The notes beneath the pieces were generated by a model. That model was given only the letters and a program-made list of their open reading frames with translations, searched no databases and was not told where the DNA came from. From assembly GCF_023734095.1 (NCBI RefSeq), contig NZ_AP024620.1, positions 2,600,501 through 2,664,500 on the forward strand: a stretch of 64,000 bases of DNA. The letters are read 5' to 3'. The position numbers were made by a program, and so were the translations under genes. This document shows, piece by piece, positions 1 to 64,000 of this stretch (position 1 is its first letter; every line of letters begins with the position of its first letter). Origin of the DNA: Moorella sp. Hama-1. Its GTDB lineage: Bacteria > Bacillota > DSM-521 > Neomoorellales > Neomoorellaceae.

Positions 1-147
1 CCGGAGGAATTAAAAAAGAGCTTTGTTAAACCACCCCAGATTACCCGCCTGGGCCAGAGTTTATTAACCTACGGTTTTCCCCCCAATATATTGCGGGTTG
101 AAGAAATGGCGGCCATCATTAAGGAAAAAATAGCCTTTGCCCCTTAA
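1..147 (+). CDS. C-terminal end of an ECF/cobalt-type ABC transporter ATPase (partial)
   Basis: An open frame enters from the left edge and ends at TAA after 48 codons. The visible tail contains KPPQITRLGQSL followed by a short helix-forming end (VEEMAAIIKEKI). A PPQ-hydrophobic-T-x-L motif near the C-terminus is common in energy-coupling-factor and cobalt transporter ATPases, after the nucleotide-binding domain. No Walker motif is visible because the gene is cut by the window, so the family call rests on the tail alone and the substrate cannot be inferred. Confidence 0.5.
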   Translation, partial: PEELKKSFVKPPQITRLGQSLLTYGFPPNILRVEEMAAIIKEKIAFAP

Positions 148-190
148 AAAAAAGGCAGCTATTACTTTTCCCGCAAAAGTAGTAGCTGCC
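146..190 (-). terminator. Rho-independent terminator reading leftwards
   Basis: A 13-bp stem (ggcagctattact pairing with agtagtagctgcc, one G-U pair) has a loop of about 11 nt. On the minus strand it is followed by a run of eight T (AAAAAAAA at 146-153 on plus). It would end transcription of the small minus-strand genes to its right. It overlaps the last bases of the plus-strand gene. Confidence 0.65.
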
Positions 191-283
191 CTATCGTGAA
201 AACAGAGGTTGGCGTTGGACGTAAGACCCGGTATGAAAGTCTGCCTTCTGCCAGCGCTAACCTACCGGTATCACTGGCAAATT

Positions 284-451
284 TTAATCTGCCGGCGGCA
301 CTTGTGAGGGAATGGCAAAGGCCAGGATTGAAGCGAACAGGAAAAAGAGGGAACCCACCAGGCTCAAAACATTGACCAAAAAGGTGAGATCAAAAGTGGG
401 TTTCTGCGCGGGCTTTTGCCGGGGCGGCGCCCCGGGTCTTTCATTAGGCAT
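284..451 (-). CDS. Small single-span membrane protein, unknown function
   Basis: This 55-codon frame starts with ATG behind a GGAGGTGCTGGGTA ribosome-binding stretch. The first 20 residues are hydrophilic and rich in Pro, Arg and Lys (MPNERPGAPPRQKPAQKPTF). They are followed by one hydrophobic segment at about residues 21-47 and a short polar tail. It stands alone between a terminator and another minus-strand gene. I do not recognise a family. The good SD, the clean membrane segment and the terminator downstream support a real gene. Confidence 0.55.
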   Translation of the reverse strand: MPNERPGAPPRQKPAQKPTFDLTFLVNVLSLVGSLFFLFASILAFAIPSQVPPAD

Positions 452-577
452 TACCCAGCACCTCCGTACTCTTTATCTCCTGGCTTAACCTGTGAATCTG
501 CGGTCCCTTGTCAGGCAACCAGTTCTCCTGGCGTAAAATCGAACTCCTACAAGGGTCGTGCGGTTATACCTTAATAA

Positions 578-925
578 TTAGTTACCCCTTCCCCAGCCCT
601 TTAAAAACTCCTCGACATCCGGCGGCAACGGCTGGCCGTTATTCAACTCATGGGCCATGCCCTGGATGACCTGGGATAGCTGCTGTTTCACCTCCGGGCT
701 CAAATCCCTGGTCAGGTTATTAATCATGCTGGGCATATCCACCTGGCCGTCCGGGAAGAGGCTACTCGGGTCAAAACCGGCCTGTTTCATTAAATCCTCT
801 AAAGCCTGGGGATTGTCGGGGGTTATACCCAACTCTTTGAAAACCTGACCGGGGGAGATCCCCTGCATGGCGGCTTCCATCAGGCGCTGGCGCAGGGTTT
901 CGGGATCAATGCTCACTGGCTTCAC
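578..925 (-). CDS. Conserved-looking hypothetical protein, 115 aa
   Basis: A soluble, mostly helical, acidic protein with no signal peptide, membrane segment or cysteine. The sequence has Pro-Gly and Asn-Pro turns between amphipathic helices (for example PEVKQQLSQVIQGMAHEL) and ends in a polar GWGRGN. It begins at ATG and is followed leftwards by the 55-aa membrane protein, also on minus. I do not recognise the family. Codon use and GC resemble its neighbours, which argues for a resident gene. Confidence 0.75.
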   Translation of the reverse strand: MKPVSIDPETLRQRLMEAAMQGISPGQVFKELGITPDNPQALEDLMKQAGFDPSSLFPDGQVDMPSMINNLTRDLSPEVKQQLSQVIQGMAHELNNGQPLPPDVEEFLKGWGRGN

Positions 926-1068
926 CCCATCTTTTAAAAATTAATCTATAACCATCATATGTCCTGCCGCGCCCTTTAGTGCCGGGTGATAACTATCTGC
1001 TAAAAAATCCCGCATGGCGCTGCCAGCTAAGCAGTACGCCCGCCCGTCAGGCTGCCGTTAAGCCAGCC

Positions 1069-2736
1069 CTACCTACCACATTTTCCCGCCGGGGCGACGT
1101 TGGCCGCCAGGACGCCCACAATCCGGCCGTCGTCACCGCGGACCGGTACGGAAACAGTAATGGCTACCCGGTTGGTACTCTGGGTCACATAGGGATCACC
1201 GGCATAGCTTTCACCCTTAATGGCCGCCTGGAACCACGGCCGGAAGGCCCAATTGGTTACTGCTGCCTGCGGCCGGTTGTAGATGGCTTGACCATCGGGC
1301 CGGGTGGCGATTAGGGTCTGGATAATGGGCGAGCTACTAAAGGTTTCATCAAGAAGGGGCGCCAGGCTGGTGGCCTCCATCTTTTTAACGGCCGGGTTGG
1401 CGGCTACCTTAACCAATACCGCCTGACCTTCCTGTATAAGCTTCTGGCGTATACCTGCATCCCACCCCTCCCTGGTGTAGGCAGCGGCCATAGTCGCGAA
1501 ATTCTGGGCCATCTCCGTAAACTTGCGGGTATTCTCCTCTACCAAGGCCATGGTGGCCTTTTGTTCCTGGGTCGAGGCCGATACCTCTTCGATACTGGCC
1601 GCCGTCTCCTGGGCTACGGCAGCCATGCGGCCGGCAGCTTCGCTGACCTCCTGCACCCGGGCCAGCTGGTTGGCAGCCTGGTGACTGATGTTGGTCATGA
1701 CCTCCGCCGCTTTGCTGATCGCCTGGCTCACAGTAGTAAAGTTCTCCCGCACCTGAGCGCCACGCTGGAGGTTATGCTGGACCAGTTCCACGTTTTTATC
1801 CACCTGGGCCGCCGTTTGGCGCGCTTCATCGCCGATAGAGGCGGCCAGGGAGGTTATATTCTGGGCCGCCGCCGCCGATTGTTCGGCCAGCTTGCGCACC
1901 TCTTCGGCTACCACGGCGAAGCCGCGGCCCTGCTCTCCGGCACGGGCGGCCTCAATGGCGGCGTTCAGGGCCAGGAGGTTGGTCTGGTCGGCAATATCCG
2001 TCACCGCCTGGACCAGGGTATTAATCTGGTTCATTTTGGCTTCCAGCTGGCGCATCCTCCCGGCCGCTTCCTGGATGGAAGCAGCCCCGGCTTTGATCTC
2101 CTGGAGCAAGTGCTCCAAAAGACCCCGACTTTCCTTTTCCCTCTCGTTGACCTCTTTACCCATCTCCACGCCCAGGCCGGCCCGGTCGCTGATGTCCTCC
2201 GCCAGGCTATGTAAAACATTAATATTCTCGGCTACCTGCTGGGCCGCACCGGCCTGTTCGTCGGCGCCGCCGGCAATGCCCTGGATGGCCGCCGTAACCT
2301 CTTCCAGATTACGATAAGTAGTGCCGGCACTCTCCCCCAGATTACGGGAGAAGTAACTTAATTCATCGGCAGTCAACTGCAGGCGGCCTACCAGGCGGTA
2401 GAAGCTGTCCAGGACGGCTGTCACCGGTCCCTGGAAGCTCTCCCCCAACCGTGCCCCCTGTAAAGACTGCTGGGCCCGGACCGGGTCGCCCTGGCCCAGT
2501 AAATTGAGGAACTGCACCACCCGCTGCAAAGGCCGCATCCACTTTGTATAAATGGTAGTAAGGATAACCAGGCTTAAAAACAAACCCAGCGCGCCGGCGA
2601 CAATAGCGGGCCAAAGGAGGGTCTGCCAGTTGGTGCCTTGCAGGGCCACCATAGCCGTACCTATAGTGCCCGGCGCCAGGGCCAGCAGTAGTAAAAGGAT
2701 AAAATAGAGCAGTTTGGTGCGCCAACTAATTACCAT
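1069..2736 (-). CDS. Methyl-accepting chemotaxis protein with C-terminal Cache-like domain
   Basis: A chemoreceptor that would signal to CheA/CheW. The ATG at 2736 follows GGAGGTGGGG; the frame continues upstream but without an SD. Two membrane segments (about residues 8-30 and 39-62) are separated by only about 10 residues, so there is almost no extracellular domain. A coiled-coil signalling domain follows, with the conserved hairpin tip near residues 250-285 ([20 protein letters not shown]). The last 130 residues or so resemble a single Cache/PDC sensor, ending in a [12 protein letters not shown] strand motif. That places the sensor on the cytoplasmic side, the reverse of the usual layout. 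The ligand is unknown. No chemotaxis genes adjoin it. Confidence 0.92.
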
Positions 2737-2891
2737 AATCCCCCACCTCCGTACATTATTCTTTATATTACCACAAATACCGAGCCTTGGCCAGGAAAAG
2801 ATAAGGGGGGAGATCTTTTCCGCCAACCACATTCTGGAGCAATGTTTGGTGACGCTCAGGTTACGGGGTTGCCGGCTTCTGACATCTATAT

Positions 2892-3665
2892 TTATCGTCG
2901 GACCGCCAGCTCGGCAGCCAGCTGGCCCGGTTCCAGGTCGTGATAGGCCAGGAGGACGAGGGTGTGGTAGTAGAGGTCGGCCAGTTCGTAGAGGATCTCA
3001 TGCCGGCTGTCATTTTTAGAGGCGATAATGGTCTCCCCGGCTTCTTCGCCGATTTTCTTTAAGATCTTGTCCTGCCCGTTATTAAAGAGGTAGGCCGTAT
3101 AGGAGCCCTCCGGCCTGGTGGCCTGGCGCTCCTTGATCACCTGGAAAACTTCATTAATAACGCTGCCCATGTCGACAGTCGCCGGTTCGCCGGAGCCTCC
3201 CCCGGCTCGTCCCTGCTCGGCTGTGGCCATGGTAGAACGTTCTTCTGCCCCTCGATTTGCAGCCGTTCCCTTTTCCCGCTCTGGCGAAGGAAAAACCACC
3301 TCACCCCTGGATGCGGTCGCCCTGGGCTTACTAACCTGCAAGGGTAAGGGATTGTGAAAACAGGAGAACTCCCCTTCGTGGCAGGCCACCCCCACCTGGC
3401 GCACCTGGAAGAGGAGGGTGTCGGCATCGCAATCGTAACTGGCAGCAGCGATATACTGGCGGTGACCTGAGGTCGCCCCTTTGTGCCATAACTCCCGGCG
3501 GCTGCGGCTGTAAAACCAGGTCTCGCCGGTGGCCAGGGTCCGGGCCAGGGACTCCCGGTTCATATAAGCCAGCATCAGCACCTGGCCGCTTTCAACATCC
3601 TGGATAATGGCCGGGATGAGGCCATCAGCGTTGAAACGGATTTCATCGGGGATAGTGACGCCCAT
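2892..3665 (-). CDS. hisIE: Bifunctional phosphoribosyl-AMP cyclohydrolase / phosphoribosyl-ATP pyrophosphatase
   Basis: Catalyses steps two and three of histidine synthesis: hydrolysis of PR-ATP to PR-AMP, then ring opening. The N-terminal HisI domain (residues 1 to about 110) carries [11 protein letters not shown] and a Cys/His metal-binding stretch ([10 protein letters not shown]). The C-terminal HisE domain (about 165-257) has the [12 protein letters not shown] motif of the MazG-like fold. Between them lies an unusually long, low-complexity linker of about 50 residues rich in Ala, Gly, Arg and Glu. The ATG has GGAGGTCC eight bases upstream. It is the last gene of the his operon. Confidence 0.97.
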
Positions 3666-3761
3666 AAAACCGGACCTCCAATAAAAATTCCTTTGCCAGC
3701 ACCGGGGTAAGCCCGGGCATAGGGACTTAACCGGCCAAAAGTCGTTACCGCTATACCACCC

Positions 3762-4520
3762 TTACAACCGCACCGGTACCCCGCGTTCAGCCAGGTAGCC
3801 CTTGGCTTCGGCAATAGTATAGGTGCCGAAGTGGAAGATAGAAGCTGCCAGGACGGCATCGGCCCGGCCGGCCGTCAGGCCCTGATAAAGGTGCTCCAGG
3901 TTGCCGACACCGCCGGAAGCGATTACCGGGATATTGACGGCCTGGCTGACGGCGGCCGTCAGTTCCAGGTCATAGCCGTCCTGGGTGCCGTCGCAGTCCA
4001 TGCTGGTCAGTAAAATCTCCCCGGCCCCCATCTCTTCCACCTGCCGCGCCCAGGCGATCGCCTCTTTGCCGGTGGGCCGCCGGCCGCCGTGGGTATAAAC
4101 CTCCCACTTGTCTGGTCCGGTGCGCCGGGCATCAATGGCCACCACTACGCACTGGCTGCCGAAACGGCGGGCGGACGTGGCCACCAGGTCCGGGTCCAGG
4201 ACGGCGGCCGTGTTCAGGGAGATCTTGTCGGCCCCCGCAGCCAGCATAGCCCGGATATCCTCCACCGACCGCAGGCCCCCGCCGACGGTAAAGGGGATGA
4301 AGACCTCCGCCGCCACCCGCCGGGCCACGTCGACCATAATATCCCGCCCCTCCACTGAGGCAGAGATATCCAGGAAGACGAGTTCGTCGGCCCCGGCCCG
4401 GTCGTAGGCCGCCGCCAGCTCCACCGGGTCGCCGGCGTCCCTCAGGTTTAAGAAATTGGTACCCTTCACCACCCGGCCGTGGTCGACGTCCAGGCAGGGT
4501 ATAATCCGCTTGGTGAGCAT
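3762..4520 (-). CDS. hisF: Imidazole glycerol phosphate synthase, cyclase subunit HisF
   Basis: A 252-residue TIM barrel, the normal size. It uses ammonia from HisH to turn PRFAR into imidazole glycerol phosphate and AICAR. The N-terminal catalytic aspartate is in [15 protein letters not shown], and the second lies in VVVAIDARR. Phosphate-binding loops VGGGLRS and ASGGVGNL are present. The AICAR it releases enters the purine pathway at PurH, encoded about 13 kb away. It follows hisA in the operon after a gap of about 340 bp that holds a large inverted repeat. Confidence 0.97.
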
Positions 4521-4734
4521 TCTAGCCCGCCCCTTTGAACTTTAGGTGGTAGTTAGAGCCCTAGACCCGGGAAATTCCCCTTACTCCTGGGGCTAAAGCC
4601 GCAGAAGTTCCTACTAATGGGCATAGTCCGACTGCCCTGGCAGTCAAATTAATTCAGGAGGCTCCTCGCTATTACGTGTGGGTAACCACTTTTTTGTTCT
4701 CCTTTTAGCGGCCGTTCACCGAAGCGAAGCGGAG

Positions 4735-4845
4735 GCCCTTGACATGGAGAATGCCCGTGTTAGCCTTATTTGGCAAGGGGCAGTAAGCGAAGCTAGCCTG
4801 CCCTTGCCCCTTAGAAACACGGGTGCGAGGCTCCATGTCAAGGGC
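4735..4845. repeat. Nested inverted repeat in the hisA-hisF gap
   Basis: A perfect 15-bp inverted repeat (gcccttgacatggag at 4735-4749, ctccatgtcaagggc at 4831-4845) encloses a second stem (cccgtgt 4754-4760, acacggg 4817-4823). A third lies inside (aaggggca with tgcccctt around 4775-4812). The whole forms one long hairpin of about 110 nt. It lies in an otherwise gene-free stretch of the his operon (4521-4861), so it would be transcribed. No T-run follows, so it is not an ordinary terminator. It may be a mobile-element remnant, an mRNA processing structure or a small RNA. Confidence 0.7.
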
Positions 4846-4861
4846 GGCCGTAAAATCTTTA

Positions 4862-5581
4862 TCAAACTACGGCCAGGGCTTCCTCCAGGGTAAAGTTGCC
4901 GTTATACAGGGAGCGGCCCAGGATGACCCCTTCTACGCCTATGGCTTCCAACTCTACCAGGGACCTGAGGTCGTCCAGGCTGGCAATGCCCCCGGAGGCA
5001 ATAATCTTCAGGTCACTGTGGCGCGCCATCTCCCGGATGGCGGCAATATTGGGGCCCTGCAGGGTGCCGTCGCGGCTGATGTCAGTGAAGACCGCCCTTT
5101 TAACCCCCAGGGTGGCCATACTCTGGGCGAACTCCACCGCCCCCCGGGACACCGTAGCCTCCCAGCCCTCGACGGCGACCATCCCGGCACGGCTGTCGAT
5201 GCCTACGACTACCTGTTCGCCAAAACGTTCCACCGCCGCAGCCACAACCTCCGGGTTGGTAATAGCTACCGTCCCCAGGACTACCCGGGCGGCGCCGGCA
5301 GCCAGCAGGGCCGCCAGGCTTTCCAGGCTGCGGATGCCGCCCCCCACCTGGACCGGTACCCCGGCGGCCTTGATAATGGCTGCCACAACCTCCTGGTTGC
5401 GCGGCCGGCCGGCAAAGGCGCCATCCAGGTCTACCACGTGGAGCCAGGAAGCTCCCCGTTCCACCCATCCCCGGGCTACAGCCACCGGATCGGTGGAATA
5501 GACGGTCTCGTCTTCCAGCCGCCCCTGGTAAAGACGCACACAGCGGCCCTCGCGTAAATCAATGGCCGGCATGATCAGCAT
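4862..5581 (-). CDS. hisA: ProFAR isomerase HisA
   Basis: A 239-residue TIM barrel that isomerises ProFAR to PRFAR, the substrate of HisHF. It begins MLIMPAIDLREGRCVRL, where the aspartate is the catalytic base, and carries VGGGIRSLE and ASGGIASLDD phosphate loops. The start overlaps the end of hisH by 23 bp, suggesting translational coupling. An alternative ATG three codons in (MPAID) would fit the family start equally well. A GGGAGGT stretch precedes both. Confidence 0.96.
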   Translation of the reverse strand: MLIMPAIDLREGRCVRLYQGRLEDETVYSTDPVAVARGWVERGASWLHVVDLDGAFAGRPRNQEVVAAIIKAAGVPVQVGGGIRSLESLAALLAAGAARVVLGTVAITNPEVVAAAVERFGEQVVVGIDSRAGMVAVEGWEATVSRGAVEFAQSMATLGVKRAVFTDISRDGTLQGPNIAAIREMARHSDLKIIASGGIASLDDLRSLVELEAIGVEGVILGRSLYNGNFTLEEALAVV

Positions 5582-6191
5582 GACGCACCACCTCCCCGAA
5601 ATTCTTTAAAACCGCCAACCCCAGGCTGCTGCTCTTCTCGGGATGAAACTGGACCCCGAAGAGGTTGCCCCGCTGGATGCTGACGGCAAACTCCAGGCCG
5701 TAGGTAGTTGTGCCCGTCACTACTTCTTCCTCCTGGGGGACAATATAATAGGAATGGACAAAGTAGAAGTTTGTCCCCTGGGGAATCCCCTGGAAGAGGG
5801 CCCCCGGCCGTGGGAAACGGACCTGGTTCCAGCCCATATGGGGCACCTTCAGGCCCCCCGGCAGCCTCTTAACCGCACCGGGCAGGAGATCCAGGCCGGC
5901 TACCAGCCCCCCTTCCTCGCTGGTGGAGAATAGGAGTTGCAGCCCCAGGCAGATACCCAAAAAGGGCACCCCCCCCTCCACGACCTGGCTGATAGCTGCC
6001 ACCAGTCCCTTCTGGCGCAGGTTAACCATGGCATCGCCAAAGGCCCCCACCCCGGGCAGGATCACCCCGGGAGCAGCAGTGATTACCCCGGGGTCATCGG
6101 AGACCTCAGCGGCATAACCCAGCCGGGCCAGGGCCTTCTTGACACTCAAAAGGTTCCCCATGCCGTAATCAATAATAGCTAACGGGCGCAT
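5559..6191 (-). CDS. hisH: Imidazole glycerol phosphate synthase, glutaminase subunit HisH
   Basis: A class I glutamine amidotransferase of 210 residues that feeds ammonia to HisF. The nucleophile is in GICLGLQLLF and the catalytic His-Glu pair is in FHPEKS. The oxyanion region PGVGAFGDA is present. ATG follows GGAGGCTCC. It lies downstream of hisB across a 306-bp gap and overlaps hisA, so the subunit pair HisH and HisF is separated by hisA, a common order. Confidence 0.97.
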   Translation of the reverse strand: MRPLAIIDYGMGNLLSVKKALARLGYAAEVSDDPGVITAAPGVILPGVGAFGDAMVNLRQKGLVAAISQVVEGGVPFLGICLGLQLLFSTSEEGGLVAGLDLLPGAVKRLPGGLKVPHMGWNQVRFPRPGALFQGIPQGTNFYFVHSYYIVPQEEEVVTGTTTYGLEFAVSIQRGNLFGVQFHPEKSSSLGLAVLKNFGEVVRHADHAGH

Positions 6192-6497
6192 TTAGGAGCC
6201 TCCAAAAAAGCGGCAGCCTGAGGCTGGGAGTCGGAAGTCGGAATTTCCGTAGGAATTGGCGAAAACAAGTTCCCGATTTCAGCCCCGATACTCCCGCTAC
6301 TTTTATGTTTCACTAGCTTTATGGGGGGTCAACCAGCCAGGGATGGCTTATTAGTAAGTAGTAGCTAGTCTCAGCCTGGTATGGTACCCTGAAATGGAGG
6401 TGAGAAGTTGGAGGTGGGAGACTTGCCCACTTGAGTGCTGGGTGGTGTCTACCCCGGTAAGACAGGTTGCCTCCAGGCGCTGGCACCACTCCCCGCC
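6192..6497. other. hisB-hisH gap with a trace of the X element
   Basis: No gene is visible in these 306 bp. Around 6391-6432 the sequence gaaatggaggtgagaagttg and what follows resemble the edge of element X found in the purine operon (gaaatgagatgtgtgaggtt). The match is partial and the palindrome typical of X is absent. The rest is unassigned. Its position inside the his operon parallels that of the elements in pur. Confidence 0.35.
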
Positions 6498-7088
6498 TCA
6501 AGTAAGGCTTCCTTTGGTGGAGGGGACGCCGGCCACCTGGGGGTCGAGGGCAACGGCCTGCCTGATGGCCCGGCCCAGGGCTTTAAAGAGGGCCTCCGCC
6601 AGGTGGTGGCCATTGTGGCCGGCCAGTTGCCGGACGTGGAGGGTCAGGCTGCTGTTATTGACCAGGGCCCGCACAAACTCCTCCACCAGCTCCGTCTCCA
6701 GGCCGCCAATCCGGCCCGGGGGCAATTCCAGGCCCCAGGCCAGGTAGGGGCGGCCGCTGCAATCCAGGACTACCTGCACCAGGGCCTCGTCCATGGGCAC
6801 CAGGGCGTTGCCGTAGCGGCCAATGCCCGCCTTATCCCCCAGGGCCTCTTTCAGGGCCTGTCCCAGGCAGATGCCGATATCCTCCACGGTGTGGTGGTTA
6901 TCGACCTCCAGGTCGCCCTCGGCCCAAACCTTCAGGTCCAGAAGACCGTGGCGGGCCAGCTGGGCCAGGAGGTGATCGAAGAAGGGAATCCCACTGCTTC
7001 CCTGCCAGGTGCCGCTGCCGTCCAGTTCCAGCTTCACGCGGATATTTGTTTCTGTAGTGCGGCGCTCAATAAGGGCCTCGCGACTCAC
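6498..7088 (-). CDS. hisB: Imidazoleglycerol-phosphate dehydratase
   Basis: A monofunctional HisB of 196 residues, lacking the phosphatase domain of enterobacterial HisB. It dehydrates imidazole glycerol phosphate to imidazole acetol phosphate using two Mn sites. Metal ligands are visible in FFDHLLAQLARHG, NHHTVEDIG and in the C-terminal GHNGHHLAEALFKALGRA. The start is GTG, one base from the end of hisD. Histidinol-phosphate phosphatase and HisC are not encoded in this window. Confidence 0.97.
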   Translation of the reverse strand: MSREALIERRTTETNIRVKLELDGSGTWQGSSGIPFFDHLLAQLARHGLLDLKVWAEGDLEVDNHHTVEDIGICLGQALKEALGDKAGIGRYGNALVPMDEALVQVVLDCSGRPYLAWGLELPPGRIGGLETELVEEFVRALVNNSSLTLHVRQLAGHNGHHLAEALFKALGRAIRQAVALDPQVAGVPSTKGSLT

Positions 7089-7089
7089 C

Positions 7090-8376
7090 TCACCTACCCC
7101 CTTCTCCCACTCTCAGGGCTATCGCCCGGGCGTGGGCCTCCAGTCCCTCAGCCCGGGCCAGGTCCTGGATAAAGCCGCCGGCCGCCTGCAGGTAGGACGG
7201 GCTGGCGGCAATAAGACTGCTCCTTTTCATAAAGGTAGCCACGCTTAAAGGCGAATAGAACCTGGCCGTGCCCCCGGTGGGCAGGACATGGCTGGGGCCG
7301 GCCAGGTAATCCCCCAAGGGTTCGGAGCTGTAGGGTCCCAGGAAAATAGCCCCGGCATTCTCCACCCGGCCCAGCCAGGACCAGGGATCGGCTATATAGA
7401 GCTCCAGGTGCTCCGGCGCCAGGTCATTGGCCAGAGCCAGGGCTTCTTCCAGGTCGGCCGCTACCACGGCCGCCCCATAATCCTCCAGGGAACGGCTGGC
7501 TATCTCCCGCCGGGGCAGGGTAGCCAGCTGGCGATCTACCGCAGCGACCACTGCCCGGGCCAGGCCGGCATCAGGCGTAATCAGGACCGCCCCGGCCAGG
7601 TTGTCGTGTTCGGCCTGGGAGAGGAGATCAGCGGCCACCCACTCCGGCCGGGCATTACTGTCGGCAATGACGATGATCTCGCTGGGCCCGGCCAGCATAT
7701 CGATGTCCACCTGGCCATAGACTTCTTTCTTGGCCAGGGTGACGTAAATATTCCCCGGCCCGGCGATCTTATCCACCGGCGGCACCTTTTCCGTTCCATA
7801 GGCCAGGGCGGCTACAGCCTGGGCGCCCCCCATTTTATAGATCTCTTCCACCCCGGCCACAGACGCCGCCACCAGCAGCAGGGGCGGCAGGGTGCCGTCC
7901 CGGCGCGGCGGGGTGGCCAGGGCTAGCTCCGCTACCCCGGCCACCCGGGCCGGTACGGCGGTCATCAACACTGAGGAAGGATAAGCCGCCGTGCCGCCGG
8001 GCACATAAAGGCCCACCCGCCCCAGGGGCCGGCAGATCTGGCCCAGGATAGTACCTGTTCTATCCGTTTCCATCCAGGAACCTTTCAATTCCCGGCGATG
8101 GTAGGCGGTAATATTATCCCGGGCCTTGTAAATGGCCTGTACCAGGTGGTCGGGAACGGCCTGAAAGGCCGCCTCCCTTTCCTCCTGCGTCACTCGAAAA
8201 CCATTTTCCTGCAAGTCAACGCCGTCCAGTTCGCGGGTATAGCGCTCTACCGCGGCCTGGCCTGCTGCCTTTACATCGGCCACAATAGCCCGCACCCTGG
8301 TGCTCACTTCTTCCCGGGCCAGCAGGCGCCCGGACCAGCGCCGCCGCACCTCGGCGCCATCAAGTACTGGTAGCAA
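7090..8376 (-). CDS. hisD: Histidinol dehydrogenase
   Basis: A 428-residue zinc enzyme that oxidises histidinol to histidine in two NAD-dependent steps. Family motifs include GRVGLYVPGGTAAYPSS, AGPGNIYVT, LAGPSEIIVIAD and SQAEHDNLA, the last carrying zinc ligands, and GPSHVLPTGGTARF near the C-terminus. The start is TTG behind GGGAGGG, and the gene overlaps hisG by 17 bp, so the two are probably translationally coupled. Confidence 0.97.
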   Translation of the reverse strand: MLPVLDGAEVRRRWSGRLLAREEVSTRVRAIVADVKAAGQAAVERYTRELDGVDLQENGFRVTQEEREAAFQAVPDHLVQAIYKARDNITAYHRRELKGSWMETDRTGTILGQICRPLGRVGLYVPGGTAAYPSSVLMTAVPARVAGVAELALATPPRRDGTLPPLLLVAASVAGVEEIYKMGGAQAVAALAYGTEKVPPVDKIAGPGNIYVTLAKKEVYGQVDIDMLAGPSEIIVIADSNARPEWVAADLLSQAEHDNLAGAVLITPDAGLARAVVAAVDRQLATLPRREIASRSLEDYGAAVVAADLEEALALANDLAPEHLELYIADPWSWLGRVENAGAIFLGPYSSEPLGDYLAGPSHVLPTGGTARFYSPLSVATFMKRSSLIAASPSYLQAAGGFIQDLARAEGLEAHARAIALRVGEGGR

Positions 8377-9046
8377 CTTTTGTTCCCTCCCGCCCGGCCG
8401 CCCGCTTCAGGGATTCCACCACCGGCATCAGGGACCGGTAATTAATACGGTAGCTTACCCGGTTGGCTATCAGGCGGGCGGTAGAAGGAAAGATAGGAGC
8501 GACCTCCACCAGGTCGTTCTCCTTTAAAGTCCGCCCGGTAGAGACGATATCGACGATCAAATCCGCCAGGCCCGCCCGGGGCGCCAGTTCTATATTGCCG
8601 TGGAGCTTGATGATCTCCACCGGCAGTCCCCGTTCCCGGAAAAAGGAGGCCGCCACCCGGGGGAATTTGGTAGCCACCCGCCGGCTGCCGGCCAGCAGGT
8701 TCTCCAGGGAGCAGCCGGCCCCTTCCCAGCGTTCCCTGGGGGCGGCTACGACAAAGCGGCAGTAGCCGAAGCCCAGATCGGCCAGCTCAAAGACGTCCGC
8801 CCCGGCTTCGGCCAAGGTATCCTTGCCGACAATTCCCAGGTCGGCAGCCCCGTGCTCCACATAGGTCGGCACGTCTGTAGGCCGGCAGATCAGGTAACGT
8901 ACCCCTTCGGCAGGGAAGGTAAAGGTCAGCTGCCGGGCTTCGGTAGCCACTCCCTCTACCGGCAACCCGGCTGCCTGTAAAAGTTGTAAAGCATCCTGGC
9001 CCAGCTTGCCCTTGGGCAGGGCCAGGGTCAGCAGGTTATTTGCCAC
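8360..9046 (-). CDS. hisG: ATP phosphoribosyltransferase, short catalytic form
   Basis: First committed enzyme of histidine synthesis, joining ATP and PRPP. At 228 residues it is the short HisG that lacks the C-terminal regulatory domain and depends on HisZ for activity and feedback control. hisZ is the next gene upstream. Motifs are ALPKGKLGQDALQLL, the RPTDVPTYVEHGAADLGIVG ligand-binding stretch, and the DLIVDIVSTGRTL PRPP loop. The start is GTG. Confidence 0.97.
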   Translation of the reverse strand: MANNLLTLALPKGKLGQDALQLLQAAGLPVEGVATEARQLTFTFPAEGVRYLICRPTDVPTYVEHGAADLGIVGKDTLAEAGADVFELADLGFGYCRFVVAAPRERWEGAGCSLENLLAGSRRVATKFPRVAASFFRERGLPVEIIKLHGNIELAPRAGLADLIVDIVSTGRTLKENDLVEVAPIFPSTARLIANRVSYRINYRSLMPVVESLKRAAGREGTKVATST

Positions 9047-9074
9047 CAGAATCCGTTCCCTTCAAGCCTTAAAT

Positions 9075-10250
9075 TTACCCCTGGTCCTCAACCCACACCA
9101 TGGTCAGGCCCCGGGCCGCGGCCCGGGCGGCCGCTTCCGCCCGTCCCTGGCTCTCACCATCGAGAATTACCGTTGCTCCGTCCCGGCGCAGTTCCCGGGC
9201 TCGCTGGAGAAGGGCGGCCAGGTCCGGCCCGGCTACCAGGTAACCCCCCGCCGGGACAGCCGGCGCCGTATCCCCCCGGGCCAGGAGGACCCGTTCCAGT
9301 CCCAAGGCAAAACCCGTAGCCGGGCAGGGGTAACCGAACCGGGCCAGGAGCCCGTCGTAACGGCCGCCACCGCAGACCGGAACCCCCATACCCGGCGCGT
9401 AACCTTCAAAGACAATGCCCGTATAATAATCGAAGTCCCGCAGGATGCCCAGATCGATAAAGAGCCACTTCTCCAGGCCGGCGGCCCGTAAAGCTGCCCA
9501 TACCCGGGACAACTCCGCCAGGGAGGCGGCCGCGGCCGTATGGCCGAAACAGGCCCGGGCCTCAGCCAGGGCCTCGTTGCCGCCGTTGATGGCAGCCAGT
9601 AATTCCAGCTGCCGCCGCCGCTTTCCGGTTAAGTGATACTCGTCATAGACCCTCTCTAAGGCCACCAGGTCCTTGCTGGTCAGGGCTGTTTTAATCCTGG
9701 CGACCGCCTCCGGGGCCAGGCCCAGATCCTGGAGGACACCCTTGGTCACGGCCACCTGGCCCAACCCCAGGCGAAAATCCTCTAAACCGGCCTGCACCAG
9801 GCTTTCCACCGCCAGGGCAATGATCTCCACATCCCCGGCCACGCCCCCGGCACCAATAAGTTCCACACCCGCCTGGTGGAATTCCCTTTGCCGCCCGGCC
9901 TGGGGTTCCTCGTAACGAAAGACCCGGGCGCTATAACCCAGGCGCAGGGGCAGTTCCCGGCGCCGCAGGGAGGTTGCTGCCAGGCGGGCAATGGGAGCGG
10001 TCATTTCCGGCCGCAGGGCCAGGACCCGCCCCTGGCGGTCGATAAATTTGTAGAGGGTATCTTCATCCCCGGCCGGGGAGCCGGCTTGAAAGGTTGCCGC
10101 GAATTCCAGGGTCGGGGTCATTACTTCCTGGTAACCCCAGCTCCGGAAGCAAGCCAGCAGCCGCTGTTCCAGTTGCCTGAGGGCGGCCGCCTGAGGAGGC
10201 AAAAAGTCCCTTACCCCGGCCGGCACCTGGAGGGGAAGGTTAATGGCCAC
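9075..10250 (-). CDS. hisZ: ATP phosphoribosyltransferase regulatory subunit HisZ
   Basis: A histidyl-tRNA-synthetase-like protein of 391 residues that forms a hetero-octamer with short HisG and confers histidine feedback. Recognisable parts are VPAGVRDFLPPQA at the N-terminus, class II synthetase-like motif 2 (RVFRYEEPQAGRQREFHQAGVE, in part), and the GGRYDGLLARFG histidine-binding loop. It lacks the anticodon-binding domain expected of a true HisRS. The start is GTG behind AGGTGGAG. It is the first gene of the his operon. Confidence 0.95.
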   Translation of the reverse strand: MAINLPLQVPAGVRDFLPPQAAALRQLEQRLLACFRSWGYQEVMTPTLEFAATFQAGSPAGDEDTLYKFIDRQGRVLALRPEMTAPIARLAATSLRRRELPLRLGYSARVFRYEEPQAGRQREFHQAGVELIGAGGVAGDVEIIALAVESLVQAGLEDFRLGLGQVAVTKGVLQDLGLAPEAVARIKTALTSKDLVALERVYDEYHLTGKRRRQLELLAAINGGNEALAEARACFGHTAAAASLAELSRVWAALRAAGLEKWLFIDLGILRDFDYYTGIVFEGYAPGMGVPVCGGGRYDGLLARFGYPCPATGFALGLERVLLARGDTAPAVPAGGYLVAGPDLAALLQRARELRRDGATVILDGESQGRAEAAARAAARGLTMVWVEDQG

Positions 10251-10633
10251 GCTGGCTCCACCTACTTTAATATGTTAACGTATTAACGTAATGATAACAC
10301 TGGTTCCCCCCTCAAAGCAAAGCCTGCCTGCCGCTATAAACGGCCCTGACTATTAATTAGCTCCCCTAAAAGCAGATAGAGGCAGAAAAACTGCCGGTTA
10401 CACCGGGGCTTGCCGCTTTCCTACCCGGATCCCATCCTGCCCGGGCTCTCACCCCTACCCGGTTCCGGAAATACCCGGGATATTGCCTGGCCCTCCTGCC
10501 GGCCCTTTACCCGGGCCGGTAAACAGGACTGCCGCCACTACCTTAAAGCGGTGTTACCTTGACGCCTGCCGGTATTTAACCCGGCCAACCTGACAATCAC
10601 CGCTCCAGTTCCCTACCGGGCGTCCCGGAGGTT
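10251..10633 (-). promoter_or_regulatory. Leader and probable control region of the his operon
   Basis: No gene is visible. Near hisZ there is a tandem direct repeat TTAACGTA (10275-10282 and 10283-10290) that also forms the inverted repeat GTTAA-CGTA-TTAAC (10274-10287), a plausible operator. A weak sigma-A-like pair (TTGCTT, 18 bp, TATCAT on minus) lies just upstream of it. I looked for a T-box core and did not find a convincing one. The rest is GC-rich without clear structure. Confidence 0.4.
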
Positions 10634-10933
10634 CTATTTACCATTGCTCTCCAGGCGATCTAGAATCAGCTTATAACCGTCGGCGCCATAATTTAAGAAT
10701 CGTTTGACCCGGCTGATGGTGGCGGTGCTGGCCCCGGTGATTTCGGCAATGGCCGTATAGGTGACCCCCTGCCGTAAAAGGCGGGCTACGGCCAGGCGCT
10801 GGGCCATGGCTTTGATCTCGGCGGTGGTACAGAGGTCTTCAAAGAAACGGTAACACTCGTCAATATCTTCCAGGGCCAGGATGGCCTGGAAGAGCCCATC
10901 GACCTGGGGGTCCCGTAATTTATCCCGATCCAT
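10634..10933 (-). CDS. YerC/YecD-family TrpR-related regulator
   Basis: A small DNA-binding protein of about 99 residues. The C-terminal half is a TrpR-like helix-turn-helix (GVTYTAIAEITGASTATISR, about residues 58-77) preceded by a helical bundle with AEIKAMAQRLAVARLL. ATG at 10933 has GGGAGAGGG upstream and is preferred to a GTG six codons earlier. It lies immediately upstream of the his operon in the same direction, but across 383 bp of leader. Control of his by it is possible but unproven. Confidence 0.88.
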   Translation of the reverse strand: MDRDKLRDPQVDGLFQAILALEDIDECYRFFEDLCTTAEIKAMAQRLAVARLLRQGVTYTAIAEITGASTATISRVKRFLNYGADGYKLILDRLESNGK

Positions 10934-11126
10934 ACAAACCCTCTCCCACACACCATTTTATTTTTAGACAGAAGCAGGCGGCGGCCATCGCGACCATGTT
11001 CCGGGCCTAAGGTCATCGGCGGGTATTCACTACCCGGCCGCGGCAGTGCAAGGAAATTGCTTGAAAACCGCCCTGATTATTTTTCGCCAAGGACCCGGCT
11101 TTTTCCTCCTGAAAATCACTGCTCCT

Positions 11127-11354
11127 TCAACCAATCAACCCGATCAACCATTCCGTCAACGGGCCAAAGGCCCGAGCCATGATTTGAGCCGGACTGGGGA
11201 CGGGCAGGTTTAAGGCCACAGCCAAGGCTAAGGCCAGGCCCAAGGCCCAGATAACGCCCATGACGGTGAGTTCCCGCCATTCTTTTTTCTGCCAGAGGGT
11301 TGGAGCGTCCAAATAGGCGATACTCAGGAACCCCAGAACAATAAGGATTAGCAT
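11127..11354 (-). CDS. Small two-span membrane protein after the ger operon
   Basis: 75 residues with two hydrophobic segments (about 1-16 and 29-50) separated by a charged loop (LWQKKEWRELT). It ends in a third, weaker hydrophobic stretch (LTEWLIGLIG). It is read in the same direction as gerA-B-C, but a copy of the R repeat (11372-11755) separates it from gerC. An AAGGGGAAG ribosome-binding stretch precedes the ATG. I do not recognise a named family; a link to spore germination is suggested only by position. Confidence 0.7.
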   Translation of the reverse strand: MLILIVLGFLSIAYLDAPTLWQKKEWRELTVMGVIWALGLALALAVALNLPVPSPAQIMARAFGPLTEWLIGLIG

Positions 11355-11371
11355 CTTCCCCTTAATAACCT

Positions 11372-11755
11372 CCCCCGAAAATAGGGTTCTGGCAAAAATG
11401 GATTCTTGTGGTAAGTATTTGGCTCGGGGGCTGGCGGTACAGGTCTCCAGGCTCCGTGGTTCTCGGCGAGCAAACTTGGCGCTCAGCCTTCCTCGGCGGC
11501 GGGGGTGGCTCGGCTGTATCCCTTTGAATAAACGCAGCGGGGAGCGGAACTCCTCGTTCCTCGATTTACGTTCCGATCCCCATCCCGTTCACCGCCGCCT
11601 CGGTTCGGCTTCGCTTAGTTTGCTAGCGCCTCGAACCAAGTCGCCCTCCGCCTGTACCCGCCAGCCCTCTACTCAACCAGTATTTTCATATCTTCGTGGT
11701 GGGAGCGTCAGCCCCCATGAGGGGCTCCCCCGAAAATAGGGTTCTGCCAAAATGG
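11372..11755. repeat. R repeat, copy A (complete, with terminal direct repeats)
   Basis: The fullest copy of the dispersed R element. It is bounded by near-identical direct repeats of about 30 bp (cccccgaaaatagggttctg at 11372 and 11727, both continuing into caaaatgg or caaaaatgg). Inside lie the arms gagcaaacttggcgctcagc and gaagcgaagccgaaccgagg (minus reading), the inner stem ggggagcggaac / gttccgatcccc, and the end hairpin agcccccatgaggggct. It fills the gap between gerC and the small membrane gene. No plausible protein is encoded. Confidence 0.8.
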
Positions 11756-11802
11756 ACCCCCCTGATGGGGATGGGCCCCGGCGCTATAGCAAGTACAGGA
11801 GT

Positions 11803-13275
11803 TTACCTGGTGCTGCCCTGGGTGGTGCTTTTACCACCCGCGGCCCTGATTATGCCCGGCGTCCTGTTGGTCATACCCACCCGCCGCAACTGGATCTCGA
11901 CCTTGACCTGCACCTGGGCCCGGGGAAACTCATCGTTCCAGTGGTCCTGGACCTGGTGCCAGTAGCGGGTATTGCTCCGGTGCAGGATCTCGCCGAAACC
12001 GAAAAGGTCCGTCTGGAGTTCCTGCTGGGCTTTAGCCACGACGGCCCGGGCGCGGTCGGCAATTTCTTTGTTCACGGCCTCCTGGATGACCTGCAACTGG
12101 TCCAGGTTGTCAGGGTTGAAGTTGCCTATAACCTCGAGCAAATCGCCGTGACCCTTGATGTGTACTGTAAAAACAACCTGCTGGCCCTGGACCCGGGCCT
12201 GCGTATCGGTGTTAATACGGTGAAAGGCAATAGAAGCCTGGCCCGGCGTTGGGGTCGGAGTTTGCGCCAGGGGCAGGTCCCGGCGCTCCCCCTTCGCCGT
12301 CCCGGGGCTTGGCGCCCTGCCCTGGCCGGGACCCTGGTCCCCCTCGGGGGATGCACCCTGCCCCTGGCCGGCAGCCGGGCTTTGTTCCTGGCCCTTTTGC
12401 CGGCCTGGCCCCTGTCCCGTCAGCGGTCCCCAGGCCCCGGGCGGCAGGGACACGGTGATGACCCCTTCCGTTACCTCCCCCCGCAGCCACATGAGGCCGT
12501 TGGTCTCCCTTTCGTCGAGCCAGCCAACCAGGCGGTCGTAGCGGAAAGCCCCGGCACCCTTGATGACTACAGCTTCGGGTTGCTGCTTTTTCTCCCCTTC
12601 CTTGCCCCCTCCCTTGGCGTCCTGTCCCCCGCCGCCACCTGGTTCCTGGCTGCCCTGTTCCGGTGTCGGCGTCATAACCACCTCGGGCAGGGCCGGGTTA
12701 TCTCCCGGCGCCTCCCACATGGCCAGAAGGTCCTTTAACTCCACTTTAAAAGTGGTGTGATTGCGTAAAATTCCCGTCAAGATGGTACCGGGGTTCAGTT
12801 CGATCCCCGGCGGCAGGTCCAGCACCCGGCGCGCCTCGCCCTTGGTGATTAAAACCGGCGTGATCAGCCGCATCTGGCGTTCGCGGATAAAGAGGTCCAG
12901 GTAATACAATCCCCGGCGGGCCAGGTCGGCGCCAATAACCAGGACCCGGTTCTGGGCCCAGTAAAGGCGCCGCGGCACCTGTCCTTCCAGCCGACGGGCG
13001 GCCTGGGAGTAGTCGCTGCCGGTGGCGCTGATAATCTCACCTGCTTTCTTGGGTTCACCGCCGCCGCCGCCACCCATGGAGGGCCCCCCGCCTACGGCCC
13101 GGGGAATAACAACATAAACGCTCAAACGTACCTGGTTCCCAGGAGCGGTATCCAGGGCCGCAGCCATAACAATAGCCAGATCTTCAATCTCGTGGCGGCT
13201 CCAGCAACCGGTGAGAAGGGGCAGGCCACAGGCCAGCAAAACCCCGGCCAGCAACCGCCGGCACCAGACCCTCAC
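11803..13275 (-). CDS. Ger(x)C family germinant receptor lipoprotein
   Basis: C subunit of a GerA-type nutrient receptor in the spore inner membrane. It has a signal peptide with lipobox LLTGC (Cys24). The GerC family core is visible around residues 28-180 (HEIEDLAIVMAAALD, LYWAQNRVLVIGADLA) and again from 350 to the end. At 490 residues it is about 100 longer than usual. The excess lies in two Gly/Gln/Pro-rich, probably disordered inserts (about 204-233 and 284-345). It overlaps gerB by 4 bp. Confidence 0.93.
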   Translation of the reverse strand: MRVWCRRLLAGVLLACGLPLLTGCWSRHEIEDLAIVMAAALDTAPGNQVRLSVYVVIPRAVGGGPSMGGGGGGEPKKAGEIISATGSDYSQAARRLEGQVPRRLYWAQNRVLVIGADLARRGLYYLDLFIRERQMRLITPVLITKGEARRVLDLPPGIELNPGTILTGILRNHTTFKVELKDLLAMWEAPGDNPALPEVVMTPTPEQGSQEPGGGGGQDAKGGGKEGEKKQQPEAVVIKGAGAFRYDRLVGWLDERETNGLMWLRGEVTEGVITVSLPPGAWGPLTGQGPGRQKGQEQSPAAGQGQGASPEGDQGPGQGRAPSPGTAKGERRDLPLAQTPTPTPGQASIAFHRINTDTQARVQGQQVVFTVHIKGHGDLLEVIGNFNPDNLDQLQVIQEAVNKEIADRARAVVAKAQQELQTDLFGFGEILHRSNTRYWHQVQDHWNDEFPRAQVQVKVEIQLRRVGMTNRTPGIIRAAGGKSTTQGSTR

Positions 13276-14369
13276 GACCCGGTCCTCCTTTTCCCCCGCA
13301 GCCAGGCTACGACCAGCAAAAGCGCCGGTAGCAGGAGCTGCCAGGTCAAAGTCCAGCCCGGCTCGACCATCAGCAAATCATGCCGGACTTCACTGAGGTT
13401 TTTATAAGAAATAATCGAGATTACTACGTTCAAAGCCCCCAGGGGCGCCACCAGGGGCCGGTATTCCTTGAGTCCGATGACAGAAGCCAATCCCAGGGCG
13501 GTAACGTAAAGGTTAAGGGTGATTTTAATAAACACCCCGGCCACCCAGATAGCCAGGAAGAGCACCTCGATGCGCTCAAAAAACTGGCCCAAGGAGACTA
13601 CGCGCGCCAGGGTATAACCGGCAAAGATCAGGCGGGAGGCTTCGAAGGGCCCAAAGGCAAAAATTATCCCCATGGTCATCAGGCCCAGGAAAAAAACGAT
13701 GCCTGCCAGTCCGGTTACCAGACTGAGCCCCAAGGCCCGGGGCGAATTGACGAAGGCGCCGTAGGCAGCCATGATAATCACCTGGCCCAGGAAACTCCAG
13801 GTCACCAGGGCGCCGCCCAAAACCGGACGGGGGCCGTATTCCATTACGGGGAACAGGTTGCGGACCGTCATTTCCGGCGTGGCAAAGAGCAGGATAATAA
13901 CTATAAACGCCACCAGCAAGGGCATGATAAAATCCGTACAGCGGGCGATAACCTCCAGGCCGTTACGGGCAGCATAGACGCCTACGGCCATAAGGCTGAG
14001 GGAAAAGAAAAGGCATGGTGTTTCGGGCATGACGGCCGTGGCCAAAAACTCGCTGAATTCCCGTATGACCGTGGCGTTGAGCAAAAAAAAGGCCAGGACA
14101 AAGACCAGGGCCACCCCTTTACCGGCTACCCGGCCCAGAATCAATTCACAGTACTGGAAAAGGGTATAATGGGGGAAACGCTGGGCCAGTAAGTAAACGG
14201 CCAGCGCCGTTCCTCCGGCCGCCAGGGTGGCCACAATAACGGCCAGCCAGGCATCCTGGTGGGCGCGCAGGGCCAGCAGGGACGGCAGGAAAAGAATGGC
14301 CGTGGGCAGGATGGCGAACCACAACAACACCGCCGCCTGGCGGGGGCTGATATAACCCTCTTCCCGCAT
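13272..14369 (-). CDS. GerAB-type spore germination permease
   Basis: B subunit of the germinant receptor: a 365-residue integral membrane protein of the amino-acid/polyamine permease superfamily with about ten hydrophobic segments. Family-typical stretches include EGYISPRQAAVLLWFAILP at the N-terminus and the central TDFIMPLLVAFIVIILL. It probably binds or conducts the germinant. It starts directly after gerA (1-bp gap) and its stop overlaps gerC, so the three subunits are co-translated. Confidence 0.95.
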   Translation of the reverse strand: MREEGYISPRQAAVLLWFAILPTAILFLPSLLALRAHQDAWLAVIVATLAAGGTALAVYLLAQRFPHYTLFQYCELILGRVAGKGVALVFVLAFFLLNATVIREFSEFLATAVMPETPCLFFSLSLMAVGVYAARNGLEVIARCTDFIMPLLVAFIVIILLFATPEMTVRNLFPVMEYGPRPVLGGALVTWSFLGQVIIMAAYGAFVNSPRALGLSLVTGLAGIVFFLGLMTMGIIFAFGPFEASRLIFAGYTLARVVSLGQFFERIEVLFLAIWVAGVFIKITLNLYVTALGLASVIGLKEYRPLVAPLGALNVVISIISYKNLSEVRHDLLMVEPGWTLTWQLLLPALLLVVAWLRGKRRTGS

Positions 14370-16046
14370 CTAGGATTCGCCCCTTCTAGGTGGGGGATTG
14401 GAACTAGCCGGCGGCGTCGGCTTCAGGCCGGCCCCCTGGCGGATCGGGTCGCGGTAGCCGATCTGGCCGGGCCGGGAGTCCATGGCCCAGCGGGGCACCC
14501 GCACAAAGACATCTTTGAAATCGCCGAAGTTTGCCGGTGCCACCGGCGCCAGGTAGGGGACGCCAAAGGAACGCAGGGTGTTCAGGTGTACCAGGATAAC
14601 CAGCAGGCCGAGCATGATACCGTAAAAACCGATAGTCCCCGCCAAAATCAGCATGATGAAACGGAGCAGGCGCAAAGTAATGGCCATAGCGTAAGAAGGG
14701 GTGGCAAAAGAGCTGATCCCCGTCATGGCGACGACAATGACCATGGCTGGGGAAACCAGACTAGCGCTGACGGCCGCCTCGCCGATGACCAGGGCGCCGA
14801 CAATACTCACCGCCTGGCCTACCGGCCGGGGCAGGCGCACCCCGGCCTCCCGCAGGAGTTCGAAGGTCAGCTCAATAATCAGGGCTTCCACCACCGCCGG
14901 GAAGGGAATCCCTTCCCGCTGGGAGGCCAGCTTGACCAGAAGGTTGGTGGGCAGCATTTCCTGGTGAAAGGTGCTGACGGCCACATAAAACGCCGGCAGG
15001 AGGAGGGCGATATTCAGGGCGACAAACCGGGCCAGGCGCAGGAAACTGGCCAGGTAATACCGCTCATAATAGTCCTCGCTGGACTGGAGGAATTGGACAA
15101 AAATGGTGGGTACAATAAGGGCAAAGGGGGTATTATCCACCAGGATGCCCACCCGCCCCTCCAGCAGGGCGGCCGCCACTTTATCCGGCCTCTCGGTATG
15201 GTCAATCTGGGGAAAAGGGGAAGTAGGGTTGTCTTCAATAAGTTCTTCGATGTAGGCGCTTTCCAGGACGCCGTCGATCTGGATCCGCTCCAGGCGCTGG
15301 CGCACCTCCCGCACCACCGCCGGGTCGGCCAGGTCCTCGATGTAAGCAATAACGACGTTGGTCATGGTATAGCGACCCAGGCAGATAGCCTCCATCTTCA
15401 GGGAAGGGGTCTTCAGGCGCCGGCGGATGAGGGACGTATTGGCCCGCAGGCTTTCGATAAAGCTCTCCCGCGGGCCCCGTACCGCGCTCTCGGTTATGGG
15501 CTCTTCAATGGACCGGTGCTCCCAGGAGCGGGTACTCAAGGCCAGGGCTTGTTTGTAACCATCCAGGAGCAGGACCGTGTCGCCGTTGAGGACGTGTTTG
15601 ACCACGGCCGCCAGATTATCACAAACCGCCACGTCGGTCAGGGGCATAATGCTCTCCATGACGGTGACCAGGTCCCGGGTCTTCTCCACCAGGTCCCGGG
15701 CCAACTCCGCCGGCGCCAGCTGCAGGGTCCGCACCAGGGTATCTTCGATCAGCTTTTTGTCGGCCATCCCGTCGATATAAAAAAGGGCTACCTTAATAGC
15801 CTGACCCAGGTAAAAGTCGCGGTAGACGAGATCACTGCATTTGGCGAAGATGGTTTGCAACTGCTCCAGGTTAAGCTTGAGTTCAGCCGTCAGCTGGTAT
15901 TCCTCCAGGGGCGGGTAGGGTTGTATCCGGTTATTGCCCCCGGATTGGCTCTGATTCTGTTTTCCTCCCTGCTTACCCTGGTGCGCCGGCCGCTGCCGGC
16001 GGCGGAACAGGGCCGCCCGCAAGGGCTTACGATAAGGACCAGGCAA
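14370..16046 (-). CDS. GerAA-type spore germination protein
   Basis: A subunit of the germinant receptor, 558 residues. A hydrophilic N-terminal domain includes FYIDGMADKKLIEDTLVRTL, DGYKQALALSTRSWEHRSIEEP and GPRESFIESLRANTSLIRRR. A membrane domain of about five segments follows from residue 290 to 500. The start is TTG at 16046 behind GGGAGGG, six bases away. A basic, Gln-rich stretch of about 30 residues precedes the conserved part. It is the first gene of the gerA-B-C operon; sporulation-specific transcription is expected, but I could not fix a sigma-G promoter. Confidence 0.95.
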   Translation of the reverse strand: MPGPYRKPLRAALFRRRQRPAHQGKQGGKQNQSQSGGNNRIQPYPPLEEYQLTAELKLNLEQLQTIFAKCSDLVYRDFYLGQAIKVALFYIDGMADKKLIEDTLVRTLQLAPAELARDLVEKTRDLVTVMESIMPLTDVAVCDNLAAVVKHVLNGDTVLLLDGYKQALALSTRSWEHRSIEEPITESAVRGPRESFIESLRANTSLIRRRLKTPSLKMEAICLGRYTMTNVVIAYIEDLADPAVVREVRQRLERIQIDGVLESAYIEELIEDNPTSPFPQIDHTERPDKVAAALLEGRVGILVDNTPFALIVPTIFVQFLQSSEDYYERYYLASFLRLARFVALNIALLLPAFYVAVSTFHQEMLPTNLLVKLASQREGIPFPAVVEALIIELTFELLREAGVRLPRPVGQAVSIVGALVIGEAAVSASLVSPAMVIVVAMTGISSFATPSYAMAITLRLLRFIMLILAGTIGFYGIMLGLLVILVHLNTLRSFGVPYLAPVAPANFGDFKDVFVRVPRWAMDSRPGQIGYRDPIRQGAGLKPTPPASSNPPPRRGES

Positions 16047-16256
16047 TTTTGTTCCCTCCCACGTACACAGGCTAGACTTTCATGCCGCCAGGCGGCACCA
16101 CCGGGAAATAAAAAACCGGCGCCAGCCCTTCCCATGGAAGTTAGCTTTCACCGGTGGAGGAAATTTTATGCATCCAGGGGTATTACGCTCTCCCGCTACT
16201 CTACAGGAGAGGTTTTAGATTTACCAAGCTCCATACCCGCCCCTTGCTCCTAGCTT

Positions 16257-17522
16257 CTACTGAGCGGATAGCGCCCGGTGGCCGATGTCGCGGCGGTAGT
16301 GCCTGCCGGCAAAGCGAATTACTTTTACCCCGCAGTAGGCGTGCTCCAGGGCGGCCGGTAAATCCTTGCCCCGGGCGGTAACACAGAGGACCCGGCCCCC
16401 GGCCGTTACTACCTGGCCATCTACCAGGGCGGTGCCGGCGTGGAAGACCTCCACCCCGGCCGGTACCTCCTCCAGCCCGGCAATGGGTTCGCCCTTCCGG
16501 TAAGGCCCGGGATAACCACCGGCCGCCAGGACCACCCCGGCGGCCGCTCCCGGGTACCATTCGACTTTCGTCCCGGCCAGCTCGCTGCGCACGGTGGCCA
16601 GCATCAGCTCCACTAGGTCGCTCTTTAACAGGAGCATCAGCGGCTGGGTCTCCGGGTCGCCGAAGCGGCAGTTAAACTCCAGGACTTTAGGGCCTTCCCG
16701 GGTCAACATCAGCCCGGCGTAGAGGACACCCCGGTAGGGGTGGCCGGCCGCAGCCATAGCCTGCAGCACCGGCCGGAGAATGGCCTCCTCTACCTGCCCG
16801 GCTATTGCCGGGGTGTAAAAGGGGACTGGGGCATAGGCCCCCATACCGCCGGTATTGGGACCCGTATCCCCTTCCCCTACCCGTTTGTGGTCCTGGGAGG
16901 GCAACAGGGACAGTACCGTTTCCCCGTCGCACAGGGCCAGGATGCTGACCTCTTCCCCCTCCAGGCGCTCTTCGATGACCACCCGCGCCCCGGCAGCGCC
17001 GAACCGGCCGCTGAACATATCTTTTACAGCGTCCCGGGCCATAGCCGGATCTTCGGCCACCACCACCCCCTTGCCGGCGGCCAGGCCGTCGGCCTTCACG
17101 ACTACCGGGCCGGGATGGGCCTCCAGGTAAGCCAGGGCCGCCCCGGCCTCCATAAAGGTAGCGTGGTGGGCGGTAGGAATGCCGGCCCGGAGCATCAATT
17201 CCTTGGCGAAGGCCTTGCTTCCTTCCAGCTGGGCCGCCGCTCGGGAGGGGCCGAAGATCGGCAGCCCTGCTTCTTGAAAGGCGTCGCCAATACCGGCCAC
17301 CAGGGGGGCCTCGGGACCGACAACGGTGAGATCGATAGCCGCCTGGCGGGCGAAGTCTACTAAACTGCCGATGTCATTTGCGTTTACAGGGACACAACTG
17401 GCCAGCCGGGCGATACCCGGGTTGCCCGGAGCGCAGTAGATTTCCGTTACCAGGGGACTCCGGGCCATCTTCCACACCAGGGCGTGCTCGCGGCCGCCGC
17501 CGCCGACTACCAGGATACGCAC
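16257..17522 (-). CDS. purD: Phosphoribosylamine-glycine ligase
   Basis: Step two of purine synthesis, an ATP-grasp enzyme of 421 residues. Motifs: VVGGGGREHALVWKM at the N-terminus, GPEAPLVAGIGD, the ATP-grasp VVVKADGLAAGKGVVV, and the metal-binding EFNCRFGDPETQ. It starts at GTG with AGGGGGT upstream, and closes the operon 15 bp after purH. The C-terminal family motif VIRFAGRHYRRDIGHRA is intact. Confidence 0.97.
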   Translation of the reverse strand: MRILVVGGGGREHALVWKMARSPLVTEIYCAPGNPGIARLASCVPVNANDIGSLVDFARQAAIDLTVVGPEAPLVAGIGDAFQEAGLPIFGPSRAAAQLEGSKAFAKELMLRAGIPTAHHATFMEAGAALAYLEAHPGPVVVKADGLAAGKGVVVAEDPAMARDAVKDMFSGRFGAAGARVVIEERLEGEEVSILALCDGETVLSLLPSQDHKRVGEGDTGPNTGGMGAYAPVPFYTPAIAGQVEEAILRPVLQAMAAAGHPYRGVLYAGLMLTREGPKVLEFNCRFGDPETQPLMLLLKSDLVELMLATVRSELAGTKVEWYPGAAAGVVLAAGGYPGPYRKGEPIAGLEEVPAGVEVFHAGTALVDGQVVTAGGRVLCVTARGKDLPAALEHAYCGVKVIRFAGRHYRRDIGHRALSAQ

Positions 17523-17537
17523 CTTACACTACCCCCT

Positions 17538-19079
17538 TTAATGCCGGAAGTGGCGGACGCCGGTAAAGACCATGGCCATACCGGCGGCGTCGGCCGCTTT
17601 GAGGGATTCCTCGTCGCGGATGGAGCCACCGGGCTGGATAATAGCCGTAATGCCGGCTGCGGCTGCCTGTTCCACCGTATCGCCAAAGGGGAAGAAGGCA
17701 TCGGAAGCCAGGACGGCCCCCTTCGCCCGGGCCCCGGCCTGCTCCAGGGCGATGCGCGCCGCCCCCACCCGGTTCATCTGGCCGGCGCCTACCCCCAGGG
17801 TGACACCGTCTTTAGCCACCACGATGGCGTTGGATTTGACGTGCTTGACCACCTGCCAGGCAAAGAGGAGGTCTTCCATTTCCCCGGCTTCAGGTTGACG
17901 GGCGGTTACCACCTGGAGGTGCTCGGGGTCGAGGATATGATAATCCGGCTCCTGGACCAGGAAACCGCCGCTGACAGGCCTTACCTGGTATTCCCGGGTG
18001 CGATAGCCCGCCCTCTCGCCGGCAGCCAGGAGGCGCAGGTTGGGCTTGCTTTTAAGGATCTCCAGGGCCTCCGGGGTAAACTCCGGGGCGATGACCGCCT
18101 CCAGGAAGATCGCTGTCATCTCCCCGGCCAAGGCGGCGTCCACCGGCCGGTTGCAGGCGACGATGCCGCCAAAAGCGGAAACCGGGTCGGCGGCGTAGGC
18201 CAGGCGATAGGCCGCGGCTGGAGTAGTGGCCCGGGCGACCCCGCAGGGGTTGGTATGCTTAATGATGGCTACCACTGGCTCCTTGATGTCACAGGCCAGG
18301 TTCCAGGCGGCATCCAGGTCCATGAGATTGTTATAGGAAAGCTCCTTGCCCTGGAGCTGCCGGGCCCCGGCCAGGCTACCGGGGGGCGGGGCCGGCAGGC
18401 GGTAGAAAGCGGCCCCCTGGTGGGGGTTCTCGCCGTAGCGCAGGTCCTGGACCTTTTCCCCGCTGAGGACGAAGCTGGTTGGGAAGGATTCTTCGTGGAG
18501 AATTAAGCGCTGGAAGTAGGCGGCAATGGCCGCGTCATAAGCGGCGGTATGGGCAAAAGCAGCTGCCGCCAGGCGCCGCCGGGTGGACGGGCCGACGGTG
18601 CCCTGTTCCCGCAACTCGGCCAGCACCTCGCCGTAACTGGCGGGGTCAACGATCACCGCCACCCGCTCGTGGTTTTTAGCCGCCGCCCGCACCATGGCCG
18701 GGCCGCCGATGTCGATATTCTCGATGGCCTCTTCTGGAGTCACGCCGGGCCGGGCGATGGTCTCCCGGAAGGGGTAAAGATTGACCACCACCAGGTCGAT
18801 GGGCCGGATGCCCTGTTCCTGTAGCTGCTCCTGGTGTTCCGGGGTCGGCCGGGCCAGGATGCCGCCGTGGATCCGCGGGTGCAGGGTCTTCACCCGGCCG
18901 TCGAGGATCTCCGGGAAGCCGGTAACAGCCGCCACCTGGGTGACAGGCAGGCCGGCTTCCGTTAAGGTGCGGGCCGTGCCGCCGGTGGAGATTAGCTCCC
19001 AGCCCAGTCCTACCAGGCCCCGGGCGAGTTCCACCAGGCCGGTTTTGTCGGAAACGCTAAGAAGCGCCCTTGGTGCCAT
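17538..19079 (-). CDS. purH: Bifunctional AICAR transformylase / IMP cyclohydrolase
   Basis: The last two steps to IMP in one 513-residue protein. The N-terminal IMP cyclohydrolase domain (1 to about 200) shows [22 protein letters not shown] and [13 protein letters not shown]. The transformylase domain carries [22 protein letters not shown], the [10 protein letters not shown] stretch and the final [15 protein letters not shown]. The ATG is preceded by GGAGGAG, which lies in the edge of an X/R repeat that fills the gap to purN. Confidence 0.97.
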
Positions 19080-19090
19080 ATGTAAACAGC

Positions 19091-19223
19091 TCCTCCGAAA
19101 TGAGATGTGTGAGGTGGGAGGTGAGAGGTGGGAGGCTCGTCGAAACTGGCTGCGCCAGTTTCAGATTAAAGCCTTGCCTCTCATTTCTCCCGTTCGCTGG
19201 TGGAGTTTGCCCCCATGAGGGGC
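19091..19223. repeat. X element between purN and purH
   Basis: Begins tcctccgaaatgagatgtgt next to the purH start and contains the perfect hairpin gaaactggc-tgc-gccagtttc. It also has an outer pair gaaatgag / ctcatttc. About 90% alike by eye to the copy upstream of purM. On minus, its last bases CGGAGGAG provide the purH SD. It is joined directly to a truncated R copy. Confidence 0.75.
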
Positions 19224-19517
19224 TCCTCCGAAATGAGATGTGGAGCAAGCTTAGCGCTCAGCCTTCCTCGGCGGCGGGGGTGGCATGATTTATCTCTTTG
19301 AATAACCGCAGCGGGGAGTGGAACTCTTAGTTCCTACACTTACGTTACGATCCCCATCCCGTTCACCGCCGCCTCGGTGCGCCTTCGCTGAGTTTGCTCT
19401 GCGCCTCAAACCAAGTCGCCTTCCGCCTGTAGCCGCCAGCCCCTTCCCTCAGCCTACATTTTCATAGTCCGTGGAGGGGGGCGTTAGCCCCCCATGAGGG
19501 GCTCCTCCATAAATAGG
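19224..19517. repeat. R repeat, copy B (truncated)
   Basis: An R copy in the purN-purH gap. The first 80 bp or so (plus orientation) are missing, and the remnant starts within gagcaagcttagcgctcagc directly after an X-type edge. The inner stem reads ggggagtggaac / gttacgatcccc, so one pair is lost here. The far edge, ggggctcctccataaatagg, abuts the purN stop. Confidence 0.75.
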
Positions 19518-19519
19518 AT

Positions 19520-20137
19520 CTACACTTTCACCATCACCCGGCGGCCCCGGAGTTCCACCCGGCCCTCGGCGATCCATTTGATGACCTGCGGGTAAAGGCG
19601 GTGTTCCTCCGCCAGGATGCGGGCGGCCAGGGCCTCCGGTGTATCGTCGTCCCGGACCGGCACTACCGCCTGGGCGATTATAGGCCCGGTATCGGTGCCG
19701 GCATCGACGAAGTGGACGGTGCAGCCGGAGTATTTAACGCCGTACTCCAGGGCCTGGCGCTGGGCGTTAATCCCCGGAAAGGCCGGCAGCAGGGCCGGGT
19801 GGATGTTGATGACCCGCCCGGGGAATTGGTCCAGGAAATCCTGGCTGAGGAGGCGCATAAAACCGGCCAGAACCACCAGCTCGACGCCCCCTTCCTTTAG
19901 GGCCGCCGCCAGGGCCCGGTCGTAGGCTTGCCGGGAAGGGAAAGGGCCGGGCTCCAGGCTAAGAGCCTTCAGCCCTCGCTGCCGGGCCAGGTCCAGGGCC
20001 CGAGCCTGGGGCCGGTCGCTGATTACCACCTGGATGCGGGCCGGTACCTCCCCGGCCTCGATGGCGTCGGCAATGGCTTCCATATTGCTCCCCCGGCCGG
20101 AGACCAGGATACCGATAGGTAGAGTTGACGCAACCAT
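19520..20137 (-). CDS. purN: Phosphoribosylglycinamide formyltransferase (folate-dependent)
   Basis: Transfers formyl from 10-formyl-THF to GAR. 205 residues from the ATG at 20137, which has GAGGAGGTGAAACC just upstream; the frame extends further into purM but without support. Motifs: ILVSGRGSNMEAI, the catalytic NIHPALLPAFPG (Asn-His) and DAGTDTGPIIAQ (Asp). An acetogen has abundant formyl-THF, consistent with the PurN rather than the PurT route. The gene begins 20 bp after purM. Confidence 0.97.
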   Translation of the reverse strand: MVASTLPIGILVSGRGSNMEAIADAIEAGEVPARIQVVISDRPQARALDLARQRGLKALSLEPGPFPSRQAYDRALAAALKEGGVELVVLAGFMRLLSQDFLDQFPGRVINIHPALLPAFPGINAQRQALEYGVKYSGCTVHFVDAGTDTGPIIAQAVVPVRDDDTPEALAARILAEEHRLYPQVIKWIAEGRVELRGRRVMVKV

Positions 20138-20156
20138 CGGTTTCACCTCCTCTTTA

Positions 20157-21206
20157 TTACAAACCCGGCACAAATTCCACTTCCCGCCCGCCGGGTATAA
20201 CCTCGCCCACGACAAAGACCTTCTCGCCGGAATCCTCCAGCCGGGATTTTACCCGGCCGGCGTCACCAGTCTCAACTACCACCAGCATGCCCAGTCCCAT
20301 ATTGAAGGTGCGGTACATTTCCGCCTCCGGTACCCGGCCGGCGGCCTGGATGAGCCGGAAAACGGGCGGCACCGGCCAGCTGCGCCGGTCCAGGCGCAGG
20401 CTGCAGCCCGGCGGCAGGATCCGGGGCGGGTTTTCAACGAGCCCCCCGCCGGTGATGTGGGCCAGGCCCTTAATCAGCCCTTCTTGCAGTAGGGGCAAAA
20501 TACTGGCTACATAAATCCGCGTCGGTTCCAGGAGCTCTTCCCCCAGGGTGCGGCCCAGTTCCGGCAGTTCCTCCTCCAGGGAATAGCCGGCTTCGGCCAG
20601 TAAAACCCGCCGTACCAGGGAAAAACCATTAGAGTGCAGGCCGCTGGAGGCCAGGCCCAGGACCACCTGCCCCGGCCGGATACCCCGGCCGTCCAGGAGG
20701 TGTTCCCGCCCGACGACGCCCACGGCAAAACCGGCCAGGTCGTATTCGTTCTCCGGGTAAAAGCCCGGCATCTCCGCCGTCTCACCGCCGATGAGGGCGC
20801 AGCCGGCCTGGCGGCATCCCCTAGCCACCCCGGCAACGATTTGGGCCACCTTTTCCGGCACCATCTTTCCCACCGCCAGGTAGTCCAGGAAGAAAAGGGG
20901 CTCGGCGCCCTGGACCAGGATGTCGTTGACGCACATGGCCACGGCATCGATGCCGATGGTGTCGTGGCGGTCCAGGAGAAAGGCGATTTTCAGCTTCGTC
21001 CCTACCCCATCGGTACCCGCCACGAGTACCGGCTGCCGGTAGCGCCCGGGTTCCAGGGCAAAGAGACCGCCGAAACCGCCCAGATCCCCCAGGACACCCG
21101 GACGGTGGGTGCGACGAACGTGCTCCTGCATTAACTCAACAGCACGGTTGCCGGCGGCGATATCCACGCCGGCGGCAGAGTAGGTGAAGCCTTCGCTAGC
21201 CACCAT
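20157..21206 (-). CDS. purM: Phosphoribosylformylglycinamidine cyclo-ligase (AIR synthetase)
   Basis: Closes the imidazole ring to AIR. The true start is ATG at 21206 behind GGAGGAAGATGTA, giving 349 residues, the family size. The longer open frame upstream is translated repeat DNA. Motifs: [42 protein letters not shown] and the C-terminal [15 protein letters not shown]. Its SD is part of the X element lying between it and purF. Confidence 0.97.
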
Positions 21207-21213
21207 TACATCT

Positions 21214-21350
21214 TCCTCCGAAATGAGATGTGTGAGGTTGGAGGTGAGAGGTGGGAAGCTTGTCGAAACTGGCTGCGCCAGTTTCAGATTAAAGCCCTGC
21301 CTCTCATTTCTCCCGTTTGCTGGTGGAGACATACCGCCATGTGCGGCTCA
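21214..21350. repeat. X element upstream of purM
   Basis: Starts tcctccgaaatgagatgtgt at the purM SD, with hairpin gaaactggc-tgc-gccagtttc near 21265-21285 and the outer pair gaaatgag / ctcatttc. It ends in ccgccatgtgcggctcatcc, where copy C of R begins. Same orientation and order (X next to the gene start, then R) as in the purN-purH gap. Confidence 0.75.
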
Positions 21351-21727
21351 TCCGAAAATAGATTTCTCCCCAAAATGGTTACAACTTACAGCAACTGCTG
21401 CGGGGCTGGCGGTACAGGCTTCAGGCTCCAGTGGTTCTCGGCGAGCAAACTTGGCGCTCAGCCTTCCTCGGCGGCGGGGGTGGCTTGACTTTATCTCATC
21501 AGAATAAACGCAGCGGGGAGCGGAACTCTTCGTTCCTCAATTTACGTTCCGATCCCCATCCCGTTCACCGCCGCCTCGGTGCGGCTTCGCTGAGTTTGCT
21601 AGCGCCTCGAACCAAGTCGCCTTCCGCCTGTACTCGCCAGCCCTCTACTCAACCAGTATTTTCATATCTTCGTGGCGGGGGCGTCAGCCCCCATGAGGGG
21701 CTCCTCCGAAAAACGGTTCTGCCATTG
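21351..21727. repeat. R repeat, copy C (complete)
   Basis: Full-length R in the purF-purM gap. The edges are tccgaaaatagatttctccc at the left and ctcctccgaaaaacggttct at the right, the latter four bases from the purF stop codon. Inner stem ggggagcggaac / gttccgatcccc is intact. Arms and end hairpin match copy A closely. No coding content is credible in either direction. Confidence 0.8.
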
Positions 21728-21730
21728 TCG

Positions 21731-23170
21731 TTACCCTTCCAGGCTATACTTGGTAGCCTCCTCCGGGGAGGGGATAGGAATGGGGTAGCGGCCGGTAAAG
21801 CAGGCGGCGCAGAATTCCTCCGCCCCCCGTTTTACCGAACTGAAGAGGCCCTCCAGGCTCAGGTAATGGAGGCTGTCGGCGTCGACGTGGCGGCGGATGT
21901 CCTCCAGGGTGTACTGGGCGGCAATGAGCTCCCCCCGGGCGCTGGTATCAATACCGTAATAGCAGGGGTGGAAAACCGGCGGCGAGGCCACCAGCAGGTG
22001 CACCTCCCGTACCCCGGCCTGGCGCAGCATGGCTACGATCCGCCGGCTGGTGGTCCCCCGCACCAGGGAGTCATCAATTATGATTACCCTTTTATCCTTT
22101 AAAATTGGCTTGATGGGATTGAGTTTCAGGCGCACCCCCAGGTCCCGCATCTCCTGGGTGGGCTGGATAAAGGTCCGGCCGACGTAGCGGTTCTTCATCA
22201 ACCCCTCCACAAAGGGCAGGCCGGCCACCTCGGCATAACCGGCGGCGGCGGCAATGCCCGAGTCGGGCACCGGGATGACGGCGTCGGCCGCCACCCGGTA
22301 TTCCCGGGCCAGATTGCGGCCCAGTTCCCGCCGCACCAGGTTGACGGTTTCTCCGTCCAGGGTACTGTCCGGCCGGGCAAAGTAGACGTATTCAAAGATG
22401 CAGTGGGCGCGGTGGGAGGCCCGCGGTCCCTGGAGGGAGCGTACCCCCCGGCCGTCGATGATCACGATCTCTCCTGGTTCCAGATCACGGATAAAATCAG
22501 CCCCCAGGGTGTCCAGGGCGCAAGACTCAGAGGCCAGGACCCAGGCTTCCCCCAGTTTGCCCAGGCACAGGGGCCGGACGCCGTGGGGGTCGCGGACGCC
22601 GATGAGCTGTTCCTCCGTCATGACCACCAGGGAGTAGGCCCCCCGGAGCTCTTCCTGACAGCGGCGGAGGGCGGCCGCAATGGGCTCCCGGCTATGGCGG
22701 GCAATCAAGTTAACGATAATCTCGCTGTCAGTTGAGGACTGGAAGATGGAGCCGCCGGCTCCCAGTTCCCGCCGCAACTCATGGGCGTTGGTCAGGTTGC
22801 CGTTATGGGCGATGGCCACCATGCCCCGCAGGTAGCGGAAGACCAGGGGCTGGGCGTTGACCAGGGAACTGGCGCCGGTGGTGGAGTAGCGGACGTGGCC
22901 GATGGCCAGGTCGCCCTTCAGGATGCGCAGGTTGTCCTCGTTGAAGACCTCCGCCACCAGCCCCATGCCCTTATGGACGGCGATGTGGCGGCCGCCGGCC
23001 ACGGCAATGCCAGCGCTTTCCTGGCCGCGGTGCTGCAGGGCGAAGAGGCCGTAGTAGGTGAGGCGCGCCACGTCCCGGCCCGGGGCGTAGATGCCGAAGA
23101 TACCGCACTCCTCGTGCCAGGGCGTCCCTCCCCTCACCGGGCCATTAAAGCCGGTATGCTCTCCCGCCAT
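21731..23170 (-). CDS. purF: Amidophosphoribosyltransferase
   Basis: First step of purine synthesis: PRPP plus glutamine to phosphoribosylamine. 479 residues. A 21-residue propeptide precedes the catalytic Cys in ECGIFGIY, as in Bacillus-type PurF. The glutaminase domain shows [11 protein letters not shown] and [13 protein letters not shown]; the PRT domain shows [19 protein letters not shown]. Cysteines near the end (CAACF) and centrally fit the Fe-S cluster of this subtype. It overlaps purL by 37 bp. Confidence 0.97.
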
Positions 23171-25335
23171 TCTTTCTCCATCTCCCCAAGGCTAAGATTA
23201 ATGAGGTTCCTGCCGTTGACCTGCACGACCAACTCCCGGCCGCCGCAGCGGCCAATGACCGCCGCCGGTACGCCCTGCTCCTGGGCCAGGTCCAGGACCT
23301 TCTCCACCATCACCGGCTCCACCGCCAGCAACACCCGCGACTGGCTTTCACTAAAAAGGAGCCAATCCGGCCGGAGGTCGCCCGTCATTACCACCTCGGC
23401 CCCCAGGCCCCCGGCCAGGGTGCCCTCGGCCAGGGCGACGAGGAGCCCGCCCTCGGCGCAGTCATGGGCGGCCGTCACCAGGCCGGCGGCGATGGCCTCC
23501 CGGACCAGGTTCTGGACGGCCGCCTCCCGCTCCAGATCCAGGGCCGGGGGTTGCCCGGCAACCAGGCCATGGACTACGGCCAGGTATTCACTGCCGCCCA
23601 GCTCCGGGTAAGTCGCTCCCAGCAGGAGCAAAACGTCGCCTTCCCGCCGGAAACCCATGGCGCAGCGCTTTTCTATATCCGGCAGCAGGCCGACCATACC
23701 CACTACGGGCGTGGGATAGATGGCCTCGCCCTCGGTTTCATTATAAAAGCTGACGTTACCCCCGGTGACGGGGGTTTGCAGGACCTCGCAGGCCCGGCTC
23801 ATTCCGGTTACCGCCTGGTAGAACTGCCAGGCCACCTCCGGCTTTTCGGGGTTGCCGAAGTTAAGACAATCGGTGATGGCCAGGGGCCGCGCCCCCACGC
23901 AGGATAAGTTCCGGGCCGCCTCGGCCACGGCGATGGCCCCGCCCCGTTCCGGGTCCAGGTAGCAGTAGCGGCCGTTACCGTCCACCGTCAGGGCCAGGCC
24001 TTTACCGGTTCCCTTGACCCGGAGGATGGCGGCATCGCCCCCGGGCCCGGCCACCGTATCCGTCCGCACCATATAGTCATACTGGCGGTAAACCCATTCT
24101 TTACTGGCCAGGTTCGGCGCCGCCAGCAACTGCAATAGCACCTGGTTATAATCCTCTGGTTCCGGCAGGCGGCTCAGGTCCCTGGACTGGACTTCGTCCA
24201 GGTAGGCCGGCCGGCGGCGTTCCCGTTCATAGAGGGGGCACTCGTCCGTCAGGGCCCGGGCCGGCACCGCGGCCACTACCCGGCCGTTCTCCTTGATACG
24301 CATCAGGCCGTCGCCCGTTACCCGGCCGATAATCACCGCTTCCAGGCCCCAGCGCCGGCAGATAGCCTGGATCCTCCCTTCGGCGCCCTTTTTGGGCACC
24401 AGGAGCATCCGCTCCTGGGACTCCGACAGCATGACCTCATAGGGGGTCATACCCTCTTCCCGCCGCGGCACCAGGCCGATGTCAATCTCCATACCGGTGC
24501 CGGCCCGGGCTGCCATTTCGCAGGAGGAGCTGGTGATCCCGGCGGCGCCCATATCCTGCATGCCGATGATTAAATCTTCTTTAATAATATCCAGGCAGGC
24601 TTCGATGAGAAGCTTTTCCCGGAAGGGGTCGCCCACCTGGACGGAGGGCCGCCGCTCCTCCGAAGCCTCACTCAGTTCCTCGGAAGCGAAGGTGGCGCCG
24701 TGGATGCCGTCCCGGCCGGTGCGGGCACCCACCAGCATGACGCTGTTGCCTACCCCGGCAGCCGTGCCCCGGCGGATATCCTTTTGCTCAATGAGGCCCA
24801 CGGCCATGGCGTTGACCAGGGGGTTACCGGCATAGGAAGGCTCGAAGTAAACCTCCCCGGCCACCGTGGGCAGGCCCAGGCAGTTGCCGTAGAAGGCGAT
24901 GCCCCCGACCACCCCGCTCATGAGGTAGCGGGTGCGGGGGTCGTCCAGGGGCCCGAAGCGTAAAGAGTCCAGGACGGCAATGGGCCTGGCCCCCATGGCA
25001 AAGATGTCGCGGACGATGCCTCCCACCCCGGTGGCCGCCCCCTGGAAGGGTTCGATGGCCGAGGGGTGGTTGTGGCTCTCGATTTTAAAAACAACAGCCT
25101 GGCCATCACCGATATCGACGATGCCGGCGTTCTCCCCCGGCCCCTGGAGGACCCAGGGGGCCTTCGTCGGGAACATCTTTAACACCGGCCGGGAACTTTT
25201 GTAGCCGCAGTGCTCCGACCACATAACGGCGAACATGCCCACTTCTACGTAGTTGGGTTCCCGGCCCAGGATGGTCTTAATCTTCGCAAACTCCGCATCT
25301 GTCAGGCCCATCTGCCGGTATACTTCAGGCTCCAA
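23134..25335 (-). CDS. purL: FGAM synthase subunit PurL (small type)
   Basis: The 733-residue ATP-binding synthase subunit that works with PurQ (glutaminase) and PurS. It makes FGAM from FGAR. Motifs: [56 protein letters not shown] and [15 protein letters not shown]. It overlaps purQ by 11 bp and purF by 37 bp, indicating tight translational coupling among S/Q/L/F products. Confidence 0.97.
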
Positions 25336-26035
25336 GGCGCTCCCCCCTCTGCCACCAGTCGATAATAGAAGTGAATAATTCCCGGCCGTCGGTGCCGCCC
25401 AGAAGACCTTCGGCGCAGCGTTCCGGGTGGGGCATCATCCCCAGGATATTGCCCTCGCGGTTAGTAATGCCGGCGATATTGCCCACCGAACCGTTGGGGT
25501 TGGCCGCCGGCGTCACGGCGCCGTCCGGGGTGCAATAGCGCAGGACTACCTGCCGGTTGGCCTCCAGTTCGGCCAGGGTGGCGGCGTCAGCATAGTAATT
25601 ACCCTCCCCGTGGGCAATGGGGACGCGGATGACCTGGCCCTCCCGGAAGCGGTTGGTAAAGGGCGTAACGTTATTCTCAACTTTTAAGTGGGTCCACTGG
25701 CAGCGGAACTGGAGACAATCATTGCGCTGCATGGCCCCGGGTAGCAGCCCGGCCTCCAGGAGGATCTGGAAACCGTTGCAAATCCCCAGGACCAGGCCCC
25801 CGGAGCGGGCGAAATCGATGACCGCCGGCATGATCGGGGCAAAACGGGCGATGGCCCCGGCCCGCAGGTAATCGCCGTAGGAAAAGCCCCCGGGCAGGAC
25901 CAGGCAGTCATACCCCGCCACCCGGGTGTCGCCGTGCCAGAGGTAGTCTACCGACTGGCCCAGGACCCTGCCCAGGGCGTAGTGGACATCCTGATCGCAG
26001 TTGGAGCCGGGAAAGACGATGACGCCAAATTTCAT
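25325..26035 (-). CDS. purQ: FGAM synthase glutaminase subunit PurQ
   Basis: Class I amidotransferase of 236 residues starting at the ATG at 26035 ([16 protein letters not shown]). The nucleophile is in [14 protein letters not shown] and the His-Glu pair is in [11 protein letters not shown]. The SD CGGAGGA, six bases upstream, belongs to the X-type repeat in the purS-purQ gap. The reading frame extends 30 codons further upstream into that repeat without a start that has an SD. Confidence 0.97.
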
Positions 26036-26041
26036 GGCTGT

Positions 26042-26205
26042 TCCTCCGTATATGAGATGTGAGAGGTGGGAAGTGAGGGGTGGGAGGCTGGTCGGAACTG
26101 GGCTACGCCAGTTCCACATTTCCAAATGGAAACCCCTCAGGCCTCCAAAATCACCTGGCTCCCGCCGTTTTTAGTATTCGCTGGCGGGACTCAGCCCCCC
26201 CGGGA
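26042..26205. repeat. Diverged X element between purS and purQ
   Basis: Begins tcctccgtatatgagatgtg at the purQ SD and continues with a purine-rich gagaggtgggaagtgagggg stretch. The hairpin is weaker than in the other copies (ggaactgggc-tac-gccagttcc). The distal half differs from other X copies. It ends near the purS stop in a ttcgctggcgggactcagcc stretch that matches the R edge. Confidence 0.65.
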
Positions 26206-26210
26206 GTAAA

Positions 26211-26477
26211 TCAGGCTGTGAATGCGCCGGTAACCTCCTCCAGCGAGTAGCGGTACTCCTCGATTACCGGATTAGCCAGGAGACGCCGGCACATCTCCTC
26301 AACCTGCCGTTCTGCCTCCGCCAGGTCATCCCGGTCCAGTTGCACTTCCAGATACTTACCGACGCGCACCCCAGCAACGTCGGTATAGCCCATAGCTTTA
26401 AGACCCCCTGCCACAGCTTCACCCTGGGGGTCGAGGACGCCGGGCTTCAAGGTGACATGAATCTTGGCCAGTAACAT
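26211..26477 (-). CDS. purS: FGAM synthase subunit PurS
   Basis: An 88-residue ferredoxin-fold subunit bridging PurQ and PurL. Family features: AKIHVTLKPGVLDPQGEAV at the N-terminus, LKAMGYTDVAGVRVGKYLEV in the middle and CRRLLANPVIEEYRYSLEEV at the end. It starts at ATG behind GAAGGAGTATC, where the AAGGAG is the modified edge of R copy D. It lies between two repeat elements. Confidence 0.96.
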   Translation of the reverse strand: MLLAKIHVTLKPGVLDPQGEAVAGGLKAMGYTDVAGVRVGKYLEVQLDRDDLAEAERQVEEMCRRLLANPVIEEYRYSLEEVTGAFTA

Positions 26478-26487
26478 GGGCGATACT

Positions 26488-26828
26488 CCTTCGGAAATAG
26501 ACTTCTACCAAAAATGGTTGCAACTTACAGTAACCGTTGCGGGGCTGGCGGTACAGGTCTCCAGGCTCCGTGGTTCTCGGCGAGCAAACTTGGCGCTCAG
26601 CCTTGCTCGGCGGCGGGGGTGGCATGACTTTATCCCATTGAATAACCGCAGCGGGGAGTGGAACTCTTAGTTCCTCAATTTACGTTCCGATCCCCATCCC
26701 GTTCACCGCCGCCTCACCTCGGCTTCGCTGAGTTTGCTTTTCGCCTCGAACCAAGTCGCCTTCCGCCTGTACTCGCCAGCCCTTGCCTCACCTACATTTT
26801 CATTGTTCGCTGGCGGGGGCGTTAGCCC
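26488..26828. repeat. R repeat, copy D
   Basis: An R copy in the purC-purS gap. The left edge is ttcggaaatagacttctacc, and the right edge, gcgggggcgttagccc, runs up to the purC stop codon. The inner stem reads ggggagtggaac / gttccgatcccc: the C-G pair of copies A and C has become U-G, which keeps the stem. It lacks the final terminal direct repeat. Confidence 0.8.
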
Positions 26829-26829
26829 T

Positions 26830-27546
26830 TTACCAGCACAGTCTCTCCACCCGGCGCAATACTTCCTCGTAGGCGTCTTCGACGCCGCCCAGGTCGCGGC
26901 GGAAGCGGTCCTTGTCCAGTTTTTCGCCGCTGGTACTGTCCCAGAAGCGACAGGTGTCAGGGGAGATCTCGTCCGCCAGGAGGACCCGGCCGTGGTGGAG
27001 ACCAAACTCCAGCTTGAAGTCCACCAGGACCAGGTTGGCTGGTTGCAGGAATCCCGTCAGTAGCTCATTAACCTTCCAGGCGTAGCTTTCCATTTCTTTA
27101 ATCTGAGTATCGGTGGCCAGTTCCAGGGCGGCAATGTGGTAGTTATTAATCATGGGGTCGTGGAGTTCATCGGATTTATAGTAAAACTCCAGCACCGGGC
27201 GCTTGAGGACTGTCCCTTCCTCCAGGCCCAGGCGTTTGGCCAGGCTGCCGGCAGCGATGTTGCGGGCGACGACTTCCACCGGGATGATCTCTACCGCCCG
27301 GACCAGCATCTCCCGGGGGCCGGTCTGCTCGAGAAAGTGGGTGGGAATACCCTGGCCGGCCAGCATCGTAAATAACAGAGCCGACAGCCGGGTGTTGATC
27401 TCTCCCTTGCGGGCGATGGTGCCCTTTTTCAAGCCGTCAAAGGCGGTGGCGTCATCTTTAAATTCCACCAGATAGCAGTCCGGGTCGTCCGTCCGGTAGA
27501 CCCTCTTGGCTTTGCCTTCATATAGTAACTCGCCTTTACCAGGCAT
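26830..27546 (-). CDS. purC: SAICAR synthase
   Basis: Condenses CAIR with aspartate. ATG at 27546 with GGAGAGG six bases upstream gives 238 residues, the family size; a GTG seven codons earlier is less likely. Motifs: [52 protein letters not shown] and [20 protein letters not shown]. It ends in LCW directly against R copy D. Confidence 0.97.
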
Positions 27547-27569
27547 GTCATTCCTCTCCTTTTCCACAA

Positions 27570-28865
27570 CTACTCAAGTCCGGCGCGGCGGAAGATGTAG
27601 TCCACGTGGCGCAGGTGGTAGTCGTAATCAAAGAGTTCCTCGACTTCCTTCGGGTCCAGATGGGCCATGATGTCCTGGTCTTTGAGGACCAGTTCTTTAA
27701 AAGGCTGGTGGGTCTGCCAGGCCTGGAGGGCGTTACGCTGCACCCAGGCATAGGCCGTCTCCCGCAGGACGCCCTTGTTCACCAGGGCCAGGAGGACCCG
27801 CTGGGAAAAGACCAGGCCATGGGTGGCCTCCAGGTTGCGGCGCATATTCTCCGGGTAGACATTGAGGCCCTTAATAATCCCGGTGAATTTAACCAGCATG
27901 TAGTCCAGCAGGATGGTGCTGTCGGGGATAATTACCCGTTCCACCGAGGAGTGGGTCAGGTCACGCTCGTGCCAGAGGGCGATGTCTTCCATGGCGGCCA
28001 GGGCGTTGCCCCTTAACACCCGCGAGAGGCCGGCCACCCTTTCGGATAAAATAGGGTTGCGTTTGTGGGGCATGGCTGAAGAACCCTTCTGGCCTTTAGC
28101 GAAGGGCTCTTCCACCTCCAGGATGTCGGTGCGCTGGAGGTTGCGGATCTCCGTGGCCATTTTCTCCAGGGAACTGCCGATGATGGCCAGGGTGGCCAAG
28201 AACTGGGCGTGGCGGTCCCGCTGGATTATCTGGGTGGAGACGCTGGAGGGCTGGAGCCCCAGGCGCCGGCAGACGTGTTCCTCCACCCGGGGGTTGATGT
28301 TGGCAAAGGTACCTACGGCGCCGGAGATCTTGCCCACGCTGATCATCTCTTTGGCCTGTTCCAGCCGGGTGAGATGCCGGTCAACCTCCATGACCCACAG
28401 GGCCATCTTGAGGCCGAAGGTGGTGGGCTCGGCGTGGACGCCGTGGGTGCGGCCGATCATCAGGGTGTATTTGTGCTCTTGAGCCTTCTGCACCAGCTCG
28501 GCCCGCAGGTCCTGCAGGCGCCGCCGGAGCAGGTCGGCGGCGTCCCGCATCTGTACGGCCAGGGCTGTATCCAAAACGTCGGAGGAGGTCATGCCCAGGT
28601 GGATGTATTTAGAGGCGTCGCCCACCCTTTCCGCCACCGCCGTCAGGAAGGCCAGAACGTCGTGGCGGGTAGTGGCTTCAATTTCGTTAATGCGGTCAAC
28701 GTCAAAATCAGCCCTGGCCTTAATCTCTTCTAGGGCCGCCGGCGGGATCCGGCCTAACTCGGCCCAGGCCTCGCAGGCGTAGATCTCAATGGCCAGCCAG
28801 GTGCGGAACTTATGCTCTGGCTCCCAAATTTTTCCCATTTCCGGCAGGGTATAGCGTTCAATCAT
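27570..28865 (-). CDS. purB: Adenylosuccinate lyase
   Basis: Acts twice in purine synthesis: on SAICAR and on adenylosuccinate. 431 residues. Signature [20 protein letters not shown] with the catalytic serine loop, the TRHDVLAFL and [11 protein letters not shown] stretches, and the His of [11 protein letters not shown] are present. It overlaps the end of purE by 4 bp and begins at ATG. The downstream gap to purC is 23 bp. Confidence 0.97.
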
Positions 28866-29386
28866 TTTTTCTCCTCCCCCAGATAACCTTTTATACCCAG
28901 TTGCGCCAGCCGGGCGTCTTTGGCCGCCACCTCCCGGGCCAGTTCCTCCTTATAGGTCGCCAGGCGCTCCTGGAGGGCGCTGTCGTGGACGGCCAGGATC
29001 TGGGTTGCCAGGATCGCGGCATTGGCCGCGCCGTCGATGGCCACGGTGGCCACCGGGATACCCCGGGGCATCTGGACCATGGCGTAAAGGGAATCGACGC
29101 CGCCCAGGGCCGCCGTATGGATGGGAACGCCGATGACCGGCAGGGTGGTCACCGCCGCCAGGACCCCCGCCAGGTGGGCCGCACCCCCGGCGCCGGCGAT
29201 CAGGACCTTGAGTCCCCGGCCGGCTGCTTTGCGGGCGTAATCCAGGGCGGCGTCGGGGGAACGATGGGCCGATAAGATTCTGACTTCATAAGGAACCTGG
29301 AAATAATCCAGCATGGCCGCCGCCCGGGCCATGATAGGCAGGTCGGAATCGCTGCCCATGACAATACCGATATGTACCGGATGCAT
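28862..29386 (-). CDS. purE: N5-CAIR mutase
   Basis: Class I PurE that rearranges N5-CAIR to CAIR. ATG at 29386 behind GGAGGG is preferred to an upstream codon of the same frame; it gives 174 residues. Motifs: IGIVMGSDSDLPIMARA, ILSAHRSPDAALDYA, AGAGGAAHLAGVLAA and the typical LPVIGVPI. purK is not in this operon. It is the first gene, after a leader of about 580 nt holding a riboswitch. Confidence 0.96.
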   Translation of the reverse strand: MHPVHIGIVMGSDSDLPIMARAAAMLDYFQVPYEVRILSAHRSPDAALDYARKAAGRGLKVLIAGAGGAAHLAGVLAAVTTLPVIGVPIHTAALGGVDSLYAMVQMPRGIPVATVAIDGAANAAILATQILAVHDSALQERLATYKEELAREVAAKDARLAQLGIKGYLGEEKK

Positions 29387-29488
29387 CCAATCCCTCCGTT
29401 TCCTTAAATTTAGCATCTATTACATCAACCCTCTTTATGCTCCTTGCCATCCGCTCCTGTTTAACATAATTTAACCGCCGGGCCGGAT

Positions 29489-29552
29489 CATCTCCACTTC
29501 ATCTCCGCTCCATCTCCACTCCATCTCCACTTCTCCTCCGCTTCTCCTCCGA
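29489..29552. repeat. Purine-rich tandem repeat in the purE leader
   Basis: About six units of an 11-bp motif close to catctccactc (plus strand), which reads as GGAG-rich sequence in the mRNA. It lies between the terminator-like hairpin and purE. The multiple GGAG motifs could act as ribosome standby sites, or the array may be neutral slippage. A 33-codon frame crosses it but has no SD. Confidence 0.7.
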
Positions 29553-29730
29553 TTATCGAACATAATGATCATAAAGTGCAATTTAAATCTCGCACCCCGC
29601 CTTTTGCCAATATACCCATCGGAAAAATAGTGCGCTTGCGCCCTTGGTTGGTGCCTACTGGCGTCATGGGCGCCCGGTCTGAAATAACGCCCCTTACCCT
29701 TTTCAACTTTCTGGTCCCGCCTAAAACTAA

Positions 29731-29783
29731 AGAACCCAGGCCGGGGTAGGTCTCGCAACGCTGAAACCTACCCGCCTGGGTTT
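29731..29783 (-). terminator. Terminator-like hairpin of the pur leader (expression platform)
   Basis: A long stem: AACCCAGGC and GGGTAGGT pair with ACCTACCC and GCCTGGGTT around a loop of about 12 nt. On minus it is followed by ctttagttttagg. It sits about 90 nt after the purine aptamer, where an expression platform is expected. The T-run on minus is broken by non-T bases, so termination may be partial; on plus there is a clean TTTTT. Confidence 0.6.
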
Positions 29784-29867
29784 TTGCCCCTCCGGTGTAG
29801 CACCAAGTGCCTGTACCACTCGGACCTGGCCGCGGCAGCTCCCGCGCGGAACCCTGAGGTACACTTT

Positions 29868-29942
29868 CAGGCTGTAGCCAGGGCAATTTACGGTTGCCCG
29901 GTAGAAACCCGGGGGCCCTATTCCCCCGGTTATACAGACCAT
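29868..29942 (-). ncRNA. Purine (guanine-type) riboswitch
   Basis: Read on minus, the aptamer has P1 CTGTA/TACAG and P2 CCGGGGG/CCCCCGG with loop AATAGGG. J2/3 is GGTTTCTACC and P3 GGGCAA/TTGCCC has the hallmark loop CCGTAAA. J3/1 is GGCTAC: the specificity base before TA is C, as in guanine aptamers (U in adenine ones). The position before it is G rather than the usual A. Placed in the leader of purE-D, it should reduce expression when guanine or hypoxanthine is plentiful. Confidence 0.93.
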
Positions 29943-29965
29943 TTCCCTATTCTTTTTTCGCCCCC

Positions 29966-29994
29966 ATAATAGCAGAAGGGGTAACAACTGTCAA
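29966..29994 (-). promoter_or_regulatory. Sigma-A promoter of the purine operon
   Basis: On minus: TTGACA, 17 bp, TATTAT. The -35 box overlaps the TGA stop codon of the vapC-like gene. The start point would fall about 20 nt before the riboswitch P1 stem, giving a leader of about 580 nt to purE. Confidence 0.85.
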
Positions 29995-30500
29995 TAAGTT
30001 TTATGACAATCCATCGGCTGTAAAACAGTTAAATCTTCTACCTGATTAAAAGCCGAATCATTACTGGCCAGATGCAGGCAGTCCTGTTGCCGGCAGGCAG
30101 CTAAAAGGATAGAATCATTGGTCATGAGCCCATACTTCTGTTGCCAAGCAACCGCCTGATAGCATAACTCCTGGGTAATTGGGACTATGTTAATATTCAT
30201 TTCCGGTATTTTTTGTACCTGGTTAGAGTAAACAGTGAGCTGTTTAACTATTTCGGGCCTACGCTTTAACCTTTTAGCTACATTTCCCGTTGTAACCAGA
30301 CCCTTGGCCAGGGCTTCTAGCATCATTAAACGATGCATCACTTCTAGTAAAATGTTGGTAGTGGTAAATCCCGGAATCTCTTCGCCTTCACAACGCTCCA
30401 GTAATGAACTACATTCCTCCGATATGCCGGTGAAGTGGTAAATAAAGATGTTGGCATCAATAAAGATAGTGGTCCCTGGTTTTAGCTCCTCAAACCTCAA
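29991..30500 (-). CDS. PIN-domain ribonuclease, VapC-like toxin
   Basis: A 169-residue PIN-domain protein. Acidic residues of the fold are seen in FIDANIFIYHF (Asp), in LLEVMHR (Glu) and in the C-terminal MTNDSILLAACRQ and LASNDSAFNQV. The start appears to be TTG and overlaps the upstream small gene by 11 bp, as in VapBC modules. It is probably an endoribonuclease neutralised by the partner. Its stop overlaps the pur promoter, so pur transcription begins within the module's end. Confidence 0.85.
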   Translation of the reverse strand: MRFEELKPGTTIFIDANIFIYHFTGISEECSSLLERCEGEEIPGFTTTNILLEVMHRLMMLEALAKGLVTTGNVAKRLKRRPEIVKQLTVYSNQVQKIPEMNINIVPITQELCYQAVAWQQKYGLMTNDSILLAACRQQDCLHLASNDSAFNQVEDLTVLQPMDCHKTY

Positions 30501-30735
30501 AAAAGTCTTCCTCCTCGAGGACCTCCTTTACCAGGTCCACCGGCGCCGGTATACTTCCCTTGGTACTTCTAACTACAGAGGGCAAGCCTTCCCTGGTTTT
30601 CTTTTTGCTTTGGGTCAGATACTGTTCCAGGGCTTCTTCAATTATTTCGTTTAAATGTTTTTGCTTTTGGTTGGCAAAAGCCCTGGCCCGGTAAAGCAGC
30701 CGGGAGTTTATGGCCGTACCTATTTTTTGGCGCAT
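30490..30735 (-). CDS. Probable antitoxin partner of the PIN protein
   Basis: 81 residues, begins MRQKIGTAINSRLLYRARAFA, a ribbon-helix-helix-like start, with helix KHLNEIIEEALEQYLTQ. The C-terminal acidic tail (LVKEVLEEEDFFEV) is typical of toxin-binding regions. It is overlapped by the PIN gene and preceded by a consensus promoter. The antitoxin role is inferred from order and size; the DNA-binding fold is only suggested by sequence. Confidence 0.75.
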   Translation of the reverse strand: MRQKIGTAINSRLLYRARAFANQKQKHLNEIIEEALEQYLTQSKKKTREGLPSVVRSTKGSIPAPVDLVKEVLEEEDFFEV

Positions 30736-30756
30736 ATTACCACCTCACCTAATTAA

Positions 30757-30785
30757 AGTATAGGTGCGGCTATAAAGTATGTCAA
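30757..30785 (-). promoter_or_regulatory. Sigma-A promoter of the toxin-antitoxin pair
   Basis: On minus: TTGACA, 17 bp, TATACT, about 20 bp before the antitoxin ATG, so the 5' UTR is very short. Repression by the antitoxin here would be usual, but I see no strong palindrome. Confidence 0.75.
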
Positions 30786-30841
30786 GATTGTATCTAAGGC
30801 AGCTATGAGGCTAATCTTTTTACCTAAAATGTTGACTTTTA

Positions 30842-32179
30842 TCATGTTACTTCATAAATAGAACGATAAATAATATCAAGCATGGTTTCCAGATCTGCGG
30901 CACTGCTGGCCAGGGGCGGTAAAAAAACCACAACGTTATCGAGGGGACGAATAATCAGGCCATATTGACGGGCATGCCGGCAAATACGCATGCCGATTTT
31001 GTCCTCCCAGTCATAAAAAATTTTCTTCTCCCTGTCTTTCACCACTTCGATACCTACCATCAGACCGCACTGGCGGACATCGCCCACGTGGGTCAGTTCC
31101 CAGAAATGGGTCAATTTCCTGGCTACGGCTGCAATTTTCGGCGGCAGTCCTTCCAGTACCCCTTCTTCCCTGAATACTTCCAGATTGGCTAACGCTGCTG
31201 CGCAGGCCAGGGGATTGCCCGTATAAGAGTGCCCGTGAAAGAAGGTCTTCTTTTCCCTGTGATGTCCATAAAAAGCGTCATAAATCTCATCGGTGGTGAG
31301 GGTAACTGCCAGGGGCAGGTAGCCACCCGTAATACCTTTGGCCAGGGTGAGGAAGTCAGGGGATACATCTTCGTGTTCGCAAGCAAACATTTTACCGGTA
31401 CGGCCAAACCCTGTTGCCACTTCATCGGCTATCAAAAGGACGTTATATTTCCGCGTCATTTCTCTGACACGCTTCAGGTAACCTGGGGGTTGAGTTAATA
31501 TACCTGCCGCCCCCTGCACCAGCGGCTCCATAACTACAGCAGCAATTTCGTCATGCCTTTCCTCCAGGATATGCTCCATAGCTGTGGCGCAAGCCATAGA
31601 GCAGGTAGCCGGTTCAGCTCCCAGGGTACAATGGTAACATGATGGGCAGGGGGCATGGATGGTTTTAAATAAAAGGGGCTGAAAAATGCGGTGGAATAAA
31701 TCAATACCGCCTACACTCACCGAGCCTATGGTATCACCATGGTAGGCACCTGCGAGGGTAACAAATTTTTGCTTCCTGTTCTTACCCTTGAGCTGCCAGT
31801 ACTGAAAGGCCATCTTGACAGCAATTTCTACCGCCGTAGCACCATTATCGGAATAAAAAACTTTATTCAGGCCTGGCGGCGCGATGGCCACCAGCTGTTC
31901 GGCAAGCTCTATAGCGGGTATATTGCTCAATCCAAGCATAGTAGTATGGGCAATTCTATCCAGTTGCTTCCTGATAGCCCGGTTAATTTTCTCTTTCCGG
32001 TGACCGTGGACATTAACCCATAATGAGGAAACGCCGTCATAGTACTCCTTGCCGTTGATATCAATGAGCTTAATCCCTTTTCCGGCAGCAATAACAAGCT
32101 GTTCCTCCTCTACCCAGTCCTTCATTGGCGTAAAAGGATGCCAGATATATTGTTTATCTTTTAACTCTAGTTCGTGCAA
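30842..32179 (-). CDS. bioA: Adenosylmethionine-8-amino-7-oxononanoate aminotransferase
   Basis: PLP-dependent aminotransferase that makes DAPA in biotin synthesis. 445 residues. Features: IWHPFTPMKDW at the N-terminus, SDNGATAVEIAVKMAFQYW, LIADEVATGFGRTGKMFACE, LAKGITGGYLPLAVT with the PLP lysine, and HGHSYTGNPLACAAALANLE. The start is TTG behind AGGAAAGGTGGG. Last gene of the bio operon. Confidence 0.96.
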   Translation of the reverse strand: MHELELKDKQYIWHPFTPMKDWVEEEQLVIAAGKGIKLIDINGKEYYDGVSSLWVNVHGHRKEKINRAIRKQLDRIAHTTMLGLSNIPAIELAEQLVAIAPPGLNKVFYSDNGATAVEIAVKMAFQYWQLKGKNRKQKFVTLAGAYHGDTIGSVSVGGIDLFHRIFQPLLFKTIHAPCPSCYHCTLGAEPATCSMACATAMEHILEERHDEIAAVVMEPLVQGAAGILTQPPGYLKRVREMTRKYNVLLIADEVATGFGRTGKMFACEHEDVSPDFLTLAKGITGGYLPLAVTLTTDEIYDAFYGHHREKKTFFHGHSYTGNPLACAAALANLEVFREEGVLEGLPPKIAAVARKLTHFWELTHVGDVRQCGLMVGIEVVKDREKKIFYDWEDKIGMRICRHARQYGLIIRPLDNVVVFLPPLASSAADLETMLDIIYRSIYEVT

Positions 32180-32197
32180 TTTAAGTTCCCACCTTTC

Positions 32198-32914
<717 letters not shown>

Positions 32915-32935
32915 TTACGTTTTGGGCTCCGCTTT

Positions 32936-34108
32936 TTAAGTACCTTTCCCAAGACCCAATTCCCTGCTCACAGCCACCAGGATTTGCAGGGCCATATCCA
33001 AGTCCTGCCGGCTATGGGCTGCAGAAACGGTAATTCGCAAGCGACTTGTCCACTCGGGCACCGCTGGCGGCCTAATACCCGCTACGATAACCCCCTCCCT
33101 GGCAGTACGCCGCGCAAAATCCATGGCCAGGCCGGCATCAACTACCATTACCGGAATGATGGGTGTAATCCCCGGCAGCACCGGTAAGCCGGCCGCCTCA
33201 AGCCCAGCCCGCATGTAAGCGGCATTATGCCGTAACCGGGCTACCAGCTGGGGTTGCTGCTTTAAGACACGCAGGGCTGCCAATGCCGCCCCCACAGTGG
33301 CCGGAGCCAGGGCAGTGGAAAAAATAAAGCTTCGCGCCTTATTGCGCAGGTAGGCAATAAGTTCTTTGCTACCTGCCACATAGCCGCCTTCGCTGGCCAG
33401 GGCCTTGCTCAAGGTACCCATCTGGATGTCTACCTGACCCTTAACGCCATAGTACTCGGCCGTACCCGAGCCTTGCTCGCCAAGAACACCGGTCCCATGG
33501 GCATCGTCCACCATAACCATGGCGCCATGCTCTTTAGCTGTCGTTAAAATCGGTACCAGGGGGGCGATATCCCCATCCATGCTAAAAACCCCGTCGGTCA
33601 CCACCAGTTTCCTTCCCTGCCGGACCGCTTCTAGCTTCCTGGCAAGATCTTGTACATCGCCATGCCGGTATATTTCTACCCGGGCACCGCTAAGGCGGCA
33701 GCCATCGATGATGCTGGCGTGGTTCAGTTCATCGCTAAAAATGGTATCTCCCTGTCCAGCCAGGGCACATATCGTCCCGATATTAGCCATATAACCGTTA
33801 TTAAATACAATAGCTGCTTCCGTTCCTTTAAAAGCAGCAATCTCTTTTTCCAGTTCCTGGTATAGGGGATGCGAACCCGTGATCAATCGTGAACTCCCGG
33901 ATCCGGTACCATAAGCATAAACGGCTTTTACCGCTGCTTGCTGTACTTCAGAGTGGTGGGTAAGACCCAGGTAATTATTTGATGCCAGTAAAATACAGGT
34001 CCTCTGACCAATGCGGACATGCCCTCCATCGACGGGAACATACTCGGTAATTTGGCGATAGAGACGGCGTTCTTTAAGAGCAACCAGGGAAGCCTTTAAA
34101 AATTCCAC
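32936..34108 (-). CDS. bioF: 8-amino-7-oxononanoate synthase
   Basis: Condenses pimeloyl-CoA and alanine. 390 residues, PLP fold type I. Seen: LLASNNYLGLTHH, GTGSGSSRLITGSHPLYQEL, VDDAHGTGVLGEQGSGT and the lysine motif MGTLSKALASEGGYVAGS. The start GTG overlaps the end of bioW by 13 bp. It receives pimeloyl-CoA directly from BioW. Confidence 0.96.
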   Translation of the reverse strand: MEFLKASLVALKERRLYRQITEYVPVDGGHVRIGQRTCILLASNNYLGLTHHSEVQQAAVKAVYAYGTGSGSSRLITGSHPLYQELEKEIAAFKGTEAAIVFNNGYMANIGTICALAGQGDTIFSDELNHASIIDGCRLSGARVEIYRHGDVQDLARKLEAVRQGRKLVVTDGVFSMDGDIAPLVPILTTAKEHGAMVMVDDAHGTGVLGEQGSGTAEYYGVKGQVDIQMGTLSKALASEGGYVAGSKELIAYLRNKARSFIFSTALAPATVGAALAALRVLKQQPQLVARLRHNAAYMRAGLEAAGLPVLPGITPIIPVMVVDAGLAMDFARRTAREGVIVAGIRPPAVPEWTSRLRITVSAAHSRQDLDMALQILVAVSRELGLGKGT

Positions 34109-34914
34109 CTGGCTTCACCTGCCTCAGGTACGACACACCAGTCTTCTCCAGGTACCACCAGCACCGGTTGCTCCTGGAGATAAGAAATAGTAGCGTTAAT
34201 ATCGGTGCCTTCCCGCACGAAGAAGGCCCTACCGCCGATAGGGCTGCCGTACGGCTTTAAATAAGAAAAGCGGGTGTAGCAAGTAGCGATAGCGACATAA
34301 CCGGCTACGTAATCAGGGTCATCCGACCAGCAAAGTTCAGCAACTACTCCCGGTGCGCTGACCACCTTGCTGGCAAGGATTCCTGCTTCCAGAACGTGGT
34401 TATTGCCTAGCCCGTAGCTGGTTAAAGCTTCCCGGACAGCCAGACGGCTGGCGGGATGGATATCCATACGGGTAACCCGTACACCCCGCCCGCCATACCC
34501 ATCCAGCCTCTCACCGGTAGCGGCACTTAGCAACATGGCGCCCCTCATACTGTCCGGCAGTGCTTGCAGCGCCGTCAGGGCCCGTTCTGCCGCGCACCTG
34601 ACCACACCGGCCTTGATCAACAAATTTAAAGCCGCCCTGCGCCCGGCCACCAGGTCCGGTACCGCAAGTGTCCTGATAGGTAGCAGGGGTACGGTGAGCA
34701 CCCTCTCTGCGGGCAAGGCTTCTAAAGTTAGATTAATAAAGTCGGGTCTACCGCGGCTGTGGTTAAGGGCACGGTCGAGCATGGCCCCTACTACCTGCCG
34801 GACATCACCCTCTGGTACCAGGCGTTCCGCTCCGGAGATATGGCGACCGCCTTCCTCGTGGGGTCCGCCTGCCGCCGCCCTCATTCTAACGCTATACAGT
34901 TCTTTCATAGACAT
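34096..34914 (-). CDS. bioW: 6-carboxyhexanoate-CoA ligase (pimeloyl-CoA synthetase)
   Basis: Activates pimelate to pimeloyl-CoA, so the pathway starts from free pimelate rather than BioC/BioH chemistry. About 272 residues from the ATG (MSMKELYSVRMRAA), which lies 10 bp after the bioB stop. BioW family stretches RAAAGGPHEEGGRHISGAER and ARSTRM-like VTRMDIHPASR are present, with LGNNHVLEAGILASKV and GGRAFFV later. The SD GGAGGA overlaps the bioB stop; an AAAGG lies closer. Confidence 0.93.
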   Translation of the reverse strand: MSMKELYSVRMRAAAGGPHEEGGRHISGAERLVPEGDVRQVVGAMLDRALNHSRGRPDFINLTLEALPAERVLTVPLLPIRTLAVPDLVAGRRAALNLLIKAGVVRCAAERALTALQALPDSMRGAMLLSAATGERLDGYGGRGVRVTRMDIHPASRLAVREALTSYGLGNNHVLEAGILASKVVSAPGVVAELCWSDDPDYVAGYVAIATCYTRFSYLKPYGSPIGGRAFFVREGTDINATISYLQEQPVLVVPGEDWCVVPEAGEARWNF

Positions 34915-34924
34915 AAATTGCCTT

Positions 34925-35923
34925 TTAATTCCTCCTGGCAGGGCCAACTGGTTCCAGACCAAGATCCCTTATCATCCGTAGATCCTCGGCGGCACCCCGG
35001 CCCCTGGTCGTTAAATAATTGCCTATAAGCATGCCGTTAATACCGGAGAGCAACCCCCGGGGGACAAAATCACCTAAATTGACCTCCCGACCGCCTGCAT
35101 AGCGGATAATTTTGGCGGGCAAAATCAGACGGAAAATGGCAAAGGTCTGCAATATCTCCAGGGGATGGAGACGCGTCTCATTTTCCAGGGGCGTCCCTTT
35201 GATGGGGTTGAGAATGTTAATGGGCACGGAATCTACATCTAATTCTCTAAGGGCAAAGGCCATTTCCAAACGTTGCTCCCAATTTTCGCCCATCCCGATA
35301 ATACCACCGGAGCAAACCTGCAGCCCGGCAATTTTAACCCTCTTAATAGTCGCCAGCCGTTCTTCACAGCTATGGGTGGTACAAATGCGGGGAAAAAAGC
35401 TTTTCCCGGTTTCAAGGTTATGGTGATATCTGGTGATACCTGTTTCTTTTAAAGCCACCACATGTTCTTCCTCCAGGAACCCGAGGGAACAGCACATTTC
35501 CAGGGAAGTTTCGCGTTTAATGCGCTTGATGGCTCGCAATATGGCTGGAAAATCCCCATCTCCTTCCATTCCGCGTCCAGATGTAACTATGCAGAAACGA
35601 TGGGCACCCTCCTCTTCTGCCCTGCGAGCAGCAGCCACAATTTCTTCTTCGCTGACTAACGGGTAAACCGCCACTTCGGCATCGTGATGGGCCGATTGCG
35701 CGCAAAACTTGCAATCTTCAGGACAGGCACCCGAACGGGCATTGATAATCTCGCAGGTTTCCACCTCATTACCAGCGAATTTCTCCCGCACCTTGTTGGC
35801 CATGGCTAATAGCAAGGGGATATCCACTTTTTCGATTTGCGTTAAGGCCCTGGCCTCATCCCAGGTAATATCACCACCATCCAGGACCTTCTCGCCAATA
35901 TGTACAATCAAGCTATGGCTCAA
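34925..35923 (-). CDS. bioB: Biotin synthase
   Basis: Radical SAM enzyme that inserts sulfur into dethiobiotin. The CxxxCxxC cluster is in ACPEDCKFCAQSAHH; further family stretches are SGRGMEGDGDF, HHNLETGKSFF, CSGGIIGMGE and NGMLIGNYLTTRGR. GGAGGT lies 7 bp before TTG at 35923 and overlaps an in-frame ATG five codons upstream, so TTG is the likelier start. First gene of the bio operon. Confidence 0.96.
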   Translation of the reverse strand: MSHSLIVHIGEKVLDGGDITWDEARALTQIEKVDIPLLLAMANKVREKFAGNEVETCEIINARSGACPEDCKFCAQSAHHDAEVAVYPLVSEEEIVAAARRAEEEGAHRFCIVTSGRGMEGDGDFPAILRAIKRIKRETSLEMCCSLGFLEEEHVVALKETGITRYHHNLETGKSFFPRICTTHSCEERLATIKRVKIAGLQVCSGGIIGMGENWEQRLEMAFALRELDVDSVPINILNPIKGTPLENETRLHPLEILQTFAIFRLILPAKIIRYAGGREVNLGDFVPRGLLSGINGMLIGNYLTTRGRGAAEDLRMIRDLGLEPVGPARRN

Positions 35924-35939
35924 AACCCGCACCTCCATA

Positions 35940-35972
35940 TTGTTAACCTTTTATAATCTTTATGGTTAACTA
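35940..35972 (-). promoter_or_regulatory. BirA-type biotin operator
   Basis: TTGTTAACC, 15 bp, GGTTAACTA. This matches the known Firmicute biotin-repressor site pattern (two GTTAAC half-sites spaced about 15 bp). It covers the expected start point between the -10 box and the bioB start, a classic repression position. birA itself is not in the window. Confidence 0.88.
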
Positions 35973-35982
35973 TTTTGATGTA

Positions 35983-36012
35983 ATTATAGTTAGAACTGAA
36001 TACCTTTGTCAA
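35983..36012 (-). promoter_or_regulatory. Sigma-A promoter of the biotin operon
   Basis: On minus: TTGACA, 18 bp, TATAAT, immediately upstream of the BirA-type site. Confidence 0.85.
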
Positions 36013-36162
36013 GGCTTCTCCTGTCCTCCTCTCCTGCAAACCTTTCCTCAACCGGTAAAAATTACGCCGTTCAAACTTATACTTTCTTAATATTTCTCCA
36101 CCACTTTTATGTTTTAATGATTAGGGGTGGACAGAGTTCTTTATTTCTCAGGAGGTGCTTTG

Positions 36163-37164
36163 ATGTTCCGGCGCATTAAGTTCAAGTTTCTTTTTCTCGC
36201 CGGCGCCCTGGCGATTATCGTAGCCTTTCCCCTGGCGGCCTGGGCCTTGAATTACCAGGTTCAACCCGGCGATACCCTGTGGGCCATTGCCCAACGTTTC
36301 GGTACCAGCATCAGCGACTTGAAGGCCGGCAATAATCTTAGTAGCGATGTTATTTATCCCGGCCAAAATCTCACCATTCCCGGCGGCGCCCCTCCTCAAG
36401 CCCCTGATTATACCATTCTGCAGCAGCAGATCCAGAACTACCTGGCGGACAAGCCCGGGACCTATGGCGTCTACTTTAAAGATCTGGCCTCCGGCCAATC
36501 CTTCGGCATCAATGCTGACACTCCCCTACCGGCAGCCAGCACGGTGAAACTACCGGCCGTCCTCTTCATCAATAGCCTGGTGGACCAGGGTGTCCTGGAC
36601 TGGCAGCAAAAGCTGACTTACAACAGTGCCACTGATTACCAGGGCGGTAGCGGCATCCTGCAGTTCAGCGTCAAGGACGGGGATCAATTCACCCTGCGTA
36701 CCTTGACGACCCTGGCCATTACCACCAGCGACAACATTGCTTATAATATGCTGCGCAATTTCGTAGGCAAAGGGAGCATCGCCAATTATATGCAAAGCCT
36801 TGGTGGCCAGACAGTCTTCCCGGGCGGGCAAAACCTGAGTACCGCCCGGGATATGGCTATCTATGTCCAGGCAGCTTTGAACTCTGCCAATACCAGCGCC
36901 AACGGCCGCCGGCTGCTGGACGATATGGCCAACGGTATTTATAACGAAGGTATACCCTTAAAAATACCCGCCGGTGTTACTGTAGCCCACAAGGAGGGCT
37001 TCGTCTGGGGCAGCCCCGGTGACGTCGGCGTGGTCTTCGGTTCCCGGCCTTTCATTATCACTGTCCTTTCCCAGAATGTCCCCGACCCTGACCAGGGTTT
37101 CGCCAATATCGCTACGATCACCCGGATGATCTATGACTACCAGGAAAACCTGGCCGGCAAATAA
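36163..37164 (+). CDS. Exported LysM plus beta-lactamase-fold protein
   Basis: Predicted to be secreted and bound to the cell wall. ATG at 36163 with GGAGGT six bases upstream, 333 residues. Signal peptide at 1-27 (ends AAWALN), one LysM domain at about 28-72 (YQVQPGDTLWAIAQRFGTS), then a class-A-like serine hydrolase domain. The catalytic STVK and the SDN triad (TTSDNIAYNML) are visible, while the third motif reads KEG instead of KTG. It may be a beta-lactamase relative, a D,D-peptidase or an inactive muropeptide-binding protein. Alone on plus between two minus operons. Confidence 0.85.
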   Translation: MFRRIKFKFLFLAGALAIIVAFPLAAWALNYQVQPGDTLWAIAQRFGTSISDLKAGNNLSSDVIYPGQNLTIPGGAPPQAPDYTILQQQIQNYLADKPGTYGVYFKDLASGQSFGINADTPLPAASTVKLPAVLFINSLVDQGVLDWQQKLTYNSATDYQGGSGILQFSVKDGDQFTLRTLTTLAITTSDNIAYNMLRNFVGKGSIANYMQSLGGQTVFPGGQNLSTARDMAIYVQAALNSANTSANGRRLLDDMANGIYNEGIPLKIPAGVTVAHKEGFVWGSPGDVGVVFGSRPFIITVLSQNVPDPDQGFANIATITRMIYDYQENLAGK

Positions 37165-37203
37165 ACAAGCAGCGGAGTTGTTTATCGGTGCCGGTTGGTA
37201 AAA

Positions 37204-37253
37204 GGAAAGAGGCTCCCGGCGACGCCTGCAGGCGACGCCAGGGGCCTCTTTCC
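37204..37253. terminator. Inverted repeat after the LysM gene
   Basis: Arms ggaaagaggc and gcctctttcc enclose a second palindromic region with gcctgcaggc. Placed between convergent genes, it could end transcription from both sides, but there is no long T-run. Confidence 0.5.
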
Positions 37254-37335
37254 AGTTAAACACCTATAGCGGCGCCATGCCTTTATTAGCGCCGGCGACT
37301 GGGGTTAGCAGGGTGAAATCGGGGCTCTCCGCCAT

Positions 37336-39342
37336 CTAAATCCCTCGCCCTACCTCATAACCCTCCCAGATGGCCGCCAGGATATTCCGGGGCTCCCGGG
37401 AGTCGCCGATGAGGTACAGGTTGGGGATTTTATCCCGCAAGGCGTTATAGAGCCGCTGATCGGCGGCAAAGCCCACAGCCAGGATAACGGTATCGGCCGG
37501 CAGGGTGCTGCGCTGGTAGGTTTTACTGATGAGGGTCACCCCGTCGTCGGTTACCTCCAGGACGCTGGTCTCAGTCAGCCATTTGACCCCGTTCATTTTT
37601 AGCAAATCCAAGAGCATCATCCGGTTCATATAGGGGACGGGGATGCCGGCGCGCATCAGGTCATCCAGGATCTCAATGATGGTGACGTCCTTGCCCTGCT
37701 GAGCGAGCCAGAGGGCCGTTTCACATCCCGCCAGCCCGCCGCCGATAATAACAACCCTGCCTCCGGCCTGCTTTTTACCCAGGAGGATATCGGAAACCGT
37801 AGTCACCTTATCTTTATTAATGCCCGCTATATCGGGAATGGCCGGCGTGGAACCGGTGGCCACAATGACTGCGTCGGGGTTTTGCTGCTGGACAAAATCC
37901 GGCGTTACCTCCTGGTTCAGGTGGATCTCCACCTGTAGCTCGCCGAGTTCAGTCTTGTACCACTCCAGCAGGCGTCCGTCATCAGCCTTGAAATCCGGTA
38001 CCGCAGCCTCGACAACATGGCCCCCCAGGCGGTCACTCTTCTCGTAAAGGCTCACCCGGTGGCCCCGCAGGGCGGCCACCCGGGCCGCCTCCATACCGGC
38101 CACTCCACCGCCGATGACCATGACCTGTTTGGCTTCTGGCGCCCGGCCGATGGCGTACTCCTTTTCCCGGCCGCAGGCCGGGTTCACCGTGCAGGAGAGG
38201 GGCCGGCCCAGGAAGCCCCGGCCCAGGCAGCCGTCGTGGCAGCCGATACAGGGCCGGATATTCTTGCTCCTCCCGGTCATGACCTTGTTAACCCAGTAAG
38301 GATCCGTGAGAAGGCCGCGGCCGATGGCGATCATATCGGCCTGGCCCTTGACCAGGGCCTCCTCTGCCAGCCCCGGTATCTCCAGCCTCCCGGCGACGAT
38401 GACCGGTACCTTGACAACTTCTTTTAACCTCTGGGTGAGTGGCAGGTAACAGCCGTGCTTCTGGTAAACCGGCGGGTGGGCCCAGTACCAGGCGTCGTAG
38501 GAGCCGGCATCGGCATTAAAGCCGTCGTAACCAGCCTCCTCCAGAATCCGCGCCGCCGCCAACCCCTCGTCCACGTCCCGGCCTTTTTCCTGGAAGTCCT
38601 CCCCGGGCAAACCGCCCTGGCGCAAGTCTTTGATGTAGTTTTTGATACTGAAACGCAACACCACGGGAAAATCTTTGCCCACTCTGTCTTTAATAGCGCG
38701 GACGATTTCAATGGGAAAGGTCAGCCTGTCCTCTAAAGCACCGCCGTATTTATCGCCCCTTCTATTGAATAAAGCGATAGTGAACTGGTCGAGGAGATAG
38801 CCTTCATGCATGGCATGGATCTCCACCCCGTCAAAGCCGGCTTCCACGGCGATCTCCGCCGCTTCACCGGCCCGCTGAACGAGGGTCTCGACCTCCGCCG
38901 TGGTCAACTCCCGGCAGGTTATGGATGGATCCCAGAAGTTAGGGATGGCTGACGGCGCCACAGGATGGCTTTCCAGGAGAATGGGCGCTGCCACCCGGCC
39001 GAAGCCCATACCTAACTGTAAAAAAATCTTAGTACCATAGGCATGAACCCGCTCCGTCAATTCACCCGCCGTGGCGATAAAGTGCAAGGGGTTCACCGTG
39101 GCCACCGGCACTGCCCCGGCTTTGAACCTCTCGATTTCGTTATCGACTTTGGTGACGCTGGTGATGATCAGCCCGGTGCCGCCTTTAGCCCTCTCCACGT
39201 AGTAGTCAACCACTCGCTTGGAGAAACAGCCGTCCTGGGTGGCCAGGCCCAGGACACCCATGGGGGCCATGGCAATCTTGTTCTTAATCTCCACCTTGCC
39301 GATCTTTATCGGCTCAAAAAGTCTGGTATAGGCTACCACCAC
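37336..39342 (-). CDS. Old-yellow-enzyme-family Fe-S flavoenzyme (2-enoate reductase-like), copy 1
   Basis: A 668-residue NADH:flavin oxidoreductase of the 2-enoate / 2,4-dienoyl-CoA reductase type. The FMN TIM barrel spans 1 to about 370 (LFEPIKIGKVEIKNKIAMAP, EIHAMHEGYLLDQFT). Four cysteines for a [4Fe-4S] cluster follow (PCIGCHDGCLGR, then LSCTVNPACG). FAD and NAD(P) Rossmann motifs are VMVIGGGVAGMEAARVAA and VVIIGGGLAGCETALWLA. The substrate is unknown. GTG start behind GGGAGG. A near-identical gene lies 20 kb away (57489-59492), differing at the last residues (EVGRGI versus EVARNL). Confidence 0.93.
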   Translation of the reverse strand: MVVAYTRLFEPIKIGKVEIKNKIAMAPMGVLGLATQDGCFSKRVVDYYVERAKGGTGLIITSVTKVDNEIERFKAGAVPVATVNPLHFIATAGELTERVHAYGTKIFLQLGMGFGRVAAPILLESHPVAPSAIPNFWDPSITCRELTTAEVETLVQRAGEAAEIAVEAGFDGVEIHAMHEGYLLDQFTIALFNRRGDKYGGALEDRLTFPIEIVRAIKDRVGKDFPVVLRFSIKNYIKDLRQGGLPGEDFQEKGRDVDEGLAAARILEEAGYDGFNADAGSYDAWYWAHPPVYQKHGCYLPLTQRLKEVVKVPVIVAGRLEIPGLAEEALVKGQADMIAIGRGLLTDPYWVNKVMTGRSKNIRPCIGCHDGCLGRGFLGRPLSCTVNPACGREKEYAIGRAPEAKQVMVIGGGVAGMEAARVAALRGHRVSLYEKSDRLGGHVVEAAVPDFKADDGRLLEWYKTELGELQVEIHLNQEVTPDFVQQQNPDAVIVATGSTPAIPDIAGINKDKVTTVSDILLGKKQAGGRVVIIGGGLAGCETALWLAQQGKDVTIIEILDDLMRAGIPVPYMNRMMLLDLLKMNGVKWLTETSVLEVTDDGVTLISKTYQRSTLPADTVILAVGFAADQRLYNALRDKIPNLYLIGDSREPRNILAAIWEGYEVGRGI

Positions 39343-39428
39343 AGTTAACCTCCCGTTTTTCCTGGTATTAGGTATTTACTAAATTTATTGTGCACCAATA
39401 CCAGCCAATTATTAGTACCCTTATATTT

Positions 39429-39590
39429 TTATTCCCGCAGCTCCCTGTCCCAGCGCAGGCCCCGGTAAGCGGGATGGCACAGGCGCCCGTCCAGAGGCTG
39501 CTCCAGGTAGTCCACGGTACAGAGCGGGCCATACCCCCCTCCAGGCCCTGCCCGACACAGGCGGCAAAAAAGTTGGGACTGTTGCCTCAC
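39429..39590 (-). CDS. Possible small Cys-rich protein
   Basis: A 53-codon GTG-start frame with FCRLCRAGPGGGYGPLC and a later LCHPAYRGLRW, spacing that could form a zinc knuckle. The SD is weak (cataggtgagg). It sits upstream of flavoenzyme copy 1 and divergent from the ECF cluster. It may be a remnant of a longer gene; I do not recognise it. Confidence 0.3.
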   Translation of the reverse strand: MRQQSQLFCRLCRAGPGGGYGPLCTVDYLEQPLDGRLCHPAYRGLRWDRELRE

Positions 39591-39627
39591 CTATGACGGT
39601 TCAACGACACATATAACAAAGTTTTAT

Positions 39628-39656
39628 TTTACAGATTACACATGCGAATATATAAT
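39628..39656 (+). promoter_or_regulatory. Sigma-A promoter of the ECF transporter cluster
   Basis: TTTACA, 17 bp, TATAAT on plus, about 59 bp before a GTG with the SD GGAGGAGATATT. This puts the transcript start within the annotated-looking frame of the S component, so translation must start downstream. Confidence 0.8.
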
Positions 39657-39714
39657 AGCATTGGCGGTGCAGACAGGCAAAGTCGTACCACATTTTGGTT
39701 TGGGAGGAGATATT

Positions 39715-40178
39715 GTGAACAAACCTGTAAAGCTGGTATGCTTGCGGCAGTGCTCCTGGGTCCCTGGCCGGGGGCTTTGACCGGGCTTCTTGGCAATATT
39801 ATCCAGGGTGTATTAACTGATCCGGCAAGCATACCTTTTGGTGTTGTCAATGCAGTCATCGGTCTAGTTGTAGGCTACCTGTCGCTAAAACGCGGCTTTG
39901 AAGATTATGTTACCCCTTTGCTGGCCGGATTGATCCTGGCAATACTTTGCCCGGTGGTAGGCACGCCCATCGCGGTGTACCTTTTCGGAGGTGTTACCGG
40001 TGGCGGTGTGGATATTTTGTATGCTATTTTCCTAAAAAAAGAAATGGGAATATTTACATCTGCTTTTCTGGCCCGTATTCCAGCGAACCTTGTCGATAAA
40101 CTTTTGAGCGCTTATATGGTCATGCTGGTAATACGTAAGTTTCCTCCCGCCATGAAAATGAAAAGGGCTAGTGTTTAA
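39715..40178 (+). pseudogene. ECF transporter S component, N-terminally truncated and frameshifted
   Basis: The membrane part (from AGMLAAVLLGPWPGALTGLLG onwards, read in part) is a typical substrate-binding S subunit of an energy-coupling-factor transporter. The expected first helix is missing. The only well-placed start, GTG at 39715 behind GGAGGAGATATT, begins MNKPVKLV in a different frame and stops after 21 codons at 39780. Joining MNKPVK to AGMLAA needs a frame change near 39730. The likeliest reading is an internal deletion that broke the gene. A start inside the S frame upstream of the promoter is not credible. The substrate is unknown. Confidence 0.65.
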
Positions 40179-40193
40179 CTTCAGCTAAGGATA

Positions 40194-40910
40194 GTGAATC
40201 CACCAAATATGACGATCAGGGTTGAGACACGCGCGATAATGGCAATTATCGCGCTTTTGGCAGTTACTATAATCCCCACCTGGAAGCAACTGGCTGCCAA
40301 TCTCGTCGCCCTTTTGATTTTTGCTACGTTTACCGGTGTTTTTAAAGAGGTAGTAAAGCGCCTATGGCCATGTGCCTCTTTGTTGGTGGCAATGCTTATA
40401 ATTCATAGTCTCTTTAATCCTGCCAACCAGCATTACTGGTGGGTGTTCGGCCTGGAGGGGACAGTATATGCCCTGAGGTTGGCATTGCGTTTATTGTGTA
40501 TTTTAATTATTTTGCATTACCTAATCTCTACCACCCCGCCTTTTGAGTTCGTAAAATTGTTCAACAAAATTCATCCGGATCTGGGAATGATAGTCAGCAT
40601 GTTCCTTGCAATAATGCCCGCTTTGCAGAAACAGTTCATTACAACTCTGGAAATTCAGGAAGTGCGGGGGCTGATTAAGACCAATTCGCTCCCGGCGCGG
40701 CTTAGGGCTTACCTGGCAGTTTTGGTACCAATAGTCATCCACTCTATTAATCATGCGTATAGCCTGGCCCAGCTTCTATATCTGCGCGGTTACAGCGGGC
40801 GCCACATCGGGCTGGCCCGGGAGCCGGCTAAACGAAGCGAAAAGGTGGCCATCGGGCTGTCCGCCGTATACCTGCTGGCCAATGTGCTTGTGGCATACAG
40901 GTGGTATTAG
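40194..40910 (+). CDS. ECF transporter transmembrane T component
   Basis: CbiQ/EcfT-type coupling subunit, 238 residues. Five or six hydrophobic segments lie between about residues 14 and 120 and at the C-terminus (218-236). The cytoplasmic coupling helices include QEVRGLI and the conserved Ala-Arg-Gly-like QLLYLRGYSGR. The start may be GTG at 40194 (AAGGATA close upstream) or ATG five codons later. The stop abuts the start of the ATPase gene. Confidence 0.87.
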   Translation: MNPPNMTIRVETRAIMAIIALLAVTIIPTWKQLAANLVALLIFATFTGVFKEVVKRLWPCASLLVAMLIIHSLFNPANQHYWWVFGLEGTVYALRLALRLLCILIILHYLISTTPPFEFVKLFNKIHPDLGMIVSMFLAIMPALQKQFITTLEIQEVRGLIKTNSLPARLRAYLAVLVPIVIHSINHAYSLAQLLYLRGYSGRHIGLAREPAKRSEKVAIGLSAVYLLANVLVAYRWY

Positions 40911-42431
40911 ATGAAAGAGGCAGGCATCCAAGTTGAGTCTTTGAGCCTTTTTTATCCCGGGAACCCCAGACCGGCTTTGCAAGGTATCAATTTAACCGTA
41001 TATCAGGGGGAGATAGCCTTTTTAGTTGGCGGCAATTTAAGCGGCAAGACCTCCCTCCTGCGGTGCCTGGGTGGTTTAATTCCCGGAGTGCTGCCCGGTA
41101 AATGGCAGGGCCGGATCCTGGTGGCCAACAAAAGCCTGAACGCGGAGGGCAACGAGCGTGCGCCTGCAGGCGTGATCCTCCAGAATTCCGATTTATATCT
41201 CTTGCCTCGGGTATACGACGAATTGGCGCTCCCTTTGGTAAATTCCGGGTTGACATCCCGGGAGGCCGAAAAGAGGATCGTACTCCTGGCGGAAGAACTA
41301 GGAATATGTCATCTACTGAACAGGCAGATGAGCAGCCTGTCTGGAGGCGAGCGTCAAAAGGTGGCTTTTGCCGCCGCTATTGCGGTTGATTATCCAGTTA
41401 TACTGTGCGATGAGCCATTTGAACAGGCGGATGCGGAAGCTGCTGAGGCGATGCTTTCCCTTTTAAGAAGGAAAGCAGCTTCAGGGGGTACGGTTCTCAT
41501 TGCAACTCGCTATTTTGAGTATGCCCGTTATTTTGCTGACCGGATCATACTAATCAGGGACGGGGCCGTGATTGCGCAGGACAGGTCCGGCAATGCTGAA
41601 AAAATCGCTGGAATGGTGCCGGAGTGTCGAATCAGCTGGCGGCAGCGATCTCAGGCTCCTATTTTGACCGTCTCCGGTTCCAGGGAGCTCTTTTTTGAAG
41701 GCGTCACGCATCTTTTTGACAGCGGGCATGGTATCAAAAATGTTTCTTTAGAAGTCTGTAAGGGCGAAGTAGTGGCAATTATGGGCCCCAACGGGTCGGG
41801 CAAAACTACTCTGCTCAAGCATACGGTCGGCCTTTTAAGACCCCAGGAGGGGCGGGTTTGGTTGCGCGAGACAGAAACCTCGCGGCTACCCGTAGGCCTG
41901 CTGGCTGAGAAAATCGGCATGTTATTTCAAAATCCCGACGACCAGATATTTAATGAAAGAGTGGACTGCGAAATAGCCTGTAGCTTAAGGGCGCGTGGCG
42001 CACGGTGGAATGAAGCTCTCAAAGAAGCAGCCCATTGGCTTGCCAAAATTGGGCAGGCCCAAATAGCCGCTAGCCACCCGCATTCCTTACCTTATTCGCT
42101 GCGGCAAATAGTATCCTTAGTGTCGGTTTTGATCAACCGGCCGGAGATTATAGTGCTTGATGAACCTTTCAAATCCCTCGACTATCGGAATGTAGAAATA
42201 CTCATGTCAATTATACTTGAGCTACGGCAAGAAAAGGACAACCCCATAATCCTAGTGACTCATGATCCAACTGTAACCCTGCTTTACGCCAATCGAGTAG
42301 CTTTCTTTGATCATGGTGAAATAGTTCTGCAGGGGGTCCCGCAAGATATTTTCTTTTCTACTCAGTTCCGGAATTTAAGCTTGAGCAGGCACCCGTTTAT
42401 AAGGGGGCTACTAGATAGCAATAACCATTAA
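40911..42431 (+). CDS. ECF transporter ATPase with two fused ABC domains
   Basis: 506 residues holding both nucleotide-binding domains of an ECF module. Domain 1: Walker A GGNLSGKTSLLR, signature LSGGERQKVAFA, Walker B VILCDEPFEQAD. Domain 2: Walker A MGPNGSGKTTLLK, Q-loop FQNPDDQIF, Walker B EIIVLDEPFKSLD and switch VTHDPT. The signature of domain 2 is degenerate (YSLRQIVSL in place of LSGGQ), so one of the two composite ATP sites may be weakened. It probably powers the T subunit and, if the local S subunit is dead, may serve S subunits encoded elsewhere. Confidence 0.93.
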   Translation: MKEAGIQVESLSLFYPGNPRPALQGINLTVYQGEIAFLVGGNLSGKTSLLRCLGGLIPGVLPGKWQGRILVANKSLNAEGNERAPAGVILQNSDLYLLPRVYDELALPLVNSGLTSREAEKRIVLLAEELGICHLLNRQMSSLSGGERQKVAFAAAIAVDYPVILCDEPFEQADAEAAEAMLSLLRRKAASGGTVLIATRYFEYARYFADRIILIRDGAVIAQDRSGNAEKIAGMVPECRISWRQRSQAPILTVSGSRELFFEGVTHLFDSGHGIKNVSLEVCKGEVVAIMGPNGSGKTTLLKHTVGLLRPQEGRVWLRETETSRLPVGLLAEKIGMLFQNPDDQIFNERVDCEIACSLRARGARWNEALKEAAHWLAKIGQAQIAASHPHSLPYSLRQIVSLVSVLINRPEIIVLDEPFKSLDYRNVEILMSIILELRQEKDNPIILVTHDPTVTLLYANRVAFFDHGEIVLQGVPQDIFFSTQFRNLSLSRHPFIRGLLDSNNH

Positions 42432-42521
42432 CCATCGTAAATAATAAAGGAATGGCTTTCCTTTTATCACTTGCGCAGCACCTTCTCATAGAAAGCGATA
42501 ACCTCCTGGCTTAGACTGGAG

Positions 42522-43079
42522 GTGATGAAAATTAGGCGTAGCCGCAAAATAGCTCTGGTGAGCCATTGTATCCTCAACACTAACGCCAAAATCGAGGGAA
42601 CAGCTAGCTATCCTGCCGCGCTGCAGCAGGTTGTCGGGCTTCTCCTCGCCCACCATTATGGGATTATCCAGCTCCCCTGCCCTGAGATGAGGGCAATGGG
42701 ACTGAGAAGGTGGGGGCAGGTAGTCGAACAATATGCAAACCCCTTTTTTACCGAATCTGTTCGCTCTATGCTGGTTCCTACCCTGATGGAGATCCAGGAA
42801 TATGTCCGCAACGGGTACAGGGTGGACCTCCTTATAGGTATTGATAAAAGCCCGTCTTGCGGGGTGAATTTGACCTGCTCGGGCGACTGGGGAGGTGAAA
42901 TAGAAATAAAGAAGCTTACTGAAAGCATGGTGGTTAAAGGTGAAGGGGTAATGATTAGGGTTCTACGCCAGGAGATGGAAAAACTGGGCATACCCCTTAC
43001 AATGGTAGGTGTGGATGAAGATAACCTTAGTTTATCAATTGAAGCAATAAAACAGGCTATGCTGAGGGCGGGATCCTAA
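42522..43079 (+). CDS. TudS-related putative desulfidase (CD3072-like)
   Basis: 185 residues resembling the DUF523/TudS group, which uses a [4Fe-4S] cluster to remove sulfur from thiouracil-type compounds. Candidate cysteines: SHCILN, LPCPEM and SPSCGVNLTCSGDW. The function here is inferred from family. A strong GGAGGTG overlaps the first ATG, so the start is ambiguous; the real one may be a few codons inside (near KIRRSRK). It follows the ECF cluster by about 90 bp. Confidence 0.75.
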   Translation: MMKIRRSRKIALVSHCILNTNAKIEGTASYPAALQQVVGLLLAHHYGIIQLPCPEMRAMGLRRWGQVVEQYANPFFTESVRSMLVPTLMEIQEYVRNGYRVDLLIGIDKSPSCGVNLTCSGDWGGEIEIKKLTESMVVKGEGVMIRVLRQEMEKLGIPLTMVGVDEDNLSLSIEAIKQAMLRAGS

Positions 43080-43265
43080 AACCCTTGCCCGGCCCGCAGT
43101 CCTCGATATGGGCCAGGGCTCACCTCCTGCCCGGGCTTTACCTGTAGTATCTCAGCCCGGCAGCAGGCAATCGCCGGTGTGAGCCAGTTCCATGGCTGCC
43201 AGCACCGTGCTCAAAATAAAAATCCGGCCCCCGGGCCGTTATACGAAGTCTGTACCAGGATAAAT

Positions 43266-43829
43266 TTAGAAGATACTTTCTACCTGTACCTCAAAGCCAA
43301 CTATCACCCGCGACTTAACCGTCCCCTGCTGCTCTGCTTCCTGATCGAGGACAAATTTTCCTTCCTGCCGGCAAAAAACCTGCACTGATTTATGTTGGGG
43401 ATCGACAATCCAATATTCCCTGACGCCTTTCTTTTCATAGACCTTGTACTTGCTGCGCAGGTCGTAATAACCCGTACTGGGGGAGAGTATCTCCGCCACC
43501 AGGTCCGGGGCGCCGTTGATACGTTTTTCATCTATAATAGGTAGCTTTTCGTTAGAAATAAAAATTATGTCCGGTTGATAGGTTTCCGTATCGTCTAGGT
43601 AGACGTCCAAGGGCGCATGCAACACAATGCCCAGCCCTTTGTCCAGGACAAAGCCCGCCATTTTTAATTCCAACTTCATGGATACCATTTGGTGATAGGG
43701 TGTAGGCGAAGGTGTCATTACCAGTTCCCCCCCGATAAGCTGATAGGGTGACCCCTCCGGGAGGCGGCAATAGTCTTCATAAGTATACCGTTCTCGACCC
43801 ACCGCTAGTTCTGCCAGACTAACTCCCAT
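43266..43829 (-). CDS. Uma2-family (DUF820) PD-(D/E)XK endonuclease-like protein, copy 1
   Basis: 187 residues of the Uma2 family, a restriction-endonuclease-like fold widespread in Cyanobacteria and some Clostridia. Family landmarks: YTYEDYCRLPEGSPYQLIGG, the YQPDIIFIS strand with the active-site Asp, GAPDLVAEILSP and YEKKGVREYWIVDP. Cellular role not established for the family. A second, closely similar gene of identical length is at 56369-56932. Confidence 0.85.
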   Translation of the reverse strand: MGVSLAELAVGRERYTYEDYCRLPEGSPYQLIGGELVMTPSPTPYHQMVSMKLELKMAGFVLDKGLGIVLHAPLDVYLDDTETYQPDIIFISNEKLPIIDEKRINGAPDLVAEILSPSTGYYDLRSKYKVYEKKGVREYWIVDPQHKSVQVFCRQEGKFVLDQEAEQQGTVKSRVIVGFEVQVESIF

Positions 43830-43975
43830 TTTCCTACACCTCCGTTCCCTTGGTTCTGCTTTTTACCGGCAGTTTTTTCTTTATTCTATCTGAAAGTTAC
43901 CGGGTGAGCAAGCATAAGGAGTACCCGCTCCCGGCAGCTCGGTTAGCTAAGACCACTTCTTCAACATAGGAGTAA

Positions 43976-44203
43976 ATTCGGTTTGCCGGTCTTTCTTTTG
44001 CCGCCTACGATGTCGGTAAAATCAACCTGTTCGACCTCATTCCCTTGAACCCTTTTTCTCTGGCGGTAATCTACAGTGTAGCCATTATTGTCATTATCTA
44101 TCTGGTAGATATCTGGGAACAGAAAAGGAATACCCGGGCTTCCCAAAGTATCTATCCCAAAAATATTTCCGCGGGGAAGGTGTTAAACCATGCTCAAGAA
44201 TAA
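43976..44203 (+). pseudogene. C-terminal remnant of a YeeE/YedE-like membrane protein
   Basis: An open frame without a start, bounded upstream by TAA at 43973. It encodes FAGLSFAAYDVGKINLFDL followed by one strong membrane helix (VIYSVAIIVIIYLVDIW) and a basic tail. This resembles the end of YedE-type sulfur/selenium-associated transporters. The N-terminal part is missing. The following rhodanese frame overlaps its last codons, as sulfur-related genes often do. Confidence 0.5.
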
Positions 44204-44676
44204 TCGCGACAAGGTGTTGATAGCGGTAACCTTCGCCTTCCTGGTTTTTATGGTCCTGGCTGCCGCCATGGGCGGCTGGCCTCGCGCCGGCGCGGCCGCC
44301 GATAGCCAGCAAATTATCCAGCAGGCGGTCTTCGCCTATTATGAGCGCATGCCGGATGATATCTATAAAATCCCGGAAGCAGAATTTAAAGAAGCTCGTT
44401 GATGCCGGTGACCCGAACATTTACATCCTGGACATCCGGGACGCCAAGGATTTTGCTGCCGGCCATATACCCGGCGCCCATAACATTCCCTTTAAAGAAG
44501 TAGGGCGCAACCTGGATAAGCTGCCCCGCGACAAAACAATTATCGTTTACTGCTATACCGGCCAGACCGGCGGCCAGACTACTGCCGCCTTAAATATCGC
44601 CGGCTTCAAAGCCCGTTCCCTTAACGGCGGCATAAACAACGGTTGGCTGAAGGCAGGTTACCCGGTAGTTAAGTAG
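44190..44676 (+). pseudogene. Rhodanese-like exported protein, split by a frameshift
   Basis: Frame 1 (ATG 44190 to TGA 44402) has a signal/membrane segment (about residues 8-28) and continues to KIPEAEF. Frame 2 carries the rhodanese domain KLVDAGDPNIYILDIRDA, then GHIPGAHNIPF and the active-site loop VYCYTGQTGGQT with its cysteine. An extra base in tttaaagaag (44386-44393) separates them; removing one base restores a single protein of about 160 residues. It could be a real mutation, a sequencing error or, less likely, programmed slippage. Confidence 0.75.
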
Positions 44677-44721
44677 AAATCACTCACTTAATAAGGAGCC
44701 TATGGCCAAGGCTCCTTTTAA

Positions 44722-45948
44722 CTATACCGGCCTGCGGGGTTTATTTGTTTCTTTCAAGGCAGGCCAACCAAAGATGTGAGCCAGTTGGTTGTATATCCAT
44801 TTAGATTCTTTCGTAAGTAAAGGACCCAGAATAGCCATAAGCAACACATACAGGGCTGCGAAGGGTTGTAGCACCGGCAGTAATCCGCCGGTCTTCGCCA
44901 GATTGGCGAGGATGATAGAAAATTCTCCGCGGGGAGTAATAGTAAGCCCGATATTGGTACACCCCCGGTACGAATAACCGGCCATTCGTCCGGCAAGAAT
45001 ACCAGCAAGAAAATTGCCTGTTAATGTTGCCGCTACGGCAGTCAAAACCGGCCCGACGGCCCCTCCCAAGGTTAAAGGGTCGATGCTCAAACCGAAGCTG
45101 AAAAAAAACAGGGCCCCGAAAAAATCACGGAACGGCACGACAATATGCTCGATGCGGTCGAGATGGTCTGTCTCGGCTAAAATTAAACCTACCAGCAAGG
45201 CGCCAATAGCTTCCGCCACATGGATAGTCTCTGAAAAACCGGCTACCAGGGTGAGGAAAGCAAAGACTATGAGCATAAAAACTTCCTCGGAAGGAACGTT
45301 AAGCAGCCTGTTAATTAACGGTGCCAGTTTGCGGCCGGCGAGAATTAAGCCCAGCATAAATCCCAGGGCAAGGGAGGTAGATTTCAACACGCTCGCCGGT
45401 GAGGCCGAACCTGTAAGGACCAGACCGGAAATGATGGATAGATACACTGCTACGAATACGTCCTGAAATAACATAAGCCCCAGGATCATCTCGGTTTCCG
45501 GCCGTGCCGTTCGCTTTAGGTCAACCAGAACCTTGGCAACAATGGCGCTTGAGGAAATAGAAATAAGCCCGGCTACCACCAGGGTTTCCCGCAACGGCCA
45601 ACCCCAAATTATAGGTAGAACCATGCCCAGGGTAAAATTTATGGCCATATAGATGGACCCGCCCACCAGTATAGAACGGCCTGCCTTTAATAATCTCCCG
45701 ACGGAAAACTCCAGACCGAGGCTGAAAAGGAGAAAGAGTATCCCTACCCGCCCCATAAAATCTATTAAAGGCGCGCTTTTAATAAAGCGAAAATCCAGGA
45801 TACCAATTACCGGCGCATGAGGGCCGACAACCATACCGGCAAGGATCAAGAGCGGTACAATAGAAACGCGGAACCTGGCGGCAAGGATCCCGGCAAAAGC
45901 TACGATAGCTAATGCTAGCCCGATTTCAAGGAGCACCTGTTCGGGCAT
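44722..45948 (-). CDS. K+/H+ antiporter membrane subunit (CPA2, KhtU-like)
   Basis: 408 residues with about 12 membrane segments and CPA2-family features: LLLFSLGLEFSVGRLL, an extended GLISISSSAIVAKVL helix, and AEAIGALLVGLILAETDH. It exchanges K+ for H+ across the membrane. It lacks a C-terminal RCK domain, which is instead supplied by the adjacent gene (2-bp gap), as in Bacillus KhtTU. Confidence 0.9.
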   Translation of the reverse strand: MPEQVLLEIGLALAIVAFAGILAARFRVSIVPLLILAGMVVGPHAPVIGILDFRFIKSAPLIDFMGRVGILFLLFSLGLEFSVGRLLKAGRSILVGGSIYMAINFTLGMVLPIIWGWPLRETLVVAGLISISSSAIVAKVLVDLKRTARPETEMILGLMLFQDVFVAVYLSIISGLVLTGSASPASVLKSTSLALGFMLGLILAGRKLAPLINRLLNVPSEEVFMLIVFAFLTLVAGFSETIHVAEAIGALLVGLILAETDHLDRIEHIVVPFRDFFGALFFFSFGLSIDPLTLGGAVGPVLTAVAATLTGNFLAGILAGRMAGYSYRGCTNIGLTITPRGEFSIILANLAKTGGLLPVLQPFAALYVLLMAILGPLLTKESKWIYNQLAHIFGWPALKETNKPRRPV

Positions 45949-45950
45949 AA

Positions 45951-46442
45951 CTATATCCCCCCGTGCAAAATCAGCTCTTTACAAGCCTTTACCTGCTTCC
46001 TGTCCCCTAAAACCACAATTGTTGCTCCCGGGGTGATGATTTCTTCCGGTCCCGGGTTGAGGACTTTTTCGTCTTTTTTAATTATAGCTATAATGGCAGC
46101 GCCAGTTTTCTTGCGGATTTCTAAATCCCCGATAGTTTTCCCTATTGCTTGGGCATCCTTCTCCACTTTATACCATTCAAAAACCATGTCATCCAGGGCC
46201 ATTTCAACCGTTTCCAGTGCTTTTGGCACGTAGGCCATACCGCCGAGAATACCTGCCACACGGCGCGCTTCCGCGTCATCCAGAGTGACCATGGAGATGC
46301 TTTCCTCCGGGTCATTATTATCAAAATGATAAATCTCCCGCCGGCCATCATCGTGTACGACAATAACTATCTTATCCCCGCTGCGGGTTTCAATTTGGAA
46401 TTTTTTCCCGATACCGGGAAGCTCGGTTTCTTTTATCAACAT
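45951..46442 (-). CDS. Regulatory subunit with RCK_C domain (KhtT-like)
   Basis: 163 residues: an N-terminal domain (LPGIGKKFQIETRSGDKI) and a C-terminal RCK_C/TrkA-C domain (about 85-160, LEIRKKTGAAIIAIIKKDEK, PGPEEIITPGATIVVLGD). In Bacillus, KhtT gates KhtU in response to pH, cations and c-di-AMP; the same is inferred here. It precedes the antiporter gene directly. Confidence 0.9.
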   Translation of the reverse strand: MLIKETELPGIGKKFQIETRSGDKIVIVVHDDGRREIYHFDNNDPEESISMVTLDDAEARRVAGILGGMAYVPKALETVEMALDDMVFEWYKVEKDAQAIGKTIGDLEIRKKTGAAIIAIIKKDEKVLNPGPEEIITPGATIVVLGDRKQVKACKELILHGGI

Positions 46443-46532
46443 CTAACTTCCCCCTTGCTTATAATTCACAGCGGCTTTATTTCATTTTAACATAAACCTA
46501 CCGGTTGCCAAAGCTAAGCATACCCTGCTGCT

Positions 46533-47471
46533 TTATATGGCCAGCTCTAACAGGGGTGTTAAATCATTGGGGCGCTCCAGGAGTTCCCGGTACAAGTCGC
46601 CCCATTCTTCCAGGCGGCGCCTGATGATATTGAAATCTCCGGGATAAATCTTTTTCGCCGCCACTTCTTCCCAGGTCAAGGGGGCGGAAACCGGGGCCCC
46701 GGGCAGGGGCCGTAGGCTGTAGGGAAAGGTCATGGACCGCCCCTGTACATTTTGCAGGTAATCCAGGTAGACTTTGCCCCGGCGCCTGTGGATAAGGTGC
46801 TCGGTGGTGGCTTTGCGGGGGTAAACCTGCACAATGAGATGCGCCAGGTATCCCATGGCAGCCGTAACTTCCCGGAAGGTCCAGCGGGGATAAAGGGGGA
46901 TGAAAATATGCAGGCCCCTGGCGCCTGAATTTTTGGGGTAGCCGGTGAGGTGGAGTTCCTTTAAAGCCCGGTTGACCAAGAGGGCGATTTCCAGCACATC
47001 GACAAGGGTAGTGCCGTCCGCAGGGTCGAGGTCCATGACAACGATATCCGGGTATTCCAGGCGACCGGCCCGGGAGAGCCAGGCATGGACCTCGATGCAC
47101 CCCTGGTTGGCCAGCCAGGCCAGGGTTGCTTCGTTATTGCAGAGAACGTAATTGATGGTTTTATCGCTATCGGTGTGATAGACAGGCAGGGTCGCCACCC
47201 ACTCTGGGGCATAGGCAGGGCACTCTTTCTGGTAAAAGGCCTCCCCTGTAATGCCGTCCGGGTAGCGCTTCAGGACCAGGGGACGTTCCCGCAGGTAAGG
47301 TAGGATGCCGGGGGCCATGTCGACATAATATTCGACGAGATCAAACTTGGTCAGCCCCTCCGGCCAGAAGACCTTGTCCAGGTTGGTCAGCCGGAGCTGC
47401 TGTCCCGGCAACCGGGGCAGCATATAGGGCTCCCCGTTAACCTGCTGTCCTGTTGTCATTTCCCGGTCCAT
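46533..47471 (-). CDS. Standalone LigD-type polymerase (NHEJ primase-polymerase), copy 1
   Basis: 312 residues equivalent to the LigD polymerase domain of bacterial non-homologous end joining, an archaeo-eukaryotic primase relative. It prefers to add ribonucleotides at breaks. Features: NLDKVFWPEGLTKFDLVEYY, the catalytic metal motif VVMDLDPADG, and SGARGLHIFIPLYP. No ligase or phosphoesterase domain is attached, and no Ku or ligase gene is in the window. A second paralogue lies 2 kb away. Confidence 0.92.
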   Translation of the reverse strand: MDREMTTGQQVNGEPYMLPRLPGQQLRLTNLDKVFWPEGLTKFDLVEYYVDMAPGILPYLRERPLVLKRYPDGITGEAFYQKECPAYAPEWVATLPVYHTDSDKTINYVLCNNEATLAWLANQGCIEVHAWLSRAGRLEYPDIVVMDLDPADGTTLVDVLEIALLVNRALKELHLTGYPKNSGARGLHIFIPLYPRWTFREVTAAMGYLAHLIVQVYPRKATTEHLIHRRRGKVYLDYLQNVQGRSMTFPYSLRPLPGAPVSAPLTWEEVAAKKIYPGDFNIIRRRLEEWGDLYRELLERPNDLTPLLELAI

Positions 47472-47666
47472 TTCCCTGCCACCACCCCCTGTCCTGCCGG
47501 CCTGCCGGTAGTATCCCCAACCCCCGGTTAAAGTTCATACGCCGGGTCGTATCAGGGGGCTTTTTAATATCGCGGTTATCCCATGGACATGCTAGAGCCC
47601 GGGTAAAAATTTGCCATAAAGACGGGAACCAATGCCTCCCTTCCGGCGTCTGTAAAATCAGGATAA
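47472..47666. other. Intergenic stretch with no gene
   Basis: About 195 bp upstream of LigD-type polymerase copy 1. I see no promoter or RNA. Its right end (from about 47640) already resembles, with indels, the amine-oxidase-like gene near 61875. Confidence 0.3.
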
Positions 47667-47882
47667 AAACGAGAGAAAGATTATCAACTCCTGGGCCAGG
47701 CCAGCAAACAATCGGAAGATAAGGGCCAACAGATCTGGACCTCCCCTATTCCCCAGAAAACCATCCTGGCCGCCGCGATCTTCGCCAATGGCTCTGATGA
47801 CCAGGGCCGGGAGGCCGGCAGGGTATCCCTGCCCTTCACGGGCGTTACCGAACTGAACAAAGCCCTGGGTATAACTGATTAG
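47667..47882 (+). pseudogene. Orphan C-terminal fragment of the amine-oxidase-N/WD40 gene
   Basis: 72 codons matching the last residues of the protein at 59793-62102. EKDYQLLGQASKQSEDKGQQ versus EKDYTLLGQARKKSEDNGHQ, then shared PIPQKTILA and TGVTELNKALG versus TGVTDLNKALG. There is no start, and a TAA lies just upstream. The fragment and the antitoxin gene to its right correspond to 61900-62420, so the block was duplicated and then truncated. Confidence 0.85.
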
Positions 47883-47888
47883 CCAATC

Positions 47889-47927
47889 AAAAAGGTGGCG
47901 GCCTTTACCCCGGGCCGTCACCTTTTT
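47889..47927. terminator. Bidirectional terminator
   Basis: AAAAA-GGTGGCGGCC, 9-nt loop, GGCCGTCACC-TTTTT. A-run and T-run flank the stem, so it should work for the plus remnant and for the PIN gene on minus. Confidence 0.75.
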
Positions 47928-47936
47928 CCCAATTAA

Positions 47937-48368
47937 TTATTTCAACCATAACAAAGGGAAGCCCAATTCATTGCTGGCTTCCTTTATTTCCGGATCACCG
48001 GTGACAACTGTGGCTTTATATTGTAAGGCAGCACCTATGGCAAAGGCATCAGCATAGGAAAGGAGATGTAAAGCCTTTACTTTCGCAGCAGCAAGGGTCA
48101 ATTCTTCATCACCCACGAGGAATTCCACAGGCCATTTTTTTACGGTCTCTAACACTTTTTTAGCTTCTATTTCTCCATTTCTACGATATACTCGATAATA
48201 TACTTCGCCTAAATTTACCCAGGTCAACAAAAGCTTGATCAGTTTTTCCCGAGCTTTTTGTAATAGTTCGGCCACCTTTTCGGCACCAGTCTCATCTTCC
48301 AGGTAGCAAATAACGGCATAGGCATCCAGGATATAATCCCCGGCGCTTTCAGGGTAGTCGCTGCTCAT
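47937..48368 (-). CDS. PIN-domain ribonuclease toxin
   Basis: 143 residues from the ATG at 48368 (GGAGGAAAAAC upstream). VapC-like acidic residues: DYILDAYAVICYLE, VNLGEVYYR, SYADAFAIGAAL and VTGDPEI. It overlaps the AbrB-type gene by 20 bp, an arrangement typical of toxin-antitoxin operons. The target RNA is unknown. Confidence 0.87.
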   Translation of the reverse strand: MSSDYPESAGDYILDAYAVICYLEDETGAEKVAELLQKAREKLIKLLLTWVNLGEVYYRVYRRNGEIEAKKVLETVKKWPVEFLVGDEELTLAAAKVKALHLLSYADAFAIGAALQYKATVVTGDPEIKEASNELGFPLLWLK

Positions 48369-48606
48369 GTTTTTCCTCCAACCGGCGTTCCTCCTGCTTA
48401 TAGGACGCATAAGTACTGGTAAGTGATCGTTTCCCTTTCAACATACCTCTGGCCTCAATTACCGGGTCAGAGGGAGCAGGAGTAATAATGATTTGCCCTT
48501 CCTTTTCGATAATTAAAGCGCGCCCCGGAGCCTGGAGGCCGTACTTGCGGCGCAACAGGGCCGGAATTACTAATTGCCCTTTTGCAGAAATCTTTACCAT
48601 AGGCAT
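48349..48606 (-). CDS. AbrB/MazE-type antitoxin
   Basis: 85 residues starting at ATG 48606 behind GGAGGG; the frame is open further up but unsupported. The swapped-hairpin AbrB domain is at the N-terminus (VKISAKGQLVIPALLRRKYG). The C-terminal toxin-binding tail includes SYKQEERRLEEKHEQ. A broken second copy of its end lies at 62290-62420. Confidence 0.88.
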   Translation of the reverse strand: MPMVKISAKGQLVIPALLRRKYGLQAPGRALIIEKEGQIIITPAPSDPVIEARGMLKGKRSLTSTYASYKQEERRLEEKHEQRLP

Positions 48607-48676
48607 TGCGATATCCCTCCTTTGTTTTACCGTTATAATAATTGTAAAACATCCGCTGAAAAGATACAACATCTCC

Positions 48677-48919
48677 TTAAAGGGAAAAAATAGCGTTGCC
48701 GCTGCCAGCCAGGTCAGTTGCTTCCGGAGCGGCAAAATCGAAGACTTCTTCAATAGACATGGAAAAAATCTTGGCAATACGGTACGCCAGCATTAACGAA
48801 GGATTGTATCTGCCATTTTCAATAGAAATAATAGTCTGCCGGGAGACCCCCACCAGCCGTGCCAATTCCTCCTGGGTCAACTGGCGCTGAAGTCGCAGAT
48901 CCTTCACGCGGTTTTCCAA
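48677..48919 (-). CDS. XRE-family helix-turn-helix regulator
   Basis: 80 residues; TTG start with AGAGGGA upstream. HTH at about 14-33 ([20 protein letters not shown], then ENGRYNPS), of the small YozG/Cro group with SIEEVFDF at the end. It is next to and codirectional with the antitoxin-toxin pair. It may be autonomous or part of the module's control. Confidence 0.87.
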
Positions 48920-48956
48920 TTACATTCCCTCTTTCGCAATCCGTGTAAAGCTAGCT

Positions 48957-49154
48957 TTACTGGCGGTCGCGGAGGTGAAAGATCTTCTGCCAGGCCAGGC
49001 CGGCGTTCTTCAGGTCGCCGCTGGCCTCAAAAGCAACGGCAGCGCTGCGGTAGAGACCCTCAGCAGTAGCCGGGTCGCCGGCCTCCAATTCCCCGGCGCG
49101 CCGGTAGTCCTGCCAAGGGTCGGCCCAGGTGGCCGCGGGCAGGAGCAGCAACAA
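48957..49154 (-). CDS. Small exported TPR-like protein, start uncertain
   Basis: The frame encodes a signal-like hydrophobic run ending AATWADPWQDY, then a TPR-like helix pair (GDPATAEGLYRSAAVAFEAS, GDLKNAGLAWQKIF). The hydrophobic run extends upstream (KVSRIIAILLFLLLLL) but without an ATG or GTG. The best SD, AAGGAG near 49203, leads to an ATG in another frame. It may start at a rare codon, or a frameshift may have hit its first codons. Confidence 0.5.
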   Translation of the reverse strand: MLLLLPAATWADPWQDYRRAGELEAGDPATAEGLYRSAAVAFEASGDLKNAGLAWQKIFHLRDRQ

Positions 49155-49417
49155 AAATAAAAGGATGGCGATAATACGAGATACCTTCAGGCCTGGCCAT
49201 CACCTGCTCCTTCTTTGTGGTAATTCGTTCCTAATTTTAACACAGGAGCAGGTGGGCGAGAAAGGTAATTAATGGATAGAGGGTAGATTCTTTATAAAAA
49301 CTTGCCACTTCGCCTGTCTTCCAGTCTTCGCCTTTCGCTTGTTTCCCAGTTTGCCAGGATAGTTAGTGGATATCGTGCTGTTCCGGGAGTTACCTGATAG
49401 GGGTATCGGTCCGGGGT

Positions 49418-50449
49418 TTAAGCCCCGGCCAGTTTAAGCAGCGGTTCCAGATCGTTGGATTGCGCCAGGAAATCCCGATAAAGGTCGCCATACGCCTGCA
49501 GGCGCTCCCTGGCGGTGTGAATGTTGAAGTCTTTGGGGCTGAACATCCCCTTCTTTACCTCCTCCCAGGTCAGGGGCGTCGAAACCGGCGCCCCGGGCAG
49601 GGGTCGCAGGCTGTAGGGAAAGGCCATGGACCGGCCGCGGGCGTTCTGCAGGTAGTCCAGGTAGACCCGATCTTTACGTTTCGGGATTGACCGCTCGATG
49701 GTAGCTTTCCGGGGGTAAACCCCTGCGACCAGCCGCGCCAGGTATCCCATGGCGGCTGTCACCTGGTGAAAGCTCCAGCGAGGTTTAAGGGGGATAAAGA
49801 TATGCAACCCCGTAGCCCCGGAGGTTTTAGGATAGCCGCTGAGGTGAAACTCCTTTAAAGCCTGGTGGACCAGGAGGGCGATATCCAGGACATCTTTAAA
49901 AGTCACCCCCGGCGCCGGGTCCAGATCCATGACGGCGATATCGGGATGCTCCAGGTGGCTGGCCCGGGAGAGCCAGGCATGGATCTCGATGCACCCCTGG
50001 TTGGCCAGCCAGACCAGGGTGGCTTCGTTGTTGCCGAGGATATAATTGATGGTCTTATCGCTGTCAGCATGGTAGATGGGTGCCGTGGCTATCCAATCCG
50101 GGGCGTAGGCCGGGCATTCCTTCTGGTAAAAAGCCTCCCCGGTGATGCCATCGGGGTAGCGCTTTAGTACCAGGGGACGATCCCGCAGGTAGGGCAGGAT
50201 CACCGGGGCCATGTCGATATAATATTTAATCAGATCCAGCTTGGTCAGGCCTTCCGGCCAGAAAACCTTGTCCAGGTTGGTCAGTTTCAACTGCCGGCCC
50301 TGCCTGGCTTCCCGGCCCGCCAGGCCTACCCCCTGCCCATCTGCTAGTTGAGTCCCCACCGCCGTTCCTGGCAAGGGCGGTGGTAAGGACCGGTCCACCG
50401 CCGGCGCCGGGTTTACAGAGATCTCTTGATTCCTGTTTATACGGCACAA
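49418..50449 (-). CDS. Standalone LigD-type polymerase, copy 2
   Basis: About 290 conserved residues with the same motifs as copy 1: NLDKVFWPEGLTKLDLIKYY, VMDLDPAPGV, SGATGLHIFIPLKP and YLDYLQNARGRSMAFPYSLR. The first 50 or so residues look non-homologous and Pro/Gly-rich. The strong SD GAAGGAGG near 50455 is set for a different frame (GTG-CCG), so the true start is unclear. No ligase domain. About 70% alike to copy 1 by eye. Confidence 0.88.
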   Translation of the reverse strand: MCRINRNQEISVNPAPAVDRSLPPPLPGTAVGTQLADGQGVGLAGREARQGRQLKLTNLDKVFWPEGLTKLDLIKYYIDMAPVILPYLRDRPLVLKRYPDGITGEAFYQKECPAYAPDWIATAPIYHADSDKTINYILGNNEATLVWLANQGCIEIHAWLSRASHLEHPDIAVMDLDPAPGVTFKDVLDIALLVHQALKEFHLSGYPKTSGATGLHIFIPLKPRWSFHQVTAAMGYLARLVAGVYPRKATIERSIPKRKDRVYLDYLQNARGRSMAFPYSLRPLPGAPVSTPLTWEEVKKGMFSPKDFNIHTARERLQAYGDLYRDFLAQSNDLEPLLKLAGA

Positions 50450-50548
50450 CCTCCTTCACATCTGGTTTCCTCCTGTCTATGCTTCCCCCCAGGGGCACCT
50501 GAAATCCGTTCAAGCGCAAGCGGCCACCCTACAACTGTCCGGAACAGG

Positions 50549-50686
50549 CTACCAATCAGTGCGCGGGCGCATTTCGTACAGCATCCTGGCTTCCCGGTCC
50601 TGGCTGATAAATTCCAGGGTGGTCATCGCTTTCTTCAGGACAAGCTCCTTGCTAACCAATTCCTCCCACACCTCTTTCCCAGTCAT
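50549..50686 (-). pseudogene. Remnant of an Rpn-family nuclease / transposase-like gene
   Basis: 45 codons with KEVWEELVSKELVLKKAMTT and LEFISQDREARMLYEMR, characteristic of the C-terminal part of Rpn (PD-(D/E)XK) family proteins. Upstream sequence matches such a gene only in shifted frames (VGLIPVVAPFKM; LVWVTLLWCDYPG). Everything else is gone. A decayed mobile-type gene. Confidence 0.5.
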
Positions 50687-50790
50687 TTTGAATGGCGCCA
50701 CAACGGGTATGAGGCCCACCAGGATAATCGCACCACAGCAGGGTCACCCAAACCAGGGAAAGCTGCCTGCCGCCCTCCAACCGGGCCTTC

Positions 50791-51861
50791 TCAATTAATA
50801 TTACTTGTGCCAGCTCTACCGGCCATGGTAACTGCCGCTGCCCCCAGGGCTGCGGCCTTAACCATCAGCCCGGCAACTATACCCAGGTAAGGCAACCAGG
50901 TGACCAGGCTAATGATGAGGATACCGGCCAGGGTGGCGGCGTAGATTTCCGCCTGCCGGCTCCCCAGGGCAGCCAGGATCCTTTTACCGGTTGCCAGGCT
51001 TAAACCCGCCATCCCCAGGAAGTAGAGGCAGGCCAGGGCCAGCCACAATAGACCCGCCAGGGGAATGCCCAGGATAGTTATAAATAGCAGGACGGTGGCC
51101 GGCAGGGCCAGGAAGGCGATGAGGAAACCCCACAACAAACTCTTCCCCGGCAGGAGCATGGCGGTCTCCGCCACGCGCGCAGTTGTTCCCGGAAAGATGA
51201 TGCTAATAAACAACAGTACAATGGCCATCAGGATGAGGGTGAAAAGGCGCCACCAGAAGGCCGGGGAAGTCAGGCCGGGTAAGGGATAGCCCCGCAACCA
51301 CTGGCCCACCTGCTCCAGGAAGGCCTGTTGCAGCGCCAGCTGGACCTCGTTTCCGCCTACTACCGCACCCGGCTCCTTCTGTAGCGAACCGCCGATGACT
51401 ACCAGGTCGCCGCCCACCTGCGCCGTGGAGGCCAGGATGAGGGGCCCGCCTACTACGACCAGGTCTCCGGCAATGCGGCCACTGACCGCTACCGGCCCGG
51501 CTACGGCTATTACGTCCCTGTTGACTCTACCGCTGATGCTTACCTGTCCACCCACGGCCACAACGCTGTTGTCGACTTCGCCGTTGACCTCCACCCTGCC
51601 GCCGGTACCTACTACATCCCGGGCCCTGCCGTCTACCGTGACGGGGCCGAAGATGGCCAGGGCGTTTTCCACCTGCTGGCCGGCAGGCACCACGTAGCCG
51701 CCGCCGAACCGGGTCAGGTTTTGCGCCCGGGCCGGGGGCGGGTTAAAGCTGAAAGCCAGGGCCAGCGCCAGGAGAAAGGTACCTAACACCCGCCAGTATA
51801 TCCCGGGGCAATTATTCCTTCCTGCCATCCATGGCTGCAACTGCCGACTGCGCAACCGCAT
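50791..51861 (-). CDS. Exported polymer-forming (bactofilin-like) membrane protein A
   Basis: 356 residues from ATG 51861 (GAAGGAGG upstream). Signal or anchor segment at about 24-46. Then comes a right-handed beta-helix of about six short repeats (VEVNGEVDNSVVAVGGQVSI, GRVNRDVIAVAGPVAVSGRI) at about 55-160, similar to polymer-forming cytoskeletal domains. A C-terminal half with five or six membrane helices follows. Predicted to display the beta-helix outside. It shares its architecture with the gene upstream, and both follow an ECF sigma / anti-sigma pair. Confidence 0.82.
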   Translation of the reverse strand: MRLRSRQLQPWMAGRNNCPGIYWRVLGTFLLALALAFSFNPPPARAQNLTRFGGGYVVPAGQQVENALAIFGPVTVDGRARDVVGTGGRVEVNGEVDNSVVAVGGQVSISGRVNRDVIAVAGPVAVSGRIAGDLVVVGGPLILASTAQVGGDLVVIGGSLQKEPGAVVGGNEVQLALQQAFLEQVGQWLRGYPLPGLTSPAFWWRLFTLILMAIVLLFISIIFPGTTARVAETAMLLPGKSLLWGFLIAFLALPATVLLFITILGIPLAGLLWLALACLYFLGMAGLSLATGKRILAALGSRQAEIYAATLAGILIISLVTWLPYLGIVAGLMVKAAALGAAAVTMAGRAGTSNIN

Positions 51862-51870
51862 CAGGCCTCC

Positions 51871-52010
51871 TTCAAAAATAGGGTTATGGCAGCTATCGGC
51901 ATTGTGCAAAGTTTACGCCTGGGAAACCAAGTCGCCCTCCGCCTGTACCCTCCAGCCCCTTTACTCAACCGGTATTTTATAGTTCGCTGGCGGGAGTGCT
52001 AGCTGCCATA
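51871..52010. repeat. R repeat, copy E (deleted internally)
   Basis: Edge ttcaaaaatagggttatggc is followed after a deletion by gggaaaccaagtcgccctcc and gcctgtaccctccagcccct, which match the R interior, then cgctggcgggagtgctagct. Lies between the two polymer-forming genes, in the usual orientation, with the SD of protein A at its edge. Confidence 0.65.
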
Positions 52011-52027
52011 GTTGACTCCCGTCATTT

Positions 52028-53188
52028 TCATTGTTGCTGGTTTTCCCGGCCGGGGTCCGGCATGGCACCCCGACCCTCCGGGGGGATGTCTATAACTTCC
52101 CCGGTGCCGGGGGTGCCCTTCACCTGGTCATCTATCACCTTCCCGGACGGGGGTTTGCCGCCAAACCAGGGCCGGTTGGTACCGAAACGGGTAATCAGGA
52201 CGGCCCCCATACCGATAACAGCCGCCAGGACCCAGATGAGCATACCTACTACCGGCAGGCTCTGGGCGAGCCAGAGCAGGGCCACGCCCATTGCCGCCTG
52301 GACCAGCAGGGTTTGACCCCCTACCGCCGGCCACTTCCTCCCCAGGGCCCGCTCCACCTGCTGGCCGACCACCAACCCGGTCAGGACCAGGCCGATCAAC
52401 ACGATTAATGGCAGGATCAGGGCGACAGCTATGGCTACCGGGATACCGATAATGGTCAGCACCAGGGCCAGCAGGACTACCGGCAGGGCGATCCAGCCCA
52501 GGAATCCCACTCCCAGGCAGCGGCCGGGGTTGGCTTCCAGGGTAACCTGCATGGCGGTTATCCTGGTTGGGAACAGGGCCATGGCTACCGCCGTAATGGC
52601 GATCAGGCCCAGCAGGTAGAGAAGCCAGCCTGCCAGGCGGCCACCAAAACCCGGTTCGTTGCGGTAGTATCCTGCTGATGGCGGGAAGTAGTGCCCCCCG
52701 GTAAGATCCCGGGCCCCGGAGCCCATAGTTATATGTCCCTGCACCTGGGCGCCGTTTTCCCGGACAATATCGCCCCGGATGACGGTGACATTACCCTGGA
52801 CGAAGGAACCGGAGCGCAGGGTGACACTTCCGTTTATAGCCGTTACGTTGCCAAGGACCCGGCCCCGGACTTCAATGTCGCCATTCATGACCACTACGTT
52901 GCCCTGGATAATCTCATCCGGCCTGATGACCACATCGCCGTTAAAACGCACCATATTATCCCCGGCCGCGGCCAGGGCCTCGCCGTCTATCCCCTGCGGG
53001 TCAACCCGGACTACGGCGTCACCGGAAGTGAACGCCATCCCCGGGGAGGGGGATAGAGCTGAAGCCGGCGCTGCCGTAGCCGCCGTTGCTGGGCCCGTAA
53101 CCTCTCCAGCCATAGCCGCCGGCAGGCCCGGCGCCACCAGCAACAGCAGCCCCAGGGCCAGGGAGCTAATAAGCTTTTTAGCAAGCAT
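52028..53188 (-). CDS. Exported polymer-forming (bactofilin-like) membrane protein B
   Basis: 386 residues from ATG 53188 (GGAGGTCACAAAT upstream). Signal peptide at 1-27 (ends PAAMAGEV), beta-helix repeats at about 65-150 (GDVVIRPDEIIQGNVVVMNG, GRVLGNVTAINGSVTLRSG), then about five membrane helices and a Pro/Gly-rich hydrophilic tail. Paralogous in layout to protein A. It follows the anti-sigma gene, so it is a likely target of the sigma factor. Confidence 0.82.
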   Translation of the reverse strand: MLAKKLISSLALGLLLLVAPGLPAAMAGEVTGPATAATAAPASALSPSPGMAFTSGDAVVRVDPQGIDGEALAAAGDNMVRFNGDVVIRPDEIIQGNVVVMNGDIEVRGRVLGNVTAINGSVTLRSGSFVQGNVTVIRGDIVRENGAQVQGHITMGSGARDLTGGHYFPPSAGYYRNEPGFGGRLAGWLLYLLGLIAITAVAMALFPTRITAMQVTLEANPGRCLGVGFLGWIALPVVLLALVLTIIGIPVAIAVALILPLIVLIGLVLTGLVVGQQVERALGRKWPAVGGQTLLVQAAMGVALLWLAQSLPVVGMLIWVLAAVIGMGAVLITRFGTNRPWFGGKPPSGKVIDDQVKGTPGTGEVIDIPPEGRGAMPDPGRENQQQ

Positions 53189-53261
53189 ATTTGTGACCTC
53201 CATAAATTTTTTAAGATGGGAAAAGGGGAGGGGCAAATTCGCCCCTCTAAGCCACCCTCCA

Positions 53262-53942
53262 TTATTGGTAGGTACGAGGTTTTAACATCCTTTCCAGGAG
53301 CAGGCCCGCCGCCAGGCCCGGCGCCAGTAAAGCGGCCCAGGTTGCCGGGGGAACACTCTGGAGCAGGGTAACCAGGGTATCCCCCAGCACCCAGAGTAAA
53401 AAGACCTTTTCTCCTACAGCGTCTACCACGCCAGCCAGCAACTGGATAAGGCCGGCCAGTTGCCACTGGCAGAATGCTACCAGGCCTGTTATTGCATCCT
53501 GGATGAATGGTACCGTTACGCTTATGAACGTACTTATACCCCGGGTCAGCCCGGGCAACCTGCCCCCTGCCAGGAGCCAGCCGCCCAGGGCTAGGCAGAA
53601 GCCCAGCACCAGCCCGGCGAGTAGCGAAACTGGTTGCCGGGGCGGGTTGCCGGACAGCAGGGACGGCCGCGCCGCCTGCTGTTCTCCGGGCCTGGTTACC
53701 GGCACCGGTGGCATCGCCTCATCCTTCTCCAGGGCTGCCAGCACCCGGGCAGTAAAGTCCGGCCCCGGATCTTCAGGAGGCAAATCCAGGAGGGCAAAGG
53801 TTTTCTGCCAGCGCGCTAGTTCCCGGCGGCAAGCAGGGCAGCAATCCAGGTGCTCTCGCAAGGCATGAGCCTCTTCCTGCCCCAGTTCACCCGCCAAATA
53901 GTCCGGGATAATTTCCTGCCAGTAAACACATCCTTTAGCCAT
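53262..53942 (-). CDS. Zinc-finger anti-sigma factor
   Basis: 226 residues. The N-terminal anti-sigma domain has the zinc motif HLDCCPACRREL (His-x3-Cys-x2-Cys). A hydrophobic segment at about 108-128, one or two further ones near 160-205 and an Arg/Lys end follow. It overlaps the sigma gene by 8 bp and would hold that sigma factor at the membrane until a signal arrives. Confidence 0.9.
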   Translation of the reverse strand: MAKGCVYWQEIIPDYLAGELGQEEAHALREHLDCCPACRRELARWQKTFALLDLPPEDPGPDFTARVLAALEKDEAMPPVPVTRPGEQQAARPSLLSGNPPRQPVSLLAGLVLGFCLALGGWLLAGGRLPGLTRGISTFISVTVPFIQDAITGLVAFCQWQLAGLIQLLAGVVDAVGEKVFLLWVLGDTLVTLLQSVPPATWAALLAPGLAAGLLLERMLKPRTYQ

Positions 53943-54519
53943 CCTGTAACCCTCCTTCCTCCAGCACCGGGGCCAGCATCTTCTTGAGCAACAGGCGGCC
54001 GCGGCGAATCCTGGTCTTGACCGTATTGAGGGGTAGTGCCAGCGTCCTGGCTATTTCTTCGTAGCTCAAGTCCTGGAAGTGCCAGAGGACTATGGGTACC
54101 CGGTAATCCCAGGGTAGGGCCGCCACGGCCTCCTTGACCATACGCCTGGTTTCCGCTTCCTCCCAGAGTTTAGCAGGGCCGGCCCTGCTGTCTGCCACCG
54201 CCAGGAGGGTTTCCTCGTCCACCGGGGTAGCGGCCGGCCCTCCCCTCTCCCGCCGGCGCTGCCGCCAGTGGTCGCGACTGGCGTTGGCGGCAATGGCCAG
54301 CAGCCAGGGAGCCAGGGCGGCACCAGGCTGGAAACCGGGCAGGGCGCGGTAGGCCCGCAGGAATACCTCCTGGGCGACATCCAGGCTCTCTTCCCGGTCC
54401 TGGAGCAGGCGCAGGGCCACGGTATATACCTTTTTCTGGTAGCGCGCCACCAGCTCGGCAAAGGCACCCTCATCGCCCTGCTGGCTCAAGGCTATCAGCT
54501 CGGCATCCGACCGGTCCAA
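53935..54519 (-). CDS. ECF-type RNA polymerase sigma factor
   Basis: 194 residues of the SigW/RpoE-like type. Region 2 is at about 10-80 (AFAELVARYQKKVYTVALRL, DVAQEVFLRAYRALPGF) and region 4 at about 125-180 (LPWDYRVPIVLWHFQDLSYE, then IARTLALPLNTVKTRIRRGR). It is the first gene of a four-gene unit with its anti-sigma and two envelope proteins. A 17-bp perfect palindrome lies upstream (54599-54638). Confidence 0.95.
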   Translation of the reverse strand: MDRSDAELIALSQQGDEGAFAELVARYQKKVYTVALRLLQDREESLDVAQEVFLRAYRALPGFQPGAALAPWLLAIAANASRDHWRQRRRERGGPAATPVDEETLLAVADSRAGPAKLWEEAETRRMVKEAVAALPWDYRVPIVLWHFQDLSYEEIARTLALPLNTVKTRIRRGRLLLKKMLAPVLEEGGLQDG

Positions 54520-54598
54520 AGCAAGCTCCTCCCTGGCCTTTCTATACTGTACTACCTGGATTCTACCCCGATTGTTTCACCCGGTAATTAAAAAATTA

Positions 54599-54638
54599 AG
54601 GATAAAATTTTACCGCCCGGCCGGTAAAATTTTATCCT
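54599..54638. repeat. 17-bp perfect palindrome upstream of the sigma operon
   Basis: aggataaaattttaccg, loop cccggc, cggtaaaattttatcct. It is about 80 bp upstream of the sigma start on minus and far from any plus gene. Its symmetry suits a dimeric regulator or a two-way terminator (AT-rich ends, GC centre). Confidence 0.75.
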
Positions 54639-54639
54639 C

Positions 54640-54921
54640 TGGTATCGTTTAATCATGCTGGCAAAGTAGCCAGAGACTTTAACTCCGGGCGAGTTTTATG
54701 AATTACGGTACCATAAAGCCCGCCTTATATTAGCTTTAATATTTGCTACGGAGAACGTCTTGCTACTTTCTTCCTCCCGGGCAGGTGCTCTGTTAAAGTA
54801 CAAACGCCCCGGCTTCCGTTATGATTCCGGAGCCCCGGACCTTACCCGCCCCGGCAGGTAGGCCAGTTAAGTTAAAAAATACCCCTTTCAATCAGGTCTT
54901 CGTAGCACATCATTTTTTTTG
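54640..54921. other. Gene-free stretch
   Basis: No open frame or RNA recognised. A short imperfect hairpin (ggcttccg...cggagcc, about 54810-54832) is the only structure seen. It lies between the sigma operon and the GerW remnant. Confidence 0.3.
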
Positions 54922-55205
54922 TTCCTGACCAGCGGTAACACCACCATCATCCCCATCCTCACCGCCAGCTTCGGCTTTGGTAGTGGCGGCGGCGAAGGTA
55001 ACGACCCGGATCACCGCGCCGGTAAAGGCGGGGGCGGTGCCGGGGCCAAACTGGCACCCACGCCCTGATTATCACCCAGGGCGACGACGTCAAGGTCTAC
55101 TCCCTGGCCCAGAACGGCACCCTGGAAAAACTGGTGGAAATGGTCCCCGAAGTCCTGGCCCAACTGGGCAAAAATAACGATAAAGACAGTTGCTGCAGCC
55201 AATAG
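54922..55205 (+). pseudogene. GerW/YtfJ-family sporulation protein remnant
   Basis: Two frames together give the C-terminal two thirds of a GerW-type protein: SGNTTIIPILTASFGFGSGG, a Gly-rich loop, then after a one-base shift near 55065 ALIITQGDDVKVYSLAQNG and KLVEMVPEVLAQLG. The N-terminus and any start are missing. GerW proteins function in sporulation or germination. A terminator follows, so this was once a complete unit. Confidence 0.8.
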
Positions 55206-55211
55206 GGAAAA

Positions 55212-55258
55212 GACCCCCGGGCCAGTTAACATACCTGGTACCGGGGGACCCTCTTTTT
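55212..55258 (+). terminator. Rho-independent terminator
   Basis: CCCCCGG and CCGGGGG pair, with CAG/CTG inside, followed by accctcttttt. It ends the former GerW transcript. Confidence 0.75.
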
Positions 55259-55432
55259 ACCATGAACTCTCCTTCCTGTTTATTCCGTAGCGGCCCGGCC
55301 TGGATTGCCCTCAAGGCTTGTCATATTCTTACAGTATGGCTACAATAGTTGTAAACATTGGGGCGGCATAAAATAAATTTTATCAGGAAGAGCTGTAGGA
55401 TGCCCGCCCGGGATGGAGATAGGTAGACTGCT

Positions 55433-56221
55433 ATGTTTAAATTATATGAGACTGCCTGTCGCAGCGCCCTCAACCGTTCCCGCATCCCCGGCCTGGATTA
55501 CTGTTTGAACCCTTATACCGGCTGCTCCCATGGATGCATTTATTGTTACGCCAGTTGCATGGCGCGCTTCAGCGGCCGCCGGGAAAAATGGGGCTCCTTC
55601 GTCCAGGTCAAGACCAACTTTGTTGAAGTGCTGGCCGCCCAGTTACGGCGCCCTAAAAAAGGAAAGGTTATGCTGGCCAGCGTTACCGATGCTTACCAGG
55701 CTATAGAAAGAAAATATAGCCTGACACGCAGGTGTTTGGAACTTTTAACCCGGAGCGGATTGGAAGCATCCATCCTCACCAAGTCTGACCTGGTCCTCAG
55801 GGATGTAGAGCTTTTAAAAGCAATGCCCCATACCGAGGTCGGCTTTACCATTACTACCCTAGATGACAAATTGGCCGGGGTGCTGGAGCCCGGCGCGCCA
55901 TCTACCTCCCGGCGTTTGGCGGCCCTGGAAAAGCTGGCCGGGGCCGGCATCAGGACCTGGGTTTTTGTCGCCCCGGTGATACCCGGTCTCACGGATGCTC
56001 CTGAAGACCTTACCGCCATAACAAAAGCGGCCACCAGGGCCGGCGCGCAGGAAGTAGACTTTGACCCGTTAAATTTTTACCCTGCAGCCGTATCTATTAT
56101 TAGAGAACTCATTTCCAGGTACTGGCCCCGGGCTAAGAGCGCTTTTGATCATGCTTGCCGCCACCCGGCTGCCTACCGGCAGCTGCTAAGAGAGATAATC
56201 AAGCATAGCGAATCCTGTTGA
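55433..56221 (+). CDS. SPL-family radical SAM protein
   Basis: 262 residues; cluster motif TGCSHGCIYCYASCM (CxxxCxxC). Resembles the Rv2578c/SplB-like group of radical SAM proteins, with DAYQAIERKYSLTRRCLELL and SILTKSDLVLRDVELL. True spore photoproduct lyases are longer and have another conserved Cys, so DNA repair is uncertain. A weak SD (aggtagactgct) precedes the ATG. Confidence 0.87.
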   Translation: MFKLYETACRSALNRSRIPGLDYCLNPYTGCSHGCIYCYASCMARFSGRREKWGSFVQVKTNFVEVLAAQLRRPKKGKVMLASVTDAYQAIERKYSLTRRCLELLTRSGLEASILTKSDLVLRDVELLKAMPHTEVGFTITTLDDKLAGVLEPGAPSTSRRLAALEKLAGAGIRTWVFVAPVIPGLTDAPEDLTAITKAATRAGAQEVDFDPLNFYPAAVSIIRELISRYWPRAKSAFDHACRHPAAYRQLLREIIKHSESC

Positions 56222-56368
56222 TCTCCTGGTTTGTTACTCCTCCTTCCACTTTAGGGGTGGGGATAACCCCCGTGCCCCCAAAGCCCTTTTACCCGGTGGG
56301 GGATTCCGCCTGCTGTAATTAATCGCTTTTTCCCGGCGTTAGCCATTATGAGGTTAGCCGGCGGAGAG

Positions 56369-56932
56369 CTAAAAGATACTTTCTACTTGCACTTCCAACC
56401 CGGCTATCACCCGCGACCTTACTATACCCTGCTGCTCCGCTTCCTGGTCCAGGACGAACTTCCCGTCCCGCAAACAAAAGACTTGCACCGATTTTTGCCG
56501 GGGATCGACAATCCAGTATTCCTTAACACCGCTCTTCTCGTAAACCTTATATTTGCTGCGCAGGTCGTAGTAGCCGGTGCCGGGGGAAAGAATCTCCACC
56601 ACCAGATCCGGGGCACCCTTAATACGCTTCTCTTCAATAATGTCCAGCCTCGAGCTGGCAATAAAAATAATGTCCGGCTGGTAGGTTTCTTCTTCATCCA
56701 GGTAGACATCAACCGGAGCGTCTAAAACAATACCCAGCCCCTTTCCCATGACAAAGCCCGCCATTTGTAATTCCAATTTCATGGATACCATCTGGTGATA
56801 GGGTGACGGTGAAGGCGTCATTACCAGTTCCCCCCCGATCAACTGATAGGGCGACCCTTCCGGCAGGCTGCAATAATCCTCATAGGTATACCGTTTCCGG
56901 CCTGCCGCCAGTTCCGCCAGGGTAAGGCTCAT
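56369..56932 (-). CDS. Uma2-family endonuclease-like protein, copy 2
   Basis: 187 residues, colinear with the copy at 43266-43829. Identical or nearly so over YTYEDYC-LPEGSPYQLIGG, LVMTPSPSPYHQMVSMKLEL and GAPDLVVEILSPGTGYYDLR. Differences cluster in YQPDIIFIASSRLDIIEEKR. Preceded, like copy 1, by an AT-rich leader. The active-site Asp, Glu and following Lys/Gln positions appear kept. Confidence 0.85.
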   Translation of the reverse strand: MSLTLAELAAGRKRYTYEDYCSLPEGSPYQLIGGELVMTPSPSPYHQMVSMKLELQMAGFVMGKGLGIVLDAPVDVYLDEEETYQPDIIFIASSRLDIIEEKRIKGAPDLVVEILSPGTGYYDLRSKYKVYEKSGVKEYWIVDPRQKSVQVFCLRDGKFVLDQEAEQQGIVRSRVIAGLEVQVESIF

Positions 56933-57488
56933 CTCCTGCGCCTCCTCATCTGGTAGTGAATTTTATTCTTGGTAACTTTTTCTTTATTTTACCTGGGGAT
57001 TACCCATTGAGCAAGGGAGAACCGCTGGAGCTTTCTGGAGCTTTATTCTCAACTCAATATCCGTTTACTCCTGGGCACCGGGAAAGAGAAAAAGGCGCCG
57101 CAGCACCTTTTTAGAACGTAGTATCGTTGAGCTTGGGCTTTTACTTTAGCAACCACGCTATCTTGAGCATCTCCTCTTGATAAGCCAGAAGCAACCCCGG
57201 GAAAATTGATCTATCGCCGGGGTTGCCGGCCTGGTACTAATACGTGAATCTCGTCAGGTATTTGACGGTAATGACCGCGTACCACGTGCCCGCAGCTTCA
57301 TCGTGGACAACAGTGGTGGGCAGGGGAACCCACTTCTACCGTCGAACCAGTAGCTTACCGCCGCTTCCCCTTGGGGGGCCTGTTTTGCATCTTTGTTCCG
57401 CTGACCATCCAACCCGCCCCCAGGTACATTGCGGGGCTGCACCGGGGGCCTTTTGTTGGCGTGAGGGGTAGGAGGCACAGACGCAAAG
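56933..57488. other. Gene-poor stretch with an inverted repeat
   Basis: A perfect 10-bp inverted repeat (gcaaccccgg 57191-57200, ccggggttgc 57217-57226) with a 16-nt spacer is the main structure. On minus, about 30 codons (KWVPLPTTVVHDEAAGTWYA and on to a TAG at about 57240) look like the end of an unknown protein, but no start exists. The part next to the flavoenzyme gene is not homologous to the flank of copy 1. Confidence 0.4.
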
Positions 57489-59492
57489 TCAGAGGTTGCG
57501 CGCGACCTCATAACCCTCCCAGATGGCCGCCAGGATATTCCGGGGCTCCCGGGAGTCGCCGATGAGGTACAGGTTGGGGATTTTATCCCGCAAGGCGTTA
57601 TAGAGCCGCTGATCGGCGGCAAAGCCCACAGCCAGGATAACGGTATCGGCCGGCAGGGTGCTGCGCTGGTAGGTTTTACTGATGAGGGTCACCCCGTCGT
57701 CGGTTACCTCCAGGACGCTGGTCTCAGTCAGCCATTTGACCCCGTTCATTTTTAGCAAATCCAAGAGCATCATCCGGTTCATATAGGGGACGGGGATGCC
57801 GACGCGTATCAGGTCATCCAGGATCTCAATGATGGTGACGTCCTTGCCCTGCTGAGCGAGCCAGAGGGCCGTTTCACATCCCGCCAGCCCGCCGCCGATA
57901 ATAACAACCCTGCCTCCGGCCTGCTTTTTACCCAGGAGGATATCGGAAACCGTAGTCACCTTATCTTTATTAATGCCCGCTATATCGGGAATGGCCGGTG
58001 TGGAACCGGTGGCCACAATGACTGCGTCGGGGTTCTGCTGCTGGACAAAATCCGGCGTTACCTCCTGGTTCAAGTGGATCTCCACCTGTAGCTCGCCGAG
58101 TTCAGTCTTGTACCACTCCAGCAGGCGTCCGTCGTCAGCCTTGAAATCCGGTACCGCAGCCTCGACGACATGGCCCCCCAGGCGGTCGCTTTTCTCGTAA
58201 AGGCTTACCCTGTGCCCCCGCAGGGCGGCCACCCGGGCCGCCTCCATACCGGCCACCCCGCCGCCGATAACCATGACCTGTTTGGCTTCCGGCGCCCGGC
58301 CGATGGCGTACTCCTCTTCCCGGCCGCAGGCCGGGTTCACCGTACAGGAAAGGGGCCGGCCCAGGAAGCCCCGTCCCAGGCAACCGTCGTGGCAACCTAT
58401 GCAGGGCCGGATATTCTTGCTCCTCCCGGTCATGACCTTGTTAACCCAGTAAGGGTCCGTGAGAAGACCGCGGCCGATGGCGATCATATCGGCCTGGCCC
58501 TTGACCAGGGCTTCTTCCGCCAGTTCCGGGATCTCCATCCTCCCGGCGACGATGACCGGTACCTTGACAACTTCTTTTAACCTCTGGGTGAGTGGCAGGT
58601 AACAGCCGTGCTTCTGGTAAACCGGCGGGTGGGCCCAGTACCAGGCGTCGTAGGAGCCGGCATCGGCATTAAAGCCGTCGTAACCAGCCTCCTCCAGAAT
58701 CCGCGCCGCCGCCAACCCCTCGTCCACGTCCCGGCCTTTTTCCTGGAAATCCTCGCCGGGGAGTCCTCCCTGGCGCCAGCCTTTGATATAGTTCTTGATG
58801 CTGAAGCGCAGCAATACAGGAAAATCCTTACCCACCCTGTCCTTAATGGCCCGGACGATCTCAATGGGAAAGGTCAGCCTGTCCTCTAAAGAACCACCGT
58901 ATTTATCGCCCCTTCTATTGAATAAAGCGATAGTGAACTGGTCGAGGAGGTAGCCTTCGTGCATGGCATGGATCTCCACGCCGTCAAAACCGGCTTCCAC
59001 AGCAATCTCTGCCGCTTCGCTGGCCCGCTGGACCAGGGTCTCGACCTCCGCCGTGGTCAACTCCCGGCAGGTTATGGATGGATCCCAGAAGTTAGGGAGG
59101 GCTGACGGCGCCACAGGCTGGCTTTCTAGGAGAATGGGCGCTGCCACCCGGCCGAAGCCCATACCTAACTGCAAGAAGATCTTCGTCCCATAGGCGTGAA
59201 CCCGCTCCGTCAGTTCACCAGCCGTGGCGATAAAGTGCAGGGGGTTCACCGTGGCCACCGGCACCGCCCCGGCTTTGAACCTCTCGATTTCGTTATCGAC
59301 TTTGGTGACGCTGGTGATGATCAGCCCGGTGCCGCCTTTAGCCCTCTCCACGTAGTAGTCAACCACTCGCTTGGAGAAACAGCCGTCCTGGGTGGCCAGG
59401 CCCAGGACACCCATGGGGGCCATGGCAATCTTGTTCTTAATCTCCACCTTGCCGATCTTTATCGGCTCAAAGAGTCTGGTATAAGCTGGCAT
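57489..59492 (-). CDS. Old-yellow-enzyme-family Fe-S flavoenzyme, copy 2
   Basis: 667 residues, over 95% identical to the product of 37336-39342. The same FMN barrel, Fe-S cysteines (PCIGCHDGCLGR) and two dinucleotide-binding motifs are present. The start is ATG (MPAYTRLFEP) with a GGAGGGAGC SD; copy 1 uses GTG and MVVAYTR. DNA similarity stops almost exactly at the gene ends. A block around 58745-58868 is much more different at DNA level than its surroundings, suggesting gene conversion elsewhere. Confidence 0.93.
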   Translation of the reverse strand: MPAYTRLFEPIKIGKVEIKNKIAMAPMGVLGLATQDGCFSKRVVDYYVERAKGGTGLIITSVTKVDNEIERFKAGAVPVATVNPLHFIATAGELTERVHAYGTKIFLQLGMGFGRVAAPILLESQPVAPSALPNFWDPSITCRELTTAEVETLVQRASEAAEIAVEAGFDGVEIHAMHEGYLLDQFTIALFNRRGDKYGGSLEDRLTFPIEIVRAIKDRVGKDFPVLLRFSIKNYIKGWRQGGLPGEDFQEKGRDVDEGLAAARILEEAGYDGFNADAGSYDAWYWAHPPVYQKHGCYLPLTQRLKEVVKVPVIVAGRMEIPELAEEALVKGQADMIAIGRGLLTDPYWVNKVMTGRSKNIRPCIGCHDGCLGRGFLGRPLSCTVNPACGREEEYAIGRAPEAKQVMVIGGGVAGMEAARVAALRGHRVSLYEKSDRLGGHVVEAAVPDFKADDGRLLEWYKTELGELQVEIHLNQEVTPDFVQQQNPDAVIVATGSTPAIPDIAGINKDKVTTVSDILLGKKQAGGRVVIIGGGLAGCETALWLAQQGKDVTIIEILDDLIRVGIPVPYMNRMMLLDLLKMNGVKWLTETSVLEVTDDGVTLISKTYQRSTLPADTVILAVGFAADQRLYNALRDKIPNLYLIGDSREPRNILAAIWEGYEVARNL

Positions 59493-59792
59493 GATGCTCC
59501 CTCCTGATTTGAAGTGTTATCCATCTTCAACATCTACAGGCTATCAACCAGCTTTATTTTTCGATTATGATAGGGAATTATGCACTGGGAGGAACTTTTG
59601 GCCCTGTCCGTACGTCTAGTTATATTGGAAAGAATATCCGGGGGTGATATCCTTGCCTGGACCGTAACCGTCCTCTATCACCAGCCGAGAACTACCTGAA
59701 CCCGAAGGCTGTACCTGCCAGCCCCGAAGTTAGAGGGATAGCATCATCATTTATTTTTGCCAGGAGTCTATTTCCGAAGGAGGTTCGTTCCC

Positions 59793-62102
59793 TTGCCCAT
59801 ACCCAAGACCAGGCCACGGTCCCGGTACCTGGTCCTGCTCACCCTAATTTTTCTCCTGACCACCTTGTTACCCGCCAGGGCGGTCCCAGCCGCTCCCGGG
59901 GAAATCGGCATCATCGTCAACGGCCAGCAATTAAAACTGGATACACCGCCCCTGCTCCAGGACGGTTACCTGCTGGTGCCGGCACGACCCCTAGCTGAAG
60001 CCCTCCAGGCAGGTGTGACGTGGAATGAAGCTACCAACTCCGCAATAATTACGACAGCAAAAACTACCATTATTCTGGAACCAGGAATTAAAGACGTAGT
60101 CCAGGATGGCCAGAGGGTGATCCTCGATATCCCCGTCCAACGTAACACCAATGGCCGCATCATAGTGCCCCTGCGCTTCCTGGCGGAAGCCCTGGGCGCC
60201 ACGGTGGCCTGGGATGCGGCCAACCTGACCGTCACCATCACCACCCCGGCGCCAGAACGGGTATACAGCGGTGCTTTCCCGGCGCGGGTGGCCTTTACCG
60301 CCGGCAATAACCTCTGGCTCCTGGACGGCAGCCGGGCCGGGGCCAGACCCGTGCGGGTAACCAGGTCAGGCTCGGTGGAGATCCTGGGATGGTCCCCGGA
60401 CGGCCAGTGGCTGGCCTACCTGCAGCGGGAGACGCCGGAACTCTGGGCCAGCAAACCCTACCTCTGGGTGGTCAAGGCCGACGGCAGCGGCGCCTTCCAG
60501 GTGGACCCGCGGCCGGTGCTGGAAAAGGCAGCCTGGTCGCCGGCAGCCAACGTTCTAGCCTACAGCACCCAGGGCCCCGGCGGCGGTTACGCCCCGGACA
60601 TGAACCTGAAGCTGGCCACCATCGAAGACAGCCAGGCGCAAGTAACGGCGCTGTTGCCGGACAAAAGCGAGCTGGTACAGGACTTTGCCTGGGCGACAGA
60701 CGGCCGGAGCCTGGCCATCTCCCTAGGGCGCACGGCAGAACAGCCCTGGCGTATCGACCGCATAACCTTAAAGGGTGAACGCACTAATCTCCTCACCATG
60801 GGTGAGGCTGGGATTATATTGGGTGAGGTTTATCCCAGCTTCGCCACCGGCTTGCGCTGGTCCCCCAGCGGCCGCTACCTGGCCTACTACCTGCACCCCA
60901 ACTCGGCTTCCCTGGCCGCCGACGGCGTCCAGCTCCAGGTGCTGGACCTGGAAAAGCCGGGCCAACCCCTGGACCTGGGCACATCCCTCCAGTATAAACA
61001 ATGGCTGGCCTGGTCTCCGGACGGCGACAAACTCGCTTTTATCCAGGGCAGCGGCCGGGAAGCGACAGCCAACAAGCGCCTGGGTGTTGTCACCCTGCCG
61101 GAAGGACGGATTACCTTTTACGATCAGCCCGGCCGGGTGGACACCCAGCCCTTATGGTTACCCGCCCCCCAGGACGGCGTCCTCTTCTGCCGCGGCCTGG
61201 AGCGCATGGATTGGGGGAGCCAAAAACAATCCGGGGTGCTTTTGCGCGACCACCGCATCTGGCTGGCTGGAAGCGACGGCCAGGCCCGGCCCCTGACCGC
61301 CGGCACACCGGATAAAGCCGACTACTATCCCTCCGTCTCCCCGGACGGGCAGGACCTCTACTTCCTGCGCCTGGAGAGCGCCGCTGGCGGTTCCCTGTAC
61401 CGGCAGCCCCTGGCCGGCGGGCCGGCGGTAGAGCTGGTGCGGAACTTGAGCGGTTGGGCCGGCTACTACGGCAACTACTACCCGGCCTGGGTAAGCATCT
61501 ACTACCTGAATAAAACAACCCGCGCTACCGGCAGGCTGGTGGTGAGCGATGTCGAGGGCCGCCATTTTGAACTGGAGACCGGCCAGGGCCGCCTGGTGCT
61601 GCTGCCGGAAGAAGGCTCCACCGGTGTAGCTAAGGATCTGGAGAAATACGCCGGCCAGATGGTGATGGTGATGGGTACTATCACTAACGAACCCAGTATC
61701 TACATGCGGGGGCCCCTCATGCGAGTCAACTCCGTCAGCCCGGTCCAGTCCCCCACCCCGGCGAGTAACGGTAAAGAATCCCCCCGTGCCGGCATTAACT
61801 CTTTTACCATTGCCAAGCCCGACCTGGTGGTCCAGGGGCAAAGCCTGGCCCGGGTGGAGATCTGGGCCGTACCTACCGGGACAGAGATTACGGAAAAGGA
61901 TTATACCTTGTTGGGCCAGGCCAGGAAAAAATCGGAGGATAACGGTCATCAGGTCTGGACCTTCCCTATTCCCCAGAAAACCATCCTGGCCACCGAGATC
62001 TTCGCCAAGGGCTTCGATGCCCAGGGCTACGAGGTGGGCCGGGTCTCCCTGCCCGTCACCGGGGTCACCGACTTGAACAAAGCCCTGGGAACGAGGGATT
62101 AG
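59793..62102 (+). CDS. Exported protein with copper-amine-oxidase N domain and WD40/TolB-like propeller
   Basis: 769 residues from TTG 59793 behind AAGGAGGT; the frame opens 12 codons earlier without an SD. Signal peptide at about 10-36. A copper amine oxidase N-terminal-like domain follows (about 37-155: IIVNGQQLKLDTPPLLQDGY, RFLAEALGATVAWD), common in Clostridial surface proteins and unrelated to oxidase activity. Propeller repeats come next (GWSPDGQWLAYL, RWSPSGRYLAYY, AWSPDGDKLAFI, SVSPDGQDLYFL). A C-terminal domain (about 680-769) follows. Function unknown. The last codons are duplicated at 47667. Confidence 0.87.
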   Translation: MPIPKTRPRSRYLVLLTLIFLLTTLLPARAVPAAPGEIGIIVNGQQLKLDTPPLLQDGYLLVPARPLAEALQAGVTWNEATNSAIITTAKTTIILEPGIKDVVQDGQRVILDIPVQRNTNGRIIVPLRFLAEALGATVAWDAANLTVTITTPAPERVYSGAFPARVAFTAGNNLWLLDGSRAGARPVRVTRSGSVEILGWSPDGQWLAYLQRETPELWASKPYLWVVKADGSGAFQVDPRPVLEKAAWSPAANVLAYSTQGPGGGYAPDMNLKLATIEDSQAQVTALLPDKSELVQDFAWATDGRSLAISLGRTAEQPWRIDRITLKGERTNLLTMGEAGIILGEVYPSFATGLRWSPSGRYLAYYLHPNSASLAADGVQLQVLDLEKPGQPLDLGTSLQYKQWLAWSPDGDKLAFIQGSGREATANKRLGVVTLPEGRITFYDQPGRVDTQPLWLPAPQDGVLFCRGLERMDWGSQKQSGVLLRDHRIWLAGSDGQARPLTAGTPDKADYYPSVSPDGQDLYFLRLESAAGGSLYRQPLAGGPAVELVRNLSGWAGYYGNYYPAWVSIYYLNKTTRATGRLVVSDVEGRHFELETGQGRLVLLPEEGSTGVAKDLEKYAGQMVMVMGTITNEPSIYMRGPLMRVNSVSPVQSPTPASNGKESPRAGINSFTIAKPDLVVQGQSLARVEIWAVPTGTEITEKDYTLLGQARKKSEDNGHQVWTFPIPQKTILATEIFAKGFDAQGYEVGRVSLPVTGVTDLNKALGTRD

Positions 62103-62199
62103 CCAAGTTTACGAAGAAAAATTAAACCATAGTAGTAGGGGTGGCAACTTTTCATGCGTGCTGCCACCCCAAGCGTACCCTTTATATAGTTGGTTATAT

Positions 62200-62241
62200 G
62201 TGGTAGCCTTAACCTGAGGCTACCACCATTTTTTCCCTTTT
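62200..62241 (+). terminator. Rho-independent terminator
   Basis: GTGGTAGCCT, 7-nt loop, AGGCTACCAC, then ATTTTTTCCCTTTTT. A second hairpin (ggggtggca / tgccacccc, about 62138-62170) lies just before it. Both follow the amine-oxidase-N/WD40 gene. Confidence 0.85.
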
Positions 62242-62289
62242 TAACAACCGGACTCCTGGAGGACTTGACCATTATACCCTTGCCCCGGA

Positions 62290-62420
62290 TACTGTTGATG
62301 TTTTCCTCCAACCGGCGTTCCTCCTGTTTATAGGACGCATACGTATTACATACCTCTGGCCCCAATTACGGGGTCAAAGGGGACAGGGGTAATAATGATT
62401 TGCCCTTCATACCATGTTAA
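62290..62420 (-). pseudogene. Remnant of the AbrB-type antitoxin gene
   Basis: Matches 48360-48500: both contain ttcctccaaccggcgttcct and taataatgatttgccctt on plus. The peptide keeps TYASYKQEERRLEENI. The central part is deleted and no start remains. With the adjacent amine-oxidase-N gene end it mirrors the block at 47.7-48.5 kb, where a PIN toxin gene separates the two. Confidence 0.8.
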
Positions 62421-62544
62421 TAATCGGTCAATAACAAGTTAGTTCAAGGCCGATTGGTGTCGGAGGTTATCTACCCGGCGACGATTTTTGGCATACTCAG
62501 GTAACATTAATAAGACTCCTCAGGCCCGGACGGGAAATAAAGCC

Positions 62545-62573
62545 TTGACAGCCAGGTATTATTGTACTAATAT
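62545..62573 (+). promoter_or_regulatory. Sigma-A promoter of the gntR-slipin operon
   Basis: TTGACA, 17 bp, TAATAT on plus. Confidence 0.85.
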
Positions 62574-62587
62574 TTTAATACAATAAT
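62558..62587 (+). promoter_or_regulatory. Probable operator, perfect inverted repeat over the -10 box
   Basis: ATTATTGTA, 12 bp, TACAATAAT, centred on the -10 region. Probably bound by the GntR/YtrA-type regulator encoded just downstream; this would be autorepression. Confidence 0.75.
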
Positions 62588-62649
62588 CAAAAGGGGGTGA
62601 TCCCTATTTTCCCTTAAAAATCAAACCGGATACAGGCATCCCCATTTAT

Positions 62650-63006
62650 GTGCAGTTAAAAGACCAGATTAAGTGCGCTATTGCCACCGGCCGGCTCCGG
62701 CCGGGAGAGCAGTTGCCGACTGTCCGGCAGCTAGCCGTCGAGTTGCGGATCAACCCCAATACCGTCAGCCGGGTTTATTCCGAACTGGAGCGGGAAGGCC
62801 TGCTGGCCACCCGCCAGGGTAAAGGGAGCTTTGTCCAGGAAAAAAACGTCGTCAGCCCGGCGTTGCCGGTACTGGAAAAGCTGATTGATGATCTTCTGGT
62901 AAGGGCTTTAGAACTGGGGTTTTCAATAGATCAAGTTATGGACATACTGCAGAAAAAGGTTAAGGAGGCTGAGCCAATTGGCCCGGAAAAAGGAAAACGG
63001 GAATAG
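62650..63006 (+). CDS. GntR-family (YtrA-type) transcriptional regulator
   Basis: A winged-helix regulator of the short YtrA class. Core: KDQIKCAIATGRLRPGEQLP, TVRQLAVELRINPNTVSRVY and ELEREGLLATRQGKGSFV, with a C-terminal helix for dimerisation. The first credible start codon in frame is GTG at 62650, but homologous sequence extends back to about 62608 (FPLKIKPDTGIPIYVQ). Where an ATG is expected the codon is TAT. It may use a rare start or carry a start-codon mutation. It overlaps slipin by 29 bp. Confidence 0.88.
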   Translation: MQLKDQIKCAIATGRLRPGEQLPTVRQLAVELRINPNTVSRVYSELEREGLLATRQGKGSFVQEKNVVSPALPVLEKLIDDLLVRALELGFSIDQVMDILQKKVKEAEPIGPEKGKRE

Positions 63007-63931
63007 TGAGGAAAAAAGGAAAATAAAGGTTGCCGGTGACCATTCCCTGCATGTAAATAGCGTGGCTATATTCCTTTTTCTGGTAATCGCCGGGCTAGGG
63101 ATCTGGTGGGGTTTATCCACCAGCAGTCCTGCTATAGCTATAATAACGACGCTGATAGCCCTGGTGCTGGCGGCAGCTATTAGAATCGCCCGCCAGTGGG
63201 AAAAGGCCGTGGTCCTACGCCTGGGGAGATTCCACCGCCTCGCCGGACCCGGGTTCTTCTTGATTATCCCCATTATCGACAGCGTGACTACCTGGATCGA
63301 TCAGCGGGTAATGGCCACCCCTTTTAACGCCGAGCAAACCCTGACCAAGGATACCGTGCCCGTCGACGTGGACGCTGTCCTATTCTGGGTGGTCTGGGAT
63401 GCCCAGAAGGCCGCTCTGGAAGTGGCCAATTACCAGGACGCTGTGGCCTGGGCGGCCCAAACCGCATTGCGGGACATTATCGGTAAGACCCTGCTCTCGG
63501 AAATGCTGGCCGGGCGGGATAAAATCGACGAAGAACTGCGGAAGGTGATCGATCAGCGTACTGAGCCCTGGGGGGTCGCCGTGCAATCGGTGGAGATCCG
63601 CGATGTAATCATTCCGGCCAACCTGCAGGATGCCATGTCCCGGGAGGCTCAGGCCGAAAGGGAACGCAAGGCACGAATTATCCTGGGTACGGCTGAAACA
63701 GAGATTGCTCAGAAGTTTGCTGAAGCAGCCGGGGCTTATCAAAACAACCCGGTGGCCATGCATCTACGGGCTATGAACATGCTCTACGAAGGTCTGAAAG
63801 AGAAAGGTGCTCTAATCGTAGTACCCAGCACGGCGGTGGAAACTATGGGGCTGGGAACCATCAGTGGCCTGGCTTCTTTGCGCCATGGCAGCCTGGAGCA
63901 GGTAACCGGTGACGATGGGAATAAATCGTAA
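62978..63931 (+). CDS. Slipin / stomatin-like SPFH membrane protein
   Basis: 317 residues. TTG start with AAGGAGG upstream. Hydrophobic hairpin at about 28-70, then the SPFH (band 7) domain (EKAVVLRLGRFHRLAGPGFF, IDQRVMATPFNAEQTLTKDT, VQSVEIRDVIIPANLQDAMS). An Ala/Glu-rich coiled coil follows (about 215-255). Such proteins scaffold membrane microdomains and often pair with NfeD or proteases. It is under the GntR-type regulator. Confidence 0.94.
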   Translation: MARKKENGNSEEKRKIKVAGDHSLHVNSVAIFLFLVIAGLGIWWGLSTSSPAIAIITTLIALVLAAAIRIARQWEKAVVLRLGRFHRLAGPGFFLIIPIIDSVTTWIDQRVMATPFNAEQTLTKDTVPVDVDAVLFWVVWDAQKAALEVANYQDAVAWAAQTALRDIIGKTLLSEMLAGRDKIDEELRKVIDQRTEPWGVAVQSVEIRDVIIPANLQDAMSREAQAERERKARIILGTAETEIAQKFAEAAGAYQNNPVAMHLRAMNMLYEGLKEKGALIVVPSTAVETMGLGTISGLASLRHGSLEQVTGDDGNKS

Positions 63932-63978
63932 ACATTTTAAAAAATGAAGCCCCGGAAAGTCTGGGAGGGGCAAGGGGC

Positions 63979-64000
63979 ATGATTGCTCTAGTAAGACTGG
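63979..64000 (+). CDS. Start of a further gene (cut by window)
   Basis: ATG behind ggaggggcaagggg, 48 bp after slipin; only MIALVRL is visible. It would be the third gene of the operon. Identity cannot be judged. Confidence 0.35.

Follow-up and report, generated by a model that had tools for sequence, protein, structure and literature searches.

How a fold of the cytoskeletal type might come to lie on the outside of a bacterial cell, and under what control, is the question raised by a four-ORF operon on the minus strand (50791-54519, in the order sigma factor, anti-sigma factor, P2 and P1) of a 64,000-nucleotide stretch of the Moorella sp. Hama-1 genome, referred to here as the window. The initial annotation read it as an ECF sigma factor and a zinc-finger membrane anti-sigma factor joined to two exported proteins, each combining a bactofilin-like β-helix with a multi-helix membrane domain, and the gene content is confirmed by ORFs, Pfam and hydropathy. 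Bactofilins (PF04519) are usually found at the inner face of the membrane, and about 3.2% of them carry N-terminal membrane helices (PMC12448750).

The sigma factor, its anti-sigma factor and the candidate promoter

The sigma gene (53935..54519, minus strand) starts with TTG behind GGAGGAG, and its product contains only sigma-70 regions 2 and 4 (Sigma70_r2, E 1.2e-17; Sigma70_r4_2, E 1.2e-13; Pfam). The best NCBIfam row is SigW (PRK09641) with 138.1 bits, below the cut-off of 209, and TIGR02948 is likewise below its cut-off (119.9 bits vs 243.1); judged from sequence, the protein is SigW-like, not SigW. The anti-sigma gene (53262..53942, minus strand) overlaps the sigma gene by 8 nt and encodes an N-terminal zinc finger (HLDCCPAC; zf-HC2, 39.8 bits, above the cut-off of 22.2) followed by three hydrophobic segments in hydropathy analysis, so that a zf-HC2 anti-sigma factor with membrane segments lies in the sigma factor's own operon.

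A predicted ECF-type promoter, TGAAAC-N17-GGTA (54553..54579, minus strand), starts 60 nt upstream of the sigma gene's TTG and is the single match in 64 kb, against 0.40 expected. Just 5' of it is an intrinsic-terminator-like hairpin (54598..54639, minus strand; 18 pairs followed by a T run), which would shield the operon from minus-strand transcription arriving from upstream, although sites of this type are no more frequent there than chance would give (4 found vs 5.7 expected). P2 and P1 are 166 nt apart in the window, and a separate P1 promoter is therefore possible.

When loci sharing the same last 60 residues of the sigma factor were merged (family loci were merged on the last 80), 47 sigma loci were examined, and TGAAAC-N-[C/G]GTA was present just 5' of sigma in all 11 four-gene loci and in none of the other 36; the background was 3 of 1154 other genes. 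The kept motif has the form of an autoregulatory-type promoter, and its use would depend on the sigma factor of the operon. A wider regulon was not seen genome-wide with the CGTA form (9 matches vs 16 for the reversed control), the window's own site being GGTA. Control by the sigma/anti-sigma pair, as originally proposed, is supported by this motif together with kept synteny.

Predicted fold and topology of P2 and P1

P2 (52028..53188, minus strand) is listed as an ORF of 52028-53236 and probably starts at the ATG at 53188, behind GGAGG. It is made up of a signal peptide (53108..53188) with predicted cleavage after AMA, a β-helix domain (52721..52954; model residues 80-157), a domain of five predicted membrane helices (52190..52648; model residues 182-334) and a C-terminal tail. 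Its paralogue P1 (50791..51861, minus strand; listed ORF 50791-51909) has a likely ATG start at 51861 behind AAGGAGG, a signal peptide with a long N-region (51724..51861) and predicted cleavage after ARA, a longer β-helix (51337..51720; model residues 49-176) and, again, five predicted membrane helices (50806..51264; model residues 201-353). Both signal peptides were read directly from the sequence.

Both proteins score below the Pfam cut-off of 27.9 bits for bactofilins, P2 with 26.1 and P1, well below, with 16.2; 13 of 25 relatives match PF04519 at E ≤0.1, the best at 9.6e-8. Despite this weak sequence match, the predicted models support a bactofilin β-helix fold. In a second structure comparison against the PDB, bactofilins were the best structural match of both P1 (Z 14.1, rmsd 1.4 over 95 residues) and P2 (Z 11.5, rmsd 1.8 over 82 residues), the bactofilin structures concerned being T. 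thermophilus 6rib/6ria and C. crescentus BacA 2n3d. Foldseek aligned the models to 6rib with E 0.041 (P1) and 0.14 (P2), and in profile searches of PDB sequences BacA was the sole match (E 0.0022 and 0.0029). The SV2A transporter, which headed the Foldseek list of each model by E-value, was dismissed as a fortuitous combination of helices and β-helix (probability 0.38 and 0.21, low TM-score). These PDB searches barely probe the membrane domain, and the fold match concerns the β-helix.

The membrane domain of P1, P2 and the relatives searched gave no convincing Pfam or NCBIfam match, and it holds the best-kept motifs of the family, TIIGIPL and [RK]FGTN[RK]PW.

Since the β-helix precedes the membrane part and lies behind a signal peptide, it is predicted to be outside; the odd number of membrane helices predicts a C-terminal tail inside. 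An N-terminal hydrophobic segment is present in 125 of 134 family proteins (2 fragments left out), following K/R in 106 of the 125, and three relatives (L115, L124 and L154) have an N-terminal lipobox. Family net charge per sequence is +3.6 before the signal, −3.4 in the β-helix and +2.8 in the tail; the predicted internal loops 1 and 3 count against the proposed topology, being only weakly positive or neutral (−0.14 and +0.42). The prediction (signal peptides, some lipoboxes, odd helix number) contradicts the cytoplasmic or inner-face location usual for bactofilins, and the initial annotation's exported β-helix with a multi-helix membrane domain agrees with the signal peptides, the fold match of the models and the five predicted helices, the β-helix of both proteins being predicted outside, not inside, the cell.

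P2 and P1 share with bactofilins the same kind of short right-handed β-helix, but differ in their predicted export, their C-terminal five-helix membrane domain, their place behind a sigma/anti-sigma pair and their scores; being below the Pfam cut-off and predicted to be exported, they were rejected as ordinary bactofilins. P. mirabilis CcmA, a membrane bactofilin whose membrane segments are N-terminal and which also occurs in a processed, peripheral form (PMC12448750), similarly joins a bactofilin domain to membrane segments, but neither a C-terminal five-helix domain nor ECF linkage figures in the description of CcmA drawn on from that source. Among the matches listed from open-licence PMC (preprints excluded), no paper linked bactofilins with ECF, anti-sigma, SigW or c-di-AMP, or polymer-forming with ECF, and the term DUF583 was absent from the best open-licence PMC matches listed.

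Conservation and genomic setting of the family

The genes are kept together elsewhere, in 11 non-redundant four-gene loci, with P2 and P1 fused into one protein of 871 aa in one of these (D. copahuensis, L101); the four-gene operon was not found among 10 other genomes of the genus. Leaving out two remnants (L054 and L055) and family matches of <200 aa, and keeping the 4 loci that are incomplete upstream, 40 of the 104 family loci have the family gene just behind an ECF gene, compared with 3 of 172 background genes in the phylum (Fisher p 1.8e-16). For the other 64 the calling used showed no ECF gene next door; sigma control hence does not extend to every member of the family. A zinc-finger motif is encoded between the sigma and family genes in 43 of 47 non-redundant loci (49 of 54 rows, 7 being duplicates); in some, such as L101, L115 and L124, longest-frame ORF calls had missed the anti-sigma gene, which was present on closer look.

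Within the phylum, 93 of 398 genomes have a family member, as do 83 of the 149 genomes of a phylum drawn around an Acidobacteria locus. In the 20 best-scoring loci from those 83 genomes, which are not a random draw, sigma is upstream on the same strand in 19, the twentieth being cut off, and the zinc-finger motif is found in 15. Linkage to sigma is a frequent arrangement within the wider family. A chance origin of the four-gene order was rejected, as the order recurs in many genomes and is accompanied by the kept promoter motif. In a FastTree tree, P2 (12 rows) and P1 (11 rows) each make up a clade of their own with support 98, and the two are inherited together; as the clades are not sisters, a recent tandem duplication was also rejected, with some deep forks open.

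Neighbouring envelope genes support the envelope-stress setting first suggested for the operon. cdaA-cdaR-glmM lies directly downstream of the family gene in 12 loci, three of which (L133, L135 and L140) have the order sigma, anti-sigma, family gene, cdaA, cdaR, glmM. A YkuD (L,D-transpeptidase) gene is near family genes in 9 cases, adjacent in 8; toastrack genes are near in 6 loci, LiaF-like genes in 8 rows (5 non-redundant four-gene loci), and an MprF-like gene is beside the family gene in 4. In the window's genome, cdaA-cdaR-glmM-glmS occupies another place, where neither a sigma nor a family gene accompanies it (some gene names assigned by eye), and a third family member adjoins MacB/ABC/HlyD genes.

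B. subtilis SigW-RsiW shares with these loci a SigW-like ECF factor, a zinc-finger membrane anti-sigma factor and the cdaA-cdaR-glmM neighbourhood seen in relatives, and would also share autoregulation, which the kept motif predicts here. There, sigW-rsiW is autoregulated and adjoins cdaA-cdaR-glmM-glmS (PMC6171935), the two operons being named as direct neighbours in the account drawn on, without a family gene between them. The PSP/Lia partners (toastrack DUF4097 / LiaF C-terminal, LiaI-LiaF-TM, PspC) are likewise encoded in envelope-stress operons and combine a β-helix with a membrane region of several helices. Toastrack tends to follow the membrane part and has been proposed to be intracellular (PMC11237479), whereas the order is reversed in P2 and P1, with the β-helix first, behind a signal peptide and predicted outside. 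No DUF4097 or LiaF-like_C row was obtained for P1, P2 or 25 relatives.

Possible roles of the operon

The reading we favour, at somewhat better than even confidence, is that of a sigma-W-like envelope-stress operon that regulates and amplifies its own expression and has as its effectors bactofilin-like membrane proteins facing outwards. The two overlapping genes supply the ECF sigma factor together with its zinc-finger anti-sigma factor in the membrane, and sigma would transcribe its own operon from the TGAAAC / [C/G]GTA promoter. An envelope insult would remove the anti-sigma factor and free sigma, leading to production of P2 and P1, which are predicted to be exported, with the bactofilin-type β-helix on the outer face, held by the five-helix membrane domain, and the tail inside. 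P2 and P1 may then act jointly, as a single complex protecting or ordering the membrane's outer face and the wall machinery, an outside counterpart of the role proposed for toastrack/LiaF/PspC at the inner face.

Unlikely in our view is that the β-helix proteins are the sensor part, holding or shielding the anti-sigma factor until stress arrives, and hence co-regulators, not effectors. LiaF is a regulator in the Lia system and provides a precedent; family genes lie directly 3' of the anti-sigma gene in most sigma-linked loci, a usual place for a regulatory partner, and the ectodomain is well placed for sensing. This role fits poorly, however, with the 64 of 104 family genes that lack a nearby ECF gene, and with the keeping of two members where a single sensor would suffice.

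We give distinctly less credence to true extracytoplasmic bactofilins polymerising into a membrane-tied surface or periplasmic cytoskeleton, although bactofilins are the best fold match of both models and an M23 peptidase and an ordinary bactofilin are encoded just downstream in D. copahuensis. In C. crescentus BacA, polymerisation is driven by a Phe, F130, at the C-terminal polymer interface (PMC12448750). The matching family column keeps a hydrophobic residue (V 22, I 10, L 2, F 2 of 36), and, by eye, Leu occupies this position in the ordinary bactofilin that the window's genome encodes; end-to-end filaments are nevertheless not assured, because the Phe is mostly replaced by Val or Ile and the C-terminal end of the helix, a bactofilin polymer interface, runs into the membrane domain, and the sub-threshold Pfam scores also speak against this reading. 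Least probable is a small transporter or channel with the membrane domain as working part and the β-helix as external gate or substrate dock: the position of the best-kept motifs and the MacB/ABC/HlyD neighbours of the third member would suit it, but Pfam and NCBIfam gave no convincing transporter-family match, and the structure searches say little about the membrane part.

Returning to the favoured envelope-stress operon, a broader and more doubtful extension, offered tentatively, would make the family an outward-facing PSP/Lia counterpart: widespread exported bactofilin-like proteins on a private five-helix domain, deployed by ECF factors in Bacillota and Acidobacteriota, two distinct paralogues in some lineages assembling into a shared surface lattice, by which the membrane would be stabilised and stress linked to the synthesis of c-di-AMP and peptidoglycan. 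ECF sigma factors abound, yet what they switch on is often obscure; here a family whose membrane part has no Pfam or NCBIfam name recurs in association with an ECF switch and with genes for wall and membrane functions. Such a family would offer a concrete target for studies of envelope-stress control, with a cytoskeleton-type fold predicted on the cell's outside, and the recurrence of this pairing of switch and protein in two distant bacterial groups hints at a form of cell-surface protection that has been overlooked.

Operon layout and fold of P1 and P2

Four minus-strand genes lie between positions 54519 and 50791 of the window, sigma end first: an ECF sigma factor, a zinc-finger anti-sigma with three hydrophobic segments whose gene overlaps that of the sigma factor, and two membrane proteins related to each other, P2 and P1. 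Just before the sigma gene come a strong hairpin followed by a T run (54639–54598) and then a putative promoter, TGAAAC-N17-GGTA. In the sequence, clear ribosome-binding sites are found at internal ATG codons of P2 (53188) and P1 (51861), with predicted signal peptides ending in AMA and ARA, respectively. Also on the minus strand, a stand-alone LigD primase-polymerase domain gene (49418–50449; 305.8 bits) lies just downstream of P1, and at 47937–48777 a PIN-domain gene adjoins a MazE-like antitoxin ORF just below its Pfam cut-off, likely forming a toxin-antitoxin pair.

AlphaFold models, built on alignments of the window and related-locus proteins, contain a beta-helix (residues 49–176 in P1 and 80–157 in P2) followed in both proteins by five long membrane helices, with mean pLDDT of 85.0 for P1 and 74.4 for P2. 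In a second look at the PDB, the best match to the P1 model was the Thermus thermophilus bactofilin (Z 14.1, rmsd 1.4, 95 residues), with other beta-helix proteins close behind (Z 13.3 and below), and the top three matches to the P2 model were bactofilin entries (Z 11.5, 11.2 and 9.6; next Z 8.3). Foldseek matched neither model to anything at E ≤ 0.001 and both proteins miss the Pfam bactofilin cut-off, so the case for their kinship with bactofilins is made by the fold together with a weak profile signal. The interface Phe of the Caulobacter crescentus bactofilin BacA is mostly Val or Ile in the family of P1/P2 relatives, and by eye the ordinary bactofilin of the window's genome also lacks it, so the residue weighs neither for nor against polymerisation.

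A signal-like N-terminus is present in 125 of 134 family proteins, and several of the other nine are ORFs with over-extended starts. L115, L124 and L154 carry an N-terminal lipobox; pattern matches in L134, L145, L147 and L230 were judged by position not to be genuine. An outside domain followed by five helices would place the C-terminal tail inside, consistent with the Desulfotomaculum copahuensis P2-P1 fusion, where a second signal-like segment comes after the P2 tail. The positively charged parts of family proteins are the tail and the N-terminus.

The four-gene form and its promoter motif

The order sigma, anti-sigma, P2, P1 occurs at 11 loci: the window, L034, L035, L036, L095, L096, L097, L099 (Syntrophaceticus schinkii), L101 (D. 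copahuensis, fused), L103 (Thermacetogenium) and L134, leaving out L098, L100, L132, L136 and L146 as duplicates or near-duplicates. The order in L134 and L101 was first labelled 'other' because an opposite-strand ORF had been kept over the anti-sigma; a zinc-finger ORF is present at that position in both. In the family tree P2 proteins form one well-supported clade (12 rows, including duplicate L098) and P1 proteins another, with largely matching branching orders.

The TGAAAC promoter motif is found in 11/11 four-gene loci, 0/36 other sigma loci and 3/1154 other genes, and thus marks the four-gene clade, not the whole sigma-linked family. It lies 53–60 nt upstream of the listed sigma start in nine loci and 12 nt upstream in the other two, L095 and L096, where the start has probably been placed too early. 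At L101 (5602–10031), P2 and P1 are fused in a single frame of 871 aa. Downstream of it lie genes for an M23 peptidase and an ordinary bactofilin (91.9 bits), so that both bactofilin kinds are neighbours at this locus.

Distribution and genomic setting of the family

A profile built from 25 relatives detected the family in 93/398 genomes of the window's phylum and 83/149 of the phylum to which an Acidobacteria locus belongs. Within the former, an ECF gene lies on the same strand and no more than two genes upstream in 40/104 family loci versus 3/172 background genes, each five or more genes away. A zinc-finger motif separates sigma and family gene in 43 of 47 non-redundant sigma-linked loci (49/54 rows before merging, seven being duplicates) and is absent there in L104, L107, L162 and L171. 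Mapping the sigma-linked state onto the family tree takes 20 changes, which suggests that the link arose or disappeared repeatedly instead of being inherited once. Sigma linkage holds for 19 of the best 20 Acidobacteriota loci; in the remaining one the sequence ends 442 bases upstream of the match.

Among ten other genomes of the genus, only G006 and G009 have family matches: G009 has the third-paralogue type only, and G006 has this type plus a 123-aa remnant with P2's signal peptide. This distribution suggests loss or gene transfer. The G006 remnant (L054:6057–6428) is what is left of a lost P2 gene: its P2 start and signal peptide are followed by a reading frame unrelated to P2. In the window's genome, L063 (6119–7279 and 7399–7665; contig C1, about 2729118–2730664) holds a third family member, adjoining HlyD, ABC ATPase and MacB genes, and the 88-aa remains of another P1 copy, whose middle seems to have been lost by deletion; L055 of G006 has a broken copy at the same place. 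Seven further ECF-like matches occur in the window's genome, one of which (C1:2720942–2721463, L217) has an in-frame TAG and is perhaps a decaying sigma gene.

The family's neighbours are wall and membrane homeostasis genes. Directly downstream are cdaA, cdaR and glmM at 12 loci, three with sigma and anti-sigma in front; also downstream are a toastrack gene (DUF4097/LiaF C-terminal type) at six (five adjacent, L155 three genes on), a YkuD L,D-transpeptidase at nine (eight adjacent), and an MprF-like gene with a glycosyltransferase at four. A LiaF-like gene lies within six genes in eight rows, or five four-gene loci after merging duplicates. In L191, L194–L197 and L199–L201, a longer-helix family branch has as a conserved neighbour a YkuD L,D-transpeptidase that carries peptidoglycan-binding domains, and the opposite flank of the family gene is mostly occupied by a SKI2-type helicase (DEAD + DSHCT).

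Proposed working and relation to known systems

P1 and P2 have the bactofilin fold but differ from bactofilins by the Pfam threshold and by predicted location, and are neither toastrack nor LiaF proteins. The toastrack has been proposed to be intracellular (PMC11237479), so P1 and P2 would be an outside analogue. Among the open-licence PMC papers listed in our literature searches, none concerns a pairing of bactofilin-type proteins with an ECF sigma.

The computed basis of the proposed mechanism comprises the genes, the fold match and promoter conservation. We infer that an envelope insult would release the sigma factor, that free sigma would raise expression of its own operon, and that P2 together with P1 may form a complex acting protectively at the membrane's outer face. 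The operon would thereby work in the manner of a sigma-W module whose output is of a new type.
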